Positions 1 through 64,000 of a DNA stretch of 64,000 nucleotides are shown piece after piece. Where the stretch lies: positions 1 to 64,000 of the forward strand of contig DUSS01000008.1 of NCBI GenBank assembly GCA_012842495.1, given 5' to 3'. The DNA is from Candidatus Fermentithermobacillaceae bacterium. GTDB lineage: Bacteria > Bacillota > Sulfobacillia > Fermentithermobacillales > DUSS01. Position 1 is the first letter of the stretch. Each line of letters begins with the position of its first letter. Made by a program: the position numbers and the translations under genes. The notes beneath the pieces were generated by a model. That model saw only the letters and a list, made by a program, of their open reading frames with translations, was not told where the DNA came from and searched no databases.

Positions 1-252
1 GCAGGGGTGCTGGAGCCGGTTCCTCGGGGTATGGTGTCTAAAGTGGTGGAGCCCGACGATACGTTGTATATGCCGTACGAAGAAGCTATCGGCGCGAGAG
101 GGTTCGACGTTTCCCCGAAAGGGGCCGGTTCTGCTTGGCCCTGGCGAGGTAGGCCGGTGACGGTCATGGGAGAATTGATGGGCCTCTGTGGGGTGATGTG
201 TTCAAGATGCCTCTGTTACCTTGCCAGGAGGGAAGGCAGGCAACGCCGCTGA
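1..252 (+). other. open frame entering from the left edge, unrecognised
   Basis: The frame is open from the first base to a TGA at 250-252, 83 codons. The first half (acidic, with a DDTLYMPYEEA stretch) looks more protein-like than the Cys- and Arg-rich tail. It could be the 3' end of a gene that starts outside the window, or a decayed tail. I do not recognise a family and there is no convincing internal ribosome site. Confidence 0.2.
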
Positions 253-260
253 TGCATTGA

Positions 261-370
261 GCGGTGGTACATCGTTTGCTCACCCGGCCTCTGCAACTTA
301 GTCGAAGCAGCAAGTTAGCAGCACCGTAACCATGCGGCGGTACCCCGTTCGTTCACCCCCGCTCTGCAAC
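261..370. repeat. two imperfect direct repeats, 73 bp apart
   Basis: The stretch at 261-297 and the stretch at 334-370 align without gaps: both start GCGG(T/C)GGTAC and both end CTCTGCAAC-like, with TCACCC in between at the same offset. The centre-to-centre distance is 73 bp. They lie in the gene-poor region about 400 bp upstream of the metal transporter. They may be regulatory or the trace of a small duplication. Confidence 0.5.
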
Positions 371-776
371 CCTCATAATATGTGCTGTTCGGATTTACCC
401 GCAGCTAAGAGTCTTTGGCGCAGCTAATCAACGAGTTCAAACAGGGCGTGGATAAGCACCGCCGGGTCTATGCCTGGTTGTGTCGCCGGCGAAAGGCTGC
501 CGACACACGGCAAGCTCGGGTGTTTGACGGGGGAAAGCGGCATTGGACCAGATGGATGCGTTGGGCACCTCGAGAGCAGTTGCTCCGGCGCCAGCTCGCC
601 CGGCGGTACCCATGGCAAGCTGTAGAACCATCTCCGGTGCTGTCAGCGTGGCATCTCACTGCGCAAACAGCGAGACGGCCAACGCAATTACTGGCGAGGT
701 GCTTTCCTCGACCACAATTTGGAAAGGCACCAGCGGTGCGACGGGCCTCTCGCGACGCTGCACAGAAGGGACCCAG
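371..776 (+). other. gene-poor leader with hairpins upstream of the Nramp gene
   Basis: No convincing gene is seen here. Two consecutive imperfect hairpins can be drawn just before the transporter start: 698-707 with 721-731 (GGTGCTTTCC against GGAAAGGCACC) and 731-740 with 751-760. I looked for the conserved cores of the M-box (Mg), yybP-ykoY (Mn) and cobalamin riboswitches and did not find them. A metal-responsive leader is possible but not shown. Confidence 0.25.
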
Positions 777-2015
777 GTGCGACCTGGGTCAGCCTCCTTA
801 ACTACTACCATCCGAAAAGTCCTGAAATATCTGGGGCCAGCATTCGTGGTGAGCGTGGCATACATGGACCCCGGCAATTTCGGTACCAACATAACAGCCG
901 GCTCGAAGTTCGGCTACTCACTTCTGTGGGTTCTCCTCTGGAGCAACATGTTCGCCATCCTGTTCCAAACTCTTTCGGCCAAGCTCGGCATCGCTACCGG
1001 GCTCACCCTTCCCGAGCAGTGCGCCAGGCTTTTCAAGCCGGGAGTAAACCGGCTCCTCTGGTGCGTAGGCGTGGCGTCAGCCGTGGCAACCAATCTCGCC
1101 GAAGTGCTGGGAGGGGCTCTCGGGTTTTACCTGCTCTTCGGAATACCTCTACTCCTCGGAGCGGCTATCACGTGCTGCACGAGCTCAGCCATCCTGGCGG
1201 TGGGCGATCGCGGCCAGAGGTTATCGGAAATGGTCATTTCGGGGTTGGTGAGCGTAATCGGTGTATGCTACGTCCTTGAGCTCTTTCTCGTGAAGCCGGA
1301 CTGGAGCGCCATCGGGCGCGGGACTCTCATCCCATCCCTGACCGGACGGAGTCTTTATGTAGCCGCCGGGATGCTGGGCGCAACGGTTATGCCCCACGTA
1401 ATCTACCTCCATTCGCATCTTGTCCTCGTCCGGCGAAAGCCTGACCGCGAAGCTATGAAGGAGCACCTCTTTCTTGAGAAGGTCGATGTGTTCGTAGCTA
1501 TGAACACAGCTTTCGTAATCAACTCAGCTATGGTGGTGATGTCCTCGGCAACCTTTTACGTTCTCGGCGTCGCCGTCGAGACCATCGAGGAAGCCCACAG
1601 AACTCTAGCTCCTCTTCTGGGCAATTTTTCGAGTTCAGCATTTGCTCTCGCCCTTCTTTGCTCAGGGCTGTCTTCCACAGCCGTAGGCATACATGCAGGC
1701 GAAATCATTACCAGGGGTTTCGTTGGACTGAGAATTCGTCCGTGGGTGGCACGCCTGGGGACGGTGGTTCCCGCTGTCGCCATCATCATGATCGGGTGGG
1801 ATCCCGTTAAGGTACTGGTTCTGAGCCAGGTGTGTCTCAGCTTTGCCTTGCCTGCGGCGATAATCCCGCTTCTACTCATAACCGGAAGACGGGACATCAT
1901 GGGGCAATTCGTGAACGACACGCCAACTGCCGTCACCGGCTGGGTGGTAGCGGGATTGATAGTGATTCTGAACGCAGCCCTCATAGTGGAAACGCTCTTA
2001 GGTGGTTTCTGGTGA
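777..2015 (+). CDS. mntH: Nramp-family divalent metal (Mn/Fe) transporter
   Basis: Proton-coupled importer of Mn2+ or Fe2+ in the cytoplasmic membrane, 412 residues, the usual Nramp length, with about 11 hydrophobic segments. The first helix holds the metal-binding DPGN motif (MDPGNFGTN) and the sixth holds the A-x-x-M-P-H motif (ATVMPH). This methionine separates true Mn/Fe Nramps from the magnesium-type NRMT relatives, which lack it. The frame is open further upstream, but the conserved N-terminus begins just after GTG 777, which has AGAAGGG a few bases before it, so I start there. It stands alone with a long upstream region; the hydrogenase promoter follows directly. Confidence 0.88.
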   Translation: MRPGSASLTTTIRKVLKYLGPAFVVSVAYMDPGNFGTNITAGSKFGYSLLWVLLWSNMFAILFQTLSAKLGIATGLTLPEQCARLFKPGVNRLLWCVGVASAVATNLAEVLGGALGFYLLFGIPLLLGAAITCCTSSAILAVGDRGQRLSEMVISGLVSVIGVCYVLELFLVKPDWSAIGRGTLIPSLTGRSLYVAAGMLGATVMPHVIYLHSHLVLVRRKPDREAMKEHLFLEKVDVFVAMNTAFVINSAMVVMSSATFYVLGVAVETIEEAHRTLAPLLGNFSSSAFALALLCSGLSSTAVGIHAGEIITRGFVGLRIRPWVARLGTVVPAVAIIMIGWDPVKVLVLSQVCLSFALPAAIIPLLLITGRRDIMGQFVNDTPTAVTGWVVAGLIVILNAALIVETLLGGFW

Positions 2016-2029
2016 TCGGGAAGCCCCTC

Positions 2030-2058
2030 TTGCGCCTTAATAGATGTAAGCATATAAT
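2030..2058 (+). promoter_or_regulatory. sigma-A-type promoter of the hydrogenase operon
   Basis: TTGCGC (2030-2035), a 17 bp spacer and a perfect TATAAT (2053-2058), ending 65 bp before the TTG start of the flavoprotein gene. The -35 box departs from TTGACA, which would suit an activated or moderate promoter. Confidence 0.6.
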
Positions 2059-2070
2059 GGCGTTAGGATA

Positions 2071-2098
2071 GTCCTCACATTCACAAATACGCGAGGAC
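2071..2098 (+). promoter_or_regulatory. inverted repeat in the hydrogenase operon leader
   Basis: GTCCTC (2071-2076) and GAGGAC (2093-2098) are perfect inverse complements separated by 16 bp, starting 12 bp after the -10 box. It could be a repressor site or an RNA hairpin at the start of the transcript. It does not match the Rex box consensus as I know it. Confidence 0.35.
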
Positions 2099-2123
2099 GT
2101 ACACGGAGAGGAGTCGTGACCGC

Positions 2124-3965
2124 TTGAGCTACGTACGTGCGCCGTCTCCCGATAAGATGGAGTCGGTTGTAGCTGAAATGATGAACAGCATGCAGCACCG
2201 GGTTGCCCTGGCACCCGCGGGGATCTGTCCGGTAGAGATGACCCTCGTGTTTCTGCGACTGTGTCATGCTCAGAGCTGCGGCAAGTGCGTGCCCTGCCGT
2301 ATCGGTCTGGGAAAGATGGCCGATATCATCTCGGACCTGGTCGAGGGACGGGGTGATCCGGCTCTTCTGTCCACGCTGGAGGCGACAGCCAGAGCAGTCC
2401 GGGATACGTCCGACTGCGTCCTTGGTGTGCATGCCGGTTCGATGGTCCTCAGGAACCTTGACGAGTTTCTGGACGATTTCCAGTCCCATGCTCTGGAATC
2501 CAGGTGCGTCGGGATCTTCGCGGGTCCCATTCCGTGCCAGTCAGCTTGCCCTGCCGGGGTGAACGTGCCGGGGTACATAGCCCTGATCCGCGAAGGGAAA
2601 CCCAAAGAAGCGGTGGCGCTCATAAGAGAAGATAACCCGCTTCCCACTGTTTGCGCCCTCATCTGCGATCATCCTTGTGAAGCTCACTGCAGGAGGCGCA
2701 TGCTCGACGATGCCGTGAACATCAGAGGACTGAAACGCTATGCGGTAGAAGCTTCGGGCGACGTCCCTCTACCCGAACCCCTACCGCCCACGGGAAAGAG
2801 AGTAGCCGTGGTGGGAGGCGGCCCGGCCGGTCTTACCTGCGCATACTACCTGGCTCTTTGGGGGCACGATGTGACCATATTCGAGAAGTACCCGAAACTC
2901 GGCGGGATGCTTCGATACGGAATCCCCGAATATCGCCTGCCTAAGGCGCTTTTGGATAAGGAAATCGAGAGGATACTGAGTCTGGGAATCCCGGCGAAGA
3001 CCTCGGTTGAGATAGGAAAGGATGCCTCCATCGAAGGTTTGCGGCGGGAATACGATGCGGTTTTCCTCGCGATTGGCTGCCACGAAGATCGCAAACTCGG
3101 AATCGAAGGGGAAGATGGTCCTGATGTGGTCTCCGCCGTCTCGTTCCTCCGCCAGGTTATCTCGGGACCGCTTCCCGTGCTCCGGGGGAAGATCGTTGCT
3201 GTCGTCGGCGGCGGGAACGTGGCCATGGACGCGGCCAGGACGGCGGTTCGTCTCGGTGCTCGCGAGGTGAAGCTCGTGTACAGGCGGAGGAGAGAAGATA
3301 TGCCCGCCGATCCGAAAGAGGTAACCGGTGCCCTCGAGGAAGGGGTGGACCTGATTGACCTCGCCGCGCCCGTCCGGGTAACCCGGAACGACAGGGGCAC
3401 GGTTACCGGCTTGGTCATAAGACCTATGGTGGCAGGCCCCATCGACGATTCAGGTAGGCCCAGGCCGGTTCCCGCGGGAAGACCCGATGAGACCGTCGAG
3501 TGCGACGTGATAATAGTGGCGATTGGTCAGTCATCCGAATCCAGGCGGTTCAAAGAGGAAGGGATCCCCACGAATAGGGACCTTTTGGTCACCGGAGAAG
3601 ATCTCAGCGTCCCCGGTATACCCGGGGTTTTCGCGGGAGGCGACTGTGTGAGCGGACCGGCCACGGCTGTGAAGGCCGTCGGCCACGGCAAGACAGCGGC
3701 TTTAAATATCCACACGTACCTCGGAGGAGAACCGGTGGAGACCGCTCGACATCCCATTCCGCCGGCAAGACCTTCAGATATGATGCCTTCAGGACGCGTG
3801 GAGCTGAAAGAGCGGTCGCCGCTGACCAGGGTGAGAGACTTCAGGATGGTGGAAAATGGCATGTCCACCGAGGAAGCTCTTAGAGAAGCGCAGAGATGTC
3901 TCAGGTGCGATCACTACGGCTGTGCTCCTTTGAGGAGCGGGAGGTGGTACGCGTGGTCAAGATAA
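2124..3965 (+). CDS. NuoF C-terminal-like / GltD-like NAD(P)H oxidoreductase fusion
   Basis: Flavoprotein of 613 residues that probably passes electrons between NAD(P)H and the hydrogenase encoded next. Residues about 45-100 carry a NuoF N3-type [4Fe-4S] site (SCGKCVPCR and a later DCVLG). Then comes a glutamate-synthase small-subunit-like module: cysteine motifs CQSACPAG and CALICDHPCEAHC, the FAD fold VVGGGPAGLTCA near 229, the NAD(P) fold VVGGGNVAMDAA near 355, and the GDCVSGPATAV FAD motif near the end. There is no FMN/NADH-binding NuoF core, so pyridine nucleotide must use the GltD part. The start is TTG 2124 with GGAGAGGAG 10 bases upstream. Its 3' end overlaps the start of hydA by 13 bp, suggesting translational coupling. 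Confidence 0.85.
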   Translation: MSYVRAPSPDKMESVVAEMMNSMQHRVALAPAGICPVEMTLVFLRLCHAQSCGKCVPCRIGLGKMADIISDLVEGRGDPALLSTLEATARAVRDTSDCVLGVHAGSMVLRNLDEFLDDFQSHALESRCVGIFAGPIPCQSACPAGVNVPGYIALIREGKPKEAVALIREDNPLPTVCALICDHPCEAHCRRRMLDDAVNIRGLKRYAVEASGDVPLPEPLPPTGKRVAVVGGGPAGLTCAYYLALWGHDVTIFEKYPKLGGMLRYGIPEYRLPKALLDKEIERILSLGIPAKTSVEIGKDASIEGLRREYDAVFLAIGCHEDRKLGIEGEDGPDVVSAVSFLRQVISGPLPVLRGKIVAVVGGGNVAMDAARTAVRLGAREVKLVYRRRREDMPADPKEVTGALEEGVDLIDLAAPVRVTRNDRGTVTGLVIRPMVAGPIDDSGRPRPVPAGRPDETVECDVIIVAIGQSSESRRFKEEGIPTNRDLLVTGEDLSVPGIPGVFAGGDCVSGPATAVKAVGHGKTAALNIHTYLGGEPVETARHPIPPARPSDMMPSGRVELKERSPLTRVRDFRMVENGMSTEEALREAQRCLRCDHYGCAPLRSGRWYAWSR

Positions 3966-5755
3966 CCATCGATGGGAAAGAAGTAACGGCATCGCCCGAA
4001 TCCACTATCCTGGAGGCCGCGACAAAAGCAGGGTTTCGGATACCCACGCTGTGTCATCTGAAAGGCATCAACGAGGTGGGTGCCTGTCGGGTATGCGTAG
4101 TGGAAATAGAGGGTGTCGAAAAACTCGTGACAGCCTGCAATACCACGGTCCGGGATGGTATGTCCGTGCTGACGGCCAGTCCAAGGGTGAGGGAAGCCAG
4201 GCGAACTGTGGTGGAGCTCCTCCTTTCCGAGCACGACTGTAACTGTCCGACCTGTCCGCGAAACGGCAAGTGCGATCTTCAAAGCCTGGCTGAAAAACTC
4301 GGAGTCAGGACTCAGAAGTATCACTCTTCGACTCCGCAGGGAGAACCGGACACGTCAAGTCCTTCGCTGGTCAAGGACCCGCGCAAATGCATTCTGTGCT
4401 ATCGCTGCGTAAGCGTGTGTGACCGGGTTCAGTCCATGGGCATCTGGACGATTACAGGGGCGGGGGGCCATACCCAGGTTGTTCCCGAGGGAGGCGCGCC
4501 CCTGGCTCACACCGCTTGTACTTATTGCGGACAGTGCGTGGTAAGTTGCCCGGTAGGCGCCCTCTCGGAGAAGGACGACCGGGATGCTGCCTGGGAGCTT
4601 TTGAACTTCAGAAATCACGGAAAGCGGATTGTAACCCAGGTAGCACCCGCCGTGAGAGCGTCCTGGGGTGAAGCTCTCGGCCTTCCCCGGAGCGTGGCCA
4701 CCCCGGGAAGGCTCGTGGCCGCCTTGAAGCACATAGGTTTCGATCTCGTGTTCGATACCTGTTTTGCTGCCGATGTTACCGTGATGGAGGAGGCGGCGGA
4801 GCTCCTCCGCAGAGCGGGTCTGGTGGAAGGCCAGCGGTCGCACGGCGGTCTGAATGCCCGCCGAATGCCGATGTTTACGTCCTGTTGCCCGGCCTGGGTC
4901 AGGTTTCTCGGAGCGGAATACCCCGAGTTCCTTCCGTGCCTGTCAAGTGCTAAATCTCCTCAGCAGATGTTCGGCGCCCTCGCCAAGACTTACTGGGCGC
5001 AGAGCATCGGCATCGGCGCCGGGGATATAAAAGTCCTCTCGCTGATGCCGTGCACGGCCAAGAAATATGAAGCATCCCTTGACGTCATGAATTCCAGCGG
5101 CTTTCGGGATGTGGACGTGACGCTCACAACCAGGGAAATATCTTCGCTCATCATGGAAGAGGGCGTCAGAGTAGAGAATCTTCCGGAAATGGATTTCGAT
5201 GCTCCGTTGGGGCTGGCGTCGGGGGCCGGCGTGATCTTTGGAAGTACGGGAGGCGTAATGGAAGCCGCTTTAAGAACGGCCTATTACCTGGCCACGGGGA
5301 AGAATCCCCCTGTGGACGCATTCAGAGTCGTACGTGGCACAGGAGGCAGGAGAGAGGCGCAGTTTGATGTCGCAGGGAAGACTCTGAGAGTTGCCGTCGT
5401 GCACGGTCTGGGAAATGCCAGGACGCTTTTGGAAGACATCAAGGCGAAGAGGGTCGCCTATGACTTCGTCGAAGTGATGGCGTGCCCCGGAGGATGCGCC
5501 GGCGGAGGCGGCCAGCCGTATGCGCAGGGATTCGAGTACAATCCCGAAGCCAGAGCCAGGGCCCAAACCCTTTACGGCATCGATGACAAAGCGCCCGTCA
5601 GGTTCGCCCACGAGAACCCGGCCGTGATCGAGCTTTACGACAAGTTCCTCAAAACCCCCGGGGGAGAGCTTTCTGAGAAACTCCTCCATACCGATCACAG
5701 GTTATGGGGCATACAAGCCAGATCCAGGAGGGTTATGGCTGCGGCCGCCACGTAA
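3953..5755 (+). CDS. hydA: [FeFe]-hydrogenase catalytic subunit, NuoG-like N-terminus
   Basis: Catalyses reversible H2 formation; 600 residues. In order: a [2Fe-2S] domain (GACRVC), the His-Cys cluster motif (HDCNCPTCPRNGKC), two [4Fe-4S] motifs (CILCYRCVSVC and CTYCGQCVVSC), then the H-cluster domain with all three signatures intact: FTSCCPAW near residue 308, MPCTAKKYE near 364 and EVMACPGGCAGGGGQP near 508. This is the group A (catalytic, cytosolic) layout. I chose GTG 3953 because GGGAGGTGG lies 6 bases upstream; GTG 3944 is a possible alternative. Paired with the preceding flavoprotein it should be an NAD(P)-linked, perhaps ferredoxin-assisted, hydrogenase; whether it bifurcates cannot be read from sequence. 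Confidence 0.95.
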   Translation: MVKITIDGKEVTASPESTILEAATKAGFRIPTLCHLKGINEVGACRVCVVEIEGVEKLVTACNTTVRDGMSVLTASPRVREARRTVVELLLSEHDCNCPTCPRNGKCDLQSLAEKLGVRTQKYHSSTPQGEPDTSSPSLVKDPRKCILCYRCVSVCDRVQSMGIWTITGAGGHTQVVPEGGAPLAHTACTYCGQCVVSCPVGALSEKDDRDAAWELLNFRNHGKRIVTQVAPAVRASWGEALGLPRSVATPGRLVAALKHIGFDLVFDTCFAADVTVMEEAAELLRRAGLVEGQRSHGGLNARRMPMFTSCCPAWVRFLGAEYPEFLPCLSSAKSPQQMFGALAKTYWAQSIGIGAGDIKVLSLMPCTAKKYEASLDVMNSSGFRDVDVTLTTREISSLIMEEGVRVENLPEMDFDAPLGLASGAGVIFGSTGGVMEAALRTAYYLATGKNPPVDAFRVVRGTGGRREAQFDVAGKTLRVAVVHGLGNARTLLEDIKAKRVAYDFVEVMACPGGCAGGGGQPYAQGFEYNPEARARAQTLYGIDDKAPVRFAHENPAVIELYDKFLKTPGGELSEKLLHTDHRLWGIQARSRRVMAAAAT

Positions 5756-5786
5756 GTTGCATAGCTTCTTGCGACGCCGTGCGTGT

Positions 5787-6977
5787 TTATACGCGCACGA
5801 CGGTAACTTTTTTCCCAAGGGATTCGAGGATCTTGCTGATCTCCTCGATCATTTTCGGCTTGAGCTGAAGGGTTACGGGCAGGTCCGGACTCTGGTGTGC
5901 CGGATTGATCGCTGAACCGAGCAGGATGAGGATGTCGTCTGACTCCAGCAGTATGCTCGTAAGCCGGGAAGCTCCGTCCGCCTGGTACACGAATTCGCTG
6001 CGCGGGAGCCCTTGCTTGAGGTAAGATAGGGTCTTTTCCAGGGTGAGAGTGCCTTCTGCCACCAGATCGATACCATCGATGAATCCGGTAGGAGGCACTC
6101 CTTTTTTCATCGAAGCGAGGTTCACCGTAAGTTCGCGTCCAAGTTCTCTTGCCACTACCTGGCTGGTTGATCCACCGCACACCACCTTTTTGCCTGGAGA
6201 CTCCATCAGGTAACGCACAACCTGCGCGTCGTTCTCCCTCTTCTTCGGGAGACCTACCATCATCGTCAGGAACCGGGGCTGCCTGGATTTGATGACGACG
6301 ACCGCCGCGTCGTCCCCGGGCTTGCCTTGATAGAGCCGGCGCGTGACTTCGGCCAGGTCGTCGGCGGCTTCCTGAGCTGTGGCGAACGCCGGGACTGTCC
6401 TGGATAAATACTGTCCGACTCGTTCCCAGGACCATCCCAGGTTCCACACGTTCCCGAGGCCTGCATGGATGACTCCGTCGCTCACCATGACCACCCACGA
6501 GTCCGGTTCCAGATTGAACCTGGCCTCGCTTATCGTGCGGCCGCTCACCGTGCGCTTGGACCTGTCGAGGGGAAGGAGCTCTCGACCCTTTCCGAAGAAG
6601 GCGGGAGGATTGTCGTACTCGGCGAGATACGCCTCTCCCGATTCGGATGCCTGCAGCACACTGAAGGTGGAATAAGCGATCTTCCTGACCTCGCATACGG
6701 GAAGGGTCCTCGCCAGACAGTCGACGACTTCGTCGAGGCCGCACTTGTACCTGAGCATTCCGACCGACAGCTTAGCTGTGAGGCCCGACAAGATGTTAGC
6801 TTTAACGCCGCTTCCCAGACCGTCCGCCAGCGCGACTATGAGCGAAGAACCTTCCCTGACTACCTCCACCGAATCGCCGGGTAGGTCTTCTCCGTGCTTC
6901 GCCAGGACCGCGAAGCCCACATCAAGCTTAACGGCCCCTGCGGGCGCTTCTTGACGCTTCGCCGCGGCGGTCGCCAT
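5787..6977 (-). CDS. SpoIIE/PP2C-type serine phosphatase beside sensory hydrogenase
   Basis: Metal-dependent protein phosphatase of 396 residues. The PP2C/SpoIIE fold covers roughly residues 18-230, with acidic metal ligands in ALADGLGSG, VMVSDGV and GKPGDDAAVVV. The remaining 165 residues form a second, mixed alpha/beta domain I do not recognise. It is encoded just after the sensory [FeFe]-hydrogenase on the same strand. That neighbour pair is the known signature of group C3 [FeFe]-hydrogenases, so the phosphatase is the likely output of H2 or redox sensing. Start ATG 6977 has GGAAAGGAGC upstream. It converges with hydA, with 31 bp between the two stops. Confidence 0.85.
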   Translation of the reverse strand: MATAAAKRQEAPAGAVKLDVGFAVLAKHGEDLPGDSVEVVREGSSLIVALADGLGSGVKANILSGLTAKLSVGMLRYKCGLDEVVDCLARTLPVCEVRKIAYSTFSVLQASESGEAYLAEYDNPPAFFGKGRELLPLDRSKRTVSGRTISEARFNLEPDSWVVMVSDGVIHAGLGNVWNLGWSWERVGQYLSRTVPAFATAQEAADDLAEVTRRLYQGKPGDDAAVVVIKSRQPRFLTMMVGLPKKRENDAQVVRYLMESPGKKVVCGGSTSQVVARELGRELTVNLASMKKGVPPTGFIDGIDLVAEGTLTLEKTLSYLKQGLPRSEFVYQADGASRLTSILLESDDILILLGSAINPAHQSPDLPVTLQLKPKMIEEISKILESLGKKVTVVRV

Positions 6978-7029
6978 CTATCTGTGCGCTCCTTTCCTTA
7001 TCCATCCTCGACCACAGGAAAAGCGGCTT

Positions 7030-8775
7030 TCATTTCTCGGATTCATCCTCCGGTTGCTTGATAAGCTTTAAGAGCTGGCTCAGCGAACCTCTGGTCTCCG
7101 CAACGGTCTCCCCTAGCAGTCCGGCGATCTTCTGAACCACGGTCATCTGGCGGTCGATGACCTGTTCCACCCGCCTGGCAGTTTCCTCTCGAACCCGCCT
7201 CAGCTCTTCGGACTCCTGATGCTCCCGGGTTCGGTCGGTGAAGATCGCGACCACCACCCGCTGAGCCGGCTCCCAGAACGAGGTGATTTCAACGAACCTC
7301 GAGTTCACTTCCCCGGTGGTACGGGTAGCTTTCTCCCCGTTGGTCCACACCTTGAGGAAGAGGTCGTCCCCGAGTACGCTTCTGGCATCCTGCTTGATTG
7401 CCTCTTTTCTAGATATACCCAGTAGGGTTTCGGCTGCCGGGTTCAGGTCCAGGATGCCTCCGTCTTCGGCCATGACTACTATCCCGTTAGGTACGGACTC
7501 GACGACCAGCGTCGCCATGGACTCGGCCTTCTCCCTCATAAACGGAATGCACAGCGTGGGGTCGGCAAGGCCTCTGTAACAAGCTTTAGCTTTCTCGCGG
7601 CAGCTGGGAAACCCGCACGCACCGCAATTGAGTTCATCTTCCGGTCGGACCTTCCCGGTTATCGCCAGTATCCGGCGGATTTCCTCTTCCGGTACGTCAT
7701 CCAAATGCGCCTTCCTGTTGCGAAACGCCGTCCGGGTGAGCTTGAAGACCTCGTCTTCGGTTTCCAGCTGGCTGTCTAAGGCCGGTGGGGTTTCAACGCC
7801 GGATGATGCGTAATACTCTATGAGCTTTCTTCGCCTGGATACGAGGTCGAGGTCGTTTTCGACTGCTGGACCTGCGAGACAGCCGCCAGGGCATGCCATC
7901 ATTTCCACCAGATCCGGTCCGGGTTCGCCCTGGACGAAGTGCCTGAGAGCGTCCATGCAGCGGTCCATACCCGACACTAGAGCAACCCGGGGGGACATCC
8001 AGTCCTCTACGATCCGGGCGGAGCTTAAGAGGCCGCCTTCGGCCGGGAAGAGACGTGCCCGGCCCGGCACCGGAGGATCGAAAGGTTCCTTGGGAAGGGA
8101 GCTGGATTCGATGCCAAGGCTGGTCGCCCAGTCGAGGACCTCACGGTACGTCAGGACCACATCCACGGCGTCCATGTTTTCGCTGCGGCGGATCTCATCT
8201 TTCTTTGCGACACAGGGTCCGATGAAGACGACGCGGGCGCCGGGATATATCGACTTCAGGTACCGCCCCATGACGATCATCGGGGAAGCTACGGGGGCGA
8301 GATATGGGATAACTTCAGGGAAGTGTTTCTCCACCAGGTTGACCACCGCGGGGCATGCCGTGGCAATGACTTTCCGGCCGTTGCGCTGGAAGAAGCGGGC
8401 GTGCGCTCGGGCTACGATCTCGGCACCGAAAGCAGTCTCGCACACGGCGGAAAAGCCGAGCTTCCTGAGGAGGGCAGGGAACACCGTGGCGTCATCGAAA
8501 GGCAGGGAAGCTACAAACGACGGCGCAACCTCAGCTATCACCGGTCCTCGTCTTAAGAGGGCCTTAACGAACCCGGTGTCGTCCGATGGACGTTTCGCTT
8601 TTTGCGGGCACACGGTGACGCACTTGCCGCAAAACACGCAGGTTTCCTCTTCGACGGTTAGATAGAGGTCCTTGTCAGTTTCTCCCTTGTTGACCCTTAT
8701 GGCTTTCACCGGGCATTCTCTAAGACACTTGTAACAGTCTCTGCATCTTGCTTTTATCGTTTCTATGACGGGCAT
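7030..8775 (-). CDS. sensory [FeFe]-hydrogenase with Fe-S and PAS domains (group C type)
   Basis: 581 residues. Two N-terminal [4Fe-4S] motifs (CRDCYKCLRECP, CVFCGKCVTVCP) lead into an H-cluster domain whose signatures are altered: TACP instead of TSCCP, so the proton-relay cysteine is alanine; GPCVAKKDE; and EMMACPGGCLAGPA without the GGGQP tail. The alanine change is the one described for sensory enzymes such as Thermotoga HydS. Next come an RnfB-like four-Cys Fe-S domain (CGACGFPSC...CYRG...C, near 385), a PAS domain (about 420-520) and a C-terminal coiled coil. The protein should sense H2 or redox state and pass it to the phosphatase encoded 52 bp downstream, not turn over H2 quickly. Confidence 0.92.
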   Translation of the reverse strand: MPVIETIKARCRDCYKCLRECPVKAIRVNKGETDKDLYLTVEEETCVFCGKCVTVCPQKAKRPSDDTGFVKALLRRGPVIAEVAPSFVASLPFDDATVFPALLRKLGFSAVCETAFGAEIVARAHARFFQRNGRKVIATACPAVVNLVEKHFPEVIPYLAPVASPMIVMGRYLKSIYPGARVVFIGPCVAKKDEIRRSENMDAVDVVLTYREVLDWATSLGIESSSLPKEPFDPPVPGRARLFPAEGGLLSSARIVEDWMSPRVALVSGMDRCMDALRHFVQGEPGPDLVEMMACPGGCLAGPAVENDLDLVSRRRKLIEYYASSGVETPPALDSQLETEDEVFKLTRTAFRNRKAHLDDVPEEEIRRILAITGKVRPEDELNCGACGFPSCREKAKACYRGLADPTLCIPFMREKAESMATLVVESVPNGIVVMAEDGGILDLNPAAETLLGISRKEAIKQDARSVLGDDLFLKVWTNGEKATRTTGEVNSRFVEITSFWEPAQRVVVAIFTDRTREHQESEELRRVREETARRVEQVIDRQMTVVQKIAGLLGETVAETRGSLSQLLKLIKQPEDESEK

Positions 8776-8809
8776 CCTATCCGCTCCTTAACACTGCTTA
8801 ACCCACCGA

Positions 8810-8856
8810 AAGTGGCTCATCCAGAAAAGTGGCTTATCGAGGGAAGTGGGTCACCC
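8810..8856. repeat. three tandem 17-bp repeats between sensory-operon genes
   Basis: AAGTGGCTCATCC, AAGTGGCTTATCG and AAGTGGGTCACCC begin at 8810, 8827 and 8844, an exact 17 bp period. They fill the gap between the small [2Fe-2S] gene and the sensory hydrogenase gene, just upstream of the latter's ribosome site on the minus strand. The spacing suggests a multi-copy binding site or a slipped duplication. Confidence 0.55.
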
Positions 8857-8865
8857 GCCGGAAGG

Positions 8866-9114
8866 TCACGGAGACACCGCCTGTCTGACGAACTCGTCGA
8901 AAATTCTTGGTACATCCGAAGCCCGAATCCCCGTGAAATAGCGGTCGCCTATTCTGACCGTAACGCCTTCCTGGCACCTGCCCATGCAGAAACTCCCCCT
9001 AATGTCGACCTTACCAGGGGGGAGCGATTCGGCGAGTTTCTGAAATGCCTGTACCACCTCATCGGCGCCCTTCAGAAAGCAGGAGCTTCCCAGGCACACT
9101 TCGATGGTGATCAC
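8866..9114 (-). CDS. small thioredoxin-like [2Fe-2S] protein (NuoE C-terminal type)
   Basis: An 82-residue thioredoxin-fold ferredoxin with the four-Cys pattern of NuoE/HydC proteins: CLGSSC near the N-terminus and FCMGRC about 40 residues on. It lacks the N-terminal helical domain of full NuoE. It is the first gene of the minus-strand sensory hydrogenase unit and may feed electrons to or from that protein. The frame can extend upstream to 9162, but GTG 9114 directly follows GTGGAGG and begins right at the conserved fold, so I prefer it. Confidence 0.82.
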   Translation of the reverse strand: MITIEVCLGSSCFLKGADEVVQAFQKLAESLPPGKVDIRGSFCMGRCQEGVTVRIGDRYFTGIRASDVPRIFDEFVRQAVSP

Positions 9115-9339
9115 GGAGCCTCCACTCCCCATAGTGAAAACGTTCACTAAGTCCACTGTCATTGTATAGCTGCACGTTGTTGCAGTAAACCGTCAGAGAG
9201 AGGGTGCCCCGGCGGACTTGCCGTTACCTTCGCCCTTAAACGGTGTTTCGTGATGCCCGCAAAACCGGCGGCACGCCGTCGCCGGTGCTGTGCCTCGCCC
9301 TTCCGCTGTCGGAAGACGCGGTACTACAACATCTTGCCA

Positions 9340-10206
9340 TCATCGTTGCGACGGGAAGGGTCGAGCTTCGATGAACAGAAACAGCGGAAACTCGTTTCTC
9401 GCGGTGTTTTCTGCTTCAGCTCTCGGTCCGGGCTGGCTTTTCCTGTTTGAGATCCACTCTTCCAATCGGGTGACGCAGAAGCCGCAGTTGGTAAGGTGTT
9501 TGAAGTACCACTGCAGCGGCCTGTGAAAGGTGATGGTGTACACGTGAGGCCGAGATCCGGGGTGCATCTGGATCTTCGACGTCGATTCAGACATGTACCG
9601 GTCTAGCCGCCTGTACAGGATCCTGGCTTTCTCATCCCAGCCCCAGCTCGACATCCGCGGAATCCTGAAAGCCGGATGGTTGAGGACGATGTATGCTGCT
9701 CCCGATGGTCGAAGGACCCGCCTCAATTCGATGAAAACGCCTCTCACGTTCTCGATGTTTCCGAGGGCGAGGACCAACGCCGCTTTATCCACGCTTTCTG
9801 CGGGGAGAAAGTCGAGATTATCAGCGGATGACACTACGTATTCGATTTGACCTCCGGTAAAAGCCCCTTGTTTTGGCCGGACGGGTCGAGCGTGGTTACC
9901 GCTGCCGGGACCGGAGGGAGGAGGGAATCCGCGAGAGGGTGACTGCCCGTAGCCGGACAGTTCCCGGGCGATGGCGATGAGTTCCGGGGAAATGTCTACG
10001 CCGATCGCTTTCGCGGCGAACTTCGCGAACTCCCTGGTGAAAAAGCCCTGGCCGCAGGCAAGGTCGAGAACGATTTCGTCGGGTTTTAAATCCATCAGCC
10101 TCAGCAGGTTGGGTAGAATGACTTCTTTCTGGTAGGTGCCCTCCTCTTTCAGAAGGGCATTGTACCAGTATGCGACGTGTCCCCACGAAGTGTTCTTCCT
10201 CTTCAT
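9340..10206 (-). CDS. class I SAM-dependent methyltransferase
   Basis: 288 residues. The Rossmann-type motif I is LDLACGQGFF near residue 50, followed by the acidic ligand GVDIS and later motifs LALGNIEN and LRRVLRPSGAAYIVLNHP. Substrate unknown; the layout resembles the UbiE/Methyltransf_11 group. Odd point: between motif I and the SADNLDF strand sits a Pro/Gly/Arg-rich insert of about 35 residues (GYGQSPSRGF...), which looks like a loop expansion. ATG 10206 has GAGAGGG 9 bases upstream; the longer frame to 10278 is less likely. It lies alone, divergent from the protease gene. Confidence 0.75.
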   Translation of the reverse strand: MKRKNTSWGHVAYWYNALLKEEGTYQKEVILPNLLRLMDLKPDEIVLDLACGQGFFTREFAKFAAKAIGVDISPELIAIARELSGYGQSPSRGFPPPSGPGSGNHARPVRPKQGAFTGGQIEYVVSSADNLDFLPAESVDKAALVLALGNIENVRGVFIELRRVLRPSGAAYIVLNHPAFRIPRMSSWGWDEKARILYRRLDRYMSESTSKIQMHPGSRPHVYTITFHRPLQWYFKHLTNCGFCVTRLEEWISNRKSQPGPRAEAENTARNEFPLFLFIEARPFPSQR

Positions 10207-10414
10207 GCATCTAAGCCCTCTCGAAAGAAGATTCTTCGATTTCCCGCAGATCATATGCTGCCAGGTCGGCTGATACAAGGGGGACCCGCTTGCGCAGGGC
10301 GAAAAGGAAATCTCAGGGCGACGTCGAACTGCGTCGAATGACGGGTTGGAGCCCCGGAGAGGGGTGCAAGCCTAACTCGTGAAAAAGTCTAAAACATCAA
10401 GAGGGAGGTACGGA

Positions 10415-12133
10415 ATGTTTAGGAACAAGATTCTTAGCATCGGTCTGGCGGTCTTTTGCGTCCTTGCGTTGAGCTCATCAGCTCTGGCTTCCAACCTCGG
10501 TGACATAATCGCCGTTGAGAAGCCCTCCTTTGCCTCAGATCACCAGGCCAAACCAGCGGTCGACAATACGGAAAAGGCGCACGGGTCTGCAGCTGACAGG
10601 GACAAAAACAAGATCGCGGACGATTTGGACGACAAGATCGCCAAGACGGCCGGGGACGGCAAAATCGATGTCATTGTCCTGCTGAACGGCGATCCCGACG
10701 AGGGCATGCTCAAAGGTTTGTCCAACAAGGCGGGCGAGTTTAAGGCCAAAGTAGCCTGGCGGCATGCCATCAAGGGATTCGCGGCATCGCTTGCTCCGGG
10801 GCAGGTCAAGAAACTCGCCGAAGACCCTGCGGTAGTCAGAATCGACCTGGACCGGGAGGTTAGAGCGTTCCTCAACACCGCCACAAGCTGGACTGGTGTC
10901 CAGGCTGCCAGGACCGACTTCGGCGTAACCGGGGATAGAGATGGAAGCGAGACCACGTATTCCAAGAACGACGTGGTTGTAGCCATATTGGACACCGGAA
11001 TCGACGCTGCTCACGTGGACCTTGACGGCGGAAAAGTGATCGGCTGGTTTGACGCTGTGAACGGCCGAACCGCGCCGTACGACGACAATGGTCACGGAAC
11101 TCACGTTGCCAGCATCGTAGCGGGAACCGGAGAGGGCAATCCCCTTTACAAAGGCGTAGCGCCTGGGGCGGCGCTGGTCGGCATCAAGGTCCTGGATGCG
11201 AACGGAAGTGGAACCACCACCGGCATCATTTCGGGCATAGACTGGATGATCCAGAATAAGGCCACCTACAACATCCGCATCGGTAACATGAGTCTCGGGT
11301 CGGCCACCTCTTCCGATGGAACTGACAGCTTGTCGGTGGCCGTCAACAACGCGGTGAACAACGGCATCATCATGGTTGTGGCGGCGGGTAACTCCGGCCC
11401 CGCAACGTACACCATCGGTTCGCCGGCGGCAGCGGCCAACGCCATCACGGTGGGCGCGCTTTACGACCCTGGCGAGAAGGGCTGGGTTCTCGCTGAATTC
11501 TCCAGTCGTGGTCCTACCGCCGATGGCAGGGTCAAGCCGGATATCTGCACTCCGGGACGGAACATCACCGCTGCCAAGGCGGGTTCGGTCAACGGTTACG
11601 TAACGTACAGCGGAACGTCCATGGCGACGCCCTTCATGAGCGGTGTAATCGCGCTCATGCTGGATGCGAACTACAACCTTACCGACTCGCAGGTCAAGAA
11701 CATAATCTACTCGACCGCGAACGTGAAGGACTTCGGTCCGGCCGGAAAGGACATCGATTTCGGTTACGGCATCAGCCTGTGCTACAACGCCATCAAGCAG
11801 GCAGGTGGATACACGGGAAGCTTCTCTGACGGGCTCACCTTCGGTTACGTCAGTGACAGTCTGCCCGCACGCAGGACCAGCGATTACTGGACGTTTACCG
11901 TCACGGATACGTCCAAGCCCGTGGGGATCACGTTCATAATCCCCAACCATACGAGGCTCATCGACTTCGACATTTACCTGTATGACCCGGCGGGCAGTCT
12001 GCTGGCGTCGTCCGAGGGAACCAAGAGACAAGAGCAGATACTGATACTTCCAGCCGCTACCGGGACATATACTCTGGAGGTCTACTCCTCCCGGGGCTCC
12101 GGAGCGTACTGGTTCAACGTGTCGTACAGGTAA
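10415..12133 (+). CDS. secreted subtilisin-family serine protease with PPC-like tail
   Basis: S8 peptidase of 572 residues. A signal peptide (about 1-26, ending SSSALAS) is followed by an I9-type inhibitor propeptide (about 75-145), then the catalytic domain with Asp in AILDTGID, His in GHGTHVASI, the oxyanion Asn in AAGNSGP and Ser in GTSMATPFM. The last 110 residues look like a bacterial pre-peptidase C-terminal beta domain. I start at ATG 10415 because GGGAGGT lies 5 bases upstream and the signal peptide then begins MFRNK; the frame could open at GTG 10379. Likely role is extracellular protein breakdown for nutrition. Confidence 0.92.
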   Translation: MFRNKILSIGLAVFCVLALSSSALASNLGDIIAVEKPSFASDHQAKPAVDNTEKAHGSAADRDKNKIADDLDDKIAKTAGDGKIDVIVLLNGDPDEGMLKGLSNKAGEFKAKVAWRHAIKGFAASLAPGQVKKLAEDPAVVRIDLDREVRAFLNTATSWTGVQAARTDFGVTGDRDGSETTYSKNDVVVAILDTGIDAAHVDLDGGKVIGWFDAVNGRTAPYDDNGHGTHVASIVAGTGEGNPLYKGVAPGAALVGIKVLDANGSGTTTGIISGIDWMIQNKATYNIRIGNMSLGSATSSDGTDSLSVAVNNAVNNGIIMVVAAGNSGPATYTIGSPAAAANAITVGALYDPGEKGWVLAEFSSRGPTADGRVKPDICTPGRNITAAKAGSVNGYVTYSGTSMATPFMSGVIALMLDANYNLTDSQVKNIIYSTANVKDFGPAGKDIDFGYGISLCYNAIKQAGGYTGSFSDGLTFGYVSDSLPARRTSDYWTFTVTDTSKPVGITFIIPNHTRLIDFDIYLYDPAGSLLASSEGTKRQEQILILPAATGTYTLEVYSSRGSGAYWFNVSYR

Positions 12134-12159
12134 GCAATTCTGGTCTGAGTCACCAGCCC

Positions 12160-12187
12160 GGCGGGAGTGGCGGAAGCTGCTCCCGCC
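12160..12187 (+). terminator. hairpin after the protease gene
   Basis: GGCGGGAG (12160-12167) pairs perfectly with CTCCCGCC (12180-12187) over a 12-base loop, 26 bp after the protease stop. The following bases hold few T, so it is a weak intrinsic terminator; it sits between two convergent genes. Confidence 0.4.
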
Positions 12188-12299
12188 TGCGTCTTACGGA
12201 GTGTCTTCCGGGTTTCATGGCAGCTATACCACGTCGGTGCTCAAGGTTCACGTCTCGCACTTCAATCGTATCTTGTGGAACGCTCTTGTTCCATGGTCT

Positions 12300-13973
12300 T
12301 CAGCCGGTACCGGCCACCTTGGCCCACTCGTCCTTCAGAGTCACTATCCGGTTGAAGACGAGCTTCTCCGGGGTGGAATCCGGGTCGACGCAGAAGTACC
12401 CCTGCCGCAAGAACTGGTAACGAGTTCCCGGCGACGCCCCTGCCACGGACGGCTCGATCATGCACGACTGCAGCCGTTCCAGTGAATTCGGGTTGAGATC
12501 GCTCATGAAATCTTCGCGTTCATCGGGATTTTCGCTGAGGAACAGGTGGTCGTAGAGACGAACCTCTGCGGGGAGGGCGTGAGCCGCGGAAACCCAGTGC
12601 AGGGTGACTTTTACCTTTCGGTTAGCGCCGGGGCTGCCGCTCTTCGTGTCCGGGTCATAGGTGCAGTGGAGCTCGGTTACTTGCCCCGTCTGTTCGTCTT
12701 TGACCACGCGGTCGCACCTGATGATGTACGCGTTCTTGAGACGGACTTCCCGTCCTGGAGCTAAGCGGTAAAACTTCTTCGGTGGGTTCTCCATGAAATC
12801 GTCCTGCTCGATGTAGATGACCTTGGAGAACGGAACGCGTCGCGTCCCCATCTCCGGCTTCTCGGGGTTGTTTTCGGCCTCGAGCCATTCAACCTGGTCA
12901 TCGGGGTAATTATCGATGACCACCCGGAGCGGCCGCAGCACGGCCATTACCCTGGGTGCTCGCTTATTCAGGTCTTCCCTCACGCAATGTTCGAGAAGGG
13001 CGATATCTACGACACTGTTTCTCTTGGCTACGCCGATGCGGTCGCAGAAGTCGCGGATAGCCTCCGGCGTGTACCCGCGCCTTCGAAGACCCGAGATGGT
13101 AGGCATTCGCGGGTCATCCCATCCCGAGACGTAGCCGCGCTCTACGAGCTGCCTTAGCTTCCGTTTGCTCATGACGGTGTGGGTCAAATTCAACCGGGCG
13201 AACTCGATTTGCTTTGGCTTGACGGGTCCGTATTTAGAGAAGTCCACGTTTTCTATGAGCCAATCATAAAGCGGCCGGTGGTCTGCGAACTCCAGCGTAC
13301 ATATGGAATGCGTTATTTGTTCGATGGCGTCGGACAACGGGTGCGCGAAATCATATGTCGGGTAAATGCACCATTTGTCGCCCGTCCGGTGATGCGGGGC
13401 ATGGATTATCCTGTATAGCACAGGATCCCTCATATTGAGGTTGGGCGATGCCATATCGATCTTCGCTCTGAGCGTGCGTGCTCCATTTGGAAACTCTCCT
13501 GCCCGCATCCGTCGAAAGAGGTCCAGGTTTTCCTCCACGGAGCGGTTGCGATACGGGCTCTCTTTACCGGGCTCAGTGAGCGTACCGCGGTACTCCTTGA
13601 TTTCCTCGGGACTGAGGTCGCAAACGTAAGCTTTGCCTGCCTTGATGAGCTGAATGGCGAATTCGTAAAGCTCTTCGAAGTAATCCGAGGCGTAATAGCA
13701 ACGTTCATCCCAGTCGAATCCGAGCCAGCGGACGTCTTCTTTGATGGACTCTACGTACTCGACATCCTCCTTGGTCGGGTTCGTGTCGTCAAACCTTAAG
13801 TTGCAGAGCCCGCCGTTGGCCTGGGCGAGTCCGAAGTTCAAGCATATCGACTTGGCATGACCTATGTGAAGATAGCCGTTGGGCTCCGGCGGGAACCTGG
13901 TTTGTACCCGTCCGCCGTATTTGCCCTCTTTTAGATCCTCGGTGATGATGTCCTGGATGAAGTTTTCTGGCAT
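12300..13973 (-). CDS. glnS: glutaminyl-tRNA synthetase
   Basis: Charges tRNA-Gln directly; 557 residues, the usual GlnRS length. The class I signatures are HIGH (LHIGHAKS near residue 37) and a KMSKS variant (VMSKRKL near 270), and the C-terminal beta-barrel anticodon domains are complete. The sequence [14 protein letters not shown] is typical of GlnRS rather than bacterial GluRS. Start ATG 13973 follows GGGGTGGGT. Many Bacillota lack GlnS and use GatCAB, so its presence is of note. A TATAAT on the minus strand (14051-14056) about 80 bp upstream could be its -10 box. Confidence 0.96.
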
Positions 13974-14335
13974 TGAAGACCCACCCCATCAGCGGTTATA
14001 AACCCCAACCTGTCCGATGTTGCTGCCGGGCTCAGATTAAAACTGCATCAATTATAGCAAAAGTGACCCGGCGAGGTGAGCGTGCGAGTGTTCCATGGGG
14101 TCGGGTGTACCGGCTCTAGATTAGAAACTGTGGGACTCCCCATCCGAAGCAATAAAAGCACCTGGGGTAGGGTGAGGTAGGAAATCGCGGGGGCGCATCC
14201 AATTGCGGTTTGTGACAAAGCGACTCAAACCACGAAAGCAATGCACCCATGGAAAAAGGCATCACTGGTTCTCTCATCCATCAACCAGGATCTGAGTGAG
14301 CCGGTACCGGTGAGGCAAGAGGTCGAGTTAGAAGT
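13974..14335. other. intergenic stretch, no gene seen
   Basis: Between glnS and the lipoprotein genes no frame has coding character. Apart from the possible minus-strand -10 box of glnS at 14051-14056, I see nothing to annotate. Confidence 0.5.
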
Positions 14336-14364
14336 GAGGGCGGTCCTGCCGAAAGACCGCCCTC
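14336..14364 (-). terminator. perfect 10-bp hairpin after the lipoprotein genes
   Basis: GAGGGCGGTC (14336-14345) and GACCGCCCTC (14355-14364) form a perfect stem with a 9-base loop, about 40 bp downstream of the stop of the minus-strand lipoprotein gene. There is no clear U tract in either direction, so it may be a factor-dependent terminator or an mRNA-stabilising stem. Confidence 0.4.
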
Positions 14365-14406
14365 GACACGGAGACCGTCTTCAAGGACGGGCAGGCAGGT
14401 TCATCG

Positions 14407-15075
14407 CTAACGCCAGGGTCTCTCCTCGAGTCGGGGAGGAAAAACTCCCTCGTGTAGAACTTTTCCGGATTCATCGTATACGATAGCCTTGTCGGGAAAG
14501 TAATTTCCCCACTCGTGAGGTCCCGTCCACCAGAAGCCGTTCTTTATGACACAGCTGAACTCTTCGCCATCGCCACGCACGAGTACTACCTTTGCCGCTC
14601 GCGGGTCTACCGCCCAGCCGGCAGCGTAGATTCCAATTTCACCTCCGGGGGTGATCTCGCCTCCGAAGTCCGAACCCGTAATCGTGGGCCCCGAGCTCTC
14701 GGTCAACAACGGATAGCAGCCAACAGTCCCCGACCAAGCAGACTGGCCGTCTTCGCGAACCTCTCGAAGGTGTCCCCACACATAGTAAGTCAGGTCCGGT
14801 CGAAAAAGCGTAGTGGGATGGCGTGGGTTCCCCCGGCATGTCGCGACTACGAATAACCCGCCTTGGTACTCGTCTAGAACGTACCACGTGAGGTCCTTGA
14901 CCGACGTGAACGTCCGCTCAAGGGCCTCTTCAACGCGCTTCTTTACACCTTCCGGGATTTGACCTTCCTCGATAGGAACGGGCTTGAACTGCCGAACGCA
15001 TCCGAGGAAACAACCAGCCATCGTTAGAAGGGTCAGCAAAACAACTAGAGACGCCAACTTACTGCGTCCGGGCAC
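14407..15075 (-). CDS. putative lipoprotein, tandem duplicate copy 1
   Basis: 222 residues of unknown function. A signal sequence ends in a lipobox-like TMAGC near residue 22, so export and lipid anchoring are likely. The rest is soluble with aromatic-rich stretches (TYYVWGHLR, NGFWWTGPHEWG) conserved between the two copies. It starts GTG 15075 and is the downstream copy of a direct gene duplication; the first 50 residues of the two copies are nearly identical, while the middle (about 110-165) has diverged. No known domain recognised. Confidence 0.7.
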   Translation of the reverse strand: MPGRSKLASLVVLLTLLTMAGCFLGCVRQFKPVPIEEGQIPEGVKKRVEEALERTFTSVKDLTWYVLDEYQGGLFVVATCRGNPRHPTTLFRPDLTYYVWGHLREVREDGQSAWSGTVGCYPLLTESSGPTITGSDFGGEITPGGEIGIYAAGWAVDPRAAKVVLVRGDGEEFSCVIKNGFWWTGPHEWGNYFPDKAIVYDESGKVLHEGVFPPRLEERPWR

Positions 15076-15236
15076 CTGGGCATCAACCCCCTCTGGATAA
15101 TCTATTCTGTGCCGCCCGGTAATACCAGTCTCTTGGTGCGAGCCTCCAGCCTAAAAGAAATCAGGCATTATGTCCCCGCACCTTGTACTCGGGTATTTAG
15201 CCTCGTTGAATTCACCCGGATTCCGGCCCGTCACTC

Positions 15237-15902
15237 CTAGCGCGGAGGCTGCCTCCACGCAGGAGGAAAATCTCCCTCGTATAATGCTTTACCTGACTTA
15301 TCGTAGACCACAGCTCTGTCCGGGAAGTAACTTCCCCATTTATGCGGTCCGGTCCACCAAAATCCGTTCTTTACGGTGCAGTCGAACGCGCTACCGTCGC
15401 TGCGTATGAGCTGTATCTTTGTTGCCTGCGAGTATGTTACCCACCCCACGGCGTAGACTCCGAGCTCAGCCGCCGGGAAGACCCTACCTGCGAAATCATA
15501 TCCTCTGGGTGCAGATGGTGAAGCACTGGCCTGCAGTGGGCCGCGCCTGACAGGTCCTGACCACTCCGACCCAGCGTCTTCAGTGACCTGGCGAAGATGT
15601 CCCCAGACGTAGTAGGTCGTATCTGACTGGAAGTCTGTCGTGGGTAGGCGCGGGTTACCGCGGAACATCGCGACCACAAACAACCCGCCTTCGTACTCAT
15701 CCAGGACGCACCACGTCACGTCTGTGACCGAACTGAATGTGCGTTGAAGCTCCTCTTCAACGCGCTTCTTTACACCTTCGGGGATTTGACCTTCCTCGAT
15801 AGGAACGGGCTTGAACTGCCGAACGCATCCGAGGAAACAACCAGCCATCGTTAGAAGAGTCAGCAAAACAACTAGAACCGCCAACTTACTGCGTCCGGGC
15901 AT
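15237..15902 (-). CDS. putative lipoprotein, tandem duplicate copy 2
   Basis: 221-residue paralogue of the gene at 14407-15075, with the same signal sequence, lipobox (TMAGC), and C-terminal NGFWWTGPHKWG block. Function unknown. The upstream 60 bp are also shared between the copies (CAACCCCCTCT..GATAATCTATTCTG read on +), so promoter and ribosome site were duplicated with the gene and both copies are probably expressed alike. Start ATG 15902, with AGAGGGGG about 12 bases upstream. Confidence 0.7.
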   Translation of the reverse strand: MPGRSKLAVLVVLLTLLTMAGCFLGCVRQFKPVPIEEGQIPEGVKKRVEEELQRTFSSVTDVTWCVLDEYEGGLFVVAMFRGNPRLPTTDFQSDTTYYVWGHLRQVTEDAGSEWSGPVRRGPLQASASPSAPRGYDFAGRVFPAAELGVYAVGWVTYSQATKIQLIRSDGSAFDCTVKNGFWWTGPHKWGSYFPDRAVVYDKSGKALYEGDFPPAWRQPPR

Positions 15903-15960
15903 CTGGGCATCAACCCCCTCTAGATAATCTATTCTGTGCCGCCCGGTAACTCCAGCCTCT

Positions 15961-16369
15961 TGATGCAGTCAAATGGCTATTGCTGCAATGACTGCGGGGC
16001 GGATGTGAGCTGAAGTCCTGTCGAGTCTCCGCCGTGGTATACACTTCGCACGACCCATCCATCCTGGTTCCAATCTAACATAACTACGTGATAATCCCCT
16101 GTTTCGTGCGGGAAGACAATGCCGAACGAGCCTCCCGCCCCGAAGAAACCGGGTCAAGGATGAGGATACCACTCGCTCCCTCGCATGGTAAGTCTTATAC
16201 TTCCAGGTCAACTATAGATGACTTCCTCCGTTACCGTCAATATCCTGGCGAGCGGTCGGCCTATGTTAGTTGGACACCGCTATGCCTGAGGTGCCGGGGG
16301 GCAAGAAGACACGTTTTGTCGCGGCCGAGACCGCTTCAAACACGGAGGGTTGGGCGCGGGCGAAGAGAT
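15961..16369. other. intergenic stretch, no gene seen
   Basis: About 400 bp upstream of the lipoprotein unit and downstream of the phosphoesterase gene. Frames are broken and no family is recognisable; no strong hairpin with a T tract was seen. Confidence 0.45.
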
Positions 16370-17269
16370 TCAAGCCGTAAACCACCTGATGATAGCTACC
16401 TCAGGCCGGGAAAACAGCCTCACAGGCAGCCTTGATGTTCCGAGACCTCTGGTGATGAACATCGTGGTAGACCCGATGCGATACACTCCTTCTACGTATT
16501 TCGGCGGAAAACCTTGCCCGGGCACAAAAACCGCACCTAATCCAGGGATTTTTATTTGGCCGCCGTGGGTGTGGCCCGCCAGCACAAGATCGAAATCGTG
16601 TCTCGAAGCGAGTTCGAGAACAGAACCGGATGTGAACCGGGGCTTTTGCGAAGTCGCCACTTCCTTGCTACAGCTATCCCATGTGTCTTTGAATTGTGCT
16701 ACGGCTCGATTGCCGAAGGTTGGAGCATGACAGAGAAGGATCGATAGCTCGCCTTCGCTGGCCCCGTGGCCGGTCAAGAGTTCAGGATTCGGGGTGCCTA
16801 GATAGGGATCGTCCAGGCCTACGATGGAGACGCGCTTGCCTTTCTTACTCAAACTAACTTTCTTGTTATCGAGGATTGTCACGCCGTACTTGGACAACGA
16901 GGCATACAGTTCCCGAGTTACCGGAGCTATCTTGTCGTGATTTCCAGGGACGAAAAACCTCGGGGCTTCCGGGAGGCATTCGAGCAAGGAGTTCAGGGGC
17001 TCTATGGAAGTAGTATGTTCATCGACGAGGTCGCCGGTGAGAACCACCACGTCCACCTCCTTTCCAGCGATCAAATTCCTGATATGCTCCTGGTCTTTGC
17101 CGAAAAGCTGTCCGTGAAGGTCCGCAAGGTGCAGGATGACGACGGGCTCTCCGGAATCATCCGGGTCGCCGAGCTGTATGACAGTCAGTTGCGGCCACCT
17201 GGTCTCCCGGTACACCAGGAAAAGGGCAGTCAGAGTCAGAACCGCCAGAGCAACAAAACAGCACACCAA
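16370..17269 (-). CDS. membrane-anchored metallophosphoesterase (YkuE/YaeI-like)
   Basis: 299 residues: one N-terminal membrane helix (about 1-20) and a calcineurin-like phosphoesterase domain with the full metal-binding set: ADLHG, TGDLVDE, GNHD, LCHAP and GHTHGGQ. This is the YkuE-type family; some members act on lipids or cell-surface phosphoesters, but the substrate is unknown. The start appears to be TTG 17269 with AAAGGGG upstream, giving VCCFVAL directly into the helix. Single gene. Confidence 0.85.
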   Translation of the reverse strand: MVCCFVALAVLTLTALFLVYRETRWPQLTVIQLGDPDDSGEPVVILHLADLHGQLFGKDQEHIRNLIAGKEVDVVVLTGDLVDEHTTSIEPLNSLLECLPEAPRFFVPGNHDKIAPVTRELYASLSKYGVTILDNKKVSLSKKGKRVSIVGLDDPYLGTPNPELLTGHGASEGELSILLCHAPTFGNRAVAQFKDTWDSCSKEVATSQKPRFTSGSVLELASRHDFDLVLAGHTHGGQIKIPGLGAVFVPGQGFPPKYVEGVYRIGSTTMFITRGLGTSRLPVRLFSRPEVAIIRWFTA

Positions 17270-17389
17270 TGGAAAAACCCCTTTACGCGATCACGTGTGT
17301 CATCACCGTGATCAAGAACTTCCTGCCCAGGAGCATCCCACAGCGCCGGCGTGTGCGGCACGTTTCATCATACCCTCTTATGGTTCAAT

Positions 17390-17646
17390 TACGAAATACC
17401 CGGCAGGGTATTCCTCCGAAGTACATCCGGCAGCTGATGGCCATCCTCACGAAAAGGAGATGGATGACTTCTCAGTGCGGAGCCCGGGGTGGAGTAAAGC
17501 TCGCGGTCAGTCTCGAATCGATCACGGTGAAGGAAGTGATCGAGCTTGCCCAGGGGCCCCTTCTCGTGAAAGAATGCCTGGCCCGGGCTTATCCCTGTGA
17601 GCGCAGAGAACGCTGCCCGCTTCTCCTGGTCTGGTCTCAGGCTCAA
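17390..17646 (+). pseudogene. truncated Rrf2-family Fe-S regulator
   Basis: Read in the frame of position 17401, this stretch matches the second half of Rrf2 winged-helix regulators: RQGIPPKYIRQLMAIL, then GARGGVKLA, then ITVKEVIELAQGPL. A three-cysteine loop follows (C-x6-C-x5-C, ending ERRERCPL), as in Fe-S-binding Rrf2 proteins such as NsrR and IscR. The N-terminal helix-turn-helix start is missing, no start codon or ribosome site fits, and the end runs into the 3' end of the amidohydrolase gene on the other strand. It appears to be a decayed gene. Confidence 0.65.
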
Positions 17647-17710
17647 AGAAACAGAGATAGTTTGCCTAAAGCCGCGATCGGCAGCGAACATTCAGGGTCA
17701 GCCCCGCGCT

Positions 17711-18685
17711 TTACAGACCGAATACTCTGCGGGCGTTGCCGCTGCGGATCATCTCCTTTTCCTGTTCGGGTATCCTGAGAGATTCCACGACCCTGACGGC
17801 CCCCGCCAGGCTTCCGATCTGGTGCGGATAGTCGCTGCCGGCCATGAACTGGGTGGCACCGATGGTCCTCACGGCGAATTCCACCGTTTCCCTGTGGAAA
17901 AGGACGCAGTCGTAGAATATCTCTTTCAGGTACTCCGAAGGCGCTCTCTCTATCTTGCGGCACTCCGGATATGCCCGGTAACCCCTGTCCAGGCGCTCTG
18001 CGAGGTAGGGCAGGGTTCCTCCCAGGTGCGATGAGATGATCTTGAGTCCCGGGTACCTGTCCAGAACACCGGCGAAAATCAGCCGGGCGATGCATAGCGT
18101 AGTATCGGTGGGAAAGCCCACCGTGGCGACCAGGCGATAATCGAGAAATGCCTGGGAAGGGGAGGGGGTGGTCGGATGGATGAAAAGGGGCGCGGAGAGT
18201 CTCACTGCAACCTCGAAGATGGGCTCGAATTCGGGGAGATCGAGGGTTTTGCCGTTTACGTTGGTGAACAGAGTGCCGCCCTTGAGACCCAGAGTCTTCA
18301 CGGCGTACTCGAGCTCCCTCGCCGCCCTGTCCGGTGCCTGAAGCGGCAGAGACGCCAGAGCCTGGAAGCGACCGCCGCTTTTCTGCACGACCTCGGAGAA
18401 CCCTTCATTCACAGCCCTGGCCAGTTCCACCCCACGGCCTTCTTCCTCTATGTGAACCCCGGGCGTGGTCATGGTCAGAACCTGAATGTCTATCCCGTTC
18501 CCCGAGATTTCGCCCAACCGGAAATCGGCATCGCGGTGGCCCCTGTCTACGATGTTGAAATCGCCTTCGTAAAAGATGACCGGGTTGCCCGATGCGTCCC
18601 GTCCCATCTTCGCCCTGGAGCGCCCTTTCGCGATCTCCTCCAGGTAAGCACCGGGGTAGAAATGATTGTGGACATCGATGACCAT
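17711..18685 (-). CDS. amidohydrolase family 2 (ACMSD-like) metal-dependent hydrolase
   Basis: 324-residue TIM-barrel hydrolase or decarboxylase. Metal ligands are recognisable: HxH in DVHNHFYP at the N-terminus, His in PLFIHPTTP near 172, His in SSHLGG near 220 and Asp in GSDYPH near 284. Family members include aminocarboxymuconate-semialdehyde decarboxylase and other aromatic-acid decarboxylases; substrate here is unknown. It lies 17 bp downstream of the NhaC-family gene and should share its T-box-controlled transcript, which hints at a substrate linked to tyrosine or another aromatic compound. That link is inference. Confidence 0.82.
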   Translation of the reverse strand: MVIDVHNHFYPGAYLEEIAKGRSRAKMGRDASGNPVIFYEGDFNIVDRGHRDADFRLGEISGNGIDIQVLTMTTPGVHIEEEGRGVELARAVNEGFSEVVQKSGGRFQALASLPLQAPDRAARELEYAVKTLGLKGGTLFTNVNGKTLDLPEFEPIFEVAVRLSAPLFIHPTTPSPSQAFLDYRLVATVGFPTDTTLCIARLIFAGVLDRYPGLKIISSHLGGTLPYLAERLDRGYRAYPECRKIERAPSEYLKEIFYDCVLFHRETVEFAVRTIGATQFMAGSDYPHQIGSLAGAVRVVESLRIPEQEKEMIRSGNARRVFGL

Positions 18686-18702
18686 CGTCGAGAACCTCCT
18701 TT

Positions 18703-20187
18703 TCAGTTTCCATTGCGGTTTGGTCTTCTCGGGAAACTCGATTCGCCGGTGAATGTTCCCGTGAGCGTGTAGATCGTGGCGACCAGCGGACTCGTCCAGT
18801 TCAGCAGGGCATACGGCGCATACTGAACGGCGGGGATCCTGAGCATGTCGTTGATGAAAAGGGCCGCGGTACTCCAGGGGACCAGGGGTGCGCCCAGCGT
18901 GCCGAAGTCTTCCAGTGTTCGTGACAGGATCTTCGCCGGAACGCCCCGTCGAGCGAAAGCTTCGCGAAACGCCTGTCCCGGCAGGATGAGAGCGAGCATC
19001 TGGTTTCCCGTGGCGAGAAGGGTGAGGTAGCAGGAGGCAGCCACCGAGAGAATGAGCCCCCGCGAGGACCGCACGGCCAGAAGCACAGCCTGCACGAGCC
19101 GCTCTATGACACCGAAATCTCTCAGCACTCCTCCCATGCCCGTTGCCATCAGGATGAGAAAAACCGTCGGGAGCATCGAATTCATCCCGCCCCTCGTCAG
19201 GAGCTTGTCAACCACCGGATCTCCAGATTTGCTCACGTAACCGGCGACCATCGCCCTGGCAAGGGAGCTCGGGGACGATCGTTGAGTGAAGATCGCTGTG
19301 GCAAATGAGATCGCCAAGACCCCGGCAAGCGCGGGTACGGGAGGGACCTTCTTGATGGAGAAGACGGCCAGGAACACGATGGGAACGAGGGTGAGAAATC
19401 CCGTGTTGAAGGCGCCGAGAAGGGCCGACCGGGGGGCACCGGTGGGGACAGGAGCTGCGTGCGCGGAGTAGCCGGTTCCGAGAAAAAAGAAACCGGCCAG
19501 GGAGATAGCGAGAGCGGGAAGCGTGGTGTAGGCCATCGCGGCTATATGCTCGTAGATATTGCTTCCCGATACCGCGGGGGCGACGTTGGTGGTGTCCGAC
19601 AGCGGAGACATCTTATCGCCGAAGTAGGCACCCGACACGATGGCGCCGGCGAGGAGGGGTCCGGGCACCCCCATCGCTTCGCCGACACCCATGAGGGCCA
19701 GGCCCACGGTGCTGATGGTCCCGAAGGACGTGCCCGTCGCGACGGATGCCACACATGACAGAAGGCAGGAGGTGGGGACGAGGAACCGTGGTGTAAGCCA
19801 GCTGAGTCCGCAAGACAGGAGCGTGGGAATCGTTCCCCCTGCGATCCACAGACCGACCAGCATACCTATGAGCAGGAGAATGCTCGCCGCCGGTAGCCCA
19901 TCGACTACTCCTTTGAAGAGAGCCGCCTGTATTCTCTCCCACGGGTTTCCCAGAAGTCGGGTGCCGATGCAAGAAACTGCTAGAGCGAGGAAAAGCGGAA
20001 GGTGCATGCCGGCTCCGAGCCGCAGACCGACGATGAGAACTACGAGAACGGAACCGAAAACGAGAAGAGACTGGACCGTGGACGGGTGCCGGGGACCGGC
20101 CTTGCCGGCGTCGTCCCCGGCCGGACCGCGGGTGTTGGCGCAGGCAGTCGGAAACGCGCCTTTAATGTGTCTATCTGCTTCAATCAC
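18703..20187 (-). CDS. NhaC-family transporter, probably amino acid (tyrosine) uptake
   Basis: 494 residues with about 11-12 membrane helices. NhaC-type features include SGAYFGDKMSPLSDTTNVAP in the middle and TGNQMLALILPGQ and WSTAALFIN near the end. The family is usually named Na+/H+ antiporter. Here, however, the gene is preceded by a T-box leader whose specifier reads UAC (tyrosine), and NhaC-like genes under tyrosine T-boxes have been proposed to import tyrosine. I therefore favour Na+-coupled tyrosine transport. Start GTG 20187 with AGAGGTG 7 bases upstream; a longer frame reaches 20226 without a better ribosome site. Confidence 0.85.
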   Translation of the reverse strand: MIEADRHIKGAFPTACANTRGPAGDDAGKAGPRHPSTVQSLLVFGSVLVVLIVGLRLGAGMHLPLFLALAVSCIGTRLLGNPWERIQAALFKGVVDGLPAASILLLIGMLVGLWIAGGTIPTLLSCGLSWLTPRFLVPTSCLLSCVASVATGTSFGTISTVGLALMGVGEAMGVPGPLLAGAIVSGAYFGDKMSPLSDTTNVAPAVSGSNIYEHIAAMAYTTLPALAISLAGFFFLGTGYSAHAAPVPTGAPRSALLGAFNTGFLTLVPIVFLAVFSIKKVPPVPALAGVLAISFATAIFTQRSSPSSLARAMVAGYVSKSGDPVVDKLLTRGGMNSMLPTVFLILMATGMGGVLRDFGVIERLVQAVLLAVRSSRGLILSVAASCYLTLLATGNQMLALILPGQAFREAFARRGVPAKILSRTLEDFGTLGAPLVPWSTAALFINDMLRIPAVQYAPYALLNWTSPLVATIYTLTGTFTGESSFPRRPNRNGN

Positions 20188-20269
20188 GACTTTCACCTCT
20201 TTCTGATAAGTTCTACCTCTCCTCAAGGTCTACCCAATCTCGCGGCCCTGCTTCAGGAGGAAAACGGGT

Positions 20270-20640
20270 CCTGGAAAACAAGAACCCGTCCCTCAAGGGA
20301 CGGGTCGATATGCCCGCGGTACCACCCCAGTTGGTCGAAACCCGCTCAACCAGGCACGGCAGCGTCTGTTTCCTGGGTTCCCGGAAGAACGACCCGGTCC
20401 GCACGTATCGCCCGCGGCCGGGAGCTCTTGCCCGGGACTACTGCGATGCCCTCTTCCAGGTAACGGTGGAAGGTCCGCCTGAGTCTACTGCCGCAGAACT
20501 GCGGGTTCAACCGGAAGCTCCGAGGTGTATTTCTCCTGGACCGCCGTCCCGGTCGCACCGGCCCCGGGCTCTCTGAGCGGCCGGTTCCAGGGTACTTCTC
20601 CTCTTCATAGCTCAGCAGCGCTTTGAGATTGTTAGCAGAA
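20270..20640 (-). promoter_or_regulatory. T-box riboswitch leader, specifier UAC (Tyr)
   Basis: On the minus strand the T-box core GGTGGTACCGCGG is at about 20313-20327, directly before a terminator hairpin. Upstream, stem I features are visible: GAGGAGAAGTA (loop E side, with AGTA), an AGAGAG box, and GAGAAA-TAC-ACC where the specifier codon TAC is complementary to 20527-20529. The pattern GAA(A)-NNN-A fits the specifier loop, so uncharged tRNA-Tyr should trigger antitermination. The alternative frame AUA (Ile) is less likely because the base after the specifier is normally a purine. Controls the NhaC-family gene and the amidohydrolase. Confidence 0.88.
20275..20305 (-). terminator. T-box intrinsic terminator
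   Basis: On the minus strand ACCCGTCCCT pairs with AGGGACGGGT around a two-base loop (20284-20305 on +), followed by TTCTTGTTTT. The 5' arm overlaps the region that would pair in the antiterminator with the T-box core, as expected for a T-box switch. Confidence 0.85.
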
Positions 20641-20642
20641 CG

Positions 20643-20670
20643 TTTATCACGAAACGGGCGATAGTGTCAA
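20643..20670 (-). promoter_or_regulatory. promoter of the T-box transcript
   Basis: Minus strand TTGACA (20665-20670), 16 bp spacer, GATAAA (20643-20648), placed about 20 bp before the first base of stem I. Confidence 0.55.
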
Positions 20671-20836
20671 CTGCCGGCGCCGTCGACGTGGCGCAGACCT
20701 TACGGGCTGGCATGTAGTTTGACCTGAACGAGTAGCACCGTAGACCGTAAGCCCGGGATGCGGTATTGTCAGGTCGGCCATAGCAAGTGCGACGGCTCGT
20801 TTCTGTATTTGGCGATCACGCGGGGAGGGGAATCTC

Positions 20837-21358
20837 ATGCAGCCTACCATCGATCATATCCATATTACCGTGTCTGACCTCGAACGGGCGGAGAGGTTCT
20901 ATGACAGGTTTCTGCCGCTCCTGGGGTTTGATCTTAAGCACAAAGAGGCGACCCAGGTTCCGGAGCATGAGTACAGGATCATCGAGTACCACCACCGCAA
21001 TTTCTCCTTCGGTATCGTCAATCCGCGACCCGTGTTTAGGGACGAGATAGTAAATAGAAGGAAGCCGGGTGCGATCCACCATATCGCGTTCACCGTTAGT
21101 ACGCGCGCGGAAGTCGACAGGCTCTACGAGCGTGTTCGTGAAATCGGCGCCGTCATCGTGCATCCGCCCCAGATGTATCCGGAGTACTGTGAGGATTACT
21201 ACGCTTTCTTTTTCAAAGACCCCGAGGGCATAGAACTGGAAATCGTGTACCTGGACCGTTCGAGGTACTTCCCCGGCGGCGATGACCGCGCAAATCCGGG
21301 TCTCCGGATATCCGGACAGTATCGGCTTCCGAGCTTCAGGCGGTCGACGAGTTCCTGA
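20837..21358 (+). CDS. VOC (glyoxalase/bleomycin-resistance fold) family protein
   Basis: 173 residues. Single vicinal-oxygen-chelate domain over about residues 4-140: IDHIHITVSDLERAERFYD at the start, IHHIAFTV in the middle, and DPEGIELEIVY at the end, giving the metal-binding His/Glu positions of the fold. Substrate unknown. The start has a strong site (GGGGAGGGG 6 bases before ATG 20837). The last 25 residues after the VOC fold (ANPGLRISGQ...) are probably read-through into the remains of an acetyltransferase gene in another frame, so the natural stop may have been lost. Confidence 0.82.
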   Translation: MQPTIDHIHITVSDLERAERFYDRFLPLLGFDLKHKEATQVPEHEYRIIEYHHRNFSFGIVNPRPVFRDEIVNRRKPGAIHHIAFTVSTRAEVDRLYERVREIGAVIVHPPQMYPEYCEDYYAFFFKDPEGIELEIVYLDRSRYFPGGDDRANPGLRISGQYRLPSFRRSTSS

Positions 21359-21441
21359 GGGAACACTGGTTTTCCACCAAGATGGTGGCCAGAGGCCGGG
21401 TTGTGGACATGACCTTGCTGGACGGATTTGCTGCCTCCCTT
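21301..21441 (+). pseudogene. 5' fragment of a GNAT acetyltransferase gene
   Basis: In the frame of position 21301, which is not that of the VOC gene, the translation reads PDIRTVSASELQAVDEFLRE followed by HWFSTKMVARGRVVDMTLLDGF. This is the typical N-terminus of small GNAT acetyltransferases. The frame then loses similarity after about 45 residues, well before the acetyl-CoA-binding motif. It overlaps the 3' end of the VOC gene, so a deletion or frameshift has joined the two. Confidence 0.55.
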
Positions 21442-21576
21442 GGGTTATGCGGGCAGAATCTTCCCTGAAATCGGTCTCTCCGTCGCAGAACATGGTGCTC
21501 GCTGTGGAACGTACCGCGAGGATCTGCGTCCAGTAAGACGGGAAGGGCGAGAAGGAGAACTCGGGAGGTAGGGAGG

Positions 21577-21759
21577 TTGAAGCGAACACGCATCATCGCC
21601 GCCGGCTGGCTGGTCGCGGCCTTCGTTGGGCATTCGGTGCTGGCCATTCTTCAGAACCAGGAGCTCCGGGATAAGGACCGTGAGATCACGGAGTTGACAC
21701 GGGCGAATGGGGATTCCGGCTTGTGCTGCGGGCCGGCTGCGTGGAGCGATGCGAACTGA
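21577..21759 (+). CDS. small putative membrane protein, 60 aa
   Basis: TTG start preceded by GGGAGGTAGGGAGG. The translation has one hydrophobic helix (IIAAGWLVAAFVGHSVLAIL) followed by a charged, coiled-coil-like segment (LRDKDREITELTRAN). This layout recalls septum- or envelope-associated small proteins, but I do not recognise it. It may also be a truncated gene, as the neighbourhood holds fragments. Confidence 0.35.
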   Translation: MKRTRIIAAGWLVAAFVGHSVLAILQNQELRDKDREITELTRANGDSGLCCGPAAWSDAN

Positions 21760-21902
21760 GGAGGGACAACGGATGTTCACGGCGAACGTCTGTTAGTAAT
21801 GCTGTGCGGCTGATTGGCTACGCCTCTCGAAGCTGCATTGGCCTCGCACACGTTTCCGAGCAGGCTCAAGCGAACCGGCGCCGCACCTGGAGGTGATCAC
21901 CG

Positions 21903-23441
21903 GTGCCACAGAAAGTCACCCTGGAATCGCTCTACTGCCCCTTCTGTCCGGTCGGATATCATGTGCCGCTGGGGTGGCCCAATGTGCACGACATAGCCGA
22001 GTGGGCCGGCCTGGAGATGCGGGCGTACAGCTCATGGACTGCAGATGACGCATCACCCGACGTTCCCGCTCACGTCCGGCAAGTGCTGAGGCAGTCGAGG
22101 GCGGGGGAGAAGGCGTGGGCTCACTACACCATAACCTGGCTCGACGGACAGGCGTATCAGTGGACCGCGGCGGTCGACCCGCCGTACGACCGCATCGTTC
22201 ATGATCTTAACCGCCGGGGATTCGAACTGGAGACGGTCGAAGAACTCGAGACCCGGAGGAGTGCCGGGCTGGGGGTGGGGTCTTCCGGAGACATCCCCGA
22301 CGCCAAGGTGGCGGTGCTCGGGTGCCGGCTCGGCGTGCCGCCCATGGACGACCCCCGCGTTCGCCGCAACGTTCTGCTACTGGCCGCGTGCCGCACCGGG
22401 AGGATTCCCGGTTTCTTTCATCCCCGGCTGTACGAGTCGCCGGTACACCCTGCGGAACAAGTCGACGGTGTGATACCGCGTGGCATCCGGTTGAGGATGG
22501 TGTACGAAGACGAGCTGCCCGAAGTCCCGGCTCTGGCAGAGGCCATCCGTCGCGAGTGGGAGGAGTACGGGATACGGGTGGAGACTGTTCCGATGGGCAG
22601 GTGGCACGCGAGGCAGGCGGTGGCCAGGGATCTCTTTCACGCCTTCCTTCTAGTCTTCTCGTTGCCTCTCGACCCAACCCGACATGGTACCAGCCAGATG
22701 TACGGGAGCAGGGGGATGTACAACTACACCGCGCTCTCCGACGCCGGCGTGGACCAGGCGCTGCGGCGCATAAGGCGGGCGTCCGCCGGCGAGGATCTGC
22801 GGAGCCTGGCGGCGGAGGTCGACCGCATCGTCAACGAGTCGTCCGTGGCCGTACACCTGAAGGAGTTGACGGGAGATCTGCGGGGGGTGGAGGGGGCAAG
22901 CCTTGCGCCCGGTCCTCTCAGGATCCGCGAGATCACCCTCGACGACGCCGCCTACGGGGTATGCGGGCTGATCTCCCCCTGGCAGTGTGTCTACCCTTAT
23001 CCCAAAGCCGGCATGAGCCCGTCTTATCCGTTCTGGAAGGAAATGATCCTCGAGTACGGGACGATGGGCCTCCTGGCCATGCAGGGGGACACCTGTGTGG
23101 GGATGATCACTTTCCTGCCTAAGCCGGTGGCCAGGCGCATCGGCTACGCCACATGCTCGAGCAATGAAGACCTGGAGCGGACCCTCAACATCATATGCAT
23201 CAACGTCGGTCAGACCGCGCTGCGGCAGGGAAGGGGGTCAGCCCTGCTCCGCGCAGCCGAGGACTACGCCCGTTCGCGGGGTTACGTTCGCATAGAAGCT
23301 TTTGCCGCGGAGGAAGAATGCGAAGAGCAGCGTATACACTGGCAGTCCCAAACGCTCTTCCGGCGCCTGGGCTTTGCCTGCGATCCGGACAGCCGGGGTC
23401 CGTGGTGGACGCCGCATCTGTTCTACAAGCGGTTAGTCTGA
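21903..23441 (+). CDS. three-domain protein: CPFC domain, SBP_bac_5-like lobe, GNAT acetyltransferase
   Basis: 512 residues, no signal peptide, so apparently cytoplasmic. Part 1 (about 1-105) has an N-terminal CPFC pair and GWPNVHDIAEWAG and may be thioredoxin-like. Part 2 (about 130-330) matches the C-terminal lobe of oligopeptide-binding ABC solute-binding proteins: DDPRVRRNVLLLAAC, an IRLRMVYE..LAEAIRREWEEYGIRVE block, YNYTALSDAGVDQALRRIR and a VDRIVNESS segment. Part 3 (about 340-512) is a GNAT domain with the acetyl-CoA loop RQGRGSALLRAAEDYARSRGY. Such a ligand-binding lobe inside the cell next to an acetyltransferase suggests a peptide- or drug-recognising acetyltransferase, but this is inference. 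Start GTG 21903 with GGAGGTGATCACC upstream. Confidence 0.7.
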   Translation: MPQKVTLESLYCPFCPVGYHVPLGWPNVHDIAEWAGLEMRAYSSWTADDASPDVPAHVRQVLRQSRAGEKAWAHYTITWLDGQAYQWTAAVDPPYDRIVHDLNRRGFELETVEELETRRSAGLGVGSSGDIPDAKVAVLGCRLGVPPMDDPRVRRNVLLLAACRTGRIPGFFHPRLYESPVHPAEQVDGVIPRGIRLRMVYEDELPEVPALAEAIRREWEEYGIRVETVPMGRWHARQAVARDLFHAFLLVFSLPLDPTRHGTSQMYGSRGMYNYTALSDAGVDQALRRIRRASAGEDLRSLAAEVDRIVNESSVAVHLKELTGDLRGVEGASLAPGPLRIREITLDDAAYGVCGLISPWQCVYPYPKAGMSPSYPFWKEMILEYGTMGLLAMQGDTCVGMITFLPKPVARRIGYATCSSNEDLERTLNIICINVGQTALRQGRGSALLRAAEDYARSRGYVRIEAFAAEEECEEQRIHWQSQTLFRRLGFACDPDSRGPWWTPHLFYKRLV

Positions 23442-23669
23442 ACCTGTAAAGGGGCCAGAACCCGCCTGCGGCGCGACGGGTGCCGAGCTGGTTCGGCCCC
23501 GGCGGCCGTCCGGGGACCTCCGCGTCCCCGAAGGTGTGCCGGCCTGTGGGGGCCGGTTGACAGAAGACGGCGAAGCTGGGATAAGTGGATCAATCAACTG
23601 GCTGAGGCCGACTGGAGGAGAAGCCCCCCTCCCTCGACCCAAGGACGATTTGACGCATAGGAATGAATC

Positions 23670-23831
23670 ATGTACAGGGCATTCTACTCACTTTCTCAGG
23701 ACCCGTTTACCAAGCACATCCGACATTTCCCTTCGAGAGGCTTCAAAGACGCCCTGGCCCGCATCAGGTACCTCATCGAAACAAGGGAGATGCGCGTGAT
23801 TCTCGGTGAACCGGGCTGCGACAAAACCTAA
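23670..23831 (+). pseudogene. truncated ExeA/TniB-like transposition ATPase
   Basis: 53 codons starting ATG: MYRAFYSLSQDPFTKHI, then FKDALARIRYLIETREM, then RVILGEPGCDKT and stop. This is the N-terminus of the AAA ATPase that accompanies some DDE transposases, cut off exactly at the Walker A motif, whose last glycine is also changed to aspartate (GxxGxGKT to GEPGCDKT). No transposase gene was recognised upstream in 23442-23669. Dead remnant of a mobile element. Confidence 0.65.
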
Positions 23832-23838
23832 ACGAGTA

Positions 23839-23865
23839 TTGACAGGATGTCCATATGTACGGACA
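23839..23865 (+). promoter_or_regulatory. promoter -35 with GntR-type operator
   Basis: TTGACA at 23839-23844 is followed at 23848-23865 by the inverted repeat TGTCC-ATATGTAC-GGACA. It lies about 140 bp before the PTS-like gene. A palindrome of this size placed in a promoter spacer fits an operator for the GntR/UTRA regulator encoded at 26666. The -10 box is unclear (ATATAG near 23867 or TATAGT near 23873). Confidence 0.5.
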
Positions 23866-24003
23866 ATATAGGTATAGTGGTCTCCGTCTACCGGTCCGGG
23901 TACGAATTCGGTTCGCGTTTATCTTGTCCCCATCGATCAATGGTTTCGGACCCGGACTGGTAGCTGGGGTCCAAGACAACAATGAGATTCAAGGAGGGTA
24001 ACC

Positions 24004-25563
24004 ATGGCCAGGCGCATAGCTCTAATTGGCTCAAGCGGCGGAAACCTCTACAATCTGGGAGGTAAGGATCCGGTCAACCTCATAGATGAGGTTGTAAGGC
24101 AGGCCTCCGCCGCCCAAATCGAGGTTTCGGACGTCCTGTTCATAGCTGCTAAGGCATCGATGGATCAGGTGAAGCCCGATACCCCGGCAGCTATCTACGT
24201 GTCAGAAGGTGGAACGCCTAAAGTTGCTTTCGAGGGACCTCTTGAGCAGGTCAACGGGAAAGCCAGGGAAATGGACGCTGACATCGCTAAGAAGATCAAA
24301 GCCGGAGAGATAGACGGGTTATTTCTCGTAAGCTGCGACCCGGATGGCGTCAACCGGGAGAGCCTCAGGGCAGCTGCTCAGCAACGCCTCGTAGTCGTGG
24401 GCACGGGCGGTACCTCGATGGCCAAGGCCCAGTCTATGGGGACAACGGTGATCTCGGTATCGGGGACTACCGGTACCACTAATAGGACAAGGGCGATTGC
24501 GGGTATTTCCGCTTTGGCCAAGCACTGGGGTCTTAAGTACCGGCCGGTGATAGGCAAGGCCTCATCTCCGGGGGCGGTCTCCGGGAGCCCGTTGCAACGT
24601 GTGAACTTCCGCGGGATCATGATGGCTTCCTTGCCCGGTTTCATCGCGATGGCGTTGACCCTTGCGATTGGAAAGATCCCGGGACTTGGCGTGTTCAGCA
24701 CGATTTTCGATACGATGATCGCCGCGCTGCCCGTAATCGTCGCGGCGGTAGCTGCAAAGCAAGTGTCCGGGATGGACGAAGTGGCCGTCGTCGCAGGAGT
24801 GGTCGCCGGTACCCTCTCGGCAAAGGGAGGCATCATAGGCGGAATCATCGGCGGCGTCCTTGCGGGTATTCTGGTTCCGTACCTGCTGACTCTGTCTCTT
24901 AACTGGCGTTTTCCGGCTACAACTGCGAATATAGTCGCCGGCGGGATTTCGGGTTTAGCTTCCGGCTTGGTCGTGTACTTCCTCATAGCGCCGCTGGCTC
25001 TTTGGGCCGGAAATGGCATCAGAACGCTAATCGATACTCTTGTTGGACTCAACTCGGTGTTGGCAGGGGCGGTGGCTGGTCTTCTGATCTGGCCGGCCAT
25101 AATCGGAGGGGTTTACCACGCGGCAATCCTTCCTATAGTGCTCCTCGAGATGGAGAAGACGGGCTCGAGTTTCCTGGGTGCTATCGATATGACCGGCCTC
25201 GTCATGGTATCCGCGGGGATAACTCTGGCGAACGTGCTTTACCCGAGGACGAAAGATGAAGCTACGGTGGCATTGCCCGGGTTCGTGGTCAACGTTGGAT
25301 TCGGCACTTTCGTCGAGGCAGCTTATCCTTTCATGTTCTCGGACAGGCTTGTGTTCGGCGGAGCTTTGCTTTCGGCGGCGTTGTCCGGCGCGTTTGTGGG
25401 CGCCTTTAACGTGAGAGGTACCGCGTATGTGCCGTCGGTTGTCGCACCGGCGATGTCCAACAATCCCGTCGGTTTTCTTGTGTCGATGTTGGTGGCGATG
25501 GGCGCTGCTTTCCTCTTGACGCTCGCAGCCAACAAGAGGGCGAGGATGCGCCAACGCTCATGA
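24004..25563 (+). CDS. PTS EIIC-like membrane protein with soluble N-terminal domain
   Basis: 519 residues. Residues 1-185 form a soluble alpha/beta domain with Gly-rich loops (LIGSSGGNLYNLGG, VVGTGGTSMAKAQSMG, SGTTGTTNRTRA). The remaining 330 residues are about nine to ten membrane helices with Gly/Ala-rich loops (GGIIGGIIGGVLAGI, GGVYHAAILPIVLLEME) like sugar-specific PTS EIIC permeases. No IIA, phosphocysteine motif or HPr gene is near, so phosphotransfer is unproven. It shares a unit with the TIM-barrel gene 58 bp downstream and the GntR regulator further on. Substrate unknown. Start ATG 24004 with AAGGAGGG upstream. Confidence 0.72.
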   Translation: MARRIALIGSSGGNLYNLGGKDPVNLIDEVVRQASAAQIEVSDVLFIAAKASMDQVKPDTPAAIYVSEGGTPKVAFEGPLEQVNGKAREMDADIAKKIKAGEIDGLFLVSCDPDGVNRESLRAAAQQRLVVVGTGGTSMAKAQSMGTTVISVSGTTGTTNRTRAIAGISALAKHWGLKYRPVIGKASSPGAVSGSPLQRVNFRGIMMASLPGFIAMALTLAIGKIPGLGVFSTIFDTMIAALPVIVAAVAAKQVSGMDEVAVVAGVVAGTLSAKGGIIGGIIGGVLAGILVPYLLTLSLNWRFPATTANIVAGGISGLASGLVVYFLIAPLALWAGNGIRTLIDTLVGLNSVLAGAVAGLLIWPAIIGGVYHAAILPIVLLEMEKTGSSFLGAIDMTGLVMVSAGITLANVLYPRTKDEATVALPGFVVNVGFGTFVEAAYPFMFSDRLVFGGALLSAALSGAFVGAFNVRGTAYVPSVVAPAMSNNPVGFLVSMLVAMGAAFLLTLAANKRARMRQRS

Positions 25564-25621
25564 AATCGTCAGTCTAAAACGGTGAGGCTAGAACCGTGAG
25601 TTTAAAACGGAGGTCCTTTCA

Positions 25622-26464
25622 ATGATTAAGGGAGATATGAGGCGCAAGCGGGAAGTGGCACTGGCCAAAGTCTTGTCGGCCATAAAGATGCACGGAGGAA
25701 CCACGCTTCTTTCAACGGGCATTACTGGCGACGATGCCAGGCTCGCCAAGGCCGCGGTGGAAGCTGGAGCACGCATGCTCGAGCCGAATCACCCTGCGGT
25801 TGCTCTAGCTCGAGGCTACAAGGGCGTGACGAACATGCACGCCGCCGAGGCCATCAGGCATGAGATATCCATCGAGCAAATGGCCGAGGTCACTCGCGGC
25901 GTTCGGAGCGTCGTAGGTCCGGATATCTTCATCACCGTGGGGATACCCGGGGGTTTTACGGAAGTGCTTCCGCGCCCGCTTTCCGAGGACGACGTCAGGA
26001 TGATAGCTGAAGCGGGTGCCGACGGCCTCCACGTTCACAAGAGCGACCTGGACGACCTGCGAGACATCGTGGAACTTGCGCATGCCAACGGTCTCCTCGT
26101 CGATGCGTATGTAGCTCATCCGGACGACCTCCATCCCTTTGGGATTCCTGCGAGCACGCCGGAGGAAGTGGCGGACACGGCCAAGAAAATGGAATCTATA
26201 GGGGTAGATATGATAGGTCTCATGACCGGAATGAGCTACGAGGGAGTGGAGGCGGGGCAGATCCCGGCTGTGATAAGAGAGAGGCTTCAGGCGCTGGTTG
26301 GTGCCGTGACCAGGCCGACTCTGGCCGAAGGCGGGATTAACCTCACGAACTTTCAGGCGTTCAGAGGGACAGGCGTCAACATCCTGGTCGTGGGGACTGC
26401 CTTTGACGATATCGCCCGGCAGGCTGTAAGGGATACGGTCAAGCGTTTCCTGGGTGGGAAATAA
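25622..26464 (+). CDS. phosphate-binding TIM-barrel protein of unknown reaction
   Basis: 280 residues with the repeating beta/alpha pattern of a phosphate-binding TIM barrel: LLSTGITGDDARL, VGPDIFITVGIPGG, GADGLHVHKSDLDDL, GLLVDAYVAHPDDLHPFGIP, IGVDMIGLMTGM, then TLAEGGINLTNF and GVNILVVGTAF, which resemble the phosphate-grip strands 7 and 8 of HisA/NanE/KDPG-aldolase-like enzymes. Reaction unknown. The gene follows the PTS-like permease and precedes a GntR regulator, so it probably acts on the (phospho)sugar or related compound that the permease brings in. Confidence 0.7.
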   Translation: MIKGDMRRKREVALAKVLSAIKMHGGTTLLSTGITGDDARLAKAAVEAGARMLEPNHPAVALARGYKGVTNMHAAEAIRHEISIEQMAEVTRGVRSVVGPDIFITVGIPGGFTEVLPRPLSEDDVRMIAEAGADGLHVHKSDLDDLRDIVELAHANGLLVDAYVAHPDDLHPFGIPASTPEEVADTAKKMESIGVDMIGLMTGMSYEGVEAGQIPAVIRERLQALVGAVTRPTLAEGGINLTNFQAFRGTGVNILVVGTAFDDIARQAVRDTVKRFLGGK

Positions 26465-26665
26465 CCGGTACCCGGCACCGTACCCGGCTCGCTAAGCCCA
26501 TTTCCCGAACGATCGCGGCTTGAAAGTGAACGGTGAGGACGACGGCGCCGGGGTTGCCCGCGAGTCCTGCTGGCTTCCCGGTGCCGCCGGCGGGCAATGT
26601 CTTCGGCTTGGACGGCAGAACCTCAGGGCCCGCAAGAGTGAAGTAGTATTTGGGAGAAAGGGGAT

Positions 26666-27412
26666 ATGCTGGGGATGGTTGACCGAACGAGTCCGGTGCC
26701 GTTGTATTACCAGATAGCTCAAGCCTTGAGAGAGAGGATTAAGAAGGGAGAGTGGCTTCCCGGCCACCGGGTGCCGCCGGAACACGAGCTCACGCAGGAA
26801 TTCGGAGTGTCGAGACACACGATTCGGCAGGCACTGGCCTCTCTCGAAAGAGACGGGCTCATATACCGCCAGGCGGGGCTGGGCACTTTCGTTCGGTCCG
26901 AAAAATACAGCTATCCCCTTTCTTTCTTGCAAGGATTCACCGAACAGATGGAAGAAAGAGGGTTAAAGCCTTCCTCGAGGGTACTCACGCTGCAGAAGAG
27001 GTTGCCCGAACCGTTCCTCCGGTCGTCGTTGGCCTTGCCCGTAGGCCGGGAAGTTTACGAGCTCAAGCGGCTTAGACTCGCCAACTGCGAACCCATTGCG
27101 CTGGAGACCATGTTTTTGCCTGTAACGCTCGTGCCCGGTTTGGAGCAGAAAGACCTGGAAAAGATCTCGATTTACAGGTTTGTCGAAGATGACCTCGGTC
27201 TCAAGATAATCGGTGCAACCCAGACGATCGAAGCGGAAAGACCCCCTGAGGATGTGGCCCGTTTCCTGGGGCTGCCGGTCGACGGTCTCACCCTCAGAAT
27301 GAAGAACGTCACCTATCTGGAAAACATGCGACCGTTGTGTTTTGTAGATTGTTACTATAGAGCGGACAGGTATATATTCACCGTGAGCATGCCGAGAAGG
27401 AAGACTGTGTAA
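26666..27412 (+). CDS. GntR-family regulator with UTRA domain (HutC type)
   Basis: 248 residues: winged helix at about 8-75 (VPLYYQIAQALRERIKKGEW, VSRHTIRQALASLERDGLI) and a UTRA ligand-binding domain at about 95-240. Regulators of this type are released from palindromic operators by a sugar phosphate or related effector. It should control the unit at 24004-26464; the palindrome at 23848-23865 is the best candidate operator. Start ATG 26666 with GAAAGGGG upstream; the ATG at codon 4 is also possible. Confidence 0.85.
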   Translation: MLGMVDRTSPVPLYYQIAQALRERIKKGEWLPGHRVPPEHELTQEFGVSRHTIRQALASLERDGLIYRQAGLGTFVRSEKYSYPLSFLQGFTEQMEERGLKPSSRVLTLQKRLPEPFLRSSLALPVGREVYELKRLRLANCEPIALETMFLPVTLVPGLEQKDLEKISIYRFVEDDLGLKIIGATQTIEAERPPEDVARFLGLPVDGLTLRMKNVTYLENMRPLCFVDCYYRADRYIFTVSMPRRKTV

Positions 27413-27571
27413 GCGACAAGAGGGGTGCAAACCCGTCCGGTGCCGAAAAAACGATATAATTCGTGGCCAGCGCAGAGCGGCCCACCCGGGGATGAGAGCT
27501 CTGTCTGGGACCAGACAGAAGGGTGCGACGGACAGTCTGGACGTTATAGCCGGTTTAGGAGTGGTTGCAGC

Positions 27572-28354
27572 ATGGACACGGCACGGCCCGAGCAAATCGT
27601 TCCTGCGCCCCACAGGACGGCGAGCCTTACTCGTAGGACCCGTGAGACGGTGGTTGACATCTACCTGGATATCGACGGTACAGGTAATTCGCAGGTCTCC
27701 ACCCGTTTTGCTTTTCTAGACCATTGCCTTGAGACTTTAGCCCTCCATGGTGCTTTCGATTTACGACTGAAAGTGGATTCGCCCAGGCCGGATCTTCACC
27801 ACTGCGCTGAGGACGCGGGATGGGCTTTCGGTACGGCGCTGAGGCGATGTCTCGGTACATACAACGCGGGGATGGAACCAGAGTGTGGCGTTGGAAAACC
27901 TGGCCATGGTCATGACATGGATTTACGGTGTCGAGCGACTGGCGAAGCGGGATACTCCTGTACCGGGGAACCGGACTCAAACCATGAAGGAGCGGCAATG
28001 TCGTTGGTTTATGCACCGGTCAGGCGGTTCGGTTGGGCAACAATTCCCTTCGACGAGGTCCTCGTCCTCGTTTCCCTCGATTTAATCGGCCGGCCAGGGT
28101 TCTACCTGACTCCTGACGACGGGCTTGAGCACAGCGACCTCCAGGAGTTTTTCAGAGCTTTCGGGGGTGGAGCCGGAGCCACATTACACGTCCAGGTCTT
28201 GCGAAATGGTAACCTGCACCACAAAGTGGAGTGCTGTTTTAAGGGGCTAGGTAGAGCTTTGCGCGATGCCGTCGTACCTGACTTGCGGGTTAAACAGGCA
28301 TCAGTGAAAGGGAGCGTTGAGTACAGAACGGAAGGAACGCCTCACGAGAGTTGA
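27572..28354 (+). CDS. hisB: imidazoleglycerol-phosphate dehydratase-like (HisB) with insertion
   Basis: 260 residues, about 60 longer than typical HisB. Both metal-binding repeats of the IGPD fold are present: FLDHCLETLALHG and HHCAED in the first half, and LQEFFRAFGGGAG with HHKVECCFKG in the second. Between the halves (about residues 92-150) is an extra segment rich in Gly, His and Cys (GVGKPGHGHDMDLRC...). No other histidine-biosynthesis gene lies nearby, so it may be a stand-alone hisB or a relative with another substrate. Start ATG 27572 has AGGAGTGG upstream. Confidence 0.72.
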   Translation: MDTARPEQIVPAPHRTASLTRRTRETVVDIYLDIDGTGNSQVSTRFAFLDHCLETLALHGAFDLRLKVDSPRPDLHHCAEDAGWAFGTALRRCLGTYNAGMEPECGVGKPGHGHDMDLRCRATGEAGYSCTGEPDSNHEGAAMSLVYAPVRRFGWATIPFDEVLVLVSLDLIGRPGFYLTPDDGLEHSDLQEFFRAFGGGAGATLHVQVLRNGNLHHKVECCFKGLGRALRDAVVPDLRVKQASVKGSVEYRTEGTPHES

Positions 28355-28760
28355 GGCTACTCCGGGTTCGCGCGGCAGTCGCCGCTGCCTTGAGGATACG
28401 GTCCGTGTCGCAGGGCTGGGTACACTCGTTTCGTCGTGTTCAGGATCAGGTCTGCTTTCGTCCTCATTCCTGAAAGCATCCGTGCATATGTTTGTGAGCA
28501 ACTCCCCTCCTATCAGTGAAAGAAACCCCTGAACCCCCTGCACAAGCCAGCGGTTCTTAACGTGGGCCTTGCTCTCAGGACCCAAGGGAAAGTTTTTTCA
28601 GATGAAGACCTTCCGACGTATTGAGAACTTGCGACCGGACTCGCAGGACCCGCTAACAATGCGCCGCGCAATCATTGGGGCTAACTAAGAAAGAAGGACG
28701 GATTGGCAATTAACTAGAATCATAACCCAACAAGATGAAAATCCGGGGGAAAGGCGACAC
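28355..28760. other. intergenic stretch, no gene seen
   Basis: About 400 bp between hisB and the small ORF before the restriction-modification genes. Base composition becomes visibly more AT-rich towards 28700, fitting the edge of an acquired island. No frame or structured element was recognised. Confidence 0.45.
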
Positions 28761-28919
28761 ATGGCAGCCGACTTATCAATCAGGGTGTTCAAACGCCTCA
28801 ATATCAGCATCCGGAACGGGTACGTCGGCGAGGCAGAGAACTGCGGGGACCCCGTTGAGTGCTGCAAAAAGGCCTATTCATCTGAGCCGGTTTGTATTCG
28901 GGTAAGGAATAATCAATAG
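28761..28919 (+). CDS. small Cys-containing ORF, 52 aa, upstream of mod
   Basis: ATG 28761 preceded by GGGGGAAAGG at normal spacing; the stop at 28917-28919 lies 10 bp before the methylase start. The protein is basic, with a beta-like opening (ADLSIRVFKRLNISIRNG) and four cysteines (ENCGDPVECCKKA and a later C). It is placed like controller or accessory genes of restriction systems, but has no helix-turn-helix I can see. Function unknown. Confidence 0.45.
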   Translation: MAADLSIRVFKRLNISIRNGYVGEAENCGDPVECCKKAYSSEPVCIRVRNNQ

Positions 28920-28929
28920 GTGAGATGGT

Positions 28930-31900
28930 ATGGCGCTCAAACACCGAGAGAGCAGAAACACTACAAAGCGTCCAATTGAATCCTACCAGCACCGGGACAA
29001 GGAGCGTGTTAACAATCCCCCCGTGGGATTGGTGACACCCCAAACCGATCCGGACACCGGGCAGAGGAAGAAGTATCTTCATGACCCGCACCTCGATCCC
29101 GAGCTCAAATTCGACGGTCGCAAAGTCCGAGACGAGCTGGCCGCCGTCATTGAGCGCGGGCTTGCTTCCTCGACGCTAGAAGAAGCTAAGGCTGCCCTTG
29201 CGATCCTGAAGAAAGCGCAGGAGCCGTACCTGAGTTGGGCGGGCAAGGCCGAGCGCACCTCGTTTGAAGTGCCCACAGTTTCGCTGCATGTTCACGAACG
29301 CATCGATCCGCGAACGATCATCGAGGCAGTTCGCAAACGCAATGGTAACGGAAGCGAGCAGTTATCTCTCTTTGATGTCGAGCGCAAGGAGCCCTTTCGG
29401 CAGGCCATTGAGTTCTACCAGCACAAGCACGGTTGGACCAATCGCTTGATCGCCGGCGACAGCCTGCTGGTAATGAATTCCCTGCTCGAAAAAGAGGGCT
29501 TCGGGGGCAAAGTGCAGATGATCTACATTGACCCGCCTTACGGCACCAAGTACGGTTCCAACTTCCAGCCTTTTGTCAACAAGCGTGACGTAAAGGACGG
29601 CAGCGACGAGGACCTCACCGCCGAGCCAGAGCAGATTCGCGCCTTCCGCGACACCTGGGAGCTGGGAATTCATTCCTACCTCACATATCTGCGAGACCGG
29701 CTGCTGTTAGCGCGGGAGTTGTTAACGGAGAGCGGAAGTGTCTTTGTACAGATCAGCGACGAAAACCTGCACCTCCTGCGGTGCCTTCTCGATGAGATAT
29801 TCGGGCGAGATAATTTCGTTGCAGTAATACCTTTCCGCAAAAAGACGATGCCTTTAGGAACCAAGGCAATCGAACAAATGGACGACTTCCTGCTGTGGTA
29901 TGCGAAAAAACAAGAGAAACTAAAATACCGACAGTTGTTCATCGACAGATCGACAGAAGGAGACCCGCTATATAAATTTTATGAGCTTTCTGACGTGTCT
30001 CGACGGCAACTGTCATCAAACCAAATTGCGAACTATGCGCTACTTCCGGCAAATGCTCGAGTATTCAGGTTGAAATCCTTGATGCCATCGGGGCCTAATC
30101 GAGCCGGTATGTTCCCGTTCTCTTTTCAAGGTAGAAGAGTAAATAGCCCGAAAAATGGGTGGGCGACCGATGAAACGGGGATGACAAGACTTGCACTGGC
30201 TAACAGACTTGAGTTCAGCGGTGAGACATTGAACTATGTTTTGTTTGCTGATGACTATCCAGTTACTGCTTTGACTGTGCCGTGGCAAGATACAACAGGA
30301 GCCGCAGAACGGATCTTTGCTGTTCAGACAGGAGAAAAAGTCATCGAACGCTGCCTCCTCATGACTACCGACCCTGGTGATCTGGTATTCGACCCGACCT
30401 GCGGTTCTGGTACCACAGCCTATGTAGCGGAGCAGTGGGGTCGACGCTGGATCACGTGTGACACCTCACGTGTAGCGATTACTATTGCTCGCCAGCGGCT
30501 AATGACCGCCATCTTCGACTACTACGAACTAGCCCATCCCGAAGAAGGTGTGGGTAGCGGTTTTAAATACAAGACTGTACCGCACGTAACCCTCAGATCT
30601 ATTGCCAATAATCCAGAGATCGACAGTATCTACGCCAGGATGCATCCGGCCATCGAGAAGGCGCTTTGTGATCTCAATGCTGCCCTACGCGGGCACGATG
30701 TGCCGTTCGAGGTTCAAGTGGGCGGGAGAAGCAGCCAGCGAGTGGATTTTCGAGCTCCGGACGGCGCCAAGGCAAAGCTACCCTCGGGGGCGGAGGTGCC
30801 GGCGAATGCACTCCTGGAGTGGGAGGTGCCAGCCGAGTTTCCGAAGGACTGGCCGGACCGTGCCCGGTCTCCGTTCAATGCCTTCCACGCTGCTCGGCGG
30901 GCCATGCAACGAGAAATGGACGCCGCTATCGCCCGTCATGCAGAGCAAGAAACCCTCTATGACCAGCCTCTTGTGGACCGTAAGAAGGTACGGGTGACCG
31001 GTCCTTTTACTGTAGAAGCTGTACCTGCACCCGCAGTCAAGTCGATCGAGGAGTTGGTAGAAGGTCGTCCTGGGGTTGCCGACAATTCCATCTCTCGTTC
31101 CGGCGAGACGCTGCGCCAGGCCGAATGGCGCGACGAACTCTTGCGCACCGGAATTCGTGGGAAGAATGGTCAGTACATCCGCTTCTCACGGCTGGAGCCC
31201 TTGCCGGGTTGCCGGTGGCTTCATGCCGAGGGAGAGACCCGTCCTACCGCTGAGGGAGCCGACTCGGTGCGCGATCGAGATGAGTCCTCTGCAGCCAAGC
31301 CAGCTTACGAGAGCTTGCGGGTAGTGGTTTCTTTCGGCCCAGAGCATGGACCTTTGGAACAACGGCAGGTTGAGCGGGCCTGGGAGGAGGCCCGAACGTT
31401 GGTGCCGAGACCAAAGCTTTTGATTTTCGCCGCGTTTCAGTTTGACCCGGAGGCGGCCAAGGATATTGACGAACTCAGGCCGGAACTGGCCGGGATGCAG
31501 TTACTCAAGGTACAAATGAACGCCGACCTGCTGACCGACGACCTCAAGAAGAAACGCGTTACCAACGAGTCCTTCTGGCTCATCGGTCAGCCAGACGTGC
31601 AAGTGGAGCGTATTGGGTCGGGACCAGAAAAGGGTAAATACCGCGTGTCGGTGCACGGTTTTGACTACTACAACACGAAGACCGGCCAAGTCGAGTCGGG
31701 TGGACCGGACAAGATCGCCGTGTGGCTCCTGGACACCGATTACGATGGGCGTTGCCTCTACCCGCGCCAGGTTTTCTTTCCAATGTCCGGGGAAAACGAT
31801 GGCTGGGCAAAGCTCGCCCGCAACCTCAAGGCGGAAATTGACCAGGAATTAATCGAAGCCTACCGGGGTACGGTCTCGCTGCCCTTTGAGCCAGGGGAGC

Positions 31901-31971
31901 ACCGGCGAATCGCTGTCAAGATAGTAGACGACCGTGGAATTGAGAGTTTAAAGGTTGTGGAGATAGACTAA
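28930..31971 (+). CDS. type III restriction-modification DNA methyltransferase (Mod-like)
   Basis: 1013 residues. Beta-class N6-adenine methyltransferase: catalytic DPPY (MIYIDPPYGTKY near residue 200) precedes the SAM-binding motif FDPTCGSGTT near 482, and the presumed target-recognition region lies between them (about 290-460). The C-terminal third (about 550-1013) is an extension with further domains (LRVVVSFGPEHG, KLLIFAAFQFDPEAA) that I cannot name, possibly for contact with the nuclease. The target-recognition segment is more AT-rich than the rest, as often seen in exchanged specificity regions. The restriction gene follows 72 bp on. Confidence 0.9.
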   Translation: MALKHRESRNTTKRPIESYQHRDKERVNNPPVGLVTPQTDPDTGQRKKYLHDPHLDPELKFDGRKVRDELAAVIERGLASSTLEEAKAALAILKKAQEPYLSWAGKAERTSFEVPTVSLHVHERIDPRTIIEAVRKRNGNGSEQLSLFDVERKEPFRQAIEFYQHKHGWTNRLIAGDSLLVMNSLLEKEGFGGKVQMIYIDPPYGTKYGSNFQPFVNKRDVKDGSDEDLTAEPEQIRAFRDTWELGIHSYLTYLRDRLLLARELLTESGSVFVQISDENLHLLRCLLDEIFGRDNFVAVIPFRKKTMPLGTKAIEQMDDFLLWYAKKQEKLKYRQLFIDRSTEGDPLYKFYELSDVSRRQLSSNQIANYALLPANARVFRLKSLMPSGPNRAGMFPFSFQGRRVNSPKNGWATDETGMTRLALANRLEFSGETLNYVLFADDYPVTALTVPWQDTTGAAERIFAVQTGEKVIERCLLMTTDPGDLVFDPTCGSGTTAYVAEQWGRRWITCDTSRVAITIARQRLMTAIFDYYELAHPEEGVGSGFKYKTVPHVTLRSIANNPEIDSIYARMHPAIEKALCDLNAALRGHDVPFEVQVGGRSSQRVDFRAPDGAKAKLPSGAEVPANALLEWEVPAEFPKDWPDRARSPFNAFHAARRAMQREMDAAIARHAEQETLYDQPLVDRKKVRVTGPFTVEAVPAPAVKSIEELVEGRPGVADNSISRSGETLRQAEWRDELLRTGIRGKNGQYIRFSRLEPLPGCRWLHAEGETRPTAEGADSVRDRDESSAAKPAYESLRVVVSFGPEHGPLEQRQVERAWEEARTLVPRPKLLIFAAFQFDPEAAKDIDELRPELAGMQLLKVQMNADLLTDDLKKKRVTNESFWLIGQPDVQVERIGSGPEKGKYRVSVHGFDYYNTKTGQVESGGPDKIAVWLLDTDYDGRCLYPRQVFFPMSGENDGWAKLARNLKAEIDQELIEAYRGTVSLPFEPGEHRRIAVKIVDDRGIESLKVVEID

Positions 31972-32043
31972 TGTGTCCATATTGGTTGACCTTGCCACGC
32001 CGGTGGCCGCCCTCAAGCCGCTAGTACTGGGGGAGGAAAGCTG

Positions 32044-34875
32044 ATGGGGCAAGCCAAGATCGATCATCTCATCATCAACTCACCTTACGAGGAGCCGACG
32101 CGTCATTGGCGTTATGACCGTGCGACGAAGACGTTCGACCTGGTGGAAGGCCGGCGCCCAGCAGGTTATGTGATAGCCTCGGAGAGTTCGAAAGCATTTG
32201 ACGACCCGGGGATCTTCATCGAGATCCCGCTGGTCAACCGGATTCGCCCGCGGGTAAAAGCCTGGCGGGAAGCTGGGTACCCGGGAGTCACCGGCATTAC
32301 CAAGCGGCTCCTGGAATACTGGCGCGACCCGGAAGAGTTCGATACGCGCCGCTTTTTCTTCTGCCAGCTTGAAGCAGTCGAGACTCTCATCTGGCTCCTC
32401 GAGGCACCTCCCGGTGAAAAGGTAGGTATCGAGATCCCCGGCGACGGAGGGCCTTTTGAGCGTCAGTGCTGTAAGATGGCGACCGGCACAGGGAAAACCG
32501 TCGTGATGGCGATGGTCATCGCCTGGCATATCCTGAACAAAGTCACCTACCCACAGGACCCGCGCTTTTCCAAGAACGTCCTCGTGATTGCCCCGGGCCT
32601 GACGGTCAGAAACAGGCTAATGGTTCTGCAACCTGCAGCGACCGGTAACTATTATGAGGCTTTTCGCATCGTTCCGCCGCCGCTCCTTGACAAACTGCGG
32701 CAAGGCCGGGTGCTGGTGCACAATTGGCATGTTCTTGCGTGGGAAAGCGAGGAACAAGTCAGGAAACGACGTAGCGTAGACAAGCGCGGTGTCAAAAGCG
32801 ATGAGGCTTATACTCGCGAAGTGCTGGGCGAAATGGCGAACGCGCGTAATCTTTTGGTGATCAACGACGAGGCGCACCACGCCTGGCGAGTCAATTGGGA
32901 GGCCGTAGGGAAATACCTTCGCCAGCGTGACCTTAGGGACAGCGCCGAGCAAGCAACTGTCTGGATCGGCGGACTTGACCGCCTCCACCGGTGCCGCGGC
33001 ATCCTCAAGTGTTACGACTTTTCTGCTACACCGTTTACTCCCTCGGGCAAGCAGAGCAGCGAAGAGGCCTTGTTCGAGTGGATCGTGAGTGACTTCGGCC
33101 TGAATGATGCTATCGAGTCCGGTCTGGTCAAGACGCCGCGCGTGGTTGTACGCGACGACGCTGTGCCCGACGCCAGGACCTACAAGTCACGTCTCTACCA
33201 CATCTACAACGACCCGGAGGTGAAGGATGATCTGAACCGCCGGGCTAGGGCGGAAGAGCCATTGCCGGATCTGGTGCTGAATGCTTATTACCTGCTGGGG
33301 TATGATTGGCGCGAGACTATGAAAGCGTGGGCCCGGAAAGGGCTGCCCACTCCGCCGGTGATGATCACGGTGTGCAACCGTACCGAGACAGCCGCCCGCG
33401 TCAAGCACGCCTTTGATACGAGGCACATCCGTATCGATGAGCTATGTGACCCGGAGCGCATCCTCCACATCGACTCGAACGTTCTAAACGAAGCCGAGGC
33501 ACAAACCCAAGTGCCCGCGGGACTGGAAACGCAGGAAGCAGAGGACCAGCCGGACGCAGGCCCAAATGGGTGCAAGTTAACCAAGACCGAGAAGGCGGAA
33601 CTGTTGCGCAGGATGGTGGACACAGTAGGCCGTGTCGGCGAGCCCGGCGAGAAGATTCAGAACGTTATCTCCGTAGGCATGCTTAGCGAGGGATGGGATG
33701 CCAAGACGGTGACGCACATCATGGGCCTCCGTGCCTTCACCAGCCAATTGCTCTGTGAGCAGGTGATCGGGCGTGGTCTTCGCCGTACTTCTTACGAGGT
33801 CAACCCAGAAACTGGGTTGTTTGAGCCCGAATATGTCAATGTTTTCGGAGTGCCTTTCACCTTTCTACCCCACGAGAGCGGAGAGGACGGTCCGCCTCCT
33901 CCACCTGTGCCCAAAACCCCAGTGGAACCTGATCCGGCAAAGGTGCAGTATGAAATCAGCTGGCCGAACGTGGTGCGGATCGAACACATGCTCCGTCCCA
34001 CATTGTCGCTGGACTGGTCTAGGCTAGAACCCTTGGAGCTGGATGCAAGGCATACAGCTCAGGTGGCGGAACTGGCTCCCGTTGTGGACGGTAAGCCCGA
34101 CGTAACTCGGATCGACCGCATCGAGCTGGAGCGACTCGCGCGCGACTTCCGTATGCAGCGCATCATCTTCGAAGTCGCACGGGACGTGTTTGACCAGATA
34201 CTGGAAGACTGGCGAGGCAGCCGGGAGGTGTTGCTGGCTCAGTTGGTACGGTTGGTCGAGCAGTTCATCTGTTCAGACCGTATCCTGATTCAGCCGCCTC
34301 TCTTCTACCAGGACAATCTGCGCCGGAGGCTGATCATCACCCTTAATATGTCCCGAGTTGTGCAGCACATCTGGGACGCGGTGCGGCAAGAGAATACAGA
34401 GCAGCTTACGCCGGTCTTCGATCGTGATCACCCGATCCGCTGCACCGGGGAAATGCGAACGTGGTACACAGGTAAGCCGTGCGAACGCACGCGAAAGTCC
34501 CACATCAACGTGTGCGTATACGACAGTACTTGGGAAGCCTCGGACTCCTTCATTCTGGACACTAGCGAGTACGTGGCCGCATGGGTTAAGAACGACCATC
34601 TGGGCTTTGAGGTCTTGTACGTCTATCGAGGCGTGGTGAGAAAGTACCGGCCCGACTTCTTGGTTCGCTTGGTCAACGGCGAAATGCTGATCCTGGAAAC
34701 GAAAGGGCAGGAGACCGAAGAAGACCAGGTAAAACGTCACTACCTGGACGAATGGGTGCGGGCGGTGAATACGCATGGAGGCTTCGGTCGCTGGCGATGG
34801 GCGGTGAGTCGGCAACCGGGTGAAATAAGGCGTATACTGGCGCAGGCAATCAGCGGCGACAAGGCTGCGCCTTAA
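32044..34875 (+). CDS. DEAD/DEAH helicase-type restriction endonuclease (Res-like)
   Basis: 943 residues. ATP-driven translocase and nuclease partner of the preceding methylase. Helicase motifs: Walker A MATGTGKTVV near 145, DEAH in VINDEAHHAW near 278, CYDFSATPF near 325, and the RecA-2 end motif QVIGRGLRR near 578. A PD-(D/E)xK nuclease is recognisable near the C-terminus: RPDFLVRL followed by LILETKG (Asp, then Glu-x-Lys, about 875-895). Long for classic Res and closer to the large helicase-nuclease family seen with Mod proteins of this size. Start ATG 32044 after GGGAGGAAAGC. Confidence 0.9.
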   Translation: MGQAKIDHLIINSPYEEPTRHWRYDRATKTFDLVEGRRPAGYVIASESSKAFDDPGIFIEIPLVNRIRPRVKAWREAGYPGVTGITKRLLEYWRDPEEFDTRRFFFCQLEAVETLIWLLEAPPGEKVGIEIPGDGGPFERQCCKMATGTGKTVVMAMVIAWHILNKVTYPQDPRFSKNVLVIAPGLTVRNRLMVLQPAATGNYYEAFRIVPPPLLDKLRQGRVLVHNWHVLAWESEEQVRKRRSVDKRGVKSDEAYTREVLGEMANARNLLVINDEAHHAWRVNWEAVGKYLRQRDLRDSAEQATVWIGGLDRLHRCRGILKCYDFSATPFTPSGKQSSEEALFEWIVSDFGLNDAIESGLVKTPRVVVRDDAVPDARTYKSRLYHIYNDPEVKDDLNRRARAEEPLPDLVLNAYYLLGYDWRETMKAWARKGLPTPPVMITVCNRTETAARVKHAFDTRHIRIDELCDPERILHIDSNVLNEAEAQTQVPAGLETQEAEDQPDAGPNGCKLTKTEKAELLRRMVDTVGRVGEPGEKIQNVISVGMLSEGWDAKTVTHIMGLRAFTSQLLCEQVIGRGLRRTSYEVNPETGLFEPEYVNVFGVPFTFLPHESGEDGPPPPPVPKTPVEPDPAKVQYEISWPNVVRIEHMLRPTLSLDWSRLEPLELDARHTAQVAELAPVVDGKPDVTRIDRIELERLARDFRMQRIIFEVARDVFDQILEDWRGSREVLLAQLVRLVEQFICSDRILIQPPLFYQDNLRRRLIITLNMSRVVQHIWDAVRQENTEQLTPVFDRDHPIRCTGEMRTWYTGKPCERTRKSHINVCVYDSTWEASDSFILDTSEYVAAWVKNDHLGFEVLYVYRGVVRKYRPDFLVRLVNGEMLILETKGQETEEDQVKRHYLDEWVRAVNTHGGFGRWRWAVSRQPGEIRRILAQAISGDKAAP

Positions 34876-35056
34876 GTTCCACGAATGCGAAAACAGTACC
34901 GGCACCTCCAAGATCTAAACAAGTGCACGGGATGGCCTTCCCGTACCCAGCGGACTTCAACTTCAGTTGACTCTCCTTGTTGTCCTTGATCTGCTCCCGC
35001 ATTGCAGCGGTTCTCGGGTGTGGAGGTCTTGCACCCGTTGATTCCTTGAGGAGGTA

Positions 35057-35180
35057 TCACCGTGCCTGAGACGCCCTAGCCTCCCGCCACTCCATTTCAA
35101 ACTCGATCACCCTGGTTCCGAACAAGTCTGGAATGTCCGTCGTGACTCACGAAGCCCCCGCAGTTTGGACAGGTAGGCAT
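35057..35180 (-). pseudogene. remnant of a zinc-ribbon YbjQ-family gene
   Basis: Read on minus from ATG 35180: MPTCPNCGGFV, the same first 11 residues as the intact gene at 39719-40240. After about ten further codons similarity resumes in another frame with DLFGTRVIEFEMEWREARA, matching DFLGIRGTEFELKWREAKDA of the intact protein, and then a stop at 35057-35059. About 90 codons between these blocks are missing and there is a frameshift, so the gene is dead. It is a diverged paralogue, not a recent copy. Confidence 0.7.
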
Positions 35181-35285
35181 CGGGCTAGCCCCCGTCGTCG
35201 TAAACGAGGTATTCGGAGCATCCTGCCGAATTCCGCCGCCGGCCCTAACTCGGCCCGGGGGCACGATGCAACAGTACGGATACGG

Positions 35286-35291
35286 TATAAT
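35286..35291 (+). promoter_or_regulatory. TATAAT box upstream of potA
   Basis: A perfect TATAAT 106 bp before the potA start. At the expected distance no good TTGACA is present, so the promoter may need an activator. Confidence 0.4.
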
Positions 35292-35397
35292 TAGGGAGAC
35301 GCAGAGTTAACAAGCACTCTAAGGGCGGGTGGGCTTCATCTGCCTGTCATAGTTGATAGAAGCCCTTCGCAATACGGCATTGGAATCGAGGCCCGGC

Positions 35398-36480
35398 ATG
35401 ACTGATGTTGTCCTGCAGCTCTGTCAGATCGAAAAAAGCTTCGGCGACGTCAAAGTCCTTGATGGAATTGACCTGAGCGTCCGTAGGGGCGAGTTCATCA
35501 CGCTTTTGGGACCCTCGGGTTGCGGCAAGACCACCACACTGCGCATCATTGCGGGGTTGGAGACGCCCGACTGTGGCCGGGTCATCATCGAAGGGAAGGA
35601 CGTGACCGGCGAGGAGCCCAACAAGCGGAACGTGAACATGGTGTTTCAGAACTACGCCCTGTTCCCGCATATGAATGTGGAAGCCAATGTGGGCTACAGC
35701 CTGCGACTAAAGCGGGTTGATAAGGCGACCATCAGAAAGACCGTGGCAGAAGCGCTTGAACTGGTTCAGCTCAGCGGCTTCGAAAGGCGCATGCCCGACG
35801 AATTATCAGGCGGACAAAGGCAGCGCGTGGCAATTGCCAGAGCTCTCGTCAACAAGCCGGCAGTCTTACTTCTGGACGAACCCCTTAGTGCCTTGGACCT
35901 GCAATTGCGGCGCCAGATGCAGATCGAACTCAAGCGGCTGCAGAAGCAGTTAGGGATCACGTTCATCCACATCACTCACGATCAGGAAGAGGCACTCAAC
36001 ATGTCCGATCGCATCGCGGTCATGCACAACGGCAAGTTCGAGCAGATAGGCACGCCGTCGGAAGTATATTACCATCCGAGGACGAGCTTCGTCGCCGGGT
36101 TCGTTGGTTCTGCGAATATCATCTCGGGGAAGGTCTCCCGCGTTGATTCGGAACTCGTGACGTTCGAGACGCGCGACGGCACAGGTCAGGTGGCCTCCCG
36201 TGGAGCCAAGCTCGAAGTGGGGCAACCGGTAACGGTCGCCGTCCGGAGAGAAATGGTAAACTTGATTGCGAACGATCCCCCTTCTTCCGCCGGCCTTCGC
36301 GCCATCGTTAAAGAGAAGCACTACGCGGGAGGCGTGCTTCAGATCATCGTATCTCTGTCCGGTGGTCGTGAACTCGTATCCACCCGCCACGGTATCGATT
36401 CGCCGCTTGCACCAGGCGAAGAGGTGGTGGTGACGTGGCTGCCGGATCAGGCCGTGCTCGTGGACCTGGGGGATGCGTGA
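35398..36480 (+). CDS. potA: spermidine/putrescine-type ABC transporter ATPase
   Basis: 360 residues. Nucleotide-binding domain with Walker A (GPSGCGKTTT near 42), Q-loop, signature LSGGQRQR near 140, Walker B LLLDEPLSALD, and the switch His in ITHD; the C-terminal TOBE regulatory domain is complete. MVFQNYALFPHMNV is characteristic of PotA/MalK-type importers. First gene of potABCD; its stop overlaps the potB start by one base (TGATGA), so translation is coupled. Start ATG 35398 with a GAGG site; a longer frame opens at 35353. Confidence 0.92.
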   Translation: MTDVVLQLCQIEKSFGDVKVLDGIDLSVRRGEFITLLGPSGCGKTTTLRIIAGLETPDCGRVIIEGKDVTGEEPNKRNVNMVFQNYALFPHMNVEANVGYSLRLKRVDKATIRKTVAEALELVQLSGFERRMPDELSGGQRQRVAIARALVNKPAVLLLDEPLSALDLQLRRQMQIELKRLQKQLGITFIHITHDQEEALNMSDRIAVMHNGKFEQIGTPSEVYYHPRTSFVAGFVGSANIISGKVSRVDSELVTFETRDGTGQVASRGAKLEVGQPVTVAVRREMVNLIANDPPSSAGLRAIVKEKHYAGGVLQIIVSLSGGRELVSTRHGIDSPLAPGEEVVVTWLPDQAVLVDLGDA

Positions 36481-37361
36481 TGAACGCCGGAGAAACCCGA
36501 ACGAGAAGAAGGCGGGGCACAAGGGCGGCCTCCCTGGCCGTGGCGCCGCTATACGCTTTCGCGCTGTTGTTCGTGGTGGGCCCTCTCGTCTACATGGTTA
36601 TCCTGAGCTTTCTCAGGCGGGCGGAAACGTGGGGCGTCGTGCGGGAACTCACCCTGGAAAACTATGCGCATATCCTGGAACCGGTCTATCTGAAAACGTT
36701 CTACGAATCTTTGAAGCTGGCCAGCCTTACCACCCTGCTTGTGGCGCTCCTGGGTTACCCTTTTGGCTATTTCATGGCGAGACTCAGCAGAAGATGGAAA
36801 CAACGAGTCATGTTGCTGCTGATGATTCCTTTCTGGACCAGTTCTCTCATACGGCTTTACGGCTGGATCATTGTTTTTCGGGCCAACGGGGTTCTGGACA
36901 GGTTGCTCATGGCGCTGGGCGTCGTTCAGGCGCCGCTCAAGCTCCTGTATACCTATACTGCTGTCGTGGCGGGGATGGTCTACGCTTTGGTACCGTTCAT
37001 GATATTCTCGGTCTACTCAAGCGCGGAGAAACTGGACTGGCAATTGGTGGAGGCGGCAAGAGACCTCGGCGCCACCAGCTTCCAAGCTTTTCTAACGATA
37101 TCCTTCAGGCTCACAATGCCCGGGCTGTTGTCCGGCGTGGTCCTGACATTCATCCCTTCGATGGGCCTGTTCTTCATCGCGGATCTTTTGGGCGGCAACA
37201 AGGTCGTTCTTGTCGGCAACCTTATTCAGGAGCAGCTCATGAAGGCGCGTAACTGGCCCTTTGCCGCAGCTCTCTCGGTCGTGCTCATGATCCTGACCAG
37301 TCTCATGATCGGTTTGTACCGGAGGGTATCAGGCGTTAAGGATCTGGAGGGTCTCGTGTGA
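36480..37361 (+). CDS. potB: polyamine ABC transporter permease PotB
   Basis: 293 residues, six membrane helices, with the EAA loop that docks to PotA (LVEAARDLGATSFQAFLTI near residue 195). The Arg-rich first 15 residues precede the first helix and fit the positive-inside rule. The gene overlaps potA by one base and potC by four, typical of a tightly coupled operon. Pairs with PotC to form the membrane pore for spermidine or putrescine. Confidence 0.92.
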   Translation: MNAGETRTRRRRGTRAASLAVAPLYAFALLFVVGPLVYMVILSFLRRAETWGVVRELTLENYAHILEPVYLKTFYESLKLASLTTLLVALLGYPFGYFMARLSRRWKQRVMLLLMIPFWTSSLIRLYGWIIVFRANGVLDRLLMALGVVQAPLKLLYTYTAVVAGMVYALVPFMIFSVYSSAEKLDWQLVEAARDLGATSFQAFLTISFRLTMPGLLSGVVLTFIPSMGLFFIADLLGGNKVVLVGNLIQEQLMKARNWPFAAALSVVLMILTSLMIGLYRRVSGVKDLEGLV

Positions 37362-38200
37362 AGAAGCGTTCAAAGATCGCGGGCGTGTACCTGGGCGTCA
37401 TGCTCGCCTTGATGTACGTACCTATCTTGCTGGTCATAGTCTACTCGTTCAATGGGAGCAGGATTAGCTCGGTTTGGGGCGGGTTCTCGTTGAAATGGTA
37501 TGCGGAGCTGTTCCGGGACAGGAGCTACCTGGAGGCGATGACCAACAGCCTTGTACTGGCTACGCTGAGCAGTCTTTGTGCTGCGGTGATCGGCACCCTG
37601 GCCGCGGTAGGCATGCCCAAAATCAGCTGGCGCAGCAAGAACGTTATCGAGTACATCTCCACCTTGCCCATTATGATTCCCGAGATCATACTGGGTATGG
37701 TCTTCCTCGTGTATTTCACTTTAATGAGGTTGCCCCTGGGCATGACCACACTCGTCATCGCCCACACGTCTTTTTGCATTCCCTATGTATACATGCTGGT
37801 AAAAGCGAGGCTGGTCGGCATTGACAAGAGCTATGCGGAAGCTGCAAAAGACCTCGGAGCAGGTGAGTGGAATGTGTTTTTGGATATCACGCTGCCTTTG
37901 ATCCTGCCGGCAATCACTTCAGGTGTGCTCCTTTCCTTTGCCATGAGCCTGGACGATGTTGTAATCAGTGTTTTCGTGACCGGAGTTCACACGAACACGC
38001 TCCCGCTCAAGATATATACTCAACTCAAGACCGGAGTCACGCCCAAGGTCAACGCGCTGTCTACACTCATGTTCGGAGCAACTCTGCTCATAGTCCTTTT
38101 GTCCATGTGGTTCGGAAAGAAGACAGTACAACAGACCCGGAGGAGGAAGAACCATGAAGAGAGTTCTGACAGTTACCCTGGTATTGGCCTTGTTCGCTAG
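37358..38200 (+). CDS. potC: polyamine ABC transporter permease PotC
   Basis: 280 residues with six membrane helices and the EAA loop (YAEAAKDLGAGEWNVFLDI near 165). Starts at GTG 37358 inside the end of potB, with GGAGG at 37347-37351. The C-terminal 20 residues (after FGKKTVQQ) run 47 bp into the potD coding region; the hydrophilic tail is rich in Arg and Glu and is probably a consequence of that overlap rather than a conserved element. Confidence 0.9.
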   Translation: MKKRSKIAGVYLGVMLALMYVPILLVIVYSFNGSRISSVWGGFSLKWYAELFRDRSYLEAMTNSLVLATLSSLCAAVIGTLAAVGMPKISWRSKNVIEYISTLPIMIPEIILGMVFLVYFTLMRLPLGMTTLVIAHTSFCIPYVYMLVKARLVGIDKSYAEAAKDLGAGEWNVFLDITLPLILPAITSGVLLSFAMSLDDVVISVFVTGVHTNTLPLKIYTQLKTGVTPKVNALSTLMFGATLLIVLLSMWFGKKTVQQTRRRKNHEESSDSYPGIGLVR

Positions 38201-39221
38201 CCTTCTCGCCGGCTGCGGCACGGAAAATCGCGATGGACAGGGCAGGAAGACCACATTGAACCTGTTTACCTGGGAGGGTATGTTCCCCCAGGAAGTGCTG
38301 GATGAATTCACCGCCGAGACCGGCGTCACCATCAACTACAGCAACTTCGACTTCAACGAGACCATGCTCACCAAACTCCAGGCAGCCAAGGGCGGCGACT
38401 ATGACCTGGTCATCGCCGACGACTACATCATAGAGACAGTCATCGCAGAAGGCTTGGCGCAGAAACTCGATCGAAGCAAGATCAAGAATTTCGGCAACAT
38501 CAATCCCATCTATCAGGGCCAATTCTATGATCCTCACGATGAGTACACGGTCCCATATGGCGCCGGGGTTCAGACCATCGTCTTCGACCCGAAGGCTGTG
38601 AAGATAGATATCACCGGGTACGCCGATCTCTGGGATGAGTCGTTGAGAAATAATATAGGGATCATCGCCAACTACAGGGTGATCAACGGGATGGCCCTCA
38701 AGGTTCTCGGAGAGAGCTACAACACCGAGGACATAGATGTCATCAATGCAGCGGGAAAAAAGCTGCTCGAGCTTGCGCCCAATATCCGCATCATCAAGGA
38801 TGACAACCTTCAGGATGACCTCCTTTCCGGCGAAATCGCAGTGGCCGTGATGTACACATCCCAGGTTACCATGGCGAAGATGGCAAATCCCGATTTGAAA
38901 GTGGTCTTTCCGAAAGAAGGCATCGGATTCGGCATAATGGCGATGTTCATTCCGAAGAACGCGCCCAATCCGGACGCCGCCCACCAGTTCATAGATTTCA
39001 TTCTGCGGCCGGAAGTGTCTGCCCGGTGCTTTGAATGGCTCGGATACTACTGCACGAATAAGGCCGCGGATGAACTGATTGAGCCGGAGTATAAGGAATT
39101 CCTCACGCTGCCGCCCGAGTTCACCAGCGCCGGTATGGAGATGATCCAGAGCGTCGGGGCCGAGGCTGAGGAAGCTCACGCGAGGGTGTGGACGGAGTTC
39201 AAAGCTGCCTGCGGGCAGTGA
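38154..39221 (+). CDS. potD: spermidine/putrescine-binding lipoprotein PotD
   Basis: 355 residues. Signal peptide with lipobox LLAGC (Cys near residue 19) anchors the solute receptor outside the membrane. The mature part begins LNLFTWEGMFPQEVLDEF, a hallmark of PotD/PotF, and continues with GDYDLVIADDYIIE and VPYGAGVQTIVF, regions that form the polyamine cleft. The start ATG 38154 lies within potC, preceded by CGGAGGAGG. Last gene of the operon; no strong terminator was seen after it. Confidence 0.92.
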   Translation: MKRVLTVTLVLALFASLLAGCGTENRDGQGRKTTLNLFTWEGMFPQEVLDEFTAETGVTINYSNFDFNETMLTKLQAAKGGDYDLVIADDYIIETVIAEGLAQKLDRSKIKNFGNINPIYQGQFYDPHDEYTVPYGAGVQTIVFDPKAVKIDITGYADLWDESLRNNIGIIANYRVINGMALKVLGESYNTEDIDVINAAGKKLLELAPNIRIIKDDNLQDDLLSGEIAVAVMYTSQVTMAKMANPDLKVVFPKEGIGFGIMAMFIPKNAPNPDAAHQFIDFILRPEVSARCFEWLGYYCTNKAADELIEPEYKEFLTLPPEFTSAGMEMIQSVGAEAEEAHARVWTEFKAACGQ

Positions 39222-39244
39222 CGCGGGCGGCGGCGTTGCTGCCA

Positions 39245-39510
39245 TCATATCCCCGTCACGTCGCTCAAGGCATGCACCACCATCCACGGCCAGAGCATTC
39301 CGGACCTGTACACGCCGTAACCGAGAAACGCGCCGTACAGCGCTACGCTGGCGACCTGCCCCATCGCCAGCGGCAGCATACCCGGATAGACTCTGAGCAC
39401 AAAATCGGGAATGTGCCCGGCTGCAAAGATGAGAGCTGTCAGGGCGACCGCCGTCGACGGGCTGGCGCCGGACTTGAGAAGAAGCGGCTGTTCCTCCGAG
39501 TGCTACGTTG
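39245..39510 (-). pseudogene. 3' remnant of a CPBP (CAAX-type) membrane protease
   Basis: On minus, an open frame ending at TGA 39245-39247 reads LLLKSGASPSTAVALTALIF then AAGHIPDFV, and near the end VALYGAFLGYGVYRSGMLWP then WMVVHALSDVTGI. This is the C-terminal half of CPBP intramembrane metalloproteases: first motif His in FAAGHIP, second His/Asp in VVHALSD. The upstream EExxxR motif is reduced to an EE followed by a short deletion, an in-frame stop lies just before it, and no start exists. Decayed gene. Confidence 0.65.
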
Positions 39511-39718
39511 CTCCCACGGAGATGCAAAGAATGGAGTTGCAGGACCAGTCATCGGCGAAAGGAACCTTCGGTCCCGGCGAGTTCAATGCTATCTGAGTCA
39601 AAGCCTGCTATCCGGAGCTGTTCAACGAAGCTCTGAGATGCGACGGGTGGAAGTCGGAGTCGATGGCTTTTCTGCTTATGACGAGGTTGGTGGTGGTCTG
39701 TAGGGTCGGGTGCCTGCC
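39511..39718. other. short intergenic stretch
   Basis: Between the protease remnant and the YbjQ-family gene; nothing recognised. Confidence 0.4.
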
Positions 39719-40240
39719 TTAAGCCCTTCCTACCTCGTCCGCCAGGACCACCCCGGTACCTGTTGCGATGATCATCGGGATGTCGCGTACCGTCTCGAGC
39801 TCCATATCGAGCCCCACAACCGCGTTACATCCCATTTCGGCGGCATTCATCCGGAGTTCTTGAAGGGCAGCGTCCTTAGCTTCCCGCCACTTAAGCTCGA
39901 ACTCCGTGCCCCGGATTCCGAGAAAGTCGGCAAGACCGGTTGTGAGCTCGGTGAAGAAGCCCGTTCCAAGTACAACTTCGGCGGTCACGATGCCTACGAC
40001 TTTTGCTATTTCCCGGCCCGGAACGTACGGTATCGTTACCGTGATCACTGAGCTGGCCAGGCGTTCAAGTACGGCTTTCTTGTCCTCTCTGGATCCACTT
40101 TGACTTACTACCCCGAAACGTTCTTCGCGCCTCTGTCGTTCTTCCCGGGCTATTTGCTCGAAGTCGGCTCGATGGCCGCAGTGAGGACACTGCCGTTCCT
40201 CTCTCTTTACAAACCCTCCGCAGTTTGGACAGGTGGGCAT
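39719..40240 (-). CDS. zinc-ribbon plus YbjQ/DUF74 (UPF0145) protein
   Basis: 173 residues. N-terminal zinc ribbon with two CPxCG pairs (CPNCGG, CPHCGH), a charged helix (about 25-55), then a YbjQ-type domain (about 60-170) with AAEMGCNAVVGLDMELETV, the conserved signature of this pentamer-forming family often annotated as heavy-metal binding. Function not established. Start ATG 40240 has AGGAGGTAGGAGG just upstream; the frame continues to 40264 without need. A dead paralogue lies at 35057-35180. Confidence 0.8.
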   Translation of the reverse strand: MPTCPNCGGFVKREERQCPHCGHRADFEQIAREERQRREERFGVVSQSGSREDKKAVLERLASSVITVTIPYVPGREIAKVVGIVTAEVVLGTGFFTELTTGLADFLGIRGTEFELKWREAKDAALQELRMNAAEMGCNAVVGLDMELETVRDIPMIIATGTGVVLADEVGRA

Positions 40241-40320
40241 CCTCCTACCTCCTCTGGAATCCATCAGGAGTACCTATTCGGGCATTTGCGTGTCATTCCT
40301 GGCCGGGCCGACGACTTCCT

Positions 40321-41340
40321 TCAGGACAGGGACCTGAGGAACCTCTCGACTTCCGGCAGGTTCCTTCCGGTTCTGTCCGTTACTACGCGATATGCTCTCT
40401 CCAATTGCCCGTACTGACCCTTCATGGACGCGGCTGCGCCCTTTCTCATCCCAAGCGTTTCAGGTCCGTGTATTAGAGAAATGGCTACAGACACAAGCCG
40501 CCTCGTGCAGGCAAGAACCTCGAAGAAGTCCATGTCCGTAACTCCTTTTCCGGAAATGCGCTCGTAGGCACGCAAGAACCCGTCTGCTACCTCGGCTCTG
40601 TCGAGAAATATAAGCGACCAGCCGAGGTCGTACCTGGGATCGCACACCCTTGATGAGGTCCAGTCGATCACGAAGAACCGTCTATCTCTGGTCACCAGTA
40701 TGTTCCGCGCATGATAGTCCATGTGGAGCACCGATAGCTTACCAGAGGATAGCGATTCTAGCCTTTCCCGAAGCCACTCGAACGCCGGTCGGAAGTCCGG
40801 TACGTGCTCCAGCCCCCTGAGCCGGCTCTCCATACCGTCGATTTCTCGGGAAAGGCATTCGTGAGCGTTCGAAGGGATAGCTCCGAAGTTCCCCACTGAA
40901 GGATCTATCGAATGAAGCTTGACCAGGAGCTCTGCTGCTGCTTCCACGAACTCCCAGAATTCCGCGGGTTTCTTTGCGCTCGCCGCTGCACTTTCCAGCC
41001 ACGTTCCCTCGACGTGTTGCGTCAACACCAGGGGCACACCAAGAGCTTCTCCTTCAGGGTCGGCGGCGTACAACCTCGGTACCGGATAACCCAGTTTTCC
41101 GAGCTCCCGGAGTGTTCTGCCTTCGGTCTCACACTTGTGCTTGGCGATGTTCTCATTTCCACAGTAGGTGCGCGCGATGAGCCGAACGGATTTCTCGCCG
41201 CTCCGCAGAACAAAGGAGTAGGTCTCACATTCCCAGCCGGTAGCGATGGGAGCGAGATTCAGCACTCTGGCTCCATGGAACTCGGGCAAGCGCAGACGGC
41301 ACAAGCTTTCCAGTGCCGAACCGAGAGACTCTGTGGTCAT
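40321..41340 (-). CDS. aminoglycoside phosphotransferase (APH)-family kinase
   Basis: 339 residues, protein-kinase-like fold. Catalytic loop HMDYHARNILV (near residue 205) and metal-binding Asp in VIDWTSSR; the N-lobe glycine loop region is less clear. The family covers antibiotic kinases but also choline, homoserine and other small-molecule kinases; nothing here points to a drug substrate. The frame extends upstream to 41526, but homology seems to begin near ATG 41340; GTG 41349 is an alternative with GAGAGTGAG upstream. Confidence 0.8.
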   Translation of the reverse strand: MTTESLGSALESLCRLRLPEFHGARVLNLAPIATGWECETYSFVLRSGEKSVRLIARTYCGNENIAKHKCETEGRTLRELGKLGYPVPRLYAADPEGEALGVPLVLTQHVEGTWLESAAASAKKPAEFWEFVEAAAELLVKLHSIDPSVGNFGAIPSNAHECLSREIDGMESRLRGLEHVPDFRPAFEWLRERLESLSSGKLSVLHMDYHARNILVTRDRRFFVIDWTSSRVCDPRYDLGWSLIFLDRAEVADGFLRAYERISGKGVTDMDFFEVLACTRRLVSVAISLIHGPETLGMRKGAAASMKGQYGQLERAYRVVTDRTGRNLPEVERFLRSLS

Positions 41341-41574
41341 CGATTGCACCGGTAACTCACTCTCTTTCCGACCTTGCTTGACTCCGTGGTCCCCGGCGTT
41401 CAGCTTCTCTCCACTTCGACTTCCCCCCTGCAAGTAGCTGGGGGAAATGCGATGCCATCGAGTAACCACGGTCCAGCGGTTCGAAGCTGCGATGCAGGCG
41501 GCCACGCATTTCCTTGAAGACGGCAACCTGGATGCCCGGGAGGAAGCCAGTCTGAGCGCCGCGAATCCGAAACC

Positions 41575-41796
41575 TCAGGATGGCTGCTCCCCGTCTTCGA
41601 CGTACTCGAGCAAATCCCCGGGCTGGCAGTCGAGTTCGCGGCAGATTGCCTCCAGGGTCGAGAATCGTATTGCTCTGGCCTTTCCCGTCTTCAGTATGGA
41701 AAGGTTCGCTATTGTAATGCCCACCCTCTCCGAAAGCTCCGTCAGGGACATTTTGCGTTCGACCAGCAGCCGGTCGAGATGGACGGCGATGGTCAT
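41575..41796 (-). CDS. XRE/Cro-type HTH regulator, YozG-like
   Basis: 73 residues, almost entirely one helix-turn-helix domain (LSERVGITIANLSILKTGKA), ending ICRELDCQPGDLLEYV as in the YozG group. It lies 11 bp downstream of a DUF2975 membrane protein gene. That pair recurs in Bacillota; the membrane protein may modulate the regulator or be its target. Start ATG 41796 with AGGAGC. Confidence 0.85.
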   Translation of the reverse strand: MTIAVHLDRLLVERKMSLTELSERVGITIANLSILKTGKARAIRFSTLEAICRELDCQPGDLLEYVEDGEQPS

Positions 41797-41807
41797 GATG
41801 GGAGCTC

Positions 41808-42383
41808 CTATACCGTCAGATCGTGTTCTTCCTGAAGCAGGACGCCCAGTTTGAATACCTCCGAAACGATGAGCATCAGCAAGGCGGAAAAGAGACCTCC
41901 CCGGTACGGTAGCGGGTTCGCACGTATGGTCGCTCCGGGGATGTGAACATTGTTGATGACGAACCTGGCAGTAATCAGATTGACTCCTATCTCTGCTGCA
42001 ACCCCTGCCAGCAGAAGAAAACCTATGATTCTCATGCGGCGTGCGTTTTCCAGCGTAAACGGGTTCTCGATTCCCGCAGCCAGGAGTCTTCGAAGGTTAT
42101 GCAGAATGAACAGCATGATGAGCAGGTTCGGCAGGCCCAGCACTAGCCCGTACCTGGCGAACGACGCAAGTCCTTCCGCGGACACAGCATCAGAGAACGT
42201 GATCGTGTACCCCGGCTGGTGTTCCATCCAGGGCATGGGTTTGTCGGCCGGTAAGTAGTCTCGGAATAATAAGTGTGGAATGCCGATGATGGTGACCACC
42301 GCAACGATCAGGTATGCGTACCACCCGATGTTCACAAGAACCCTTACAAACGATAGCAGAGCCTTCGCGCCGCCGGATTTCAT
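41808..42383 (-). CDS. DUF2975 membrane protein
   Basis: 191 residues with four hydrophobic helices (near 10-30, 75-95, 115-140, 155-180) and the family motif of a short conserved loop (ENPFTLENARRMRIIGFLLL). Function unknown. It is first in a two-gene unit with the XRE regulator. ATG 42383 is preceded by GGAGGTGCGAGGAG, deciding the start; the longer frame to 42581 is not used. Confidence 0.82.
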   Translation of the reverse strand: MKSGGAKALLSFVRVLVNIGWYAYLIVAVVTIIGIPHLLFRDYLPADKPMPWMEHQPGYTITFSDAVSAEGLASFARYGLVLGLPNLLIMLFILHNLRRLLAAGIENPFTLENARRMRIIGFLLLAGVAAEIGVNLITARFVINNVHIPGATIRANPLPYRGGLFSALLMLIVSEVFKLGVLLQEEHDLTV

Positions 42384-42416
42384 CTCCTCGCACCTCCGGA
42401 GAACGTACTTGACCGA

Positions 42417-42446
42417 TGAATACCATATGAGATTATCGAATGTCAA
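42417..42446 (-). promoter_or_regulatory. promoter of the DUF2975/XRE unit
   Basis: Minus strand TTGACA (42441-42446), 18 bp spacer, TATTCA (42417-42422), about 35 bp before the start. The spacer contains GATAATCTCATAT, an AT-rich stretch that could hold the XRE operator. Confidence 0.5.
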
Positions 42447-42670
42447 TAAAGCTTTTACGACTTTCGATATATATCTGACGGACGCCATGTTCACTGCCGG
42501 GTTATGGCTGTCGGGAAGAGACCGTTTCTGCGACGATACCGGTGCCCGGAAGCCTTCGTATACTCCGTCGAACGACCTCATCCGTCGAGGCCGCGGTAGC
42601 CACCGCCAGCGCTGAGCTCATTCGGGTTCGGACACGTGCCCGATGACGGATGTCCGGCGAGATTCCTATG

Positions 42671-42761
42671 ATGTGCTTTGCAGATGGGAGTCTGAATTGG
42701 GGGTCAGTTGAACGCGATGCATATGGATTCGGAAATGCATTATGTACTTTGCGGATGGGAG
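42671..42761. repeat. 20-bp imperfect direct repeat upstream of the aldo-keto reductase
   Basis: ATGTGCTTTGCAGATGGGAG (42671-42690) and ATGTACTTTGCGGATGGGAG (42742-42761) differ at two positions; the copies are 71 bp apart. The second copy includes the ribosome site of the reductase, so the first may be a duplicated leader segment. Confidence 0.55.
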
Positions 42762-42772
42762 GAGGCGGTCTC

Positions 42773-43870
42773 GTGAAGTATCGAAAACTCGGCAAGACCG
42801 GTACGGAAGTCTCGGTCATCGGCCTTGGGTGCAGGGGTTTTGGGAGGCGCGGCGTATCCGAGGCGGATTGCATCCGCACCGTTGAGGTGGCCATGGACAA
42901 CGGCGTGAACTTCTTCGATACCGCCGACGTGTACGGCGACGGCCAGTCCGAGACGATACTCGGGAAGGCGCTTCGGGGCAAACCCAGGGATAACTTTATC
43001 ATCGCAACAAAAGGTGGCTCGGAAAGGCTGCCGGGAGCAGGGGAGAGACAGAACGGGGATCCCCGGTTCCTTCGGAAGGCCCTTGAGAGCAGCTTGCGAC
43101 GACTGGGCATGGACTACGTAGACCTTTATCAGCTCCACAACCCCGATCCCGCGGTTCCCCTGAGCGTCACGGCGGAAGCGTTCGCGCGCTTCGTGGAAGA
43201 GGGGAAGGTGCGGTATATAGGGGTGAGCAACATGAGCCCCGAAGAGCTCCGGGAGTGGCTGTCCTACATAGGGGATACGGTCTCGATTCAGCTGCCGTAT
43301 TCCGTTGCCGATGTCCGGAGGGTGGTATCGCTTTACGCGACAGGGGAGTTCCAGCGCATTTCGCTAATTCCCTGGACGCCCCTGTTTAACGGTTGGCTCG
43401 TGAACCCTCCTGCCCGGGAACCTGAGAAACGTACAGGTCTGGCTGCCGCCTTCACTGAGGAGTTCATCGAGGCTCTCAACGACGCTGCTCAGGAACTGGG
43501 GAAAATCGCAGCCGACCGGAAGTCACCTCTTTCCGCCGTAGGACTGGCGTTTGTGATGGCTCATCCGGCGGTCGCAAGCGTACCCGTTGGCGCTGTAAGG
43601 CCCGAACATTTATTAGAAGACCTCAGGGCCTGTGAGTTGACGCTCGACGAAAGTGACCTTGAGCGTCTGTCGCAAACTGCCCGGAAAATGCCCAAACCCG
43701 AGGTGGTTGCCCGGCTGAAGGTAAGAGATGTTTTGAGAGATGGACGGGTAGCCGTTCTGGAGATGGGAGCGAAAGTCCGTGTCCCGGAACCGGTCAAGCC
43801 CGGAGACGAACTCGAGGTCGATATGTGGGACCTCAGTGTGAAGGCGGTACACCGTACAGGGCCTGCTTGA
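42773..43870 (+). CDS. aldo-keto reductase family protein with C-terminal extension
   Basis: 365 residues. AKR barrel with the catalytic set in order: Asp and Tyr in FFDTADVYGDG, Lys in IIATKGG, and His in LYQLHNPD; NADPH-binding end GAVRPEHLLEDL. After the barrel (about residue 300) there are roughly 60 further residues (VRDVLRDGRVAVLEMGAKVRVPEPV...) that do not belong to usual AKRs and look like a small beta domain. GTG 42773 has GGGAGGAGG 8 bases upstream and gives the natural KYRKLGKTG start. Confidence 0.88.
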   Translation: MKYRKLGKTGTEVSVIGLGCRGFGRRGVSEADCIRTVEVAMDNGVNFFDTADVYGDGQSETILGKALRGKPRDNFIIATKGGSERLPGAGERQNGDPRFLRKALESSLRRLGMDYVDLYQLHNPDPAVPLSVTAEAFARFVEEGKVRYIGVSNMSPEELREWLSYIGDTVSIQLPYSVADVRRVVSLYATGEFQRISLIPWTPLFNGWLVNPPAREPEKRTGLAAAFTEEFIEALNDAAQELGKIAADRKSPLSAVGLAFVMAHPAVASVPVGAVRPEHLLEDLRACELTLDESDLERLSQTARKMPKPEVVARLKVRDVLRDGRVAVLEMGAKVRVPEPVKPGDELEVDMWDLSVKAVHRTGPA

Positions 43871-43961
43871 GCAGGTTCGGTCACAAGTGCTAACCGGGTA
43901 AGGGTTGTACCGCAGGTACAAGAGTCTTTCAGGGACTGGGCCCGCATGGTCAGCCCGGCGA

Positions 43962-44786
43962 TCACACTCTGGCCCGCACGAGATTTCCCGACTCGTATCG
44001 TTTGAGTCCCAGTCTGAAAAGGCCACGTCCCCCAAGCACCAGAACCACGGCCGCGAGCACGACGGCGGCGAAAAAGGCTGGATCCTGCTCTCTCATCACC
44101 CTGACAGGGATGGAGTTGATGAACCCGGCCGGCACCAGGGTAAACAGAATCGCCCTCACCGCTCCCTGAAAGATCTCCGAAGGGTACGTCGAGAACGTGA
44201 TGAGGGCATTAAGCAACTGCGAGGCGAGAGTCTCGGAGTTTCCGATGAAAAAGGCCAGGGAATGAGCGATGACTGTGAATCCCAATAGAATCATGGCCAC
44301 GGCTAGGCCGGAAAGGAAAAACAACAGTCCCTGGCCCGGGCCGGGCCGAACGATGGCGAAGTATACAAGTGGCCCGAAAAGCGTGTCACCGAGGGCGGTG
44401 ACGTCCATTCTGCTGCACAGAACGTGCAGGAGCACGTCTTTGGGGTAGACCAGGTAGAAATCGAGGTCCCCGTTGATGATTATCCTGGCCAGGTATACCG
44501 AGTTTCCGAAGATGCTGTACGCGATGCCATAACCGAACGCAGTGACAGCCCACAAAGCTACGACGTCGTTTCGTTCCCAGCCGCTCAGTGCGGGAAAACG
44601 CGTGAAGTACAGCACCCAGAAAGCCAGCCACATGCAGTCGTTGAGGAGCATCCCCAATACGCGGGTGGCGAAGGAGGCCCTGTATTCCATCTCCATGGAT
44701 ATGTTAGCTTTCAGGTAGCCGGTTACAAGGCCGAGATAGCTGCGGGCAGTGTTCTTCCTGTTCGCCCGATCATCCTCCCTGAACAC
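43962..44786 (-). CDS. ABC-2 type exporter permease (DUF990-like), second
   Basis: 274 residues with six hydrophobic helices and the arrangement of ABC2_membrane_6/DUF990 permeases (GDLDFYLVYPKDVLLHVLCSR, YPSEIFQGAVRAILFTLVP). Third gene of a minus-strand operon ATPase-permease-permease; its start overlaps the end of the previous permease by 17 bp. Exported substrate unknown; such three-gene sets are common in Bacillota and usually lack other pathway genes. Confidence 0.85.
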   Translation of the reverse strand: MFREDDRANRKNTARSYLGLVTGYLKANISMEMEYRASFATRVLGMLLNDCMWLAFWVLYFTRFPALSGWERNDVVALWAVTAFGYGIAYSIFGNSVYLARIIINGDLDFYLVYPKDVLLHVLCSRMDVTALGDTLFGPLVYFAIVRPGPGQGLLFFLSGLAVAMILLGFTVIAHSLAFFIGNSETLASQLLNALITFSTYPSEIFQGAVRAILFTLVPAGFINSIPVRVMREQDPAFFAAVVLAAVVLVLGGRGLFRLGLKRYESGNLVRARV

Positions 44787-45624
44787 TGACTCTCTTCACC
44801 CCCAGTCTGAAAAGCCCGTGGGCGACCAGCATGAGTGCAACGATCCACAAAGCTTGTCTTCCGGTCAGAGCAAGCCAACCTCGAGTCTCGAAAAACGAGA
44901 AGGTTCTTGCAGGGCCGTAGATTACCTGGCTGACCGGCAGGTATGAGGAGACCCTTCGGAGCAGCGGTGGGAGGATATCCAGCGGAAGCAGCACCCCACC
45001 CAGCACCATAAGGACCCGTGAATACAGAAAACGAAAGGCCCACGTATCCTCGACCCAAAATGCAAGAACAGCGATGGAAAACTGGGTCCAGAAATCCACC
45101 GTGAATGCAAGGAGGATGGAGAACACCGCGGCAGCAGCCGATGTCCCGGTCCACCTTGGAATGCCTGCCAGCACCCATGTAACCATCCCGGCGACGAACA
45201 GGTTGAGCGCGAAGCGAAAGACTGCATCTGCCAAATACTTTGCGTAGTAAAACAGAGGATAGCTGTACGGCTTGTTCAAGCTGTATGCTACGGCGCCTGA
45301 TTTCACCTCTTCGTCGATGTCCCGTCCGATCTGAGGCAGGGCGAGGACGATGCTTTCGCTGGCAGCGAGATACCAGAGCATCTGGTCAAAAGAGAAGGCT
45401 TCGATGGTGCCAGCGCTCTGGAAACGAAAAGTCGTCCTCCAGAGCTGGGCGAAGACGAACATGATGATGACGAGGAATATCTGCCTTAATAGAACATCGT
45501 ACACGTACGCCAGCTGGCTCGCCAGCGTGACCCTGAACATTTCGACATACTTTTGCGCGGCAACATATGGGCTTTTCCGAGTCACCGGCGTCTTCCTCCC
45601 CGGAAACCCTCTCAGGGCCTCCAA
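44770..45624 (-). CDS. ABC-2 type exporter permease, first
   Basis: 284 residues, about six membrane helices, and the motif IDEEVKSGAVAYSLNKPYSYPL typical of this permease family. Forms a heterodimer with the permease at 43962-44786, powered by the ATPase at 45678-46694. Start ATG 45624; the first 20 residues are hydrophilic. Confidence 0.85.
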   Translation of the reverse strand: MEALRGFPGRKTPVTRKSPYVAAQKYVEMFRVTLASQLAYVYDVLLRQIFLVIIMFVFAQLWRTTFRFQSAGTIEAFSFDQMLWYLAASESIVLALPQIGRDIDEEVKSGAVAYSLNKPYSYPLFYYAKYLADAVFRFALNLFVAGMVTWVLAGIPRWTGTSAAAAVFSILLAFTVDFWTQFSIAVLAFWVEDTWAFRFLYSRVLMVLGGVLLPLDILPPLLRRVSSYLPVSQVIYGPARTFSFFETRGWLALTGRQALWIVALMLVAHGLFRLGVKRVSVQGG

Positions 45625-45677
45625 TCGTCGCGGACTGCCTGAATCTGGCGCCCTAAGACCCGTTTATTGAAAACTTA

Positions 45678-46694
45678 TCAGGACCTAACTCCATCGGGCT
45701 GTTGTGCCCTGTATATCTCGGCGATTATCTCCTCGAGCGGAGGGTCGGAAATGGTGATGTCGAGGACCTCATACTCTTTGAGCACGGCCGAGAGGACCTG
45801 ATCGATCCCAGCTATCCTCGCATCTACCTCTAGCTTCAGACCTTGTCCTTTGGCCTTGACGGTTACAATGCCCGGTCTCGCGATTTCCGGTGCTTCCTGT
45901 GCCAGTCTCAGGTCAATTACCTTCCTGTGGAGATAGCGGTGTTTCAGCGTTTTCACCGTAGTATCCAGCACGATCTCGCCATGGTTGATGATTATCACCC
46001 TATCGGCCAGTTGCTCGATGTCGCCCACGTCGTGGGAGGTTAAGAACACCGTGGCCTTTACTTCTCTGTTCCATTGCTTGAGTACCCGTCTCAGGTTTTG
46101 CCGGGCGAGGACGTCGAGACCGATCGTGGGTTCGTCCAAAAACACTACTTCCGGTCCGTGCAGAAGCGATGCCGCAACCTCGCATCTCATTCTCTGACCA
46201 AGGGAGAGTTTCCTCACGGGTGTTTTGAGAAACTCGTCGATTTGAAATAGGGAGACCAGGTAATCGCGGTTCTTCCGGTACTCGGCCGGATCCATCTCGT
46301 AGATGCGCGCCAGCAGGTTGAATGTGTCCAGCGGCGGTAGATGGTACCACAGCTGCGACTTCTGCCCGAAGACAGAACCTATCTTGAACGAGAGTTTCTC
46401 TCTATCCAGCCACGGAACATGCCCCAATACCCGCGCAGTGCCGGACGAGGGGTACAGGATGCCGGTGAGCATCTTGATGGTGGTTGATTTGCCGGCGCCG
46501 TTGGGTCCTATGAAGGCGACTACCTCGCCGCGCTCCACCACGAGGTCGATTCCTTTAACCGCTTCCACCTCGGTGGTTTCTCGGGAAAAGAAGGATTTAA
46601 TGGAGCCGGTGACGCCGGCTTCTTTGGTTCTGCTCCTGAACACTTTCCGGAGCTTCTGGGTCTCGATGACCGGGCTTGAACCAGCAGAGTTCAT
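45678..46694 (-). CDS. ABC exporter ATP-binding protein
   Basis: 338 residues. Walker A GPNGAGKSTT near 72, Q-loop VFGQKSQLWYHLP, signature LSLGQRMRCE near 160, Walker B VVFLDEPTIGLD, switch His in TSHDVGDIEQ. The KSQLWYHLPPLDTF segment is typical of the subfamily that works with ABC-2/DUF990 permeases. C-terminal 100 residues form an extra regulatory domain. I place the start at ATG 46694; GTG 46709 is possible. Confidence 0.9.
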   Translation of the reverse strand: MNSAGSSPVIETQKLRKVFRSRTKEAGVTGSIKSFFSRETTEVEAVKGIDLVVERGEVVAFIGPNGAGKSTTIKMLTGILYPSSGTARVLGHVPWLDREKLSFKIGSVFGQKSQLWYHLPPLDTFNLLARIYEMDPAEYRKNRDYLVSLFQIDEFLKTPVRKLSLGQRMRCEVAASLLHGPEVVFLDEPTIGLDVLARQNLRRVLKQWNREVKATVFLTSHDVGDIEQLADRVIIINHGEIVLDTTVKTLKHRYLHRKVIDLRLAQEAPEIARPGIVTVKAKGQGLKLEVDARIAGIDQVLSAVLKEYEVLDITISDPPLEEIIAEIYRAQQPDGVRS

Positions 46695-46844
46695 TTTCAC
46701 CACTTCCACGGACCGGTGGATTTGGGGTGCGCTTGACCGGGCGTCGGGATATTATGAAGACTCTAGCACCAGAGGAGGGAGGTGTCAATCGAGTCGGCCG
46801 TACAACCGACCCAGAAACGCCTCGCCCCGAGGTGTTGACGGGCA

Positions 46845-46953
46845 CTGATGCGGCTGTTGCGCGAACACAAGCTGAAGGGTATCAAGACCGGCAAAGCTTT
46901 GGCGAGTCCGGGAGAAAGATCTTAAGGCCTTTATGCGGGCAGGGGAGCATGGC
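46845..46953 (+). pseudogene. frameshifted excisionase-type HTH (HTH_17) remnant
   Basis: From ATG 46848 one frame reads MRLLREHKLKGIKTGKAL; a shift to the next frame gives WRVREKDLKAFMRAGEHG. Together these are the second half of the DNA-binding excisionase/MerR-like domain (RLLREGKLPGIKVGRAWRI..DLEAFL in intact relatives). The first helix is missing and the frame is broken, so the gene is dead. Confidence 0.6.
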
Positions 46954-47174
46954 GGCGCGGAGCCTTTCTTAACTCAAATCGTACGAAGTGCCGAGCCTTG
47001 CCATGAGCGTGATCCATTGCCAGACAGGGCCGGCGACGTCCGACACAGCTATCAGACGGGTCAAAACCCACCTGAAGGAGCACCGTGCCGGCCGACGCTT
47101 TTGTGGGCGGACCAGGTGCTTGCTGGCTGGATGCAGACCTGGCCGATCTTCTAACCACCGCGAGCGGCTCATGA
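46954..47174. other. no gene seen; between two remnants
   Basis: Frames are broken and no family is recognised. The stretch may hold decayed sequence from the same lost element as its neighbours. Confidence 0.4.
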
Positions 47175-47363
47175 GCACGGGAGAGTCCGCTTCTGTATCC
47201 GTCGCTTCCGGCTGGGAGGGTGGGTTTACCCCGGCAGTCAATCGTTCTTCTGGACCAGATCCGGAGCCTCGACGGCGAGCGGGTGGCGGGCTACCTAGGC
47301 AGCTTGGACCAGAGAGACCTTGAACGGATTCGAGCTGGTGTCCGGCGCCTGCTACAGCTCTAA
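47175..47363 (+). pseudogene. 3' remnant of a MazF/PemK toxin gene
   Basis: In the frame ending at TAA 47361-47363 the translation reads LYPSLPAGRVGLPRQSIVLL, then DQIRSLDGERVAGYLGSLDQ and RDLERIRAGVRRLLQL. This matches the C-terminal half of MazF ribonucleases (LLPAGEGGLPRDSVVLVDQIRT.. in intact relatives). An in-frame stop lies just upstream at 47172-47174 and no N-terminal half with its start was found. No antitoxin was recognised. Dead toxin gene. Confidence 0.7.
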
Positions 47364-47600
47364 GAGTTTGCAACCACCGGCATTTTGCCAAGTTTGGCGA
47401 ACGAACTACCGCAGCAGGACAACAGCCCTCCCGGCGTCGAAGAGGGGTATAAACGCCCTTCGACCGTGACCGAAGCGGCGAAGATTGGCGGTGTCCTGAG
47501 GGTATGCATGCTCGTACCGAGCAATGCGGAGCCAGGGTGCTTGTAGTTTTTTTGTCGCATGGGGCGGATATGGCTTTTTGCTCAGGGAGGATATGATGTC

Positions 47601-48233
47601 ATGAAAACTATCCTGGTCACCGGCTTTGATGCGTTCGGCGGTGAACAAGTTAACCCTGCATCTCGTTGCGCGTTGAAGCTCGATGGGAGGGTGGTCGCCG
47701 GGGTCAGAGTGGTCGCCATCGAAGTCCCTACGGTGTTTGGTGAGGCGCCGAAGGTGGTCGAGAAAGCTGTTCGCGAACTGGGTCCCGCCGCTGTGATCGA
47801 GGTGGGGCAGGCAGGGGGCGCGGCCGGCATCAGGGTCGAGAGAGTGGCCGTGAACCTGGACGATGCCCGAGGACCCGACAACGAGGGCAACTGTCCTGTC
47901 GACTCTCCGGTAGTCCCAGGAGGTCCGGTCGCCTACTGGGCGACGCTTCCGACCAGGACCATAGTGGAAGAAATACGTAAGGCTGGGATCCCCGCGTTTC
48001 TGTCCTACAGTGCAGGAACCTTTGTTTGTAACCACCTGTTCTACGCCACCTGCCATTTCGTCGCCACATCCGGTGTGCCGCCGTGTCAGCATGTAAGGGT
48101 CGGTTTCGTCCACGTTCCGTATCTGCCGGAGCAGGTGGTAAACAAACCCAATGTCCCAAGCATGTCCGAGTCGGAGATCCTGCGTGCCCTCGACATCGCG
48201 GTTGAGGTGACCGCAGCGGAGGTAGCCAAGTGA
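47601..48233 (+). CDS. pcp: pyroglutamyl-peptidase I
   Basis: 210 residues, cytosolic cysteine peptidase that removes N-terminal pyroglutamate. The C15 triad is visible: Glu in VIEVGQAGG near 81, Cys in SAGTFVCNHLFY near 144, His in GFVHVPYLPEQ near 168; the opening ILVTGFDAFGG is diagnostic. Start ATG 47601 with GGGAGG 9 bases upstream; the frame opens at 47559 but homology starts here. Single gene. Confidence 0.95.
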   Translation: MKTILVTGFDAFGGEQVNPASRCALKLDGRVVAGVRVVAIEVPTVFGEAPKVVEKAVRELGPAAVIEVGQAGGAAGIRVERVAVNLDDARGPDNEGNCPVDSPVVPGGPVAYWATLPTRTIVEEIRKAGIPAFLSYSAGTFVCNHLFYATCHFVATSGVPPCQHVRVGFVHVPYLPEQVVNKPNVPSMSESEILRALDIAVEVTAAEVAK

Positions 48234-48352
48234 GTGAGCGTACGAGACCACTTCAGAGAACAGCATGACCACGAGAACGATTTGACCGTGGTTACACTTC
48301 GACTTCAAACCTTATAAAGTTAAAGGAGGACCGAAGGTTAAGTGAGAACGGG

Positions 48353-50323
48353 ATGAATAACTTCTTGCCCAGAATCACTATCCTGCGCCGGCTGCGCTCC
48401 GGGAGCATTCTTGCAAGGGTCTTGAGCGCGACCGTTGTCGCTGTCGTCCTTTGGGCGTGGTATGCTCCCGTGCCGCACATGCAGCACTGGCAAGTCCACC
48501 AGGTGCTGACATCCATCGGAGTTGTAGCGTGGCCGGCTGCTGTTCTGCCGTGGCTCAACCGGAGGCTTTCTGTCCGGAGCCGGTGCTTCTTTGGGATGCT
48601 CGGGGTGGTCGCCGGCTACTGGCTCCAGGGCCAGCCCCTATTCGCCTTGACGTACGAAGGGATCCTTTTCAACGTGAAACTCCTACCTTATCTGGGTGGA
48701 GCGGCTGTCGTACTGCTGGGCCTGGTGATTGCGGTCGATCGCCAGCTAGCGGCGGGTAAGAGGCCCTGGATATCCGCATTGTCCCTCGCGATCGCCCTGC
48801 TGTGGGTGTTGTCGTCGGTGCTGCCGGTCCGGGCCGTCGCGAACATGAAACCGGAAACCGTGGCAGTACCTGGGCTTGCGATCTCGGAGACTTATCTCCT
48901 TCAGGTGCCGGGGGACTCGGACCTTACCGGCTGGTCCTTCGAGGACGTAGTCGTGATCTGCGGACCGGACACGCTGTTGTGGCGGTTCCCCGACGGGACT
49001 GCCAAGATTCTCTTCCTCAGCCTCAACCACAGGTTCCTTGATATTGTCGAGAACACCGGGCACGTCCTCATCCTGGACAAGAAGTCCGGTGTCCTGTACT
49101 GCTTCCAGACGGATACCGGGGATCAGGTCTGGCAGGTAAATGGCCTGGGGACGGTCAACCAGATCCGGTGGACTGAGGGTGCAGGTTGGTTCCTGGACCA
49201 TCCCGAACCCGGCGAATTCGAGCCGGGTCGGGGCACCATACGCCTCCACAGGGTAGAGGTCCAGACCGGCAGCCACACGGTCTGGTCGCTGGAGCCCCCG
49301 GACGGCATGTTCTGGCCTGAAGTACCCGAACAGGCGACGTCCGGCTGGGGTGGCGCTCGACTCGGGTTGTCCGGGGATTGGGCTTTTGTTCGGATAGGGG
49401 TCTGGGCTGACCCGGCGTCGCCTGTCGCCGGTTCATTCACCTACCTGGCTATACCGGGCGAGGCGCCGGATAAACCCTGGCTCTTGATAGAGATCCCCAA
49501 GGACCCGGCGCCTGTGAGCGAGATAGAGGTGGCCGGTGGTATGGCGGTCTACCTGTGTTTCCGGAATGACAGGTATGAGCTGGTTGCCCGTGATATCGCA
49601 ACCGGACGGGAAACCTGGTCCCTGGTCATCGGAGGGAACAGCTATGGGGGGCGGCCGCTGCTGGCTTTGCCGGACCGGGTCCTCCTCGATTACGGTAGTT
49701 TCATGTCGTCGTCCAGGACGGACCTGGTCTGCCTCGATCCACTGACGGGGCGCGAGGTATGGCGGTTCCAAAAGCCGCGGTACGGGCTCCGGTCGATGGA
49801 GGGTGTTGGGCCAAGGACTCTAGTGCTCGTCGATGACCCGACTCCGGTGGGCACTTCAAAGACCGACGTGATTCTGCTCGGCGAGGACGGGGAACCAGTA
49901 TGGCGCTATCCGGCCAAGAGGCCGGCCTATACGGTGTACATTGATCCAGGGAAGGACCGCGTCGCCCTCCTTGAGGGCGCCGGGGAACAGCTCCCCGGCA
50001 GCGGCTGGTGGGGCGTCGAGACAGTGATACGGCTGTCCGACGGACATGTCGAAGGCGGAGGGACCTCGACGACGCGAAATGCGGCGATGGATCTCGGTAG
50101 TTACAGGTACTTGCTTCTGGACGACATGCTCTACAGGTCGGTGGGGCGTTTTACAGGCGACTACCTCGCAAACCAGGCCGTCATGAGGCTCGGGGGTCCC
50201 GGGGTCCGCATAGTGGATGTGGTACGCTACACCGACAACGTCCTTGCCAGACCCGATATGGTCGTCGTTGCCTGCCGTACCCCCAAAGGGGTGAAGGTCT
50301 ACGTACTGAGGGTCCGCAAGTGA
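48353..50323 (+). CDS. membrane protein with extracellular PQQ-like beta-propeller
   Basis: 656 residues of unknown function. Residues 1-170 hold about four to five membrane helices; the rest is a repeated beta pattern with PQQ-propeller hallmarks (VLILDKKSGVLYCFQTDTGD, QVWQVNG, DIATGRETWSLVIGG, LDPLTGREVWRFQKP, DGEPVWRYPAK). The propeller is probably outside the cell, where it may bind a ligand or partner. No catalytic motif seen. Single gene with start ATG 48353; upstream GGAGG is at 48327-48331, far for a ribosome site, so the start is not certain. Confidence 0.6.
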   Translation: MNNFLPRITILRRLRSGSILARVLSATVVAVVLWAWYAPVPHMQHWQVHQVLTSIGVVAWPAAVLPWLNRRLSVRSRCFFGMLGVVAGYWLQGQPLFALTYEGILFNVKLLPYLGGAAVVLLGLVIAVDRQLAAGKRPWISALSLAIALLWVLSSVLPVRAVANMKPETVAVPGLAISETYLLQVPGDSDLTGWSFEDVVVICGPDTLLWRFPDGTAKILFLSLNHRFLDIVENTGHVLILDKKSGVLYCFQTDTGDQVWQVNGLGTVNQIRWTEGAGWFLDHPEPGEFEPGRGTIRLHRVEVQTGSHTVWSLEPPDGMFWPEVPEQATSGWGGARLGLSGDWAFVRIGVWADPASPVAGSFTYLAIPGEAPDKPWLLIEIPKDPAPVSEIEVAGGMAVYLCFRNDRYELVARDIATGRETWSLVIGGNSYGGRPLLALPDRVLLDYGSFMSSSRTDLVCLDPLTGREVWRFQKPRYGLRSMEGVGPRTLVLVDDPTPVGTSKTDVILLGEDGEPVWRYPAKRPAYTVYIDPGKDRVALLEGAGEQLPGSGWWGVETVIRLSDGHVEGGGTSTTRNAAMDLGSYRYLLLDDMLYRSVGRFTGDYLANQAVMRLGGPGVRIVDVVRYTDNVLARPDMVVVACRTPKGVKVYVLRVRK

Positions 50324-50531
50324 GCTCCGGGTTCCGGCCCGCCCCGGCATCGACCGAGAAATAGCGCTCAAGGCTTTCCACACCCTGTGTTTCCGCCGAA
50401 CATGTTCCCTTCCCGGTAGGAACCAGGAGGTCATGCCCGGAGATTCTCCGTCAGTGCTCGCATTCCGACAAGGTGTCTCCCTTCCGGACGTACACCGGAA
50501 AATGATACACTGCCCTCGAGGGGGTCTCAAG

Positions 50532-51926
50532 ATGAGAGTAACGCTGACTTGTCTCTTAGTCGCTTGTATGCTCTTTTTCTCAGCGTGCGCACCCAAGCCG
50601 CCCAAAGCCGCCTCTAAGACCCCGGAAGAGTTGGATTCTCTCGCCCGGAGCTTTGTCTTGTCCATGGCGGCCGGCAGGTACGACGAAGCTAGTAAGACGT
50701 TCACGAAGCAAATGGCTGCGGCGATGCCGGCCTCTAAACTGGGTGAACTGTGGTCGGCGCTTTTAACTCAGGGCGGACGGTGGCAGCAAATCGCGAACAC
50801 GAGGTTTGCCGAGGAATCCGGATATAGGGTGGTGTACGTCACTGCCGCTTTTGAGAACGGCTCAATTGATATTAAGGTAGTTTTTGACGACGAGGCCAAA
50901 GTGGCCGGGTTGTGGCTGGGAGCGTTTCAGCCTGCGCTGGCCTCAAGCCAGTATACCGCCCCTGTTTACGTCAAAGAGGATTCTTTCACGGAACAAGAGG
51001 TCGTTGTGGGCCAAGGCCAGTGGGCTCTACCCGGCACTTTGACCATGCCCAAGGGTGAAGGACCATTTCCGGCCGTGGTGTTGGTTCACGGTTCGGGTCC
51101 CCTGGACAGGGATGAAACCATAGGACCCAACAAGCCTTTCAAAGATCTGGCGTGGGGGCTTGCGTCAAAAGGCATCGCTGTTTTGCGGTATGAGAAACGA
51201 ACGAAACATTACGCAGCCGAGATGAAGAACGTGCAGAACATGACCGTCAAAGAGGAGACAATCGATGATGCCGTGGCCGCGGTGGCGCTCTTGAAAGAGA
51301 CTCCGGGAGTGGACCCGGAAAGAGTGTTTCTCATCGGGCACAGCCTTGGTGCGATGCTGGCGCCCAGGATAGCTGAAGAGTGTTTGGCATCACCGCACAC
51401 ACGCATAGCCGGAATCGTTATGCTGGCGCCTGCGAGCAGGGACCTCCTCGACGTAATCCTCGAGCAGGCGGAATACCTCGCAGGGCTTGACGGGACTATC
51501 AGTGAGGCCGAATCCAGGGAGATCGAGGCGATAAAGACTGAGGTTGAGAAGATTAGATCCGGGAAACTGCGGGAAGGGGAATTGGCCCTGAACGCTCCCA
51601 AGTCATACTGGGACGATCTTGCGGCGTACGACGGGGTGGAGATTGCCGGAGAACTCGGGCTGCCCATGCTGATTTTGCAGGGCGAAAGGGATTACCAGGT
51701 CACTATGGAAGACCTTCAGGGTTGGGAGGACGGTCTCTTGAAGCCGGGGGAAGCAAACGTGCGAACTAACGTCAGCATCAAAACCTACAAAGATCTGAAC
51801 CATTTGTTCATCAGCGGCACAGGTAAGAGCACTCCCGACGAGTACCTGATTCCGGGACATGTATCAGAGGAAGTGATTACTGATATATCGAACTGGGTGA
51901 GGACCACAGGCGAAGCTGGAGATTAG
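50532..51926 (+). CDS. lipoprotein alpha/beta hydrolase with DUF3887 domain
   Basis: 464 residues. Signal peptide with lipobox FFSAC (Cys near residue 19), then a DUF3887-like domain (about 30-130: LARSFVLSMAAGRYDEASKTF), then a serine hydrolase with HGSGPLDRDE oxyanion region, nucleophile GHSLGA near 270, Asp in LQGERDYQV and His in DLNHLF near 430. Cell-surface esterase or peptidase; the DUF3887-hydrolase combination is common in Bacillota. A long helical insert sits at about 305-345. ATG 50532 has GAGGGGG 7 bases upstream, overriding the longer frame from 50433. Confidence 0.88.
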   Translation: MRVTLTCLLVACMLFFSACAPKPPKAASKTPEELDSLARSFVLSMAAGRYDEASKTFTKQMAAAMPASKLGELWSALLTQGGRWQQIANTRFAEESGYRVVYVTAAFENGSIDIKVVFDDEAKVAGLWLGAFQPALASSQYTAPVYVKEDSFTEQEVVVGQGQWALPGTLTMPKGEGPFPAVVLVHGSGPLDRDETIGPNKPFKDLAWGLASKGIAVLRYEKRTKHYAAEMKNVQNMTVKEETIDDAVAAVALLKETPGVDPERVFLIGHSLGAMLAPRIAEECLASPHTRIAGIVMLAPASRDLLDVILEQAEYLAGLDGTISEAESREIEAIKTEVEKIRSGKLREGELALNAPKSYWDDLAAYDGVEIAGELGLPMLILQGERDYQVTMEDLQGWEDGLLKPGEANVRTNVSIKTYKDLNHLFISGTGKSTPDEYLIPGHVSEEVITDISNWVRTTGEAGD

Positions 51927-52012
51927 GAAGTCATGAAGTTAGGGAATTGGGAGCTTGGGCTGGTTTCCGAATACCATGTTTTGCTCGATGAGTCCTCATC
52001 CAGACGTCGTCA

Positions 52013-52966
52013 TCAGATGGCGTCTACTTGGTTCGGTGTCCCCAGACTCCGCCTGACCCACGAATAACAAATCGCTAGATCCTCATCGGTTACCAGGTCC
52101 GCCCGATGCTCGAACGTAACGAACAGCTCCGGTTGTACGCCCGGGGTGGTAGCCGTTTTGGAGCTTGAAACCTCAGCTAGAAAGGATAGAAGCCCCCCGA
52201 TGTCGGCCCATCCTTCTTCCGCGGTGAGGCTTGGCAGTACAGGATGATGACCTCCCATCTTGTTTTGCCCAAGCTGGACCGTCCATAAGTGGACATTGCT
52301 GATATACGCAGACACGGCTTCGAGAAACGCCCGGGCGGAGAAACCCGGGTCCGTGTGTTCCTGAAGGTGGAGCCTGCCTGAATCGATGCAGAAGCCCAGA
52401 TTAGGATTCTCTCCGAGCAGCTTGGGAAAGAGTCTCAGATAGTGCCATGCATGGAGGATGTCGTGCTCAATTACTATCTTGACTCCAACCTCCGTTGAGA
52501 GGGCAGATAAGAGGGGGAGGACATCAGACGCTATCTCGATCTGCTCCTCCTCACAAGTTGAGTTGGCGGGTATCGTTTCCCCCTTCCGGGCAAACCGCCA
52601 ATCCGACCAGTCTAGCCGGTCATCCAGGACGGCCGGCTTCGGGTAATGGACGATGAGGTAGGGGGAACCCAGGTCCTTGGCAAGCCTGAGTTCCTTTTCT
52701 ACCGCGGCAAGTGCTCTTTCCCTCACCGACCGGTTCGGGCTGGCTATCATAGCGTGGGGGCAGTTCACACTTGAAGGATCTTCGACGAGGGGGTAGTGAA
52801 TCCCAATTCTAAGACCGCTGCTCCACGCGAAATCTGTTAACCGGTAGGCTTCTCCAATGGATCTGAGCATGCTGACCTCGAGACCCCAGAATCCAGAACG
52901 AGTCTCTCTCCGAATCCGGGACGGGTCGAAGTCCCGGTACACGCCGGTCAGAAAGTGATGTTTCAT
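52013..52966 (-). CDS. sugar phosphate isomerase/epimerase-like TIM barrel
   Basis: 317 residues in the xylose-isomerase-like/AP-endonuclease-2 fold. Metal-site positions are suggested by IHYPLVEDP, LIVHYPKP, IVIEHDILH, FCIDSGRLHLQEH, NVHLWTVQ and FVTFEHR. Substrate unknown. Single gene on minus, convergent with the hydrolase gene. The start ATG 52966 has AGGAGGTAGG just upstream. Confidence 0.75.
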   Translation of the reverse strand: MKHHFLTGVYRDFDPSRIRRETRSGFWGLEVSMLRSIGEAYRLTDFAWSSGLRIGIHYPLVEDPSSVNCPHAMIASPNRSVRERALAAVEKELRLAKDLGSPYLIVHYPKPAVLDDRLDWSDWRFARKGETIPANSTCEEEQIEIASDVLPLLSALSTEVGVKIVIEHDILHAWHYLRLFPKLLGENPNLGFCIDSGRLHLQEHTDPGFSARAFLEAVSAYISNVHLWTVQLGQNKMGGHHPVLPSLTAEEGWADIGGLLSFLAEVSSSKTATTPGVQPELFVTFEHRADLVTDEDLAICYSWVRRSLGTPNQVDAI

Positions 52967-53031
52967 GACCTACCTCCTCTTTTAGAAGCACAGGGAACAC
53001 AATACGATACTACCGCAAAAACCCGAGCTGC

Positions 53032-53196
53032 AGCCAGGGATACTTGGGTGACAGCCTGAACTACCTCCCCTATTTTGAGTACAAAGACCTCACTTTCTAT
53101 GATTCTTTTGATTCAACAAAGCAGCTACCAGCAAAACCCGCCAAGCTGCCCCTGTACGGTGAGAATGTGATAGGATATTTCGGTGATCGAAAGTAA
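53032..53196 (+). pseudogene. possible 3' remnant of an unrecognised gene
   Basis: One frame ending at TAA 53194-53196 reads YLGDSLNYLPYFEYKDLTFY then DSFDSTKQLPAKPAKLPLYG and ENVIGYFGDRK. The composition (aromatics, Asp/Asn, Lys) is protein-like, unlike the flanking bases, but no start or ribosome site precedes it. I do not recognise the family. Could equally be a chance open frame. Confidence 0.3.
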
Positions 53197-53321
53197 GCTC
53201 GTGACTTGCTGTCAAGCCCGAATTCAGGCTCGAAAGCAGCAGGCCCGCAAACAGGCTCGACGAGCTCGCAACTAGGTTCTACAGCCGGGTTGGGAGCGGA
53301 CTCGTATTGAGGTGATCGAGG

Positions 53322-55073
53322 TTGAAGCACATTACCCGTCTTCTCTTGATATCCCGGCGCTACTGGGTTTGGATGGTCATGGCCTTCATCGGGACGCTGG
53401 GAGTTACAGGAGCGGTCCTGGCAGGTCCGTGGCTCGTCCGGTCCCTCATCAGCGTCCTCGAATCCAGCATCGGGGTCGAGCCGCTGCCTCTGGAAAAAGT
53501 GACCCGCGTAGCTCTGGTGCTCCTTCTGGTTTACGCCCTGCGCCCGGCCATGCAGGCTTTTCAGACGTGGACTTCTCATGTGGCAGGATGGGGAGCTGTA
53601 GCTTCTGCCCGGCAGACAATTTACGACCACCTCCAAAAGCTGCCTCCCAGGTATTATTCGGATACCGAGACAGGACAAATCATGTCCCGGGTCGTTAACG
53701 ATACCGCCAACTTCGAAATGTTGATTGCCCACGCTGTCCCGGAAATGATCGTCAGTATGCTGCGAGTGGTGGGGGTGTCTGTCGCGCTCTTCTACATTAA
53801 CCCCAAACTAGCGGCATACACGCTCGTTCCCATCCCCTTAATCGTGGTCGGATTCTACCTTTATAACCTCTACGTCCGTCCTCTCTTCAGGCAAGCTCAG
53901 GCGAAGCTGGGGGAGCTCAATGCCATCTTGCAGGACAACCTCAGCGGTATCCGGGAAATCCAGGTTTTCACCCAGGAGGAGCGGGAATCCCAGCGCGTGG
54001 GCCAGCGCATCGTAGCTCACTCCCGAGCGATAGCTAACGCGGTTTCGATCAGCGCCTGCTTTCACAGCGGCATAGACTTCCTGGCCGGGCTGGGGACTAT
54101 TTCCGTGGTCTTCTTCGGTGGACAGATGGCCTTGAGAGGGCAACTTTCCATCGCCGACCTTACGGGATTCCTGCTATATGTGAGCTCCTTTTATGACCCG
54201 ATTATGCAGCTCAACCGGACAAACGAAGCTTTACAGCAAGCTCTGGCTGCTGCTGACCGCTATTTTCAGGTGCTTGATACCATGCCCGAGATAAGCGATG
54301 CGCCCGGAGCACGGGAGATTGGTAGACTTCAAGGCAGCATTGTCTTTGAGAACGTATCCTTCCAGTACGACGACATCCCGGTGCTAAAGGATATTAATCT
54401 GGAGATCAAGCCCGGGCAGATGGTGGCCCTTGTGGGCCCCACAGGAGTGGGGAAGACCACGATGGCCAACCTCATTCCCCGGTTCTACGACCCGACGCGA
54501 GGGCGCGTTCTCATAGATGGAATCGACGTTCGGGAGATCAAGCTTTCGTCCCTCAGGCGAAACATCGCCATGGTCCTGCAGGATGTGTTTTTGTTTAACG
54601 GCACGATAGCCGAGAACATCGCCTACGGAAGCCATTACGCGACTCGCGAGGAGATCGAAGCTGCGGCCAAAGCTGCTGGCGCCGACGAGTTCATCCAGGA
54701 GCTGCCTCAGGGATACGATACCCGTATCGGCGAAAGGGGTGTGAAGCTGTCAGGCGGGCAAAAGCAAAGACTGGCTATTGCCCGGGCACTTCTATACAAC
54801 GCACCCATCTTGATATTGGACGAGGCCACTTCCTCGGTGGATACCGAGACAGAAGCTAAGATATCCGCGGCCCTGGAAAAGCTTATGGAGGGCCGGACCA
54901 CGATCGTCATCGCCCACCGGCTTTCTACGATAAGACACGCGGACAAGATCGTCGTGTTGGATGAGGGGCGAATAGTCGAGGAAGGTACTCATTCGGAGCT
55001 TCTCAAGAAAAACGGGCTTTATGCAAGACTGGTTCGGATAGACTCGGATTCAGCTACTCGCCCGGAGTCTTGA
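53322..55073 (+). CDS. ABC exporter, fused permease-ATPase (MsbA/multidrug type)
   Basis: 583 residues: six membrane helices (about 15-310) and a nucleotide-binding domain with Walker A GPTGVGKTT near 373, signature KLSGGQKQRLAIARAL near 475, Walker B ILILDEATSSVD and switch His in IAHRLSTIRHADKI. Homodimeric lipid or drug exporter class; substrate unknown. Start TTG 53322 with GAGGTGATCGAGG upstream. Its stop lies 2 bp from the stop of the convergent IIA gene. Confidence 0.9.
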   Translation: MKHITRLLLISRRYWVWMVMAFIGTLGVTGAVLAGPWLVRSLISVLESSIGVEPLPLEKVTRVALVLLLVYALRPAMQAFQTWTSHVAGWGAVASARQTIYDHLQKLPPRYYSDTETGQIMSRVVNDTANFEMLIAHAVPEMIVSMLRVVGVSVALFYINPKLAAYTLVPIPLIVVGFYLYNLYVRPLFRQAQAKLGELNAILQDNLSGIREIQVFTQEERESQRVGQRIVAHSRAIANAVSISACFHSGIDFLAGLGTISVVFFGGQMALRGQLSIADLTGFLLYVSSFYDPIMQLNRTNEALQQALAAADRYFQVLDTMPEISDAPGAREIGRLQGSIVFENVSFQYDDIPVLKDINLEIKPGQMVALVGPTGVGKTTMANLIPRFYDPTRGRVLIDGIDVREIKLSSLRRNIAMVLQDVFLFNGTIAENIAYGSHYATREEIEAAAKAAGADEFIQELPQGYDTRIGERGVKLSGGQKQRLAIARALLYNAPILILDEATSSVDTETEAKISAALEKLMEGRTTIVIAHRLSTIRHADKIVVLDEGRIVEEGTHSELLKKNGLYARLVRIDSDSATRPES

Positions 55074-55075
55074 GT

Positions 55076-55585
55076 CTACGTGGAACCCAGCTCTCCGGCA
55101 AGCGTGCTCACTATCAGTTCCTTGTCCGTTTCCCGCAGCAAGCTTTCGATGAGGTCCGCCTTTTGTATCATGCCGACCGCATCCGCCAGGACGGAAGTGT
55201 GCGCGTCGGATTCGGCCACGGCTAGCAGGAATACTAACCGAACCGGCAGCTTCTCGTCGGGAGCGACCATGTTGCTGAAGAGAACCGGTTCGGGAGGCCT
55301 GGCAAACCCGAGGGCCGATCTTTGAACCCAACAGGCGTCCGCGTGGACGATGGCGACCGGTACCGGGAGTGAGGGAAGTCCTGTCGGGTATTTCCGCTCT
55401 CTGTCGAGGAGAGCTTTTTCATACCCTTCTTTTGCGAAGCCGAGCGCGGTCATCTTCCGCCCAAGAGCGGTAAGGAGCTCCTCGTTCGTACGAATACCTT
55501 CCAGGTCCTTTTCCAGCCAAACCAGTTCCGGTGTCAGTTCCAGAGCCAAAGTTCGAGTCCTCCCATTACTAATGTGGAATTTCAT
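55076..55585 (-). CDS. sgcA: PTS EIIA, fructose/SgcA-like
   Basis: 169 residues, cytosolic EIIA of the fructose-mannitol fold. The phospho-accepting His is expected in VPVAIVHADACW near residue 80, which corresponds to the family's VAIPHT block; the proline before His is changed to valine. It is the only IIA near and faces away from the other six genes of the sgc-like cluster, with the DeoR regulator gene divergent from it. Expected to relay phosphate from HPr to the IIB at 58889. Confidence 0.78.
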   Translation of the reverse strand: MKFHISNGRTRTLALELTPELVWLEKDLEGIRTNEELLTALGRKMTALGFAKEGYEKALLDRERKYPTGLPSLPVPVAIVHADACWVQRSALGFARPPEPVLFSNMVAPDEKLPVRLVFLLAVAESDAHTSVLADAVGMIQKADLIESLLRETDKELIVSTLAGELGST

Positions 55586-55758
55586 TTGTCCCCGCTACGC
55601 TGGGTAAGGATCAATCCTTGAGAATTGTAGCACATGTAGAAGGAATCCGAGAAAATTCGTCGAAGATCATATCCAATCACAATGAATCAAAAGAGAGTAC
55701 AGAACCGCTCATCCGGACATGACGCGGTATGTGCGAATTGAACGGAGGATTGCATGAC

Positions 55759-56523
55759 GTGCTGCCAGCAGAGAGACATCAAAAGATCCTCGAGATGATC
55801 CAGTTGAACGGCAGCATGACCGTAGCCGAACTGGCGAAGGAGACTTCCGTATCTATTCCTACCATCCGCCGGGACCTCCTAAAGCTAGAACGCCTCGGTC
55901 TGGTCAGCAGGACTCACGGAGGAGCAGTCTCCGTCGAACGTGGCACCTCTTTTGAGCCGCTCTACTGGCACAAAAGACGCGTCAATATGGCTGAAAAGGA
56001 GCGTATCGCAAAAAGGGCCGCTTCGCTGGTCAAAGAGGGCGAAACGCTCATGCTCGACTCGGGGTCGACCACATTTTGTCTGGCCAGGGAGCTTCATACC
56101 AAACGTAATATCACGGTCATCACCAATGATCTTTTGATAGCAAACGAGCTTGGGCGGGATCCCAGGGTTTCGGTATTGGTGCTGGGCGGAGCTGTTAGGA
56201 CGGGGTACTTCTCGATCGTAGGGGGGTTTACCGAAGAGATGCTCCGCCAGCTCAGCGTAGACAAAGCTTTTCTCGGTGCCGATGCCGTTCATCCCGAACG
56301 GGGGGTTACGAACGCGACCCAGGAGGAAGTGCCGATCAAACGCCTGATGATCCAGGCATCGAAGCAGGCTTACCTCCTTGCAGACCACTCGAAGTTCGGG
56401 TCGGCCAGATTGTGTAAGGTGGCGGACCTTGACTGCTTCGCGGCGATCATCACCGACACCGGGATCGACCCGTCCATGAAGCGGGAAATTGAGTTGAAGG
56501 GGGGACGAATCGAAGCAGTATGA
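55759..56523 (+). CDS. sgcR: DeoR-family regulator of the sgc-like PTS cluster
   Basis: 254 residues. N-terminal HTH (RHQKILEMIQLNGSMTVAEL, SVSIPTIRRDLLKLERLGLV, RTHGGA) and C-terminal sugar-phosphate-binding domain with LDSGSTTFCLARELH and ITNDLLIANEL. DeoR proteins are usually repressors released by a phosphosugar. GTG 55759 has CGGAGG about 10 bases upstream and starts LPAERHQ; the ATG at 55729 is weaker. Divergent from the IIA gene, so the 170 bp between them should hold shared operators. Confidence 0.88.
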   Translation: MLPAERHQKILEMIQLNGSMTVAELAKETSVSIPTIRRDLLKLERLGLVSRTHGGAVSVERGTSFEPLYWHKRRVNMAEKERIAKRAASLVKEGETLMLDSGSTTFCLARELHTKRNITVITNDLLIANELGRDPRVSVLVLGGAVRTGYFSIVGGFTEEMLRQLSVDKAFLGADAVHPERGVTNATQEEVPIKRLMIQASKQAYLLADHSKFGSARLCKVADLDCFAAIITDTGIDPSMKREIELKGGRIEAV

Positions 56524-56710
56524 TACGCGGCACTCTGGTTACGGCGTAGTTGGCATGAGTTGTTATGAGGCTCGCGTAACTCCATCCCGTAAATATCCGG
56601 TAAAAGGTGGCGCGCTCGATCAGACCACCAGGGTATGCACCAAAGTATTGGAAGAAAAGCGCGGGAAGAGAATCCTGCGAAGAACTAGTGCTTGAGGAGG
56701 CAGTTTATTG

Positions 56711-57529
56711 ATGAAACTGTTCAGCGAAATATTCGGTCGTACGAAGCCGATCATCGGGATGGCGCACTTTCCGCCTCTTCCGGGCAGTCCTGGTTACGAC
56801 AGGAGCAAGGGAATTCCTGGAATAGTGGAATCGGTTCGCCGCGATGTCCTCGCACTTCAGGAAGGCGGCGTTGACGGCGTGCTTTTCGCAAACGAAGGAG
56901 ACCTTCCGTACCTGACGGCGGTCGGACCGGAGGTCCCTGCGGTAATGGCGGCGGTGATCGGTGAGCTTAAGCGAGACCTGCGGGTTCCCTATGGGGTTGA
57001 TGTGCTGTGGGACCCCAAGGCAACGTTGGCCTTGGCTGTTGCCACGGGAGCTTCCTTCGTCCGGGAGGTGTTCACCGGCCTTTGGGCGGGAGACCTGGGC
57101 TTGTGGAACACCTCGGCCGGGGAGACCTTGCGGTATAGGTCCATGATCGGTGCTGAGCGCGTGAAACTGTTTTTCAACATAAACGCGGAGTTTACGGGAA
57201 ATCTCGATGGGCGGAGCATCGAAATGGTCGCTCGAAGTGTGGCGTTTTCCTCCAGGCCGGATGCCCTTTGCATCTCGGGAGCTCTTACTGGTCAAGCCGT
57301 GGACCTCTCCGACTTGAAGCGAGTCAAGGAGACTGTGGGAGATGTTCCGGTTATAGCCAACACGGGTGTCACCGCCGACACGGTCGGGACCATCTTAAAG
57401 ATCGCTGATGCGGCTATAGTCGGTACCTCGCTTAAAGTCGACGGACGCACTTTTAACCCGGTCGACGTTCGGAGGGTACGCCAGCTTGTAAAGCGGGCCG
57501 ATGAAGTTCGGGGCGAAGCGTGTACCTAG
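56711..57529 (+). CDS. sgcQ: BtpA/SgcQ-family TIM-barrel protein
   Basis: 272 residues. The start FGRTKPIIGMAHFPPLPGSPGY is diagnostic of the BtpA/SgcQ family, as are GVDGVLFANEGDLPY, VNVLWDPKATLAL-like (here VDVLWDPKATLAL) and TGVTADTV near the end. Role in sugar use is unknown; a phosphosugar isomerase/aldolase-like activity has been supposed from the fold. Start ATG 56711 follows GAGGAGG at 56694-56700. Confidence 0.85.
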   Translation: MKLFSEIFGRTKPIIGMAHFPPLPGSPGYDRSKGIPGIVESVRRDVLALQEGGVDGVLFANEGDLPYLTAVGPEVPAVMAAVIGELKRDLRVPYGVDVLWDPKATLALAVATGASFVREVFTGLWAGDLGLWNTSAGETLRYRSMIGAERVKLFFNINAEFTGNLDGRSIEMVARSVAFSSRPDALCISGALTGQAVDLSDLKRVKETVGDVPVIANTGVTADTVGTILKIADAAIVGTSLKVDGRTFNPVDVRRVRQLVKRADEVRGEACT

Positions 57530-57677
57530 GAGCTGTGAGATGGAAGGTCGGGCACGAGAGCGCCGGGGCCCATGTTTCCCAGGGCCAAGCGTGTGACCGG
57601 GTGAGGCGGGAAAGGCTACGGGAACTCTTTGGCGTGCTTGTGTCCGTGCAAACGTGTAGTTTGCGGGGGATTAACCG

Positions 57678-58892
57678 ATGGCGATCTCGAGAGAAGAACA
57701 AGAAGGGCGTCTTGCTGGGCTCCTGAGGGAGCTCACTGCAATACCCGGTCCGTCCGGGTATGAGGACGCGATTGCGGACCTTGTGAGCCGGTGTCTCGAG
57801 CCGTACGCGTCTTCCATAGCCGTAGATGGGCTTGGGAACGTCGTGGCAAAGATTCGGTCAGGTGCACCCTCTGACGAAGAGCACAGATCCTGGCGCCTGA
57901 TGATTTTCGCCCACATGGACGAGATCGGATTCGTAGTTAGAGCGATTGAGCCCGATGGGTACCTCAGGATCGTAAGACTAGGCGGCGTCTCGGAAACCGC
58001 CATGGCGTCGCAGAGGGTTCTGGTGAGAGCTGATGCCGCTGCGACGAGGGCCGGAGCAGAGACCCGGACAGGCAGTTCAGCAAGGAGCGGTGAGACCTGG
58101 GTGCCAGGGGTTATCGGGACAAAGAGCCACCATTATGTGAGCCCGGAAGAGAAGCACCGTGTCGTGCCGGTGGAAAACGCCTATGTGGACATAGGATGCG
58201 AAACTGAAGAAGAAGTACGCAACATGGGCATCCATGAAGGCTCGCCTATAGTATACTCACGGAGCTTTATGAGAAACCGCAGCCGTGTCTACGCTAACTC
58301 CTTGGACAACAGGGGAGGCCTTGCCGTGCTGCTGGAAGCGGCGAGGATTATTGCAGAACAGGTGCCGGCTGCTCGCGGGCAGGACGGGCCGGAAGTCTGG
58401 GTCGTCGCCTCTGTGCAAGAGGAATTCAATGTTCGGGGTGTGGTGCCCGCGGTTGGACAGGTGGTTCCGGATATCGCCATTTGCCTCGATATCGCCATCG
58501 CCTGCGATACGCCCGATCTCAGGGGCTACTCTCGCGTTGCGCTGGGACACGGGCCCGTTCTCAACTACTTCAGCTTCCACGGGCGTGGGACCCTGGGCGG
58601 GCTGATTCCAAATCCCCGGCTCGCCGCGTGGATCGAGAAGCTTGCAGCCTCAAAAGACATCTCTCTGCAAAGAAACGTGTTCTTTGGCGGGCTGACCGAC
58701 GCTTCTTTCGCACAGCTTATGGACAAGGGAATTCCCATGGTGGACCTGGCTTTCCCGGTCAGGTACACGCATTCCCCGGTGGAGGAGTGCGATCTGAGGG
58801 ATTTGTCCGGACTGGTGGATCTGCTGGTGTTTATGGCTGCCGTGCAGGAGAAACCCGACCTCCGGCGTAGCGTGCCGAGGTCAGCTAAATGA
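57678..58892 (+). CDS. sgcX: M42-family aminopeptidase-like protein (SgcX type)
   Basis: 404 residues. Co-catalytic metal motifs of M42: HMDEIGFVV near 75, SLDNRGG near 210, the catalytic EE in VQEEFNVRG near 250, Asp in CLDIAIACD and His in RYTHSPVEE near 375. Members have been called aminopeptidase or endoglucanase; in sgc clusters the real substrate is unknown and a glycosyl or amino-sugar conjugate is possible. Overlaps the next gene by four bases (ATGA). Start ATG 57678 with GGGGG upstream. Confidence 0.87.
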   Translation: MAISREEQEGRLAGLLRELTAIPGPSGYEDAIADLVSRCLEPYASSIAVDGLGNVVAKIRSGAPSDEEHRSWRLMIFAHMDEIGFVVRAIEPDGYLRIVRLGGVSETAMASQRVLVRADAAATRAGAETRTGSSARSGETWVPGVIGTKSHHYVSPEEKHRVVPVENAYVDIGCETEEEVRNMGIHEGSPIVYSRSFMRNRSRVYANSLDNRGGLAVLLEAARIIAEQVPAARGQDGPEVWVVASVQEEFNVRGVVPAVGQVVPDIAICLDIAIACDTPDLRGYSRVALGHGPVLNYFSFHGRGTLGGLIPNPRLAAWIEKLAASKDISLQRNVFFGGLTDASFAQLMDKGIPMVDLAFPVRYTHSPVEECDLRDLSGLVDLLVFMAAVQEKPDLRRSVPRSAK

Positions 58893-59260
58893 TTACCGGC
58901 GCCAAAGAAGACGCGCGAGTAAGGTCGCAAAGCAAGGCACCCGGAAGGCAAGCCTTCAGCAAAGAGGGGGGAGGCATTATCAAACGCATCATAGTCGCCT
59001 GCGGGACGGCCATAGCTACGTCCACGCACGTTGCCTCTAAAATCAAGAAAGCTCTTGAAGATCGAAACCTGAAGGTTCCGATTTTGCAGTGCAGGGTGTC
59101 TGAGATCGAGGGTCTTGCGCGGGATAGCGATATGGTGGTTGCCACGACTCAAGTGCCGTCGACCGTGCGGGCGAAGGTTGTCAGCGGTCTGCCGATCCTG
59201 CTGGGAAGGGGCGACAAGGAGGTGATTGAGGAGATCATCAGATTTGTCTTGGAGAAGTAA
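58889..59260 (+). CDS. sgcB: PTS EIIB, galactitol/SgcB-like
   Basis: Up to 123 residues; the EIIB fold itself is the last 94 (IIKRIIVACGTAIATSTHVA onward), with the phospho-accepting Cys in VACGTA. From ATG 58889, which overlaps the sgcX stop, the protein would carry a 29-residue basic extension not usual in IIB. An excellent site, GAGGGGGGAGG, lies just before ATT 58976 and the conserved start, so a non-standard start codon is conceivable. Takes phosphate from the IIA and delivers it to the sugar carried by the IIC. Confidence 0.85.
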   Translation: MITGAKEDARVRSQSKAPGRQAFSKEGGGIIKRIIVACGTAIATSTHVASKIKKALEDRNLKVPILQCRVSEIEGLARDSDMVVATTQVPSTVRAKVVSGLPILLGRGDKEVIEEIIRFVLEK

Positions 59261-59434
59261 GCAGCCAGCGTGAAAAGGGTGAGGAAGCCGGCAGAAGACG
59301 TTAGACAGAAGACAAAGGTGCCGAACTGCAGGAAAGTTTGATGGGCTGTACGGATTTGTGAACTGGAGTTGCCAGCTTCAAAGGTTCCGGACAGAAGCGG
59401 AACAAGAATGAAGAATCAAAAGGAGGGGAAAACC

Positions 59435-60691
59435 GTGCTAGCTTCCGTCGTGAATTTTCTCACGGGCCTGGGGCCCACCGTGATGCTTCCGATTTTGATC
59501 TTGATTCTGGGGCTCATATTGGGCCAGAAGATCTCGGAAGCTTTGAGGTCAGCTCTTACTATCGGTGTAGGATTCGTCGGCCTTAATCTCGTTATAGGGC
59601 TGCTCATAGGCGCGCTGGCCCCGGCTACGCAAGCTCTCATTGAGAGGACGGGCGTGAATCTCACCGCGATGGACGTGGGGTGGGGAGTGGCTGCGGCCAT
59701 CGCCTTCGGTACAAGGGTAGGTGCTCTCATCGTCCCGCTTGCTTTCGGCATCAACATCGTGATGCTTCTCACCAAGACCACCAGGACGCTCAACGTGGAC
59801 ATCTGGAACTTCTGGCACTACGCGTTCACCGGGTCGCTGGTGACCATCATCACCGGTTCCATTCCTCTTGGGCTGGTTGCCGCGGCTATCCATGCCGTAG
59901 TAGCTCTGAAGATAGCTGATTTGACCGGCCCCCAGGTGCAGGAGTTCTTCGAGCTGCCCGGAGTGGCCATCCCGCAGGGTTGGGCCATCACCTCGGTTCC
60001 GATCGTGCTGGTGATGAATAAGATCCTGGACAAGATCCCGGGGATCAACAAGATCAAGGCAGACCCCGAGACCGTGCAAAAGAAGCTCGGCGTTGTCGGG
60101 CAACCGATCTTCCTCGGCTTCATTCTCGGTGCCCTGTTCGGACTCTTGGCCGGGTATGATATCACGAAACTGCTGCAGCTTTCCGTGAGCATGGCGGGCG
60201 TCATGCTGTTGGTGCCCCGGATCATCGCCATATTCATGGAGGGCCTGGTGCCCCTGTCTGAGTCAGCCAAGGCATTCCTCCAGAAGCGTTTCGGAGGCCG
60301 GGAGTTTTACGTGGGGCTCGACTCGGCCATTCTCATTGGCCACCCGGTGACCATCGCTGCCGGCATTCTGCTCATCCCGATTACGCTGGGGCTAGCTGCG
60401 GTCCTGCCGGGCAATACTACGCTTCCTTTTGCGGACCTCGCGGCGACGGCTTTCTTCGTGTGCATGGCAACCCTGTTCACCAGGGGCGACCTGTTCAGAA
60501 CCACAGTCATAGGAGCCGTAATCATGATCGTCGTGCTTTACACCTCGTCGAGCCTTGCGCCGCTTATCACGGCGAACGCGGCCTCTATCGGCTATCAGAT
60601 GCCGGAAGGCGCCACGACAATCACTGCTCTGTCCGGCGGAAACTGGATAGCATGGCTACTGGCGTCCGTAGCAAAGCTGCTTGCTAAGTAG
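59435..60691 (+). CDS. sgcC: PTS EIIC, galactitol/SgcC-like
   Basis: 418 residues, about 10-12 membrane helices. Family hallmarks: GLGPTVMLPILILILGLILG at the start, RVGALIVPLAFGINIVMLL, the long loop with LDKIPGINKIKADPE, and FYVGLDSAILIGHPVTIAAG. Works with the IIB and IIA here to import and phosphorylate a sugar alcohol or similar compound. GTG 59435 follows AGGAGGGG; the longer frame from 59369 is not used. Confidence 0.9.
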   Translation: MLASVVNFLTGLGPTVMLPILILILGLILGQKISEALRSALTIGVGFVGLNLVIGLLIGALAPATQALIERTGVNLTAMDVGWGVAAAIAFGTRVGALIVPLAFGINIVMLLTKTTRTLNVDIWNFWHYAFTGSLVTIITGSIPLGLVAAAIHAVVALKIADLTGPQVQEFFELPGVAIPQGWAITSVPIVLVMNKILDKIPGINKIKADPETVQKKLGVVGQPIFLGFILGALFGLLAGYDITKLLQLSVSMAGVMLLVPRIIAIFMEGLVPLSESAKAFLQKRFGGREFYVGLDSAILIGHPVTIAAGILLIPITLGLAAVLPGNTTLPFADLAATAFFVCMATLFTRGDLFRTTVIGAVIMIVVLYTSSSLAPLITANAASIGYQMPEGATTITALSGGNWIAWLLASVAKLLAK

Positions 60692-61126
60692 GACTTTATC
60701 GGGACAAGTGTTTGATTGATGACGCCGGCTGTGGGAGAGGTCGGAGGGGAAAGTACCGACCTGCAAGTTGCGGCAAGATGACGCCGGCTGTCGCTGATAG
60801 CGAAGAGAAGAGCGCGGTAGACCTGCGAATCAAGGCAACCTACCGCGCAGGCGATGCGTCAGCTGTCGACGACGCCGTACGTCTCGTCAAGCGAAGCGCC
60901 CGGGCGAGCAAATCAGGGACACAGCCTGGGCGACTCCCGCCAGGCACCGCGTACGCCCTGCGGGTTCCACCTACGCGTTGCGGGCCTGGCGGGGTGTTCG
61001 ATCGGTCAGGTCCGGGCCGCGGCAGGTAATAGCTGTAGTTACTGCACGGGCGAGGCGATTAGTCCTCGGCAGGCTTGAAGTTTTTAAGACGGTGCACGGG
61101 TGGGCTGTGGAGGGAGGAGGATTAGC
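60692..61126. other. intergenic stretch with a 15-bp direct repeat
   Basis: Between sgcC and sgcE. GATGACGCCGGCTGT occurs twice, near 60718 and 60777. A frame from 60778 (MTPAVADSEEKSAVDLRI) stays open for about 80 codons but turns Pro/Gly/Arg-rich and shows no family. I see no gene I would defend. Confidence 0.4.
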
Positions 61127-61831
61127 GTGGTGTCTCTGGCGTCTCCGGTGTCGGGCTCGCTCGAAGGGGTTCATATCGTCCCTTCCATTGCTTCGGCGGA
61201 CCAGACCAGGCTTGCCGAAGTGGTACTGGAACTTGAGAAGTGCGGTGCGGAGGCGCTGCATATCGACATCGAGGATGGCAATTTCGTCCCCAATATCACT
61301 TTCGGCCTCAAGACCGTAATGCACCTCAGGAGAGTCACACGCCTCCCTTTTTGCGTGCACCTGATGGTGACTAATCCCCTTAGGTACGTCGACGAACTCG
61401 CCCAGATCGGGGTCATGCGGATCGCTTTCCACATTGAATCGGCGCCGTACCCGCTTGAGGTACTGAACCGGATAAGGGATCATGGGGTGTCCTGCGGCGT
61501 CGCGTTCAACCCGTCTACCCCTGTCGAACCTGCCGGTTACGTCTTGGAGAAAGCTGACTATGTCCTCATCATGACAGCGGAGCCCGACGGCCGAGGGCAG
61601 GAGTTTATTCCTCGCATGGTAGAGAAAGTCCACCGGGTTTCACAGATGTTAGCGAGGTCCCCGGCTTCTCCGGCGCAGGGGGCGCGGTACGTGATGGTTG
61701 ACGGGGGTGTCGGATGGGACGAGGTCCCGCTAGTTGCAGGTGCTGGTGCAAAACACGTTGTGATGGGGAGGGCGATATTCGCAGGCGGCAACGTTGTTCT
61801 CCGTCCCCCGTCTGAGCACGCGGGGGGTTGA
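61127..61831 (+). CDS. sgcE: ribulose-phosphate 3-epimerase family (SgcE type)
   Basis: 234 residues. Phosphate-binding barrel with the epimerase pattern: IVPSIASADQTRL, LHIDIEDGNFVPNITFG (catalytic Asp and metal site), FCVHLMVTNP, and the second Asp with phosphate loop in MVDGGVGWDEVP, ending HVVMGRAIF. His in IAFHIES completes the metal set. Classical Rpe has GxxGQxF; here GRGQEFIP fits. It closes the sgc-like cluster. GTG 61127 has GGAGGAGG 6 bases upstream. Confidence 0.86.
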   Translation: MVSLASPVSGSLEGVHIVPSIASADQTRLAEVVLELEKCGAEALHIDIEDGNFVPNITFGLKTVMHLRRVTRLPFCVHLMVTNPLRYVDELAQIGVMRIAFHIESAPYPLEVLNRIRDHGVSCGVAFNPSTPVEPAGYVLEKADYVLIMTAEPDGRGQEFIPRMVEKVHRVSQMLARSPASPAQGARYVMVDGGVGWDEVPLVAGAGAKHVVMGRAIFAGGNVVLRPPSEHAGG

Positions 61832-61924
61832 CGGTTGACCAGCGACGACTTCAATGAGGGCGAAATGGAGGCAACTCAACAGCGATCGGATCGGTAAACG
61901 ATTGTCGGAACCAGCTTTTCAGCG

Positions 61925-62515
61925 TCACAAAACAACCAGTACCGTCAGGGTGGAACAGATTCCAATTACCGAGCCTGCCAGCAGCTGGGATAGAGTGTGA
62001 CGACGCAGGGTCAGCCTCGACCAGAAGACCAGCGGCAAAGCTGAGGCTGCAACGAGGGCCGCCCGCAGCCCGACGTAGTAGGCAAGTAAAGTGGCCGGCC
62101 CGGTTACTCCGCAAGCATGGCCGCTCGCTTTGAATCTGAAAAGCGCATTGACGGCTGACAGCACCAACCCTGAGAGGAAGTACGCAGTGAAGATGGTCCT
62201 TGCCGTAAGGGGTGCGTCAAATGCCCAAGACACGGCGGTGCCCGCAGCGTAGGACAAAACTCCAACTATGATGGCCGTTCGCCTTTCCGTATCGCGGGCT
62301 GGTGCCCTACCTGCTCGGTTCATACGTGGTATGAGGTACGGTAAAACGGGGATTAATACAAGAAAGGCCAGAGCACATAGGTACCAGATTATCCCCCCGA
62401 AAGCCGGTCCCGTGCGGATATAAATCCACGTTACGGCAAGGAGAGCTACTCCGGAGGGAACGGTGACGGCGCTCAGGATTCTCGACAATCGCATCTTCGT
62501 TCCGGTATGCACCAT
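61925..62515 (-). CDS. PAP2-like membrane protein
   Basis: 196 residues, about six membrane helices. Two PAP2 phosphatase motifs are present in altered form: ASGHACG (usual PSGH) and SRLTLRRHTLSQLLAG (usual SRx5HxxxD; here the last residue is Gln). The first motif (KxxxxxxRP) is reduced to FRFK just before ASGH. Loss of the Asp may lower activity, yet His and Arg remain. Could be a lipid phosphatase or an inactive relative. ATG 62515 follows GGGAGG. Confidence 0.68.
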   Translation of the reverse strand: MVHTGTKMRLSRILSAVTVPSGVALLAVTWIYIRTGPAFGGIIWYLCALAFLVLIPVLPYLIPRMNRAGRAPARDTERRTAIIVGVLSYAAGTAVSWAFDAPLTARTIFTAYFLSGLVLSAVNALFRFKASGHACGVTGPATLLAYYVGLRAALVAASALPLVFWSRLTLRRHTLSQLLAGSVIGICSTLTVLVVL

Positions 62516-62761
62516 AAAGGCCTCCCATCAAGGTGTTCTCCGTATCAACGGGTAATCCTCGTATTGGCGACCTGGCTGCACTGGCGGTCTTTGAGATCTA
62601 TCAAGGGGTTCTTCAAATCGGCAGACATTCCTTCTTTGTCCGCTGTTTTCGCATGGACGGACGAAGGTCCCGGGGCCTACCTCCGGCATCGTTCTTTTAC
62701 CCCCCGGGCAAACTAGCTTACCGGAACCGAAACCGAACAAGGCGAAAGGAGGCAGGAGACT

Positions 62762-62974
62762 TTGCCGGAAAGAGGCAGACTTGCGCCGCACGAGATGCAT
62801 GAGCTTCACGAGATCCTTGGGATGGAGACCAGTGGGTTGAAGAAGCTCGACGCCATGAAGGACGAGGTTACCGATGCTGAACTCAGGCGGGTCATGGACG
62901 AGTGTCTCTCCAAGAAGAGAGAACACATTCAGCAAGCAGTGAACCTTCTCAGGCAAACCGGGATCACCACTTAG
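62762..62974 (+). CDS. small spore-coat-like protein
   Basis: 70 residues, helical and charged (APHEMHELHEILGMETSGLK, KKLDAMKDEVTDAELRRVMD). This resembles short CotF-related proteins that precede a full CotF-family gene. It starts TTG 62762 with AAGGAGG upstream and is followed 16 bp later by the CotF-like gene. Probably made late in sporulation; no sporulation promoter was verified. Confidence 0.7.
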   Translation: MPERGRLAPHEMHELHEILGMETSGLKKLDAMKDEVTDAELRRVMDECLSKKREHIQQAVNLLRQTGITT

Positions 62975-62990
62975 GAAGGAGGACGCGTTG

Positions 62991-63308
62991 ATGGGCGTAG
63001 CAGGAAGACCGGCAGGCAGGCTTGACGACGAGACCGTCGCCCACGATCTTTTGTCCGGGGCCAAAATGCTCTCCACGACCGCAGCGTCAGCCATCGGAGA
63101 GGCGGCGACTCCACAGGTAAAAGAGTTCTTTTCGAGCTGCCTGCGGGATGCGACGGAAGATCACGGGAGGATCATGCAGCTCATGATGTCCAGGGGTTGG
63201 TACCAGCCGTATGCCAGCCCCGAGCAGCAGCTGGCCAACGATGTGAGAAAAGCGGAGCAAGCCCTGGGTGGCGTCACCGAGACAAGAGAACCGGGCCGGA
63301 CGTTTTAG
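62991..63308 (+). CDS. CotF-family spore coat protein
   Basis: 105 residues. Ferritin-like helical CotF domain: DETVAHDLLSGAKMLSTTAA, VKEFFSSCLRDATEDHGRIM, RGWYQPYASPEQQL. The RGWYxP(Y/H) end is characteristic. Second gene of a two-gene unit ending at a terminator. Its presence is the clearest sign in the window that the organism forms endospores. ATG 62991 with GGAGG 8 bases before. Confidence 0.85.
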   Translation: MGVAGRPAGRLDDETVAHDLLSGAKMLSTTAASAIGEAATPQVKEFFSSCLRDATEDHGRIMQLMMSRGWYQPYASPEQQLANDVRKAEQALGGVTETREPGRTF

Positions 63309-63362
63309 GCGCCGGGAGCCTTGCGCCTCCCAGGAAGCCTGCGGTCACATAAACATAAAGAG

Positions 63363-63395
63363 AGCTGCGGGCATTCATCCTCGCAGCTTTGTTTG
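63363..63395 (+). terminator. intrinsic terminator of the coat genes
   Basis: AGCTGCG (63363-63369) pairs with CGCAGCT (63382-63388), loop of 12, followed by TTGTTTGTGTG. Lies about 55 bp after the CotF-like stop. Confidence 0.65.
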
Positions 63396-63469
63396 TGTGC
63401 GGGACACCCGTAACGGCGCCCCCGGGAAGGTACACGGCTGCTGAAAGGGCAAATGACGGCTGGGCGGCA

Positions 63470-64000
63470 TTACTCCTGCGTTCCGAAGCCAGCCACCCTG
63501 CCGTCTTTCACCGTAAAGACCAGGTCCGCACCCTTTTTCATCTCCGGTGTGTGGGATACCACGATGACGGTCCGGTCGTGCCCGAGGTTACCTATAGCCT
63601 CGTTGATGAGTCGCTCCGACTCGGCGTCGACGGCGGCGGTCGGCTCGTCCAGAAACAGGACAGGGGCCCGTTTGAGAAGCGCTCTCGCCAGGCATATTCG
63701 CTGCTTCTGCCCTCCGGAGAGGTTTTTCCCGCGCTCCTCAAGGACGTGGTTGTAACCGCCCGGAAGACCGGATATGAAATCGTGGGCTTGAGCCGCCTTG
63801 GAAGCTCGGATGACGTCCTCCACTGTGGCGTGCGGGTTGCCAAATAGGATGTTCTCTTTCACGGTCCCCGGGAAAATCCACGGGTCCTGCGGTACAAGGG
63901 CTATCGCCCCCCTCAGGCGCCGGAGGGGAATCGAACGGATATCTCTGCCGAACAGTGTCACCCTGCCTTCCTGGGGGTCGTAGAACCGGAGGAGGATTCT
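63470..64000 (-). CDS. ABC transporter ATP-binding domain, 3' part (runs off the window)
   Basis: C-terminal 176 residues of an ABC exporter ATPase, cut at the right edge; the gene begins beyond base 64000. Visible: Q-loop VPQDPWIFPGTVKENI, signature NLSGGQKQRICLARAL, Walker B VLFLDEPTAAVD, and switch His in VVSHTPEM. The LRRLRGAIALVPQDP pattern is of the fused permease-ATPase exporter class. Walker A lies outside the window. Stop TAA at 63470-63472 on minus. Confidence 0.88.
   Translation of the reverse strand, partial: RILLRFYDPQEGRVTLFGRDIRSIPLRRLRGAIALVPQDPWIFPGTVKENILFGNPHATVEDVIRASKAAQAHDFISGLPGGYNHVLEERGKNLSGGQKQRICLARALLKRAPVLFLDEPTAAVDAESERLINEAIGNLGHDRTVIVVSHTPEMKKGADLVFTVKDGRVAGFGTQE

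Follow-up and report, generated by a model that had tools for sequence, protein, structure and literature searches.

A tyrosine T-box operon of a Candidatus Fermentithermobacillaceae bacterium joins an NhaC-family transporter to an amidohydrolase of a transporter-linked family

Results and discussion

A 64,000-nucleotide stretch of contig DUSS01000008.1 (here called the window) carries a T-box leader, an NhaC-family transporter gene and an amidohydrolase gene, which we read, with a probability of about two in three, as a tyrosine-starvation uptake or salvage operon in an apparent aromatic auxotroph; in this reading the amidohydrolase is an amino-acid enzyme linked to transporters. The main new result is the linkage of this amidohydrolase family to transporters, a strong functional linkage in that genes of two unrelated transporter superfamilies stand directly before those of one enzyme subfamily with an unchanged pocket. 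The features are as follows.

20293..20617, minus strand: tyrosine T-box leader, Stem I to antiterminator (RF00230, 94.9 bits, model 1-219)
20593..20596, minus strand: Stem I AGUA motif (sequence and model alignment)
20527..20529, minus strand: specifier codon UAC (Tyr) (model alignment, register calibrated on 8 other T-boxes)
20321..20324, minus strand: T-box bulge UGGU, pairing partner of the tRNA acceptor end (sequence and model alignment)
20283..20306, minus strand: intrinsic terminator hairpin of 10 pairs, followed by a T-rich tail
18703..20190, minus strand: NhaC-family transporter, putative carrier of tyrosine or a tyrosine derivative (PF03553, 176 bits; TIGR00931, 357.9 bits)
17711..18685, minus strand: ACMSD-like Amidohydro_2 enzyme, 324 aa (PF04909, 122.8 bits; predicted fold Z 41 versus human ACMSD)

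The T-box leader and its specifier

Analysis with cmscan aligned the leader to the full RF00230 model (1-219) with 94.9 bits against a gathering score of 93 (E 1.5e-19), the sole Rfam match above gathering score in the window, and the T-box core, terminator, Stem I AGTA motif and UAC specifier read in the initial annotation were all confirmed. Nine T-boxes were found in the genome, the focal leader included. Model alignments of the other eight gave the specifier-position codons ACC (upstream of thrS), UGG twice (trpS and a TrpP-like transporter), CCC (proC), UGC (cysE-cysK), UUC (pheS), GUC (valS) and AGC (serS), with the genes named by eye from their translations, and the specifier agreed with the downstream gene in all eight cases. 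Because the register agrees with the genes at these eight T-boxes, the focal UAC (Tyr) is secure; no other codon was placed in the specifier loop, and a misreading of the specifier is ruled out by the calibration. The discriminator A of tRNA-Tyr fits the antiterminator bulge UGGU. The same leader precedes the same NhaC gene in three related genomes (G002, G005 and G008), with UAC in 4/4 leaders when the focal one is counted. In the focal leader (20360-20460) and in that of the sister species (L042 3140-3235), Stem III and the antiterminator are joined by a linker that, compared with G005 and G008, is G+C-rich and extended by about 70 nt.

Operon structure and the NhaC-family transporter

The order on the minus strand, from 20617 to 17711, is T-box leader, NhaC-family gene and Amidohydro_2 gene. 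A single transcript is likely, since the two genes are separated by only 17 nt and no terminator-like site was found between them. The first gene product matched PF03553 (Na_H_antiporter) with 176 bits (gathering score 23), and its best named model was TIGR00931 (Na+/H+ antiporter NhaC) with 357.9 bits, which is under the cut-off of 370 passed by the relatives L068 (395) and L072 (505.9); a PDB sequence search with the protein matched nothing. Together with PF04909 and the predicted fold described below, the PF03553 match bears out the earlier naming of an NhaC-family gene and an ACMSD-like amidohydrolase behind the T-box.

Candidatus Fermentithermobacillaceae are described as anaerobes that ferment peptides and amino acids (PMC10215811). 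Chorismate synthase (PF01264) and prephenate dehydrogenase (PF02153) gave no match in the focal genome or in any operon-bearing member of the order, a pathway absence to be read with the caveat that the genomes examined are mostly MAGs. As both models were detected in 14/14 control genomes, and also in some relatives, the host lineage appears to be auxotrophic for tyrosine and, more widely, aromatic amino acids, and tyrosine import under tyrosine control would then be expected.

From the tyrosine T-box, the apparent aromatic auxotrophy, the published tyrosine T-box/NhaC cases and the presence of nhaC in enterococcal tyrosine decarboxylase clusters we infer, with good support, that the NhaC-family protein is a tyrosine transporter. 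This reading is probable but not new, the association of tyrosine T-boxes with NhaC having been published already: NhaC transporters under tyrosine T-boxes were described in several Bacilli, with tyrosine transport predicted (Wels et al., 2008; PMC2494555). Those of the type of BA4353 from B. anthracis (PMC2494555) resemble the focal case in having a tyrosine T-box directly 5' of an NhaC-family gene of predicted tyrosine transport. The likeness consists of T-box and family membership, whereas the focal case lies in Fermentithermobacillaceae, has an amidohydrolase as second gene and belongs to an apparently auxotrophic host. Enterococcus faecalis and Tetragenococcus halophilus likewise have nhaC together with tyrosine genes (tdc, tyrP, tyrS) in their tyrosine decarboxylase clusters, its role there being reported as unknown (PMC4932888), but these are catabolic clusters with another NhaC branch and no amidohydrolase. 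No T-box was found within the flanks read at either nhaC locus, and the E. faecalis T-box NhaC of Wels et al. (2008) may be another copy than the one in the decarboxylase cluster. New here are the apparently auxotrophic host lineage, the co-occurrence of NhaC and amidohydrolase with four UAC leaders, the replacement of an ACMSD arginine by asparagine, and the family-wide transporter linkage. No report of an amidohydrolase under a tyrosine T-box or paired with a permease was found among the hits of the open library searched.

The amidohydrolase and its relation to ACMSD

The second gene product matched PF04909 (Amidohydro_2) with 122.8 bits, and no NCBIfam family was returned for it. Its predicted model (pLDDT 93.8) is a TIM barrel that superimposes on human ACMSD with Z 41 and an rmsd of 2.2 over 320 residues. 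The metal ligands H6, H8, H170 and D285 and the catalytic H220 are kept in 84/84 aligned members, and Arg231, corresponding to Arg235 of human ACMSD, the second substrate arginine that is contributed by the neighbouring subunit, is invariant in the 84 members as well. Fold, metal ligands, catalytic histidine and inter-subunit arginine are thus shared with ACMSD and related Amidohydro_2 decarboxylases. The focal family differs from ACMSD, however, in that the substrate-binding Arg47 is replaced by Asn44 and Phe294 by His288, both in 84/84 members, and in further invariant residues of its own as well as in its linkage to amino-acid transporters. Judged from alignment and predicted fold, the enzyme is a member of the ACMSD-like group of Amidohydro_2, not ACMSD proper. 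Among characterised enzymes, those closest in fold decarboxylate aromatic or muconate acids, a reaction of which tyrosine is not an obvious product.

Linkage of the amidohydrolase family to transporters

For the family survey, 80 named loci were taken as the best-ranked of the search; many are from MAGs, related species among them are not independent, and 77 had room upstream. At 52/77 loci a transporter gene lies directly upstream in the same direction, mostly at a distance of 40 nt or less, encoding an APC permease in 46/77 and an NhaC-family protein in 6/77, while 25/77 have no transporter partner. By hmmscan, AA_permease_2 was detected in 45/64 and Na_H_antiporter in 6/64 upstream reading frames, and for the permeases checked the best models were L-type amino-acid transporters, with scores below the cut-offs. 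APC-linked members come from Acidobacteriota, Gemmatimonadota, Aminicenantes and others, NhaC-linked ones from Bacillota. In the tree, NhaC-linked members account for 8/9 rows of one Bacillota clade (SH-aLRT 99) and APC-linked members fall mainly into a separate clade of 58 rows (SH-aLRT 100); two others are placed in different parts of the tree. No transporter neighbour of this kind was seen for eight amidohydrolases at a greater distance (34-42% identity).

The association with two unrelated carrier superfamilies, together with the unchanged pocket, points to a shared kind of substrate for the enzyme subfamily, and as its members adjoin amino-acid transporters in several phyla, the pair has the look of a common module for amino-acid uptake. 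No T-box was detected by core pattern at the APC-amidohydrolase loci; among the 80 named loci the pattern was found only in L067 and L068, 5' of NhaC in both, and as an unrelated T-box in L072. In L056 (1247-7048), the genes for a trans-4-hydroxy-L-proline dehydratase, its activase and an M20 amidohydrolase directly precede that of a relative of the focal enzyme.

Distribution of the NhaC-amidohydrolase pair

Within the genus and order, 16 further genomes were compared. Close homologues of the NhaC protein were detected in G002, G005, G008 and G014, and the same four encode the amidohydrolase in full length, at 66-88% identity. Neither gene is present in G001 and G003, and G007 has amidohydrolase pieces only, without NhaC. 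As a point against the preferred reading, G028 (L046/L071) encodes an amidohydrolase of 67% identity but no NhaC. In G008 the NhaC gene is apparently split across two contigs, one of which carries the T-box. Adjacent pairs also occur outside the order, in G050, Tepidanaerobacter sp. GT38 and one further Bacillota MAG, and no T-box was detected for the pair in Tepidanaerobacter, L073 and G050. The pairing therefore seems to predate the T-box or to have arisen independently of it, and only in Fermentithermobacillaceae is the connection with tyrosine firm. Of the remaining NhaC genes in the phylum, the nearest ones (28 loci) had no T-box core in the flanks examined. The amidohydrolase is a genuine and conserved partner of the transporter.

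Three observations concern individual loci. In the single-contig genome G007, of the same order, the amidohydrolase fragments without NhaC (L061 5550-6122) have the appearance of remnants of a lost operon. The NhaC of the sister species G002 (L042 3405-4619) seems to be missing about 80 residues in frame, corresponding to 64-146 of the focal protein, by which membrane segments would go, reflecting either a deletion or an assembly error. Near the NhaC-amidohydrolase pair of Tepidanaerobacter sp. GT38, the T-box in L072 (10940-12395, minus strand; 113 bits) has the specifier UUC (Phe) and lies 5' of a gene for an ABC substrate-binding protein that looks to be of the TrpX type.

Proposed function and alternative explanations

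By analogy with known T-boxes, uncharged tRNA-Tyr would pair at two sites, the specifier UAC and the bulge UGGU, and its binding would stabilise the antiterminator so that transcription goes on. The transcript would yield the NhaC-family carrier, a putative importer of tyrosine or of a tyrosine-yielding compound, and the ACMSD-like metalloenzyme, a member of a distinct subfamily encoded behind amino-acid transporters (NhaC in Bacillota, L-type APC permeases elsewhere). Because the subfamily is encoded repeatedly in this position, the amidohydrolase most likely acts on something that the transporter carries: it may release or convert an imported amino-acid compound, or make a counter-substrate for exchange. 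The initial suggestion that it represents a new step of tyrosine supply gains from the recurrent pairing with amino-acid transporters and is plausible rather than proven. That the family, in several phyla, derives a usable amino acid from a compound that has been imported, the product here being tyrosine, made by a previously unknown salvage step under T-box control, is a tentative idea and somewhat doubtful.

Instead, tyrosine may be imported as such and the amidohydrolase be a co-transcribed catabolic partner without a role in tyrosine supply, for example a decarboxylase in amino-acid fermentation, perhaps with exchange of substrate and product. The nearest solved relatives are indeed decarboxylases, the lineage ferments amino acids (PMC10215811), one relative (L056) adjoins the trans-4-hydroxy-L-proline dehydratase gene, and pairs without T-box occur. 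A T-box, however, would switch the operon on at tyrosine shortage, the wrong moment for degradation, which speaks against a purely catabolic enzyme (an argument that does not extend to pairs lacking a T-box), and the substrate-binding arginine of ACMSD is replaced; we consider this explanation unlikely. A true kynurenine-pathway ACMSD, with which fold, metal ligands and catalytic histidine agree, was rejected as a likely role and is scarcely credible given the exchanges of Arg47 to Asn and Phe294 to His in 84/84 members and the lack of any recurring kynurenine-pathway neighbour at the 80 loci. The kynurenine pathway, moreover, requires oxygen. The host, in contrast, is an anaerobe (PMC10215811). 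3-Hydroxyanthranilate dioxygenase (PF06052) had no match in host or relatives, a result that carries no information here because the control genomes gave none either.

The transporter itself could be an ordinary Na+/H+ antiporter, its tyrosine T-box serving an indirect pH or ion response, and TIGR00931 as best named model would agree with this. That score stays below the cut-off, though a T-box-bearing relative passes it, and the conservation of UAC in four genomes, the lack of aromatic pathway matches in the lineage and the occurrence of other NhaC genes under tyrosine T-boxes make such a role very improbable. With tyrosine uptake or salvage as the preferred reading, the NhaC carrier, from a family with largely conjectural specificities, gains a testable substrate, and the second gene offers a way into a so far uncharacterised family of enzymes, for which the T-box names the amino acid to test first.

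Elsewhere in the window, a 519-aa protein (24004-25563, plus strand) had no Pfam match, and its C-terminal part matched PTS EIIC models only weakly. At 14407-15902 (minus strand), two adjacent and nearly identical genes, each encoding about 220 aa with a lipoprotein-like N-terminus (MPGRSKLA...), indicate a recent tandem duplication.

Follow-up and report, generated by a model that had tools for sequence, protein, structure and literature searches.

A predicted acetyltransferase of a Fermentithermobacillaceae bacterium with one lobe of a family-5 solute-binding protein between two other domains

The gene and its surroundings

We analyzed a 64,000-nucleotide stretch of DNA from a thermophile-related Candidatus Fermentithermobacillaceae bacterium (assembly GCA_012842495.1, contig DUSS01000008.1, positions 1 to 64,000), hereafter "the window", and in it one gene encoding a 512-residue protein of three domains (Table 1). 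The open reading frame is closely preceded by a Shine-Dalgarno sequence that is a good match (GGAGGTGATC). It lies in an accessory block of ~6.5 kb that also holds an amidohydrolase gene, an NhaC transporter gene, a T-box leader, a VOC gene and, at its right edge, a short repeated sequence. In another genome of the same genus (G001), the block is absent and its flanks are joined by ~0.1 kb. The short right-edge sequence recurs elsewhere in G001 and in a further genome of the genus (G002), and the target gene has the highest G+C among 31 long ORFs (0.645 for the gene; 0.578, sd 0.022, for the ORFs). Because of the absence from G001, the edge repeat and this G+C, the block has probably moved horizontally.

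Table 1. Positions of the features discussed, in the window unless a locus is named
Feature	Position	Strand	Basis or remark
Whole three-domain gene	21903..23441	+	ORF (GTG start, TGA stop); homologues
Domain 1, CPFCPVGY domain, residues 1-115	21903..22247	+	Secondary-structure prediction, alignment, weak profile matches
Domain 2, family-5 SBP C-terminal lobe, ~residues 132-322	22296..22868	+	Pfam, profile-profile, AlphaFold, Foldseek
Domain 3, GNAT N-acetyltransferase, residues 338-512, CoA loop L440RQGRGSALL	22914..23438	+	Pfam, AF2-model structure matches
VOC/glyoxalase-superfamily gene, upstream neighbour	20837..21358	+	Pfam Glyoxalase, E 3e-14
Accessory block holding the gene	~17370..23836		Absent from G001; left breakpoint approximate
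GNAT / CPxC-motif domain / second GNAT-like region proteins	L007 175-1878; L005 478-1869		L005 split, two frames

Several other elements of the block can be described. The T-box leader (20293-20617, minus strand) matches Rfam RF00230 at 94.9 bits (cutoff 93) and lies upstream of the NhaC-family gene at 18703-20226. Its specifier loop, GAAAUACACC, likely reads UAC, for tyrosine; tyrosine T-boxes on NhaC transporters are already known (PMC2494555), and the counterpart in G002 falls below the RF00230 cutoff. Downstream of the target gene, the plus-strand sequence at 23668-23831 (MYRAFYSLSQDPFTKHIRHF...VILGEPGCDKT) resembles, by eye, the beginning of an ExeA-type ATPase of the kind associated with transposons; it has no Pfam match, and DNA similar to it recurs in G001 and G002. 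The stretch after the VOC domain (21301-21465) had been described as a dead GNAT fragment, a reading that finds no database support, with neither a Pfam nor a plasmid match; the equivalent in G002 (L002 4370-5092) is in frame with the VOC domain. Between VOC and target gene, G002 also has a 232-codon ORF, counted from stop to stop (L002 5096-5791), that has a hydrophobic stretch close to the N-terminus and no Pfam match. It is mostly deleted in the window, where remnants alone are left.

Three domains in one predicted cytoplasmic protein

A hydropathy scan found no signal peptide, lipobox or transmembrane helix in the 512 residues (maximum 19-residue hydropathy 1.27; N-terminus not hydrophobic), in agreement with a preliminary description of the locus, and we predict that the protein is soluble and cytoplasmic. 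The same description had read the protein as three domains, a reading upheld by Pfam, profile-profile comparison and fold search. The full-length AlphaFold2 model reaches a pLDDT of only 56 and does not give the packing of the domains.

In Pfam, the middle piece alone matches SBP_bac_5 (PF00496) below threshold (E 0.005, 16.4 bits against a gathering cutoff of 32.4). A profile of the family's own lobe sequences, those of the window, G002 and G372 (a genome of another class in the same phylum), with no solute-binding protein (SBP) rows on the query side, scored 98.8% against a profile of seven family-5 SBP C-lobes (E 7e-17, 184 co-linear columns); unrelated control pairs scored <1%. The match takes in the DD-RVR helix, the GI-VE strand and the N-TGLS-VD segment. 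We modeled the lobe alone because SBP and thioredoxin fragments placed in one full-length alignment were misplaced. The resulting AlphaFold model (pLDDT 75, pTM 0.78) found family-5 SBPs in all 50 of the listed PDB matches in Foldseek (best E 2e-10; TM-score by query 0.63-0.77), although, having been built with SBP rows, its fold match is partly guided and is supportive rather than independent. An earlier model without SBP rows gave a similar broad order of helices and strands in the lobe region at low confidence. On the profile and fold matches, we assign the middle domain to the C-terminal lobe of a family-5 SBP, as had been suggested for the middle 200 residues.

What the protein shares with the family-5 SBPs (OppA, DppA, AppA, YejA, NikA) is thus the C-lobe sequence profile and fold; it differs from them in being cytoplasmic, in falling below the Pfam cutoff and in lacking the N-terminal part, since the C-lobe profile columns alone are covered and residues 1-115 do not match SBP. 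A normal SBP cleft requires two lobes. Family-5 SBPs as a class bind varied ligands, and the DppA anchors D408 and R355, which contact the bound dipeptide, are not general to all family-5 proteins. By alignment, these positions carry P255 and E202 in the window protein (P and Q in the G372 protein), so DppA-type dipeptide binding by the lobe is unlikely; recognition of peptides or peptide-like drugs, as had been suggested, is a candidate function. The YDP-KAK-LL-EAGW segment is gone from the window lobe and is degraded, though partly recognizable, in G372.

Domain 3 is a predicted N-acetyltransferase of the GNAT superfamily: it matches Acetyltransf_1 (PF00583) at E 3e-9, with 37.7 bits against a gathering cutoff of 20.7, and the C-terminal domain of the full-length model matches GNAT structures. 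Its CoA loop, L440-R-Q-G443-R-G445, had been called complete. Both small residues of the Q/RxxGxG/A pattern are indeed kept, but Leu takes the place of the usual opening R/Q, as it does in the G372 relative, so the loop is not fully canonical. No named GNAT substrate class matched domain 3 above cutoff. Relative to the GNAT superfamily, then, the protein differs by two added N-terminal domains and the Leu-first loop, and the joining of GNAT to a family-5 SBP C-lobe is a new domain combination within a known superfamily; no precedent for a GNAT/SBP fusion was found in the literature searched.

The N-terminal 115 residues match no Pfam family. Their predicted topology is beta-alpha-beta-alpha-beta-beta-alpha, with the CP motif after the first strand. 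In a profile search of the PDB, the domain weakly matched thioredoxin (3hz4, E 0.14) and DsbG (E 0.28), which suggests that it probably has a thioredoxin-like fold. A profile-profile comparison (hhalign) with thioredoxin and glutaredoxin, at 6.5-9.8%, is too weak to serve as proof; a DARPin match in the PDB search was judged to be chance, its score being summed from repeats. The domain had also been described as "CPFC". A cysteine-motif domain is present, but the family-wide cysteine is C15 and not a CxxC pair: P13, C15 and G82 are invariant in an alignment of seven relatives, and C12 is confined to the three-domain proteins. Because of these invariants, the functional cysteine of the domain, if any, would be C15 in the CPxx motif. 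YoaP-type proteins consist of a GNAT domain followed by a CPY-containing C-terminal domain, and they resemble the window protein in pairing GNAT with a cysteine-motif domain. They differ in domain order, which is reversed in the window protein, and membership in this group was ruled out by the missing match to the YoaP model (PF14268), at E<=10 in the window protein, with none among 61 relatives.

Relatives and constraint on the lobe

The same three-domain order recurs in a 558-residue protein of G372 at 60% identity, and in G002 (DYEQ01000030.1, Candidatus Fermentithermobacillaceae) the copy is 97% identical over residues 1-408, where the contig runs out. A search for this order in other genomes had been proposed in the preliminary description, which named two outcomes as counting against it, a middle domain unlike SBP_bac_5 and a domain order absent from all relatives; we looked for both and found neither. 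That an assembly chimera or a frameshift artifact had joined unrelated genes might be suspected from the gene's high G+C and the mobile-element remnant on its 3' side, but the G002 copy, from an independent assembly, crosses both domain junctions and G372 has them as well. These homologues refute an assembly error and leave it a negligible chance. On this comparative evidence, the fusion is real, old and selected.

The three-domain gene is absent from G001. Relatives in two other genomes (G320 and G026) consist of the N-domain and GNAT and lack the lobe, which marks the lobe as an added module; in G320 the copy has an apparent one-base frameshift close to its start. In G059 and G029, proteins carry a second GNAT-like region in addition to GNAT and the CP-motif domain; the G029 protein is split over two frames. 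No close copy of the lobe turned up outside the three-domain proteins in 399 genomes drawn from the phylum. Within its own genome, its only match at E<=0.001 is itself, which argues against a native SBP gene having been captured recently. Searches of phages and plasmids returned no copies of the gene, so that phage or plasmid cargo was rejected, as was a known anti-phage defence system, for which there was no PADLOC match at the locus. There is no conserved operon partner among the copies compared. The window gene has VOC beside it; the G372 homologue overlaps a methyltransferase gene by four bases, with VOC not adjacent; and in G320 a dipeptide/oligopeptide ABC operon (permease pair) closely precedes the lobe-less relative on the same strand, separated from it by one nucleotidyltransferase gene.

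Between the window and G372, dN/dS is ~0.16 in domain 1, ~0.28 in the lobe and 1.8 in the linker before GNAT; for the GNAT domain, dN is 0.20 with dS saturated. By these estimates, purifying selection acts on each of the three domains and the linker evolves freely. Constraint on the lobe is estimated to be weaker than on the other domains, since its dN/dS between the window and G002 (0.51, from ten changes over few sites) exceeds theirs. Identity between the window and G372 lobes is unevenly spread: 93% at VAVLGCRLGVPPMDD and 87% at VETVPMGRWHARQAV (hinge/strand segments), 67-80% in the cleft loops (GMYNYT through IRRASAGEDLR), and 20-27% in the outer helices (27% in LAEAIRREWEEYG). As aligned, the lobe is conserved mainly at positions lining the family-5 receptor cleft, a pattern as expected if it had one functional face.

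Possible roles of the lobe

We propose, with a probability of roughly 0.4, that the protein is a GNAT N-acetyltransferase whose added SBP lobe helps to handle its substrate. The older core would be the CPxCP domain, probably thioredoxin-like, together with the GNAT domain; the family-5 C-lobe would have been inserted between them later and retained by selection. The lobe may have ceased to serve an ABC transporter and may instead handle substrate within the molecule: its conserved cleft face would pack on the neighboring domain or domains, or on a second subunit, in a composite pocket where a small molecule with an amine group, peptide-like or amino-acid-like, would be held for acetylation by the GNAT domain. 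Supporting this proposal are the three-domain order kept across class-level divergence, the two-domain relatives that lack the lobe, the purifying selection on each domain with the cleft face most conserved, the position of the lobe-less G320 relative near a dipeptide/oligopeptide ABC operon, and the use of SBP_bac_5 in the cytoplasm in SgrR/DsvR. It is weakened because there is a single lobe with the DppA anchors replaced, the lobe is less constrained, the linker is free, no conserved neighborhood points to a substrate and the full-length model has low confidence. In a more specific version, one lobe of a periplasmic peptide receptor would have been recruited to a cytoplasmic enzyme, where it would form a composite cleft together with the N-domain or GNAT and serve as the half of the active site that captures the substrate. 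Such a receptor-enzyme fusion would be new to science; we consider this version unlikely.

Alternatively, the lobe may be a captured SBP piece that folds and binds nothing, separating the N-domain from GNAT or pairing subunits. The solitary lobe, the lost anchor residues and YDP-KAK-LL segment, the weaker constraint and the relatives that manage without a lobe all fit such a structural spacer or oligomerization module; but identity of up to 93% on SBP strand and cleft-loop positions rather than on the outer helices would be needless for one, and we consider it doubtful, if a serious contender. The conserved cleft face would also suit an allosteric sensor through which a cytoplasmic ligand switches GNAT on or off. 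SgrR-type proteins have the SBP domain in full, joined to a helix-turn-helix domain, whereas the window protein has one lobe and an enzyme as partner, and no Pfam match to an N-terminal helix-turn-helix was found in it. The likeness is an SBP_bac_5 domain in a fused intracellular protein, and in SgrR/DsvR such domains are cytoplasmic sensors thought to control DNA binding (PMC13060122). Given the missing half of the SBP domain, we regard a sensor as quite unlikely.

The acetylation of a peptide-like antibiotic, with an outcome comparable to that of MccE2 (which is not known to carry an SBP lobe), would make the protein a detoxification or self-resistance enzyme. It combines GNAT with the fold of a family that includes the microcin C receptor YejA (PDB 8fsq, among the Foldseek matches), and the gene is patchily distributed. 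MccE2 acetylates processed microcin C taken up via the YejABEF oligopeptide transporter (PMC9239234), a case of GNAT acting on a peptide-derived antibiotic imported by such a transporter. No microcin cluster was seen near the window gene, nor any biosynthetic cluster, exporter or further resistance gene beside it; the negative PADLOC, plasmid and phage searches and the changing neighbors also speak against resistance, which we judge very unlikely. The locus had been suggested to be a small detoxification or self-resistance locus, a suggestion that is not supported: VOC is not a neighbor in G372, the supposed GNAT fragment lacks database support, and the block holds the T-box-led NhaC gene and the amidohydrolase gene.

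Family-5 SBPs are usually seen as two-lobed receptors outside the membrane, and a conserved, selected single lobe in a soluble enzyme shows half of the fold to be reusable as a module. The window protein offers a defined system in which to ask whether a single lobe still binds ligand once another domain has replaced its partner lobe. If it does bind ligand, the lobe would indicate what this acetyltransferase, otherwise unassignable, acts on.
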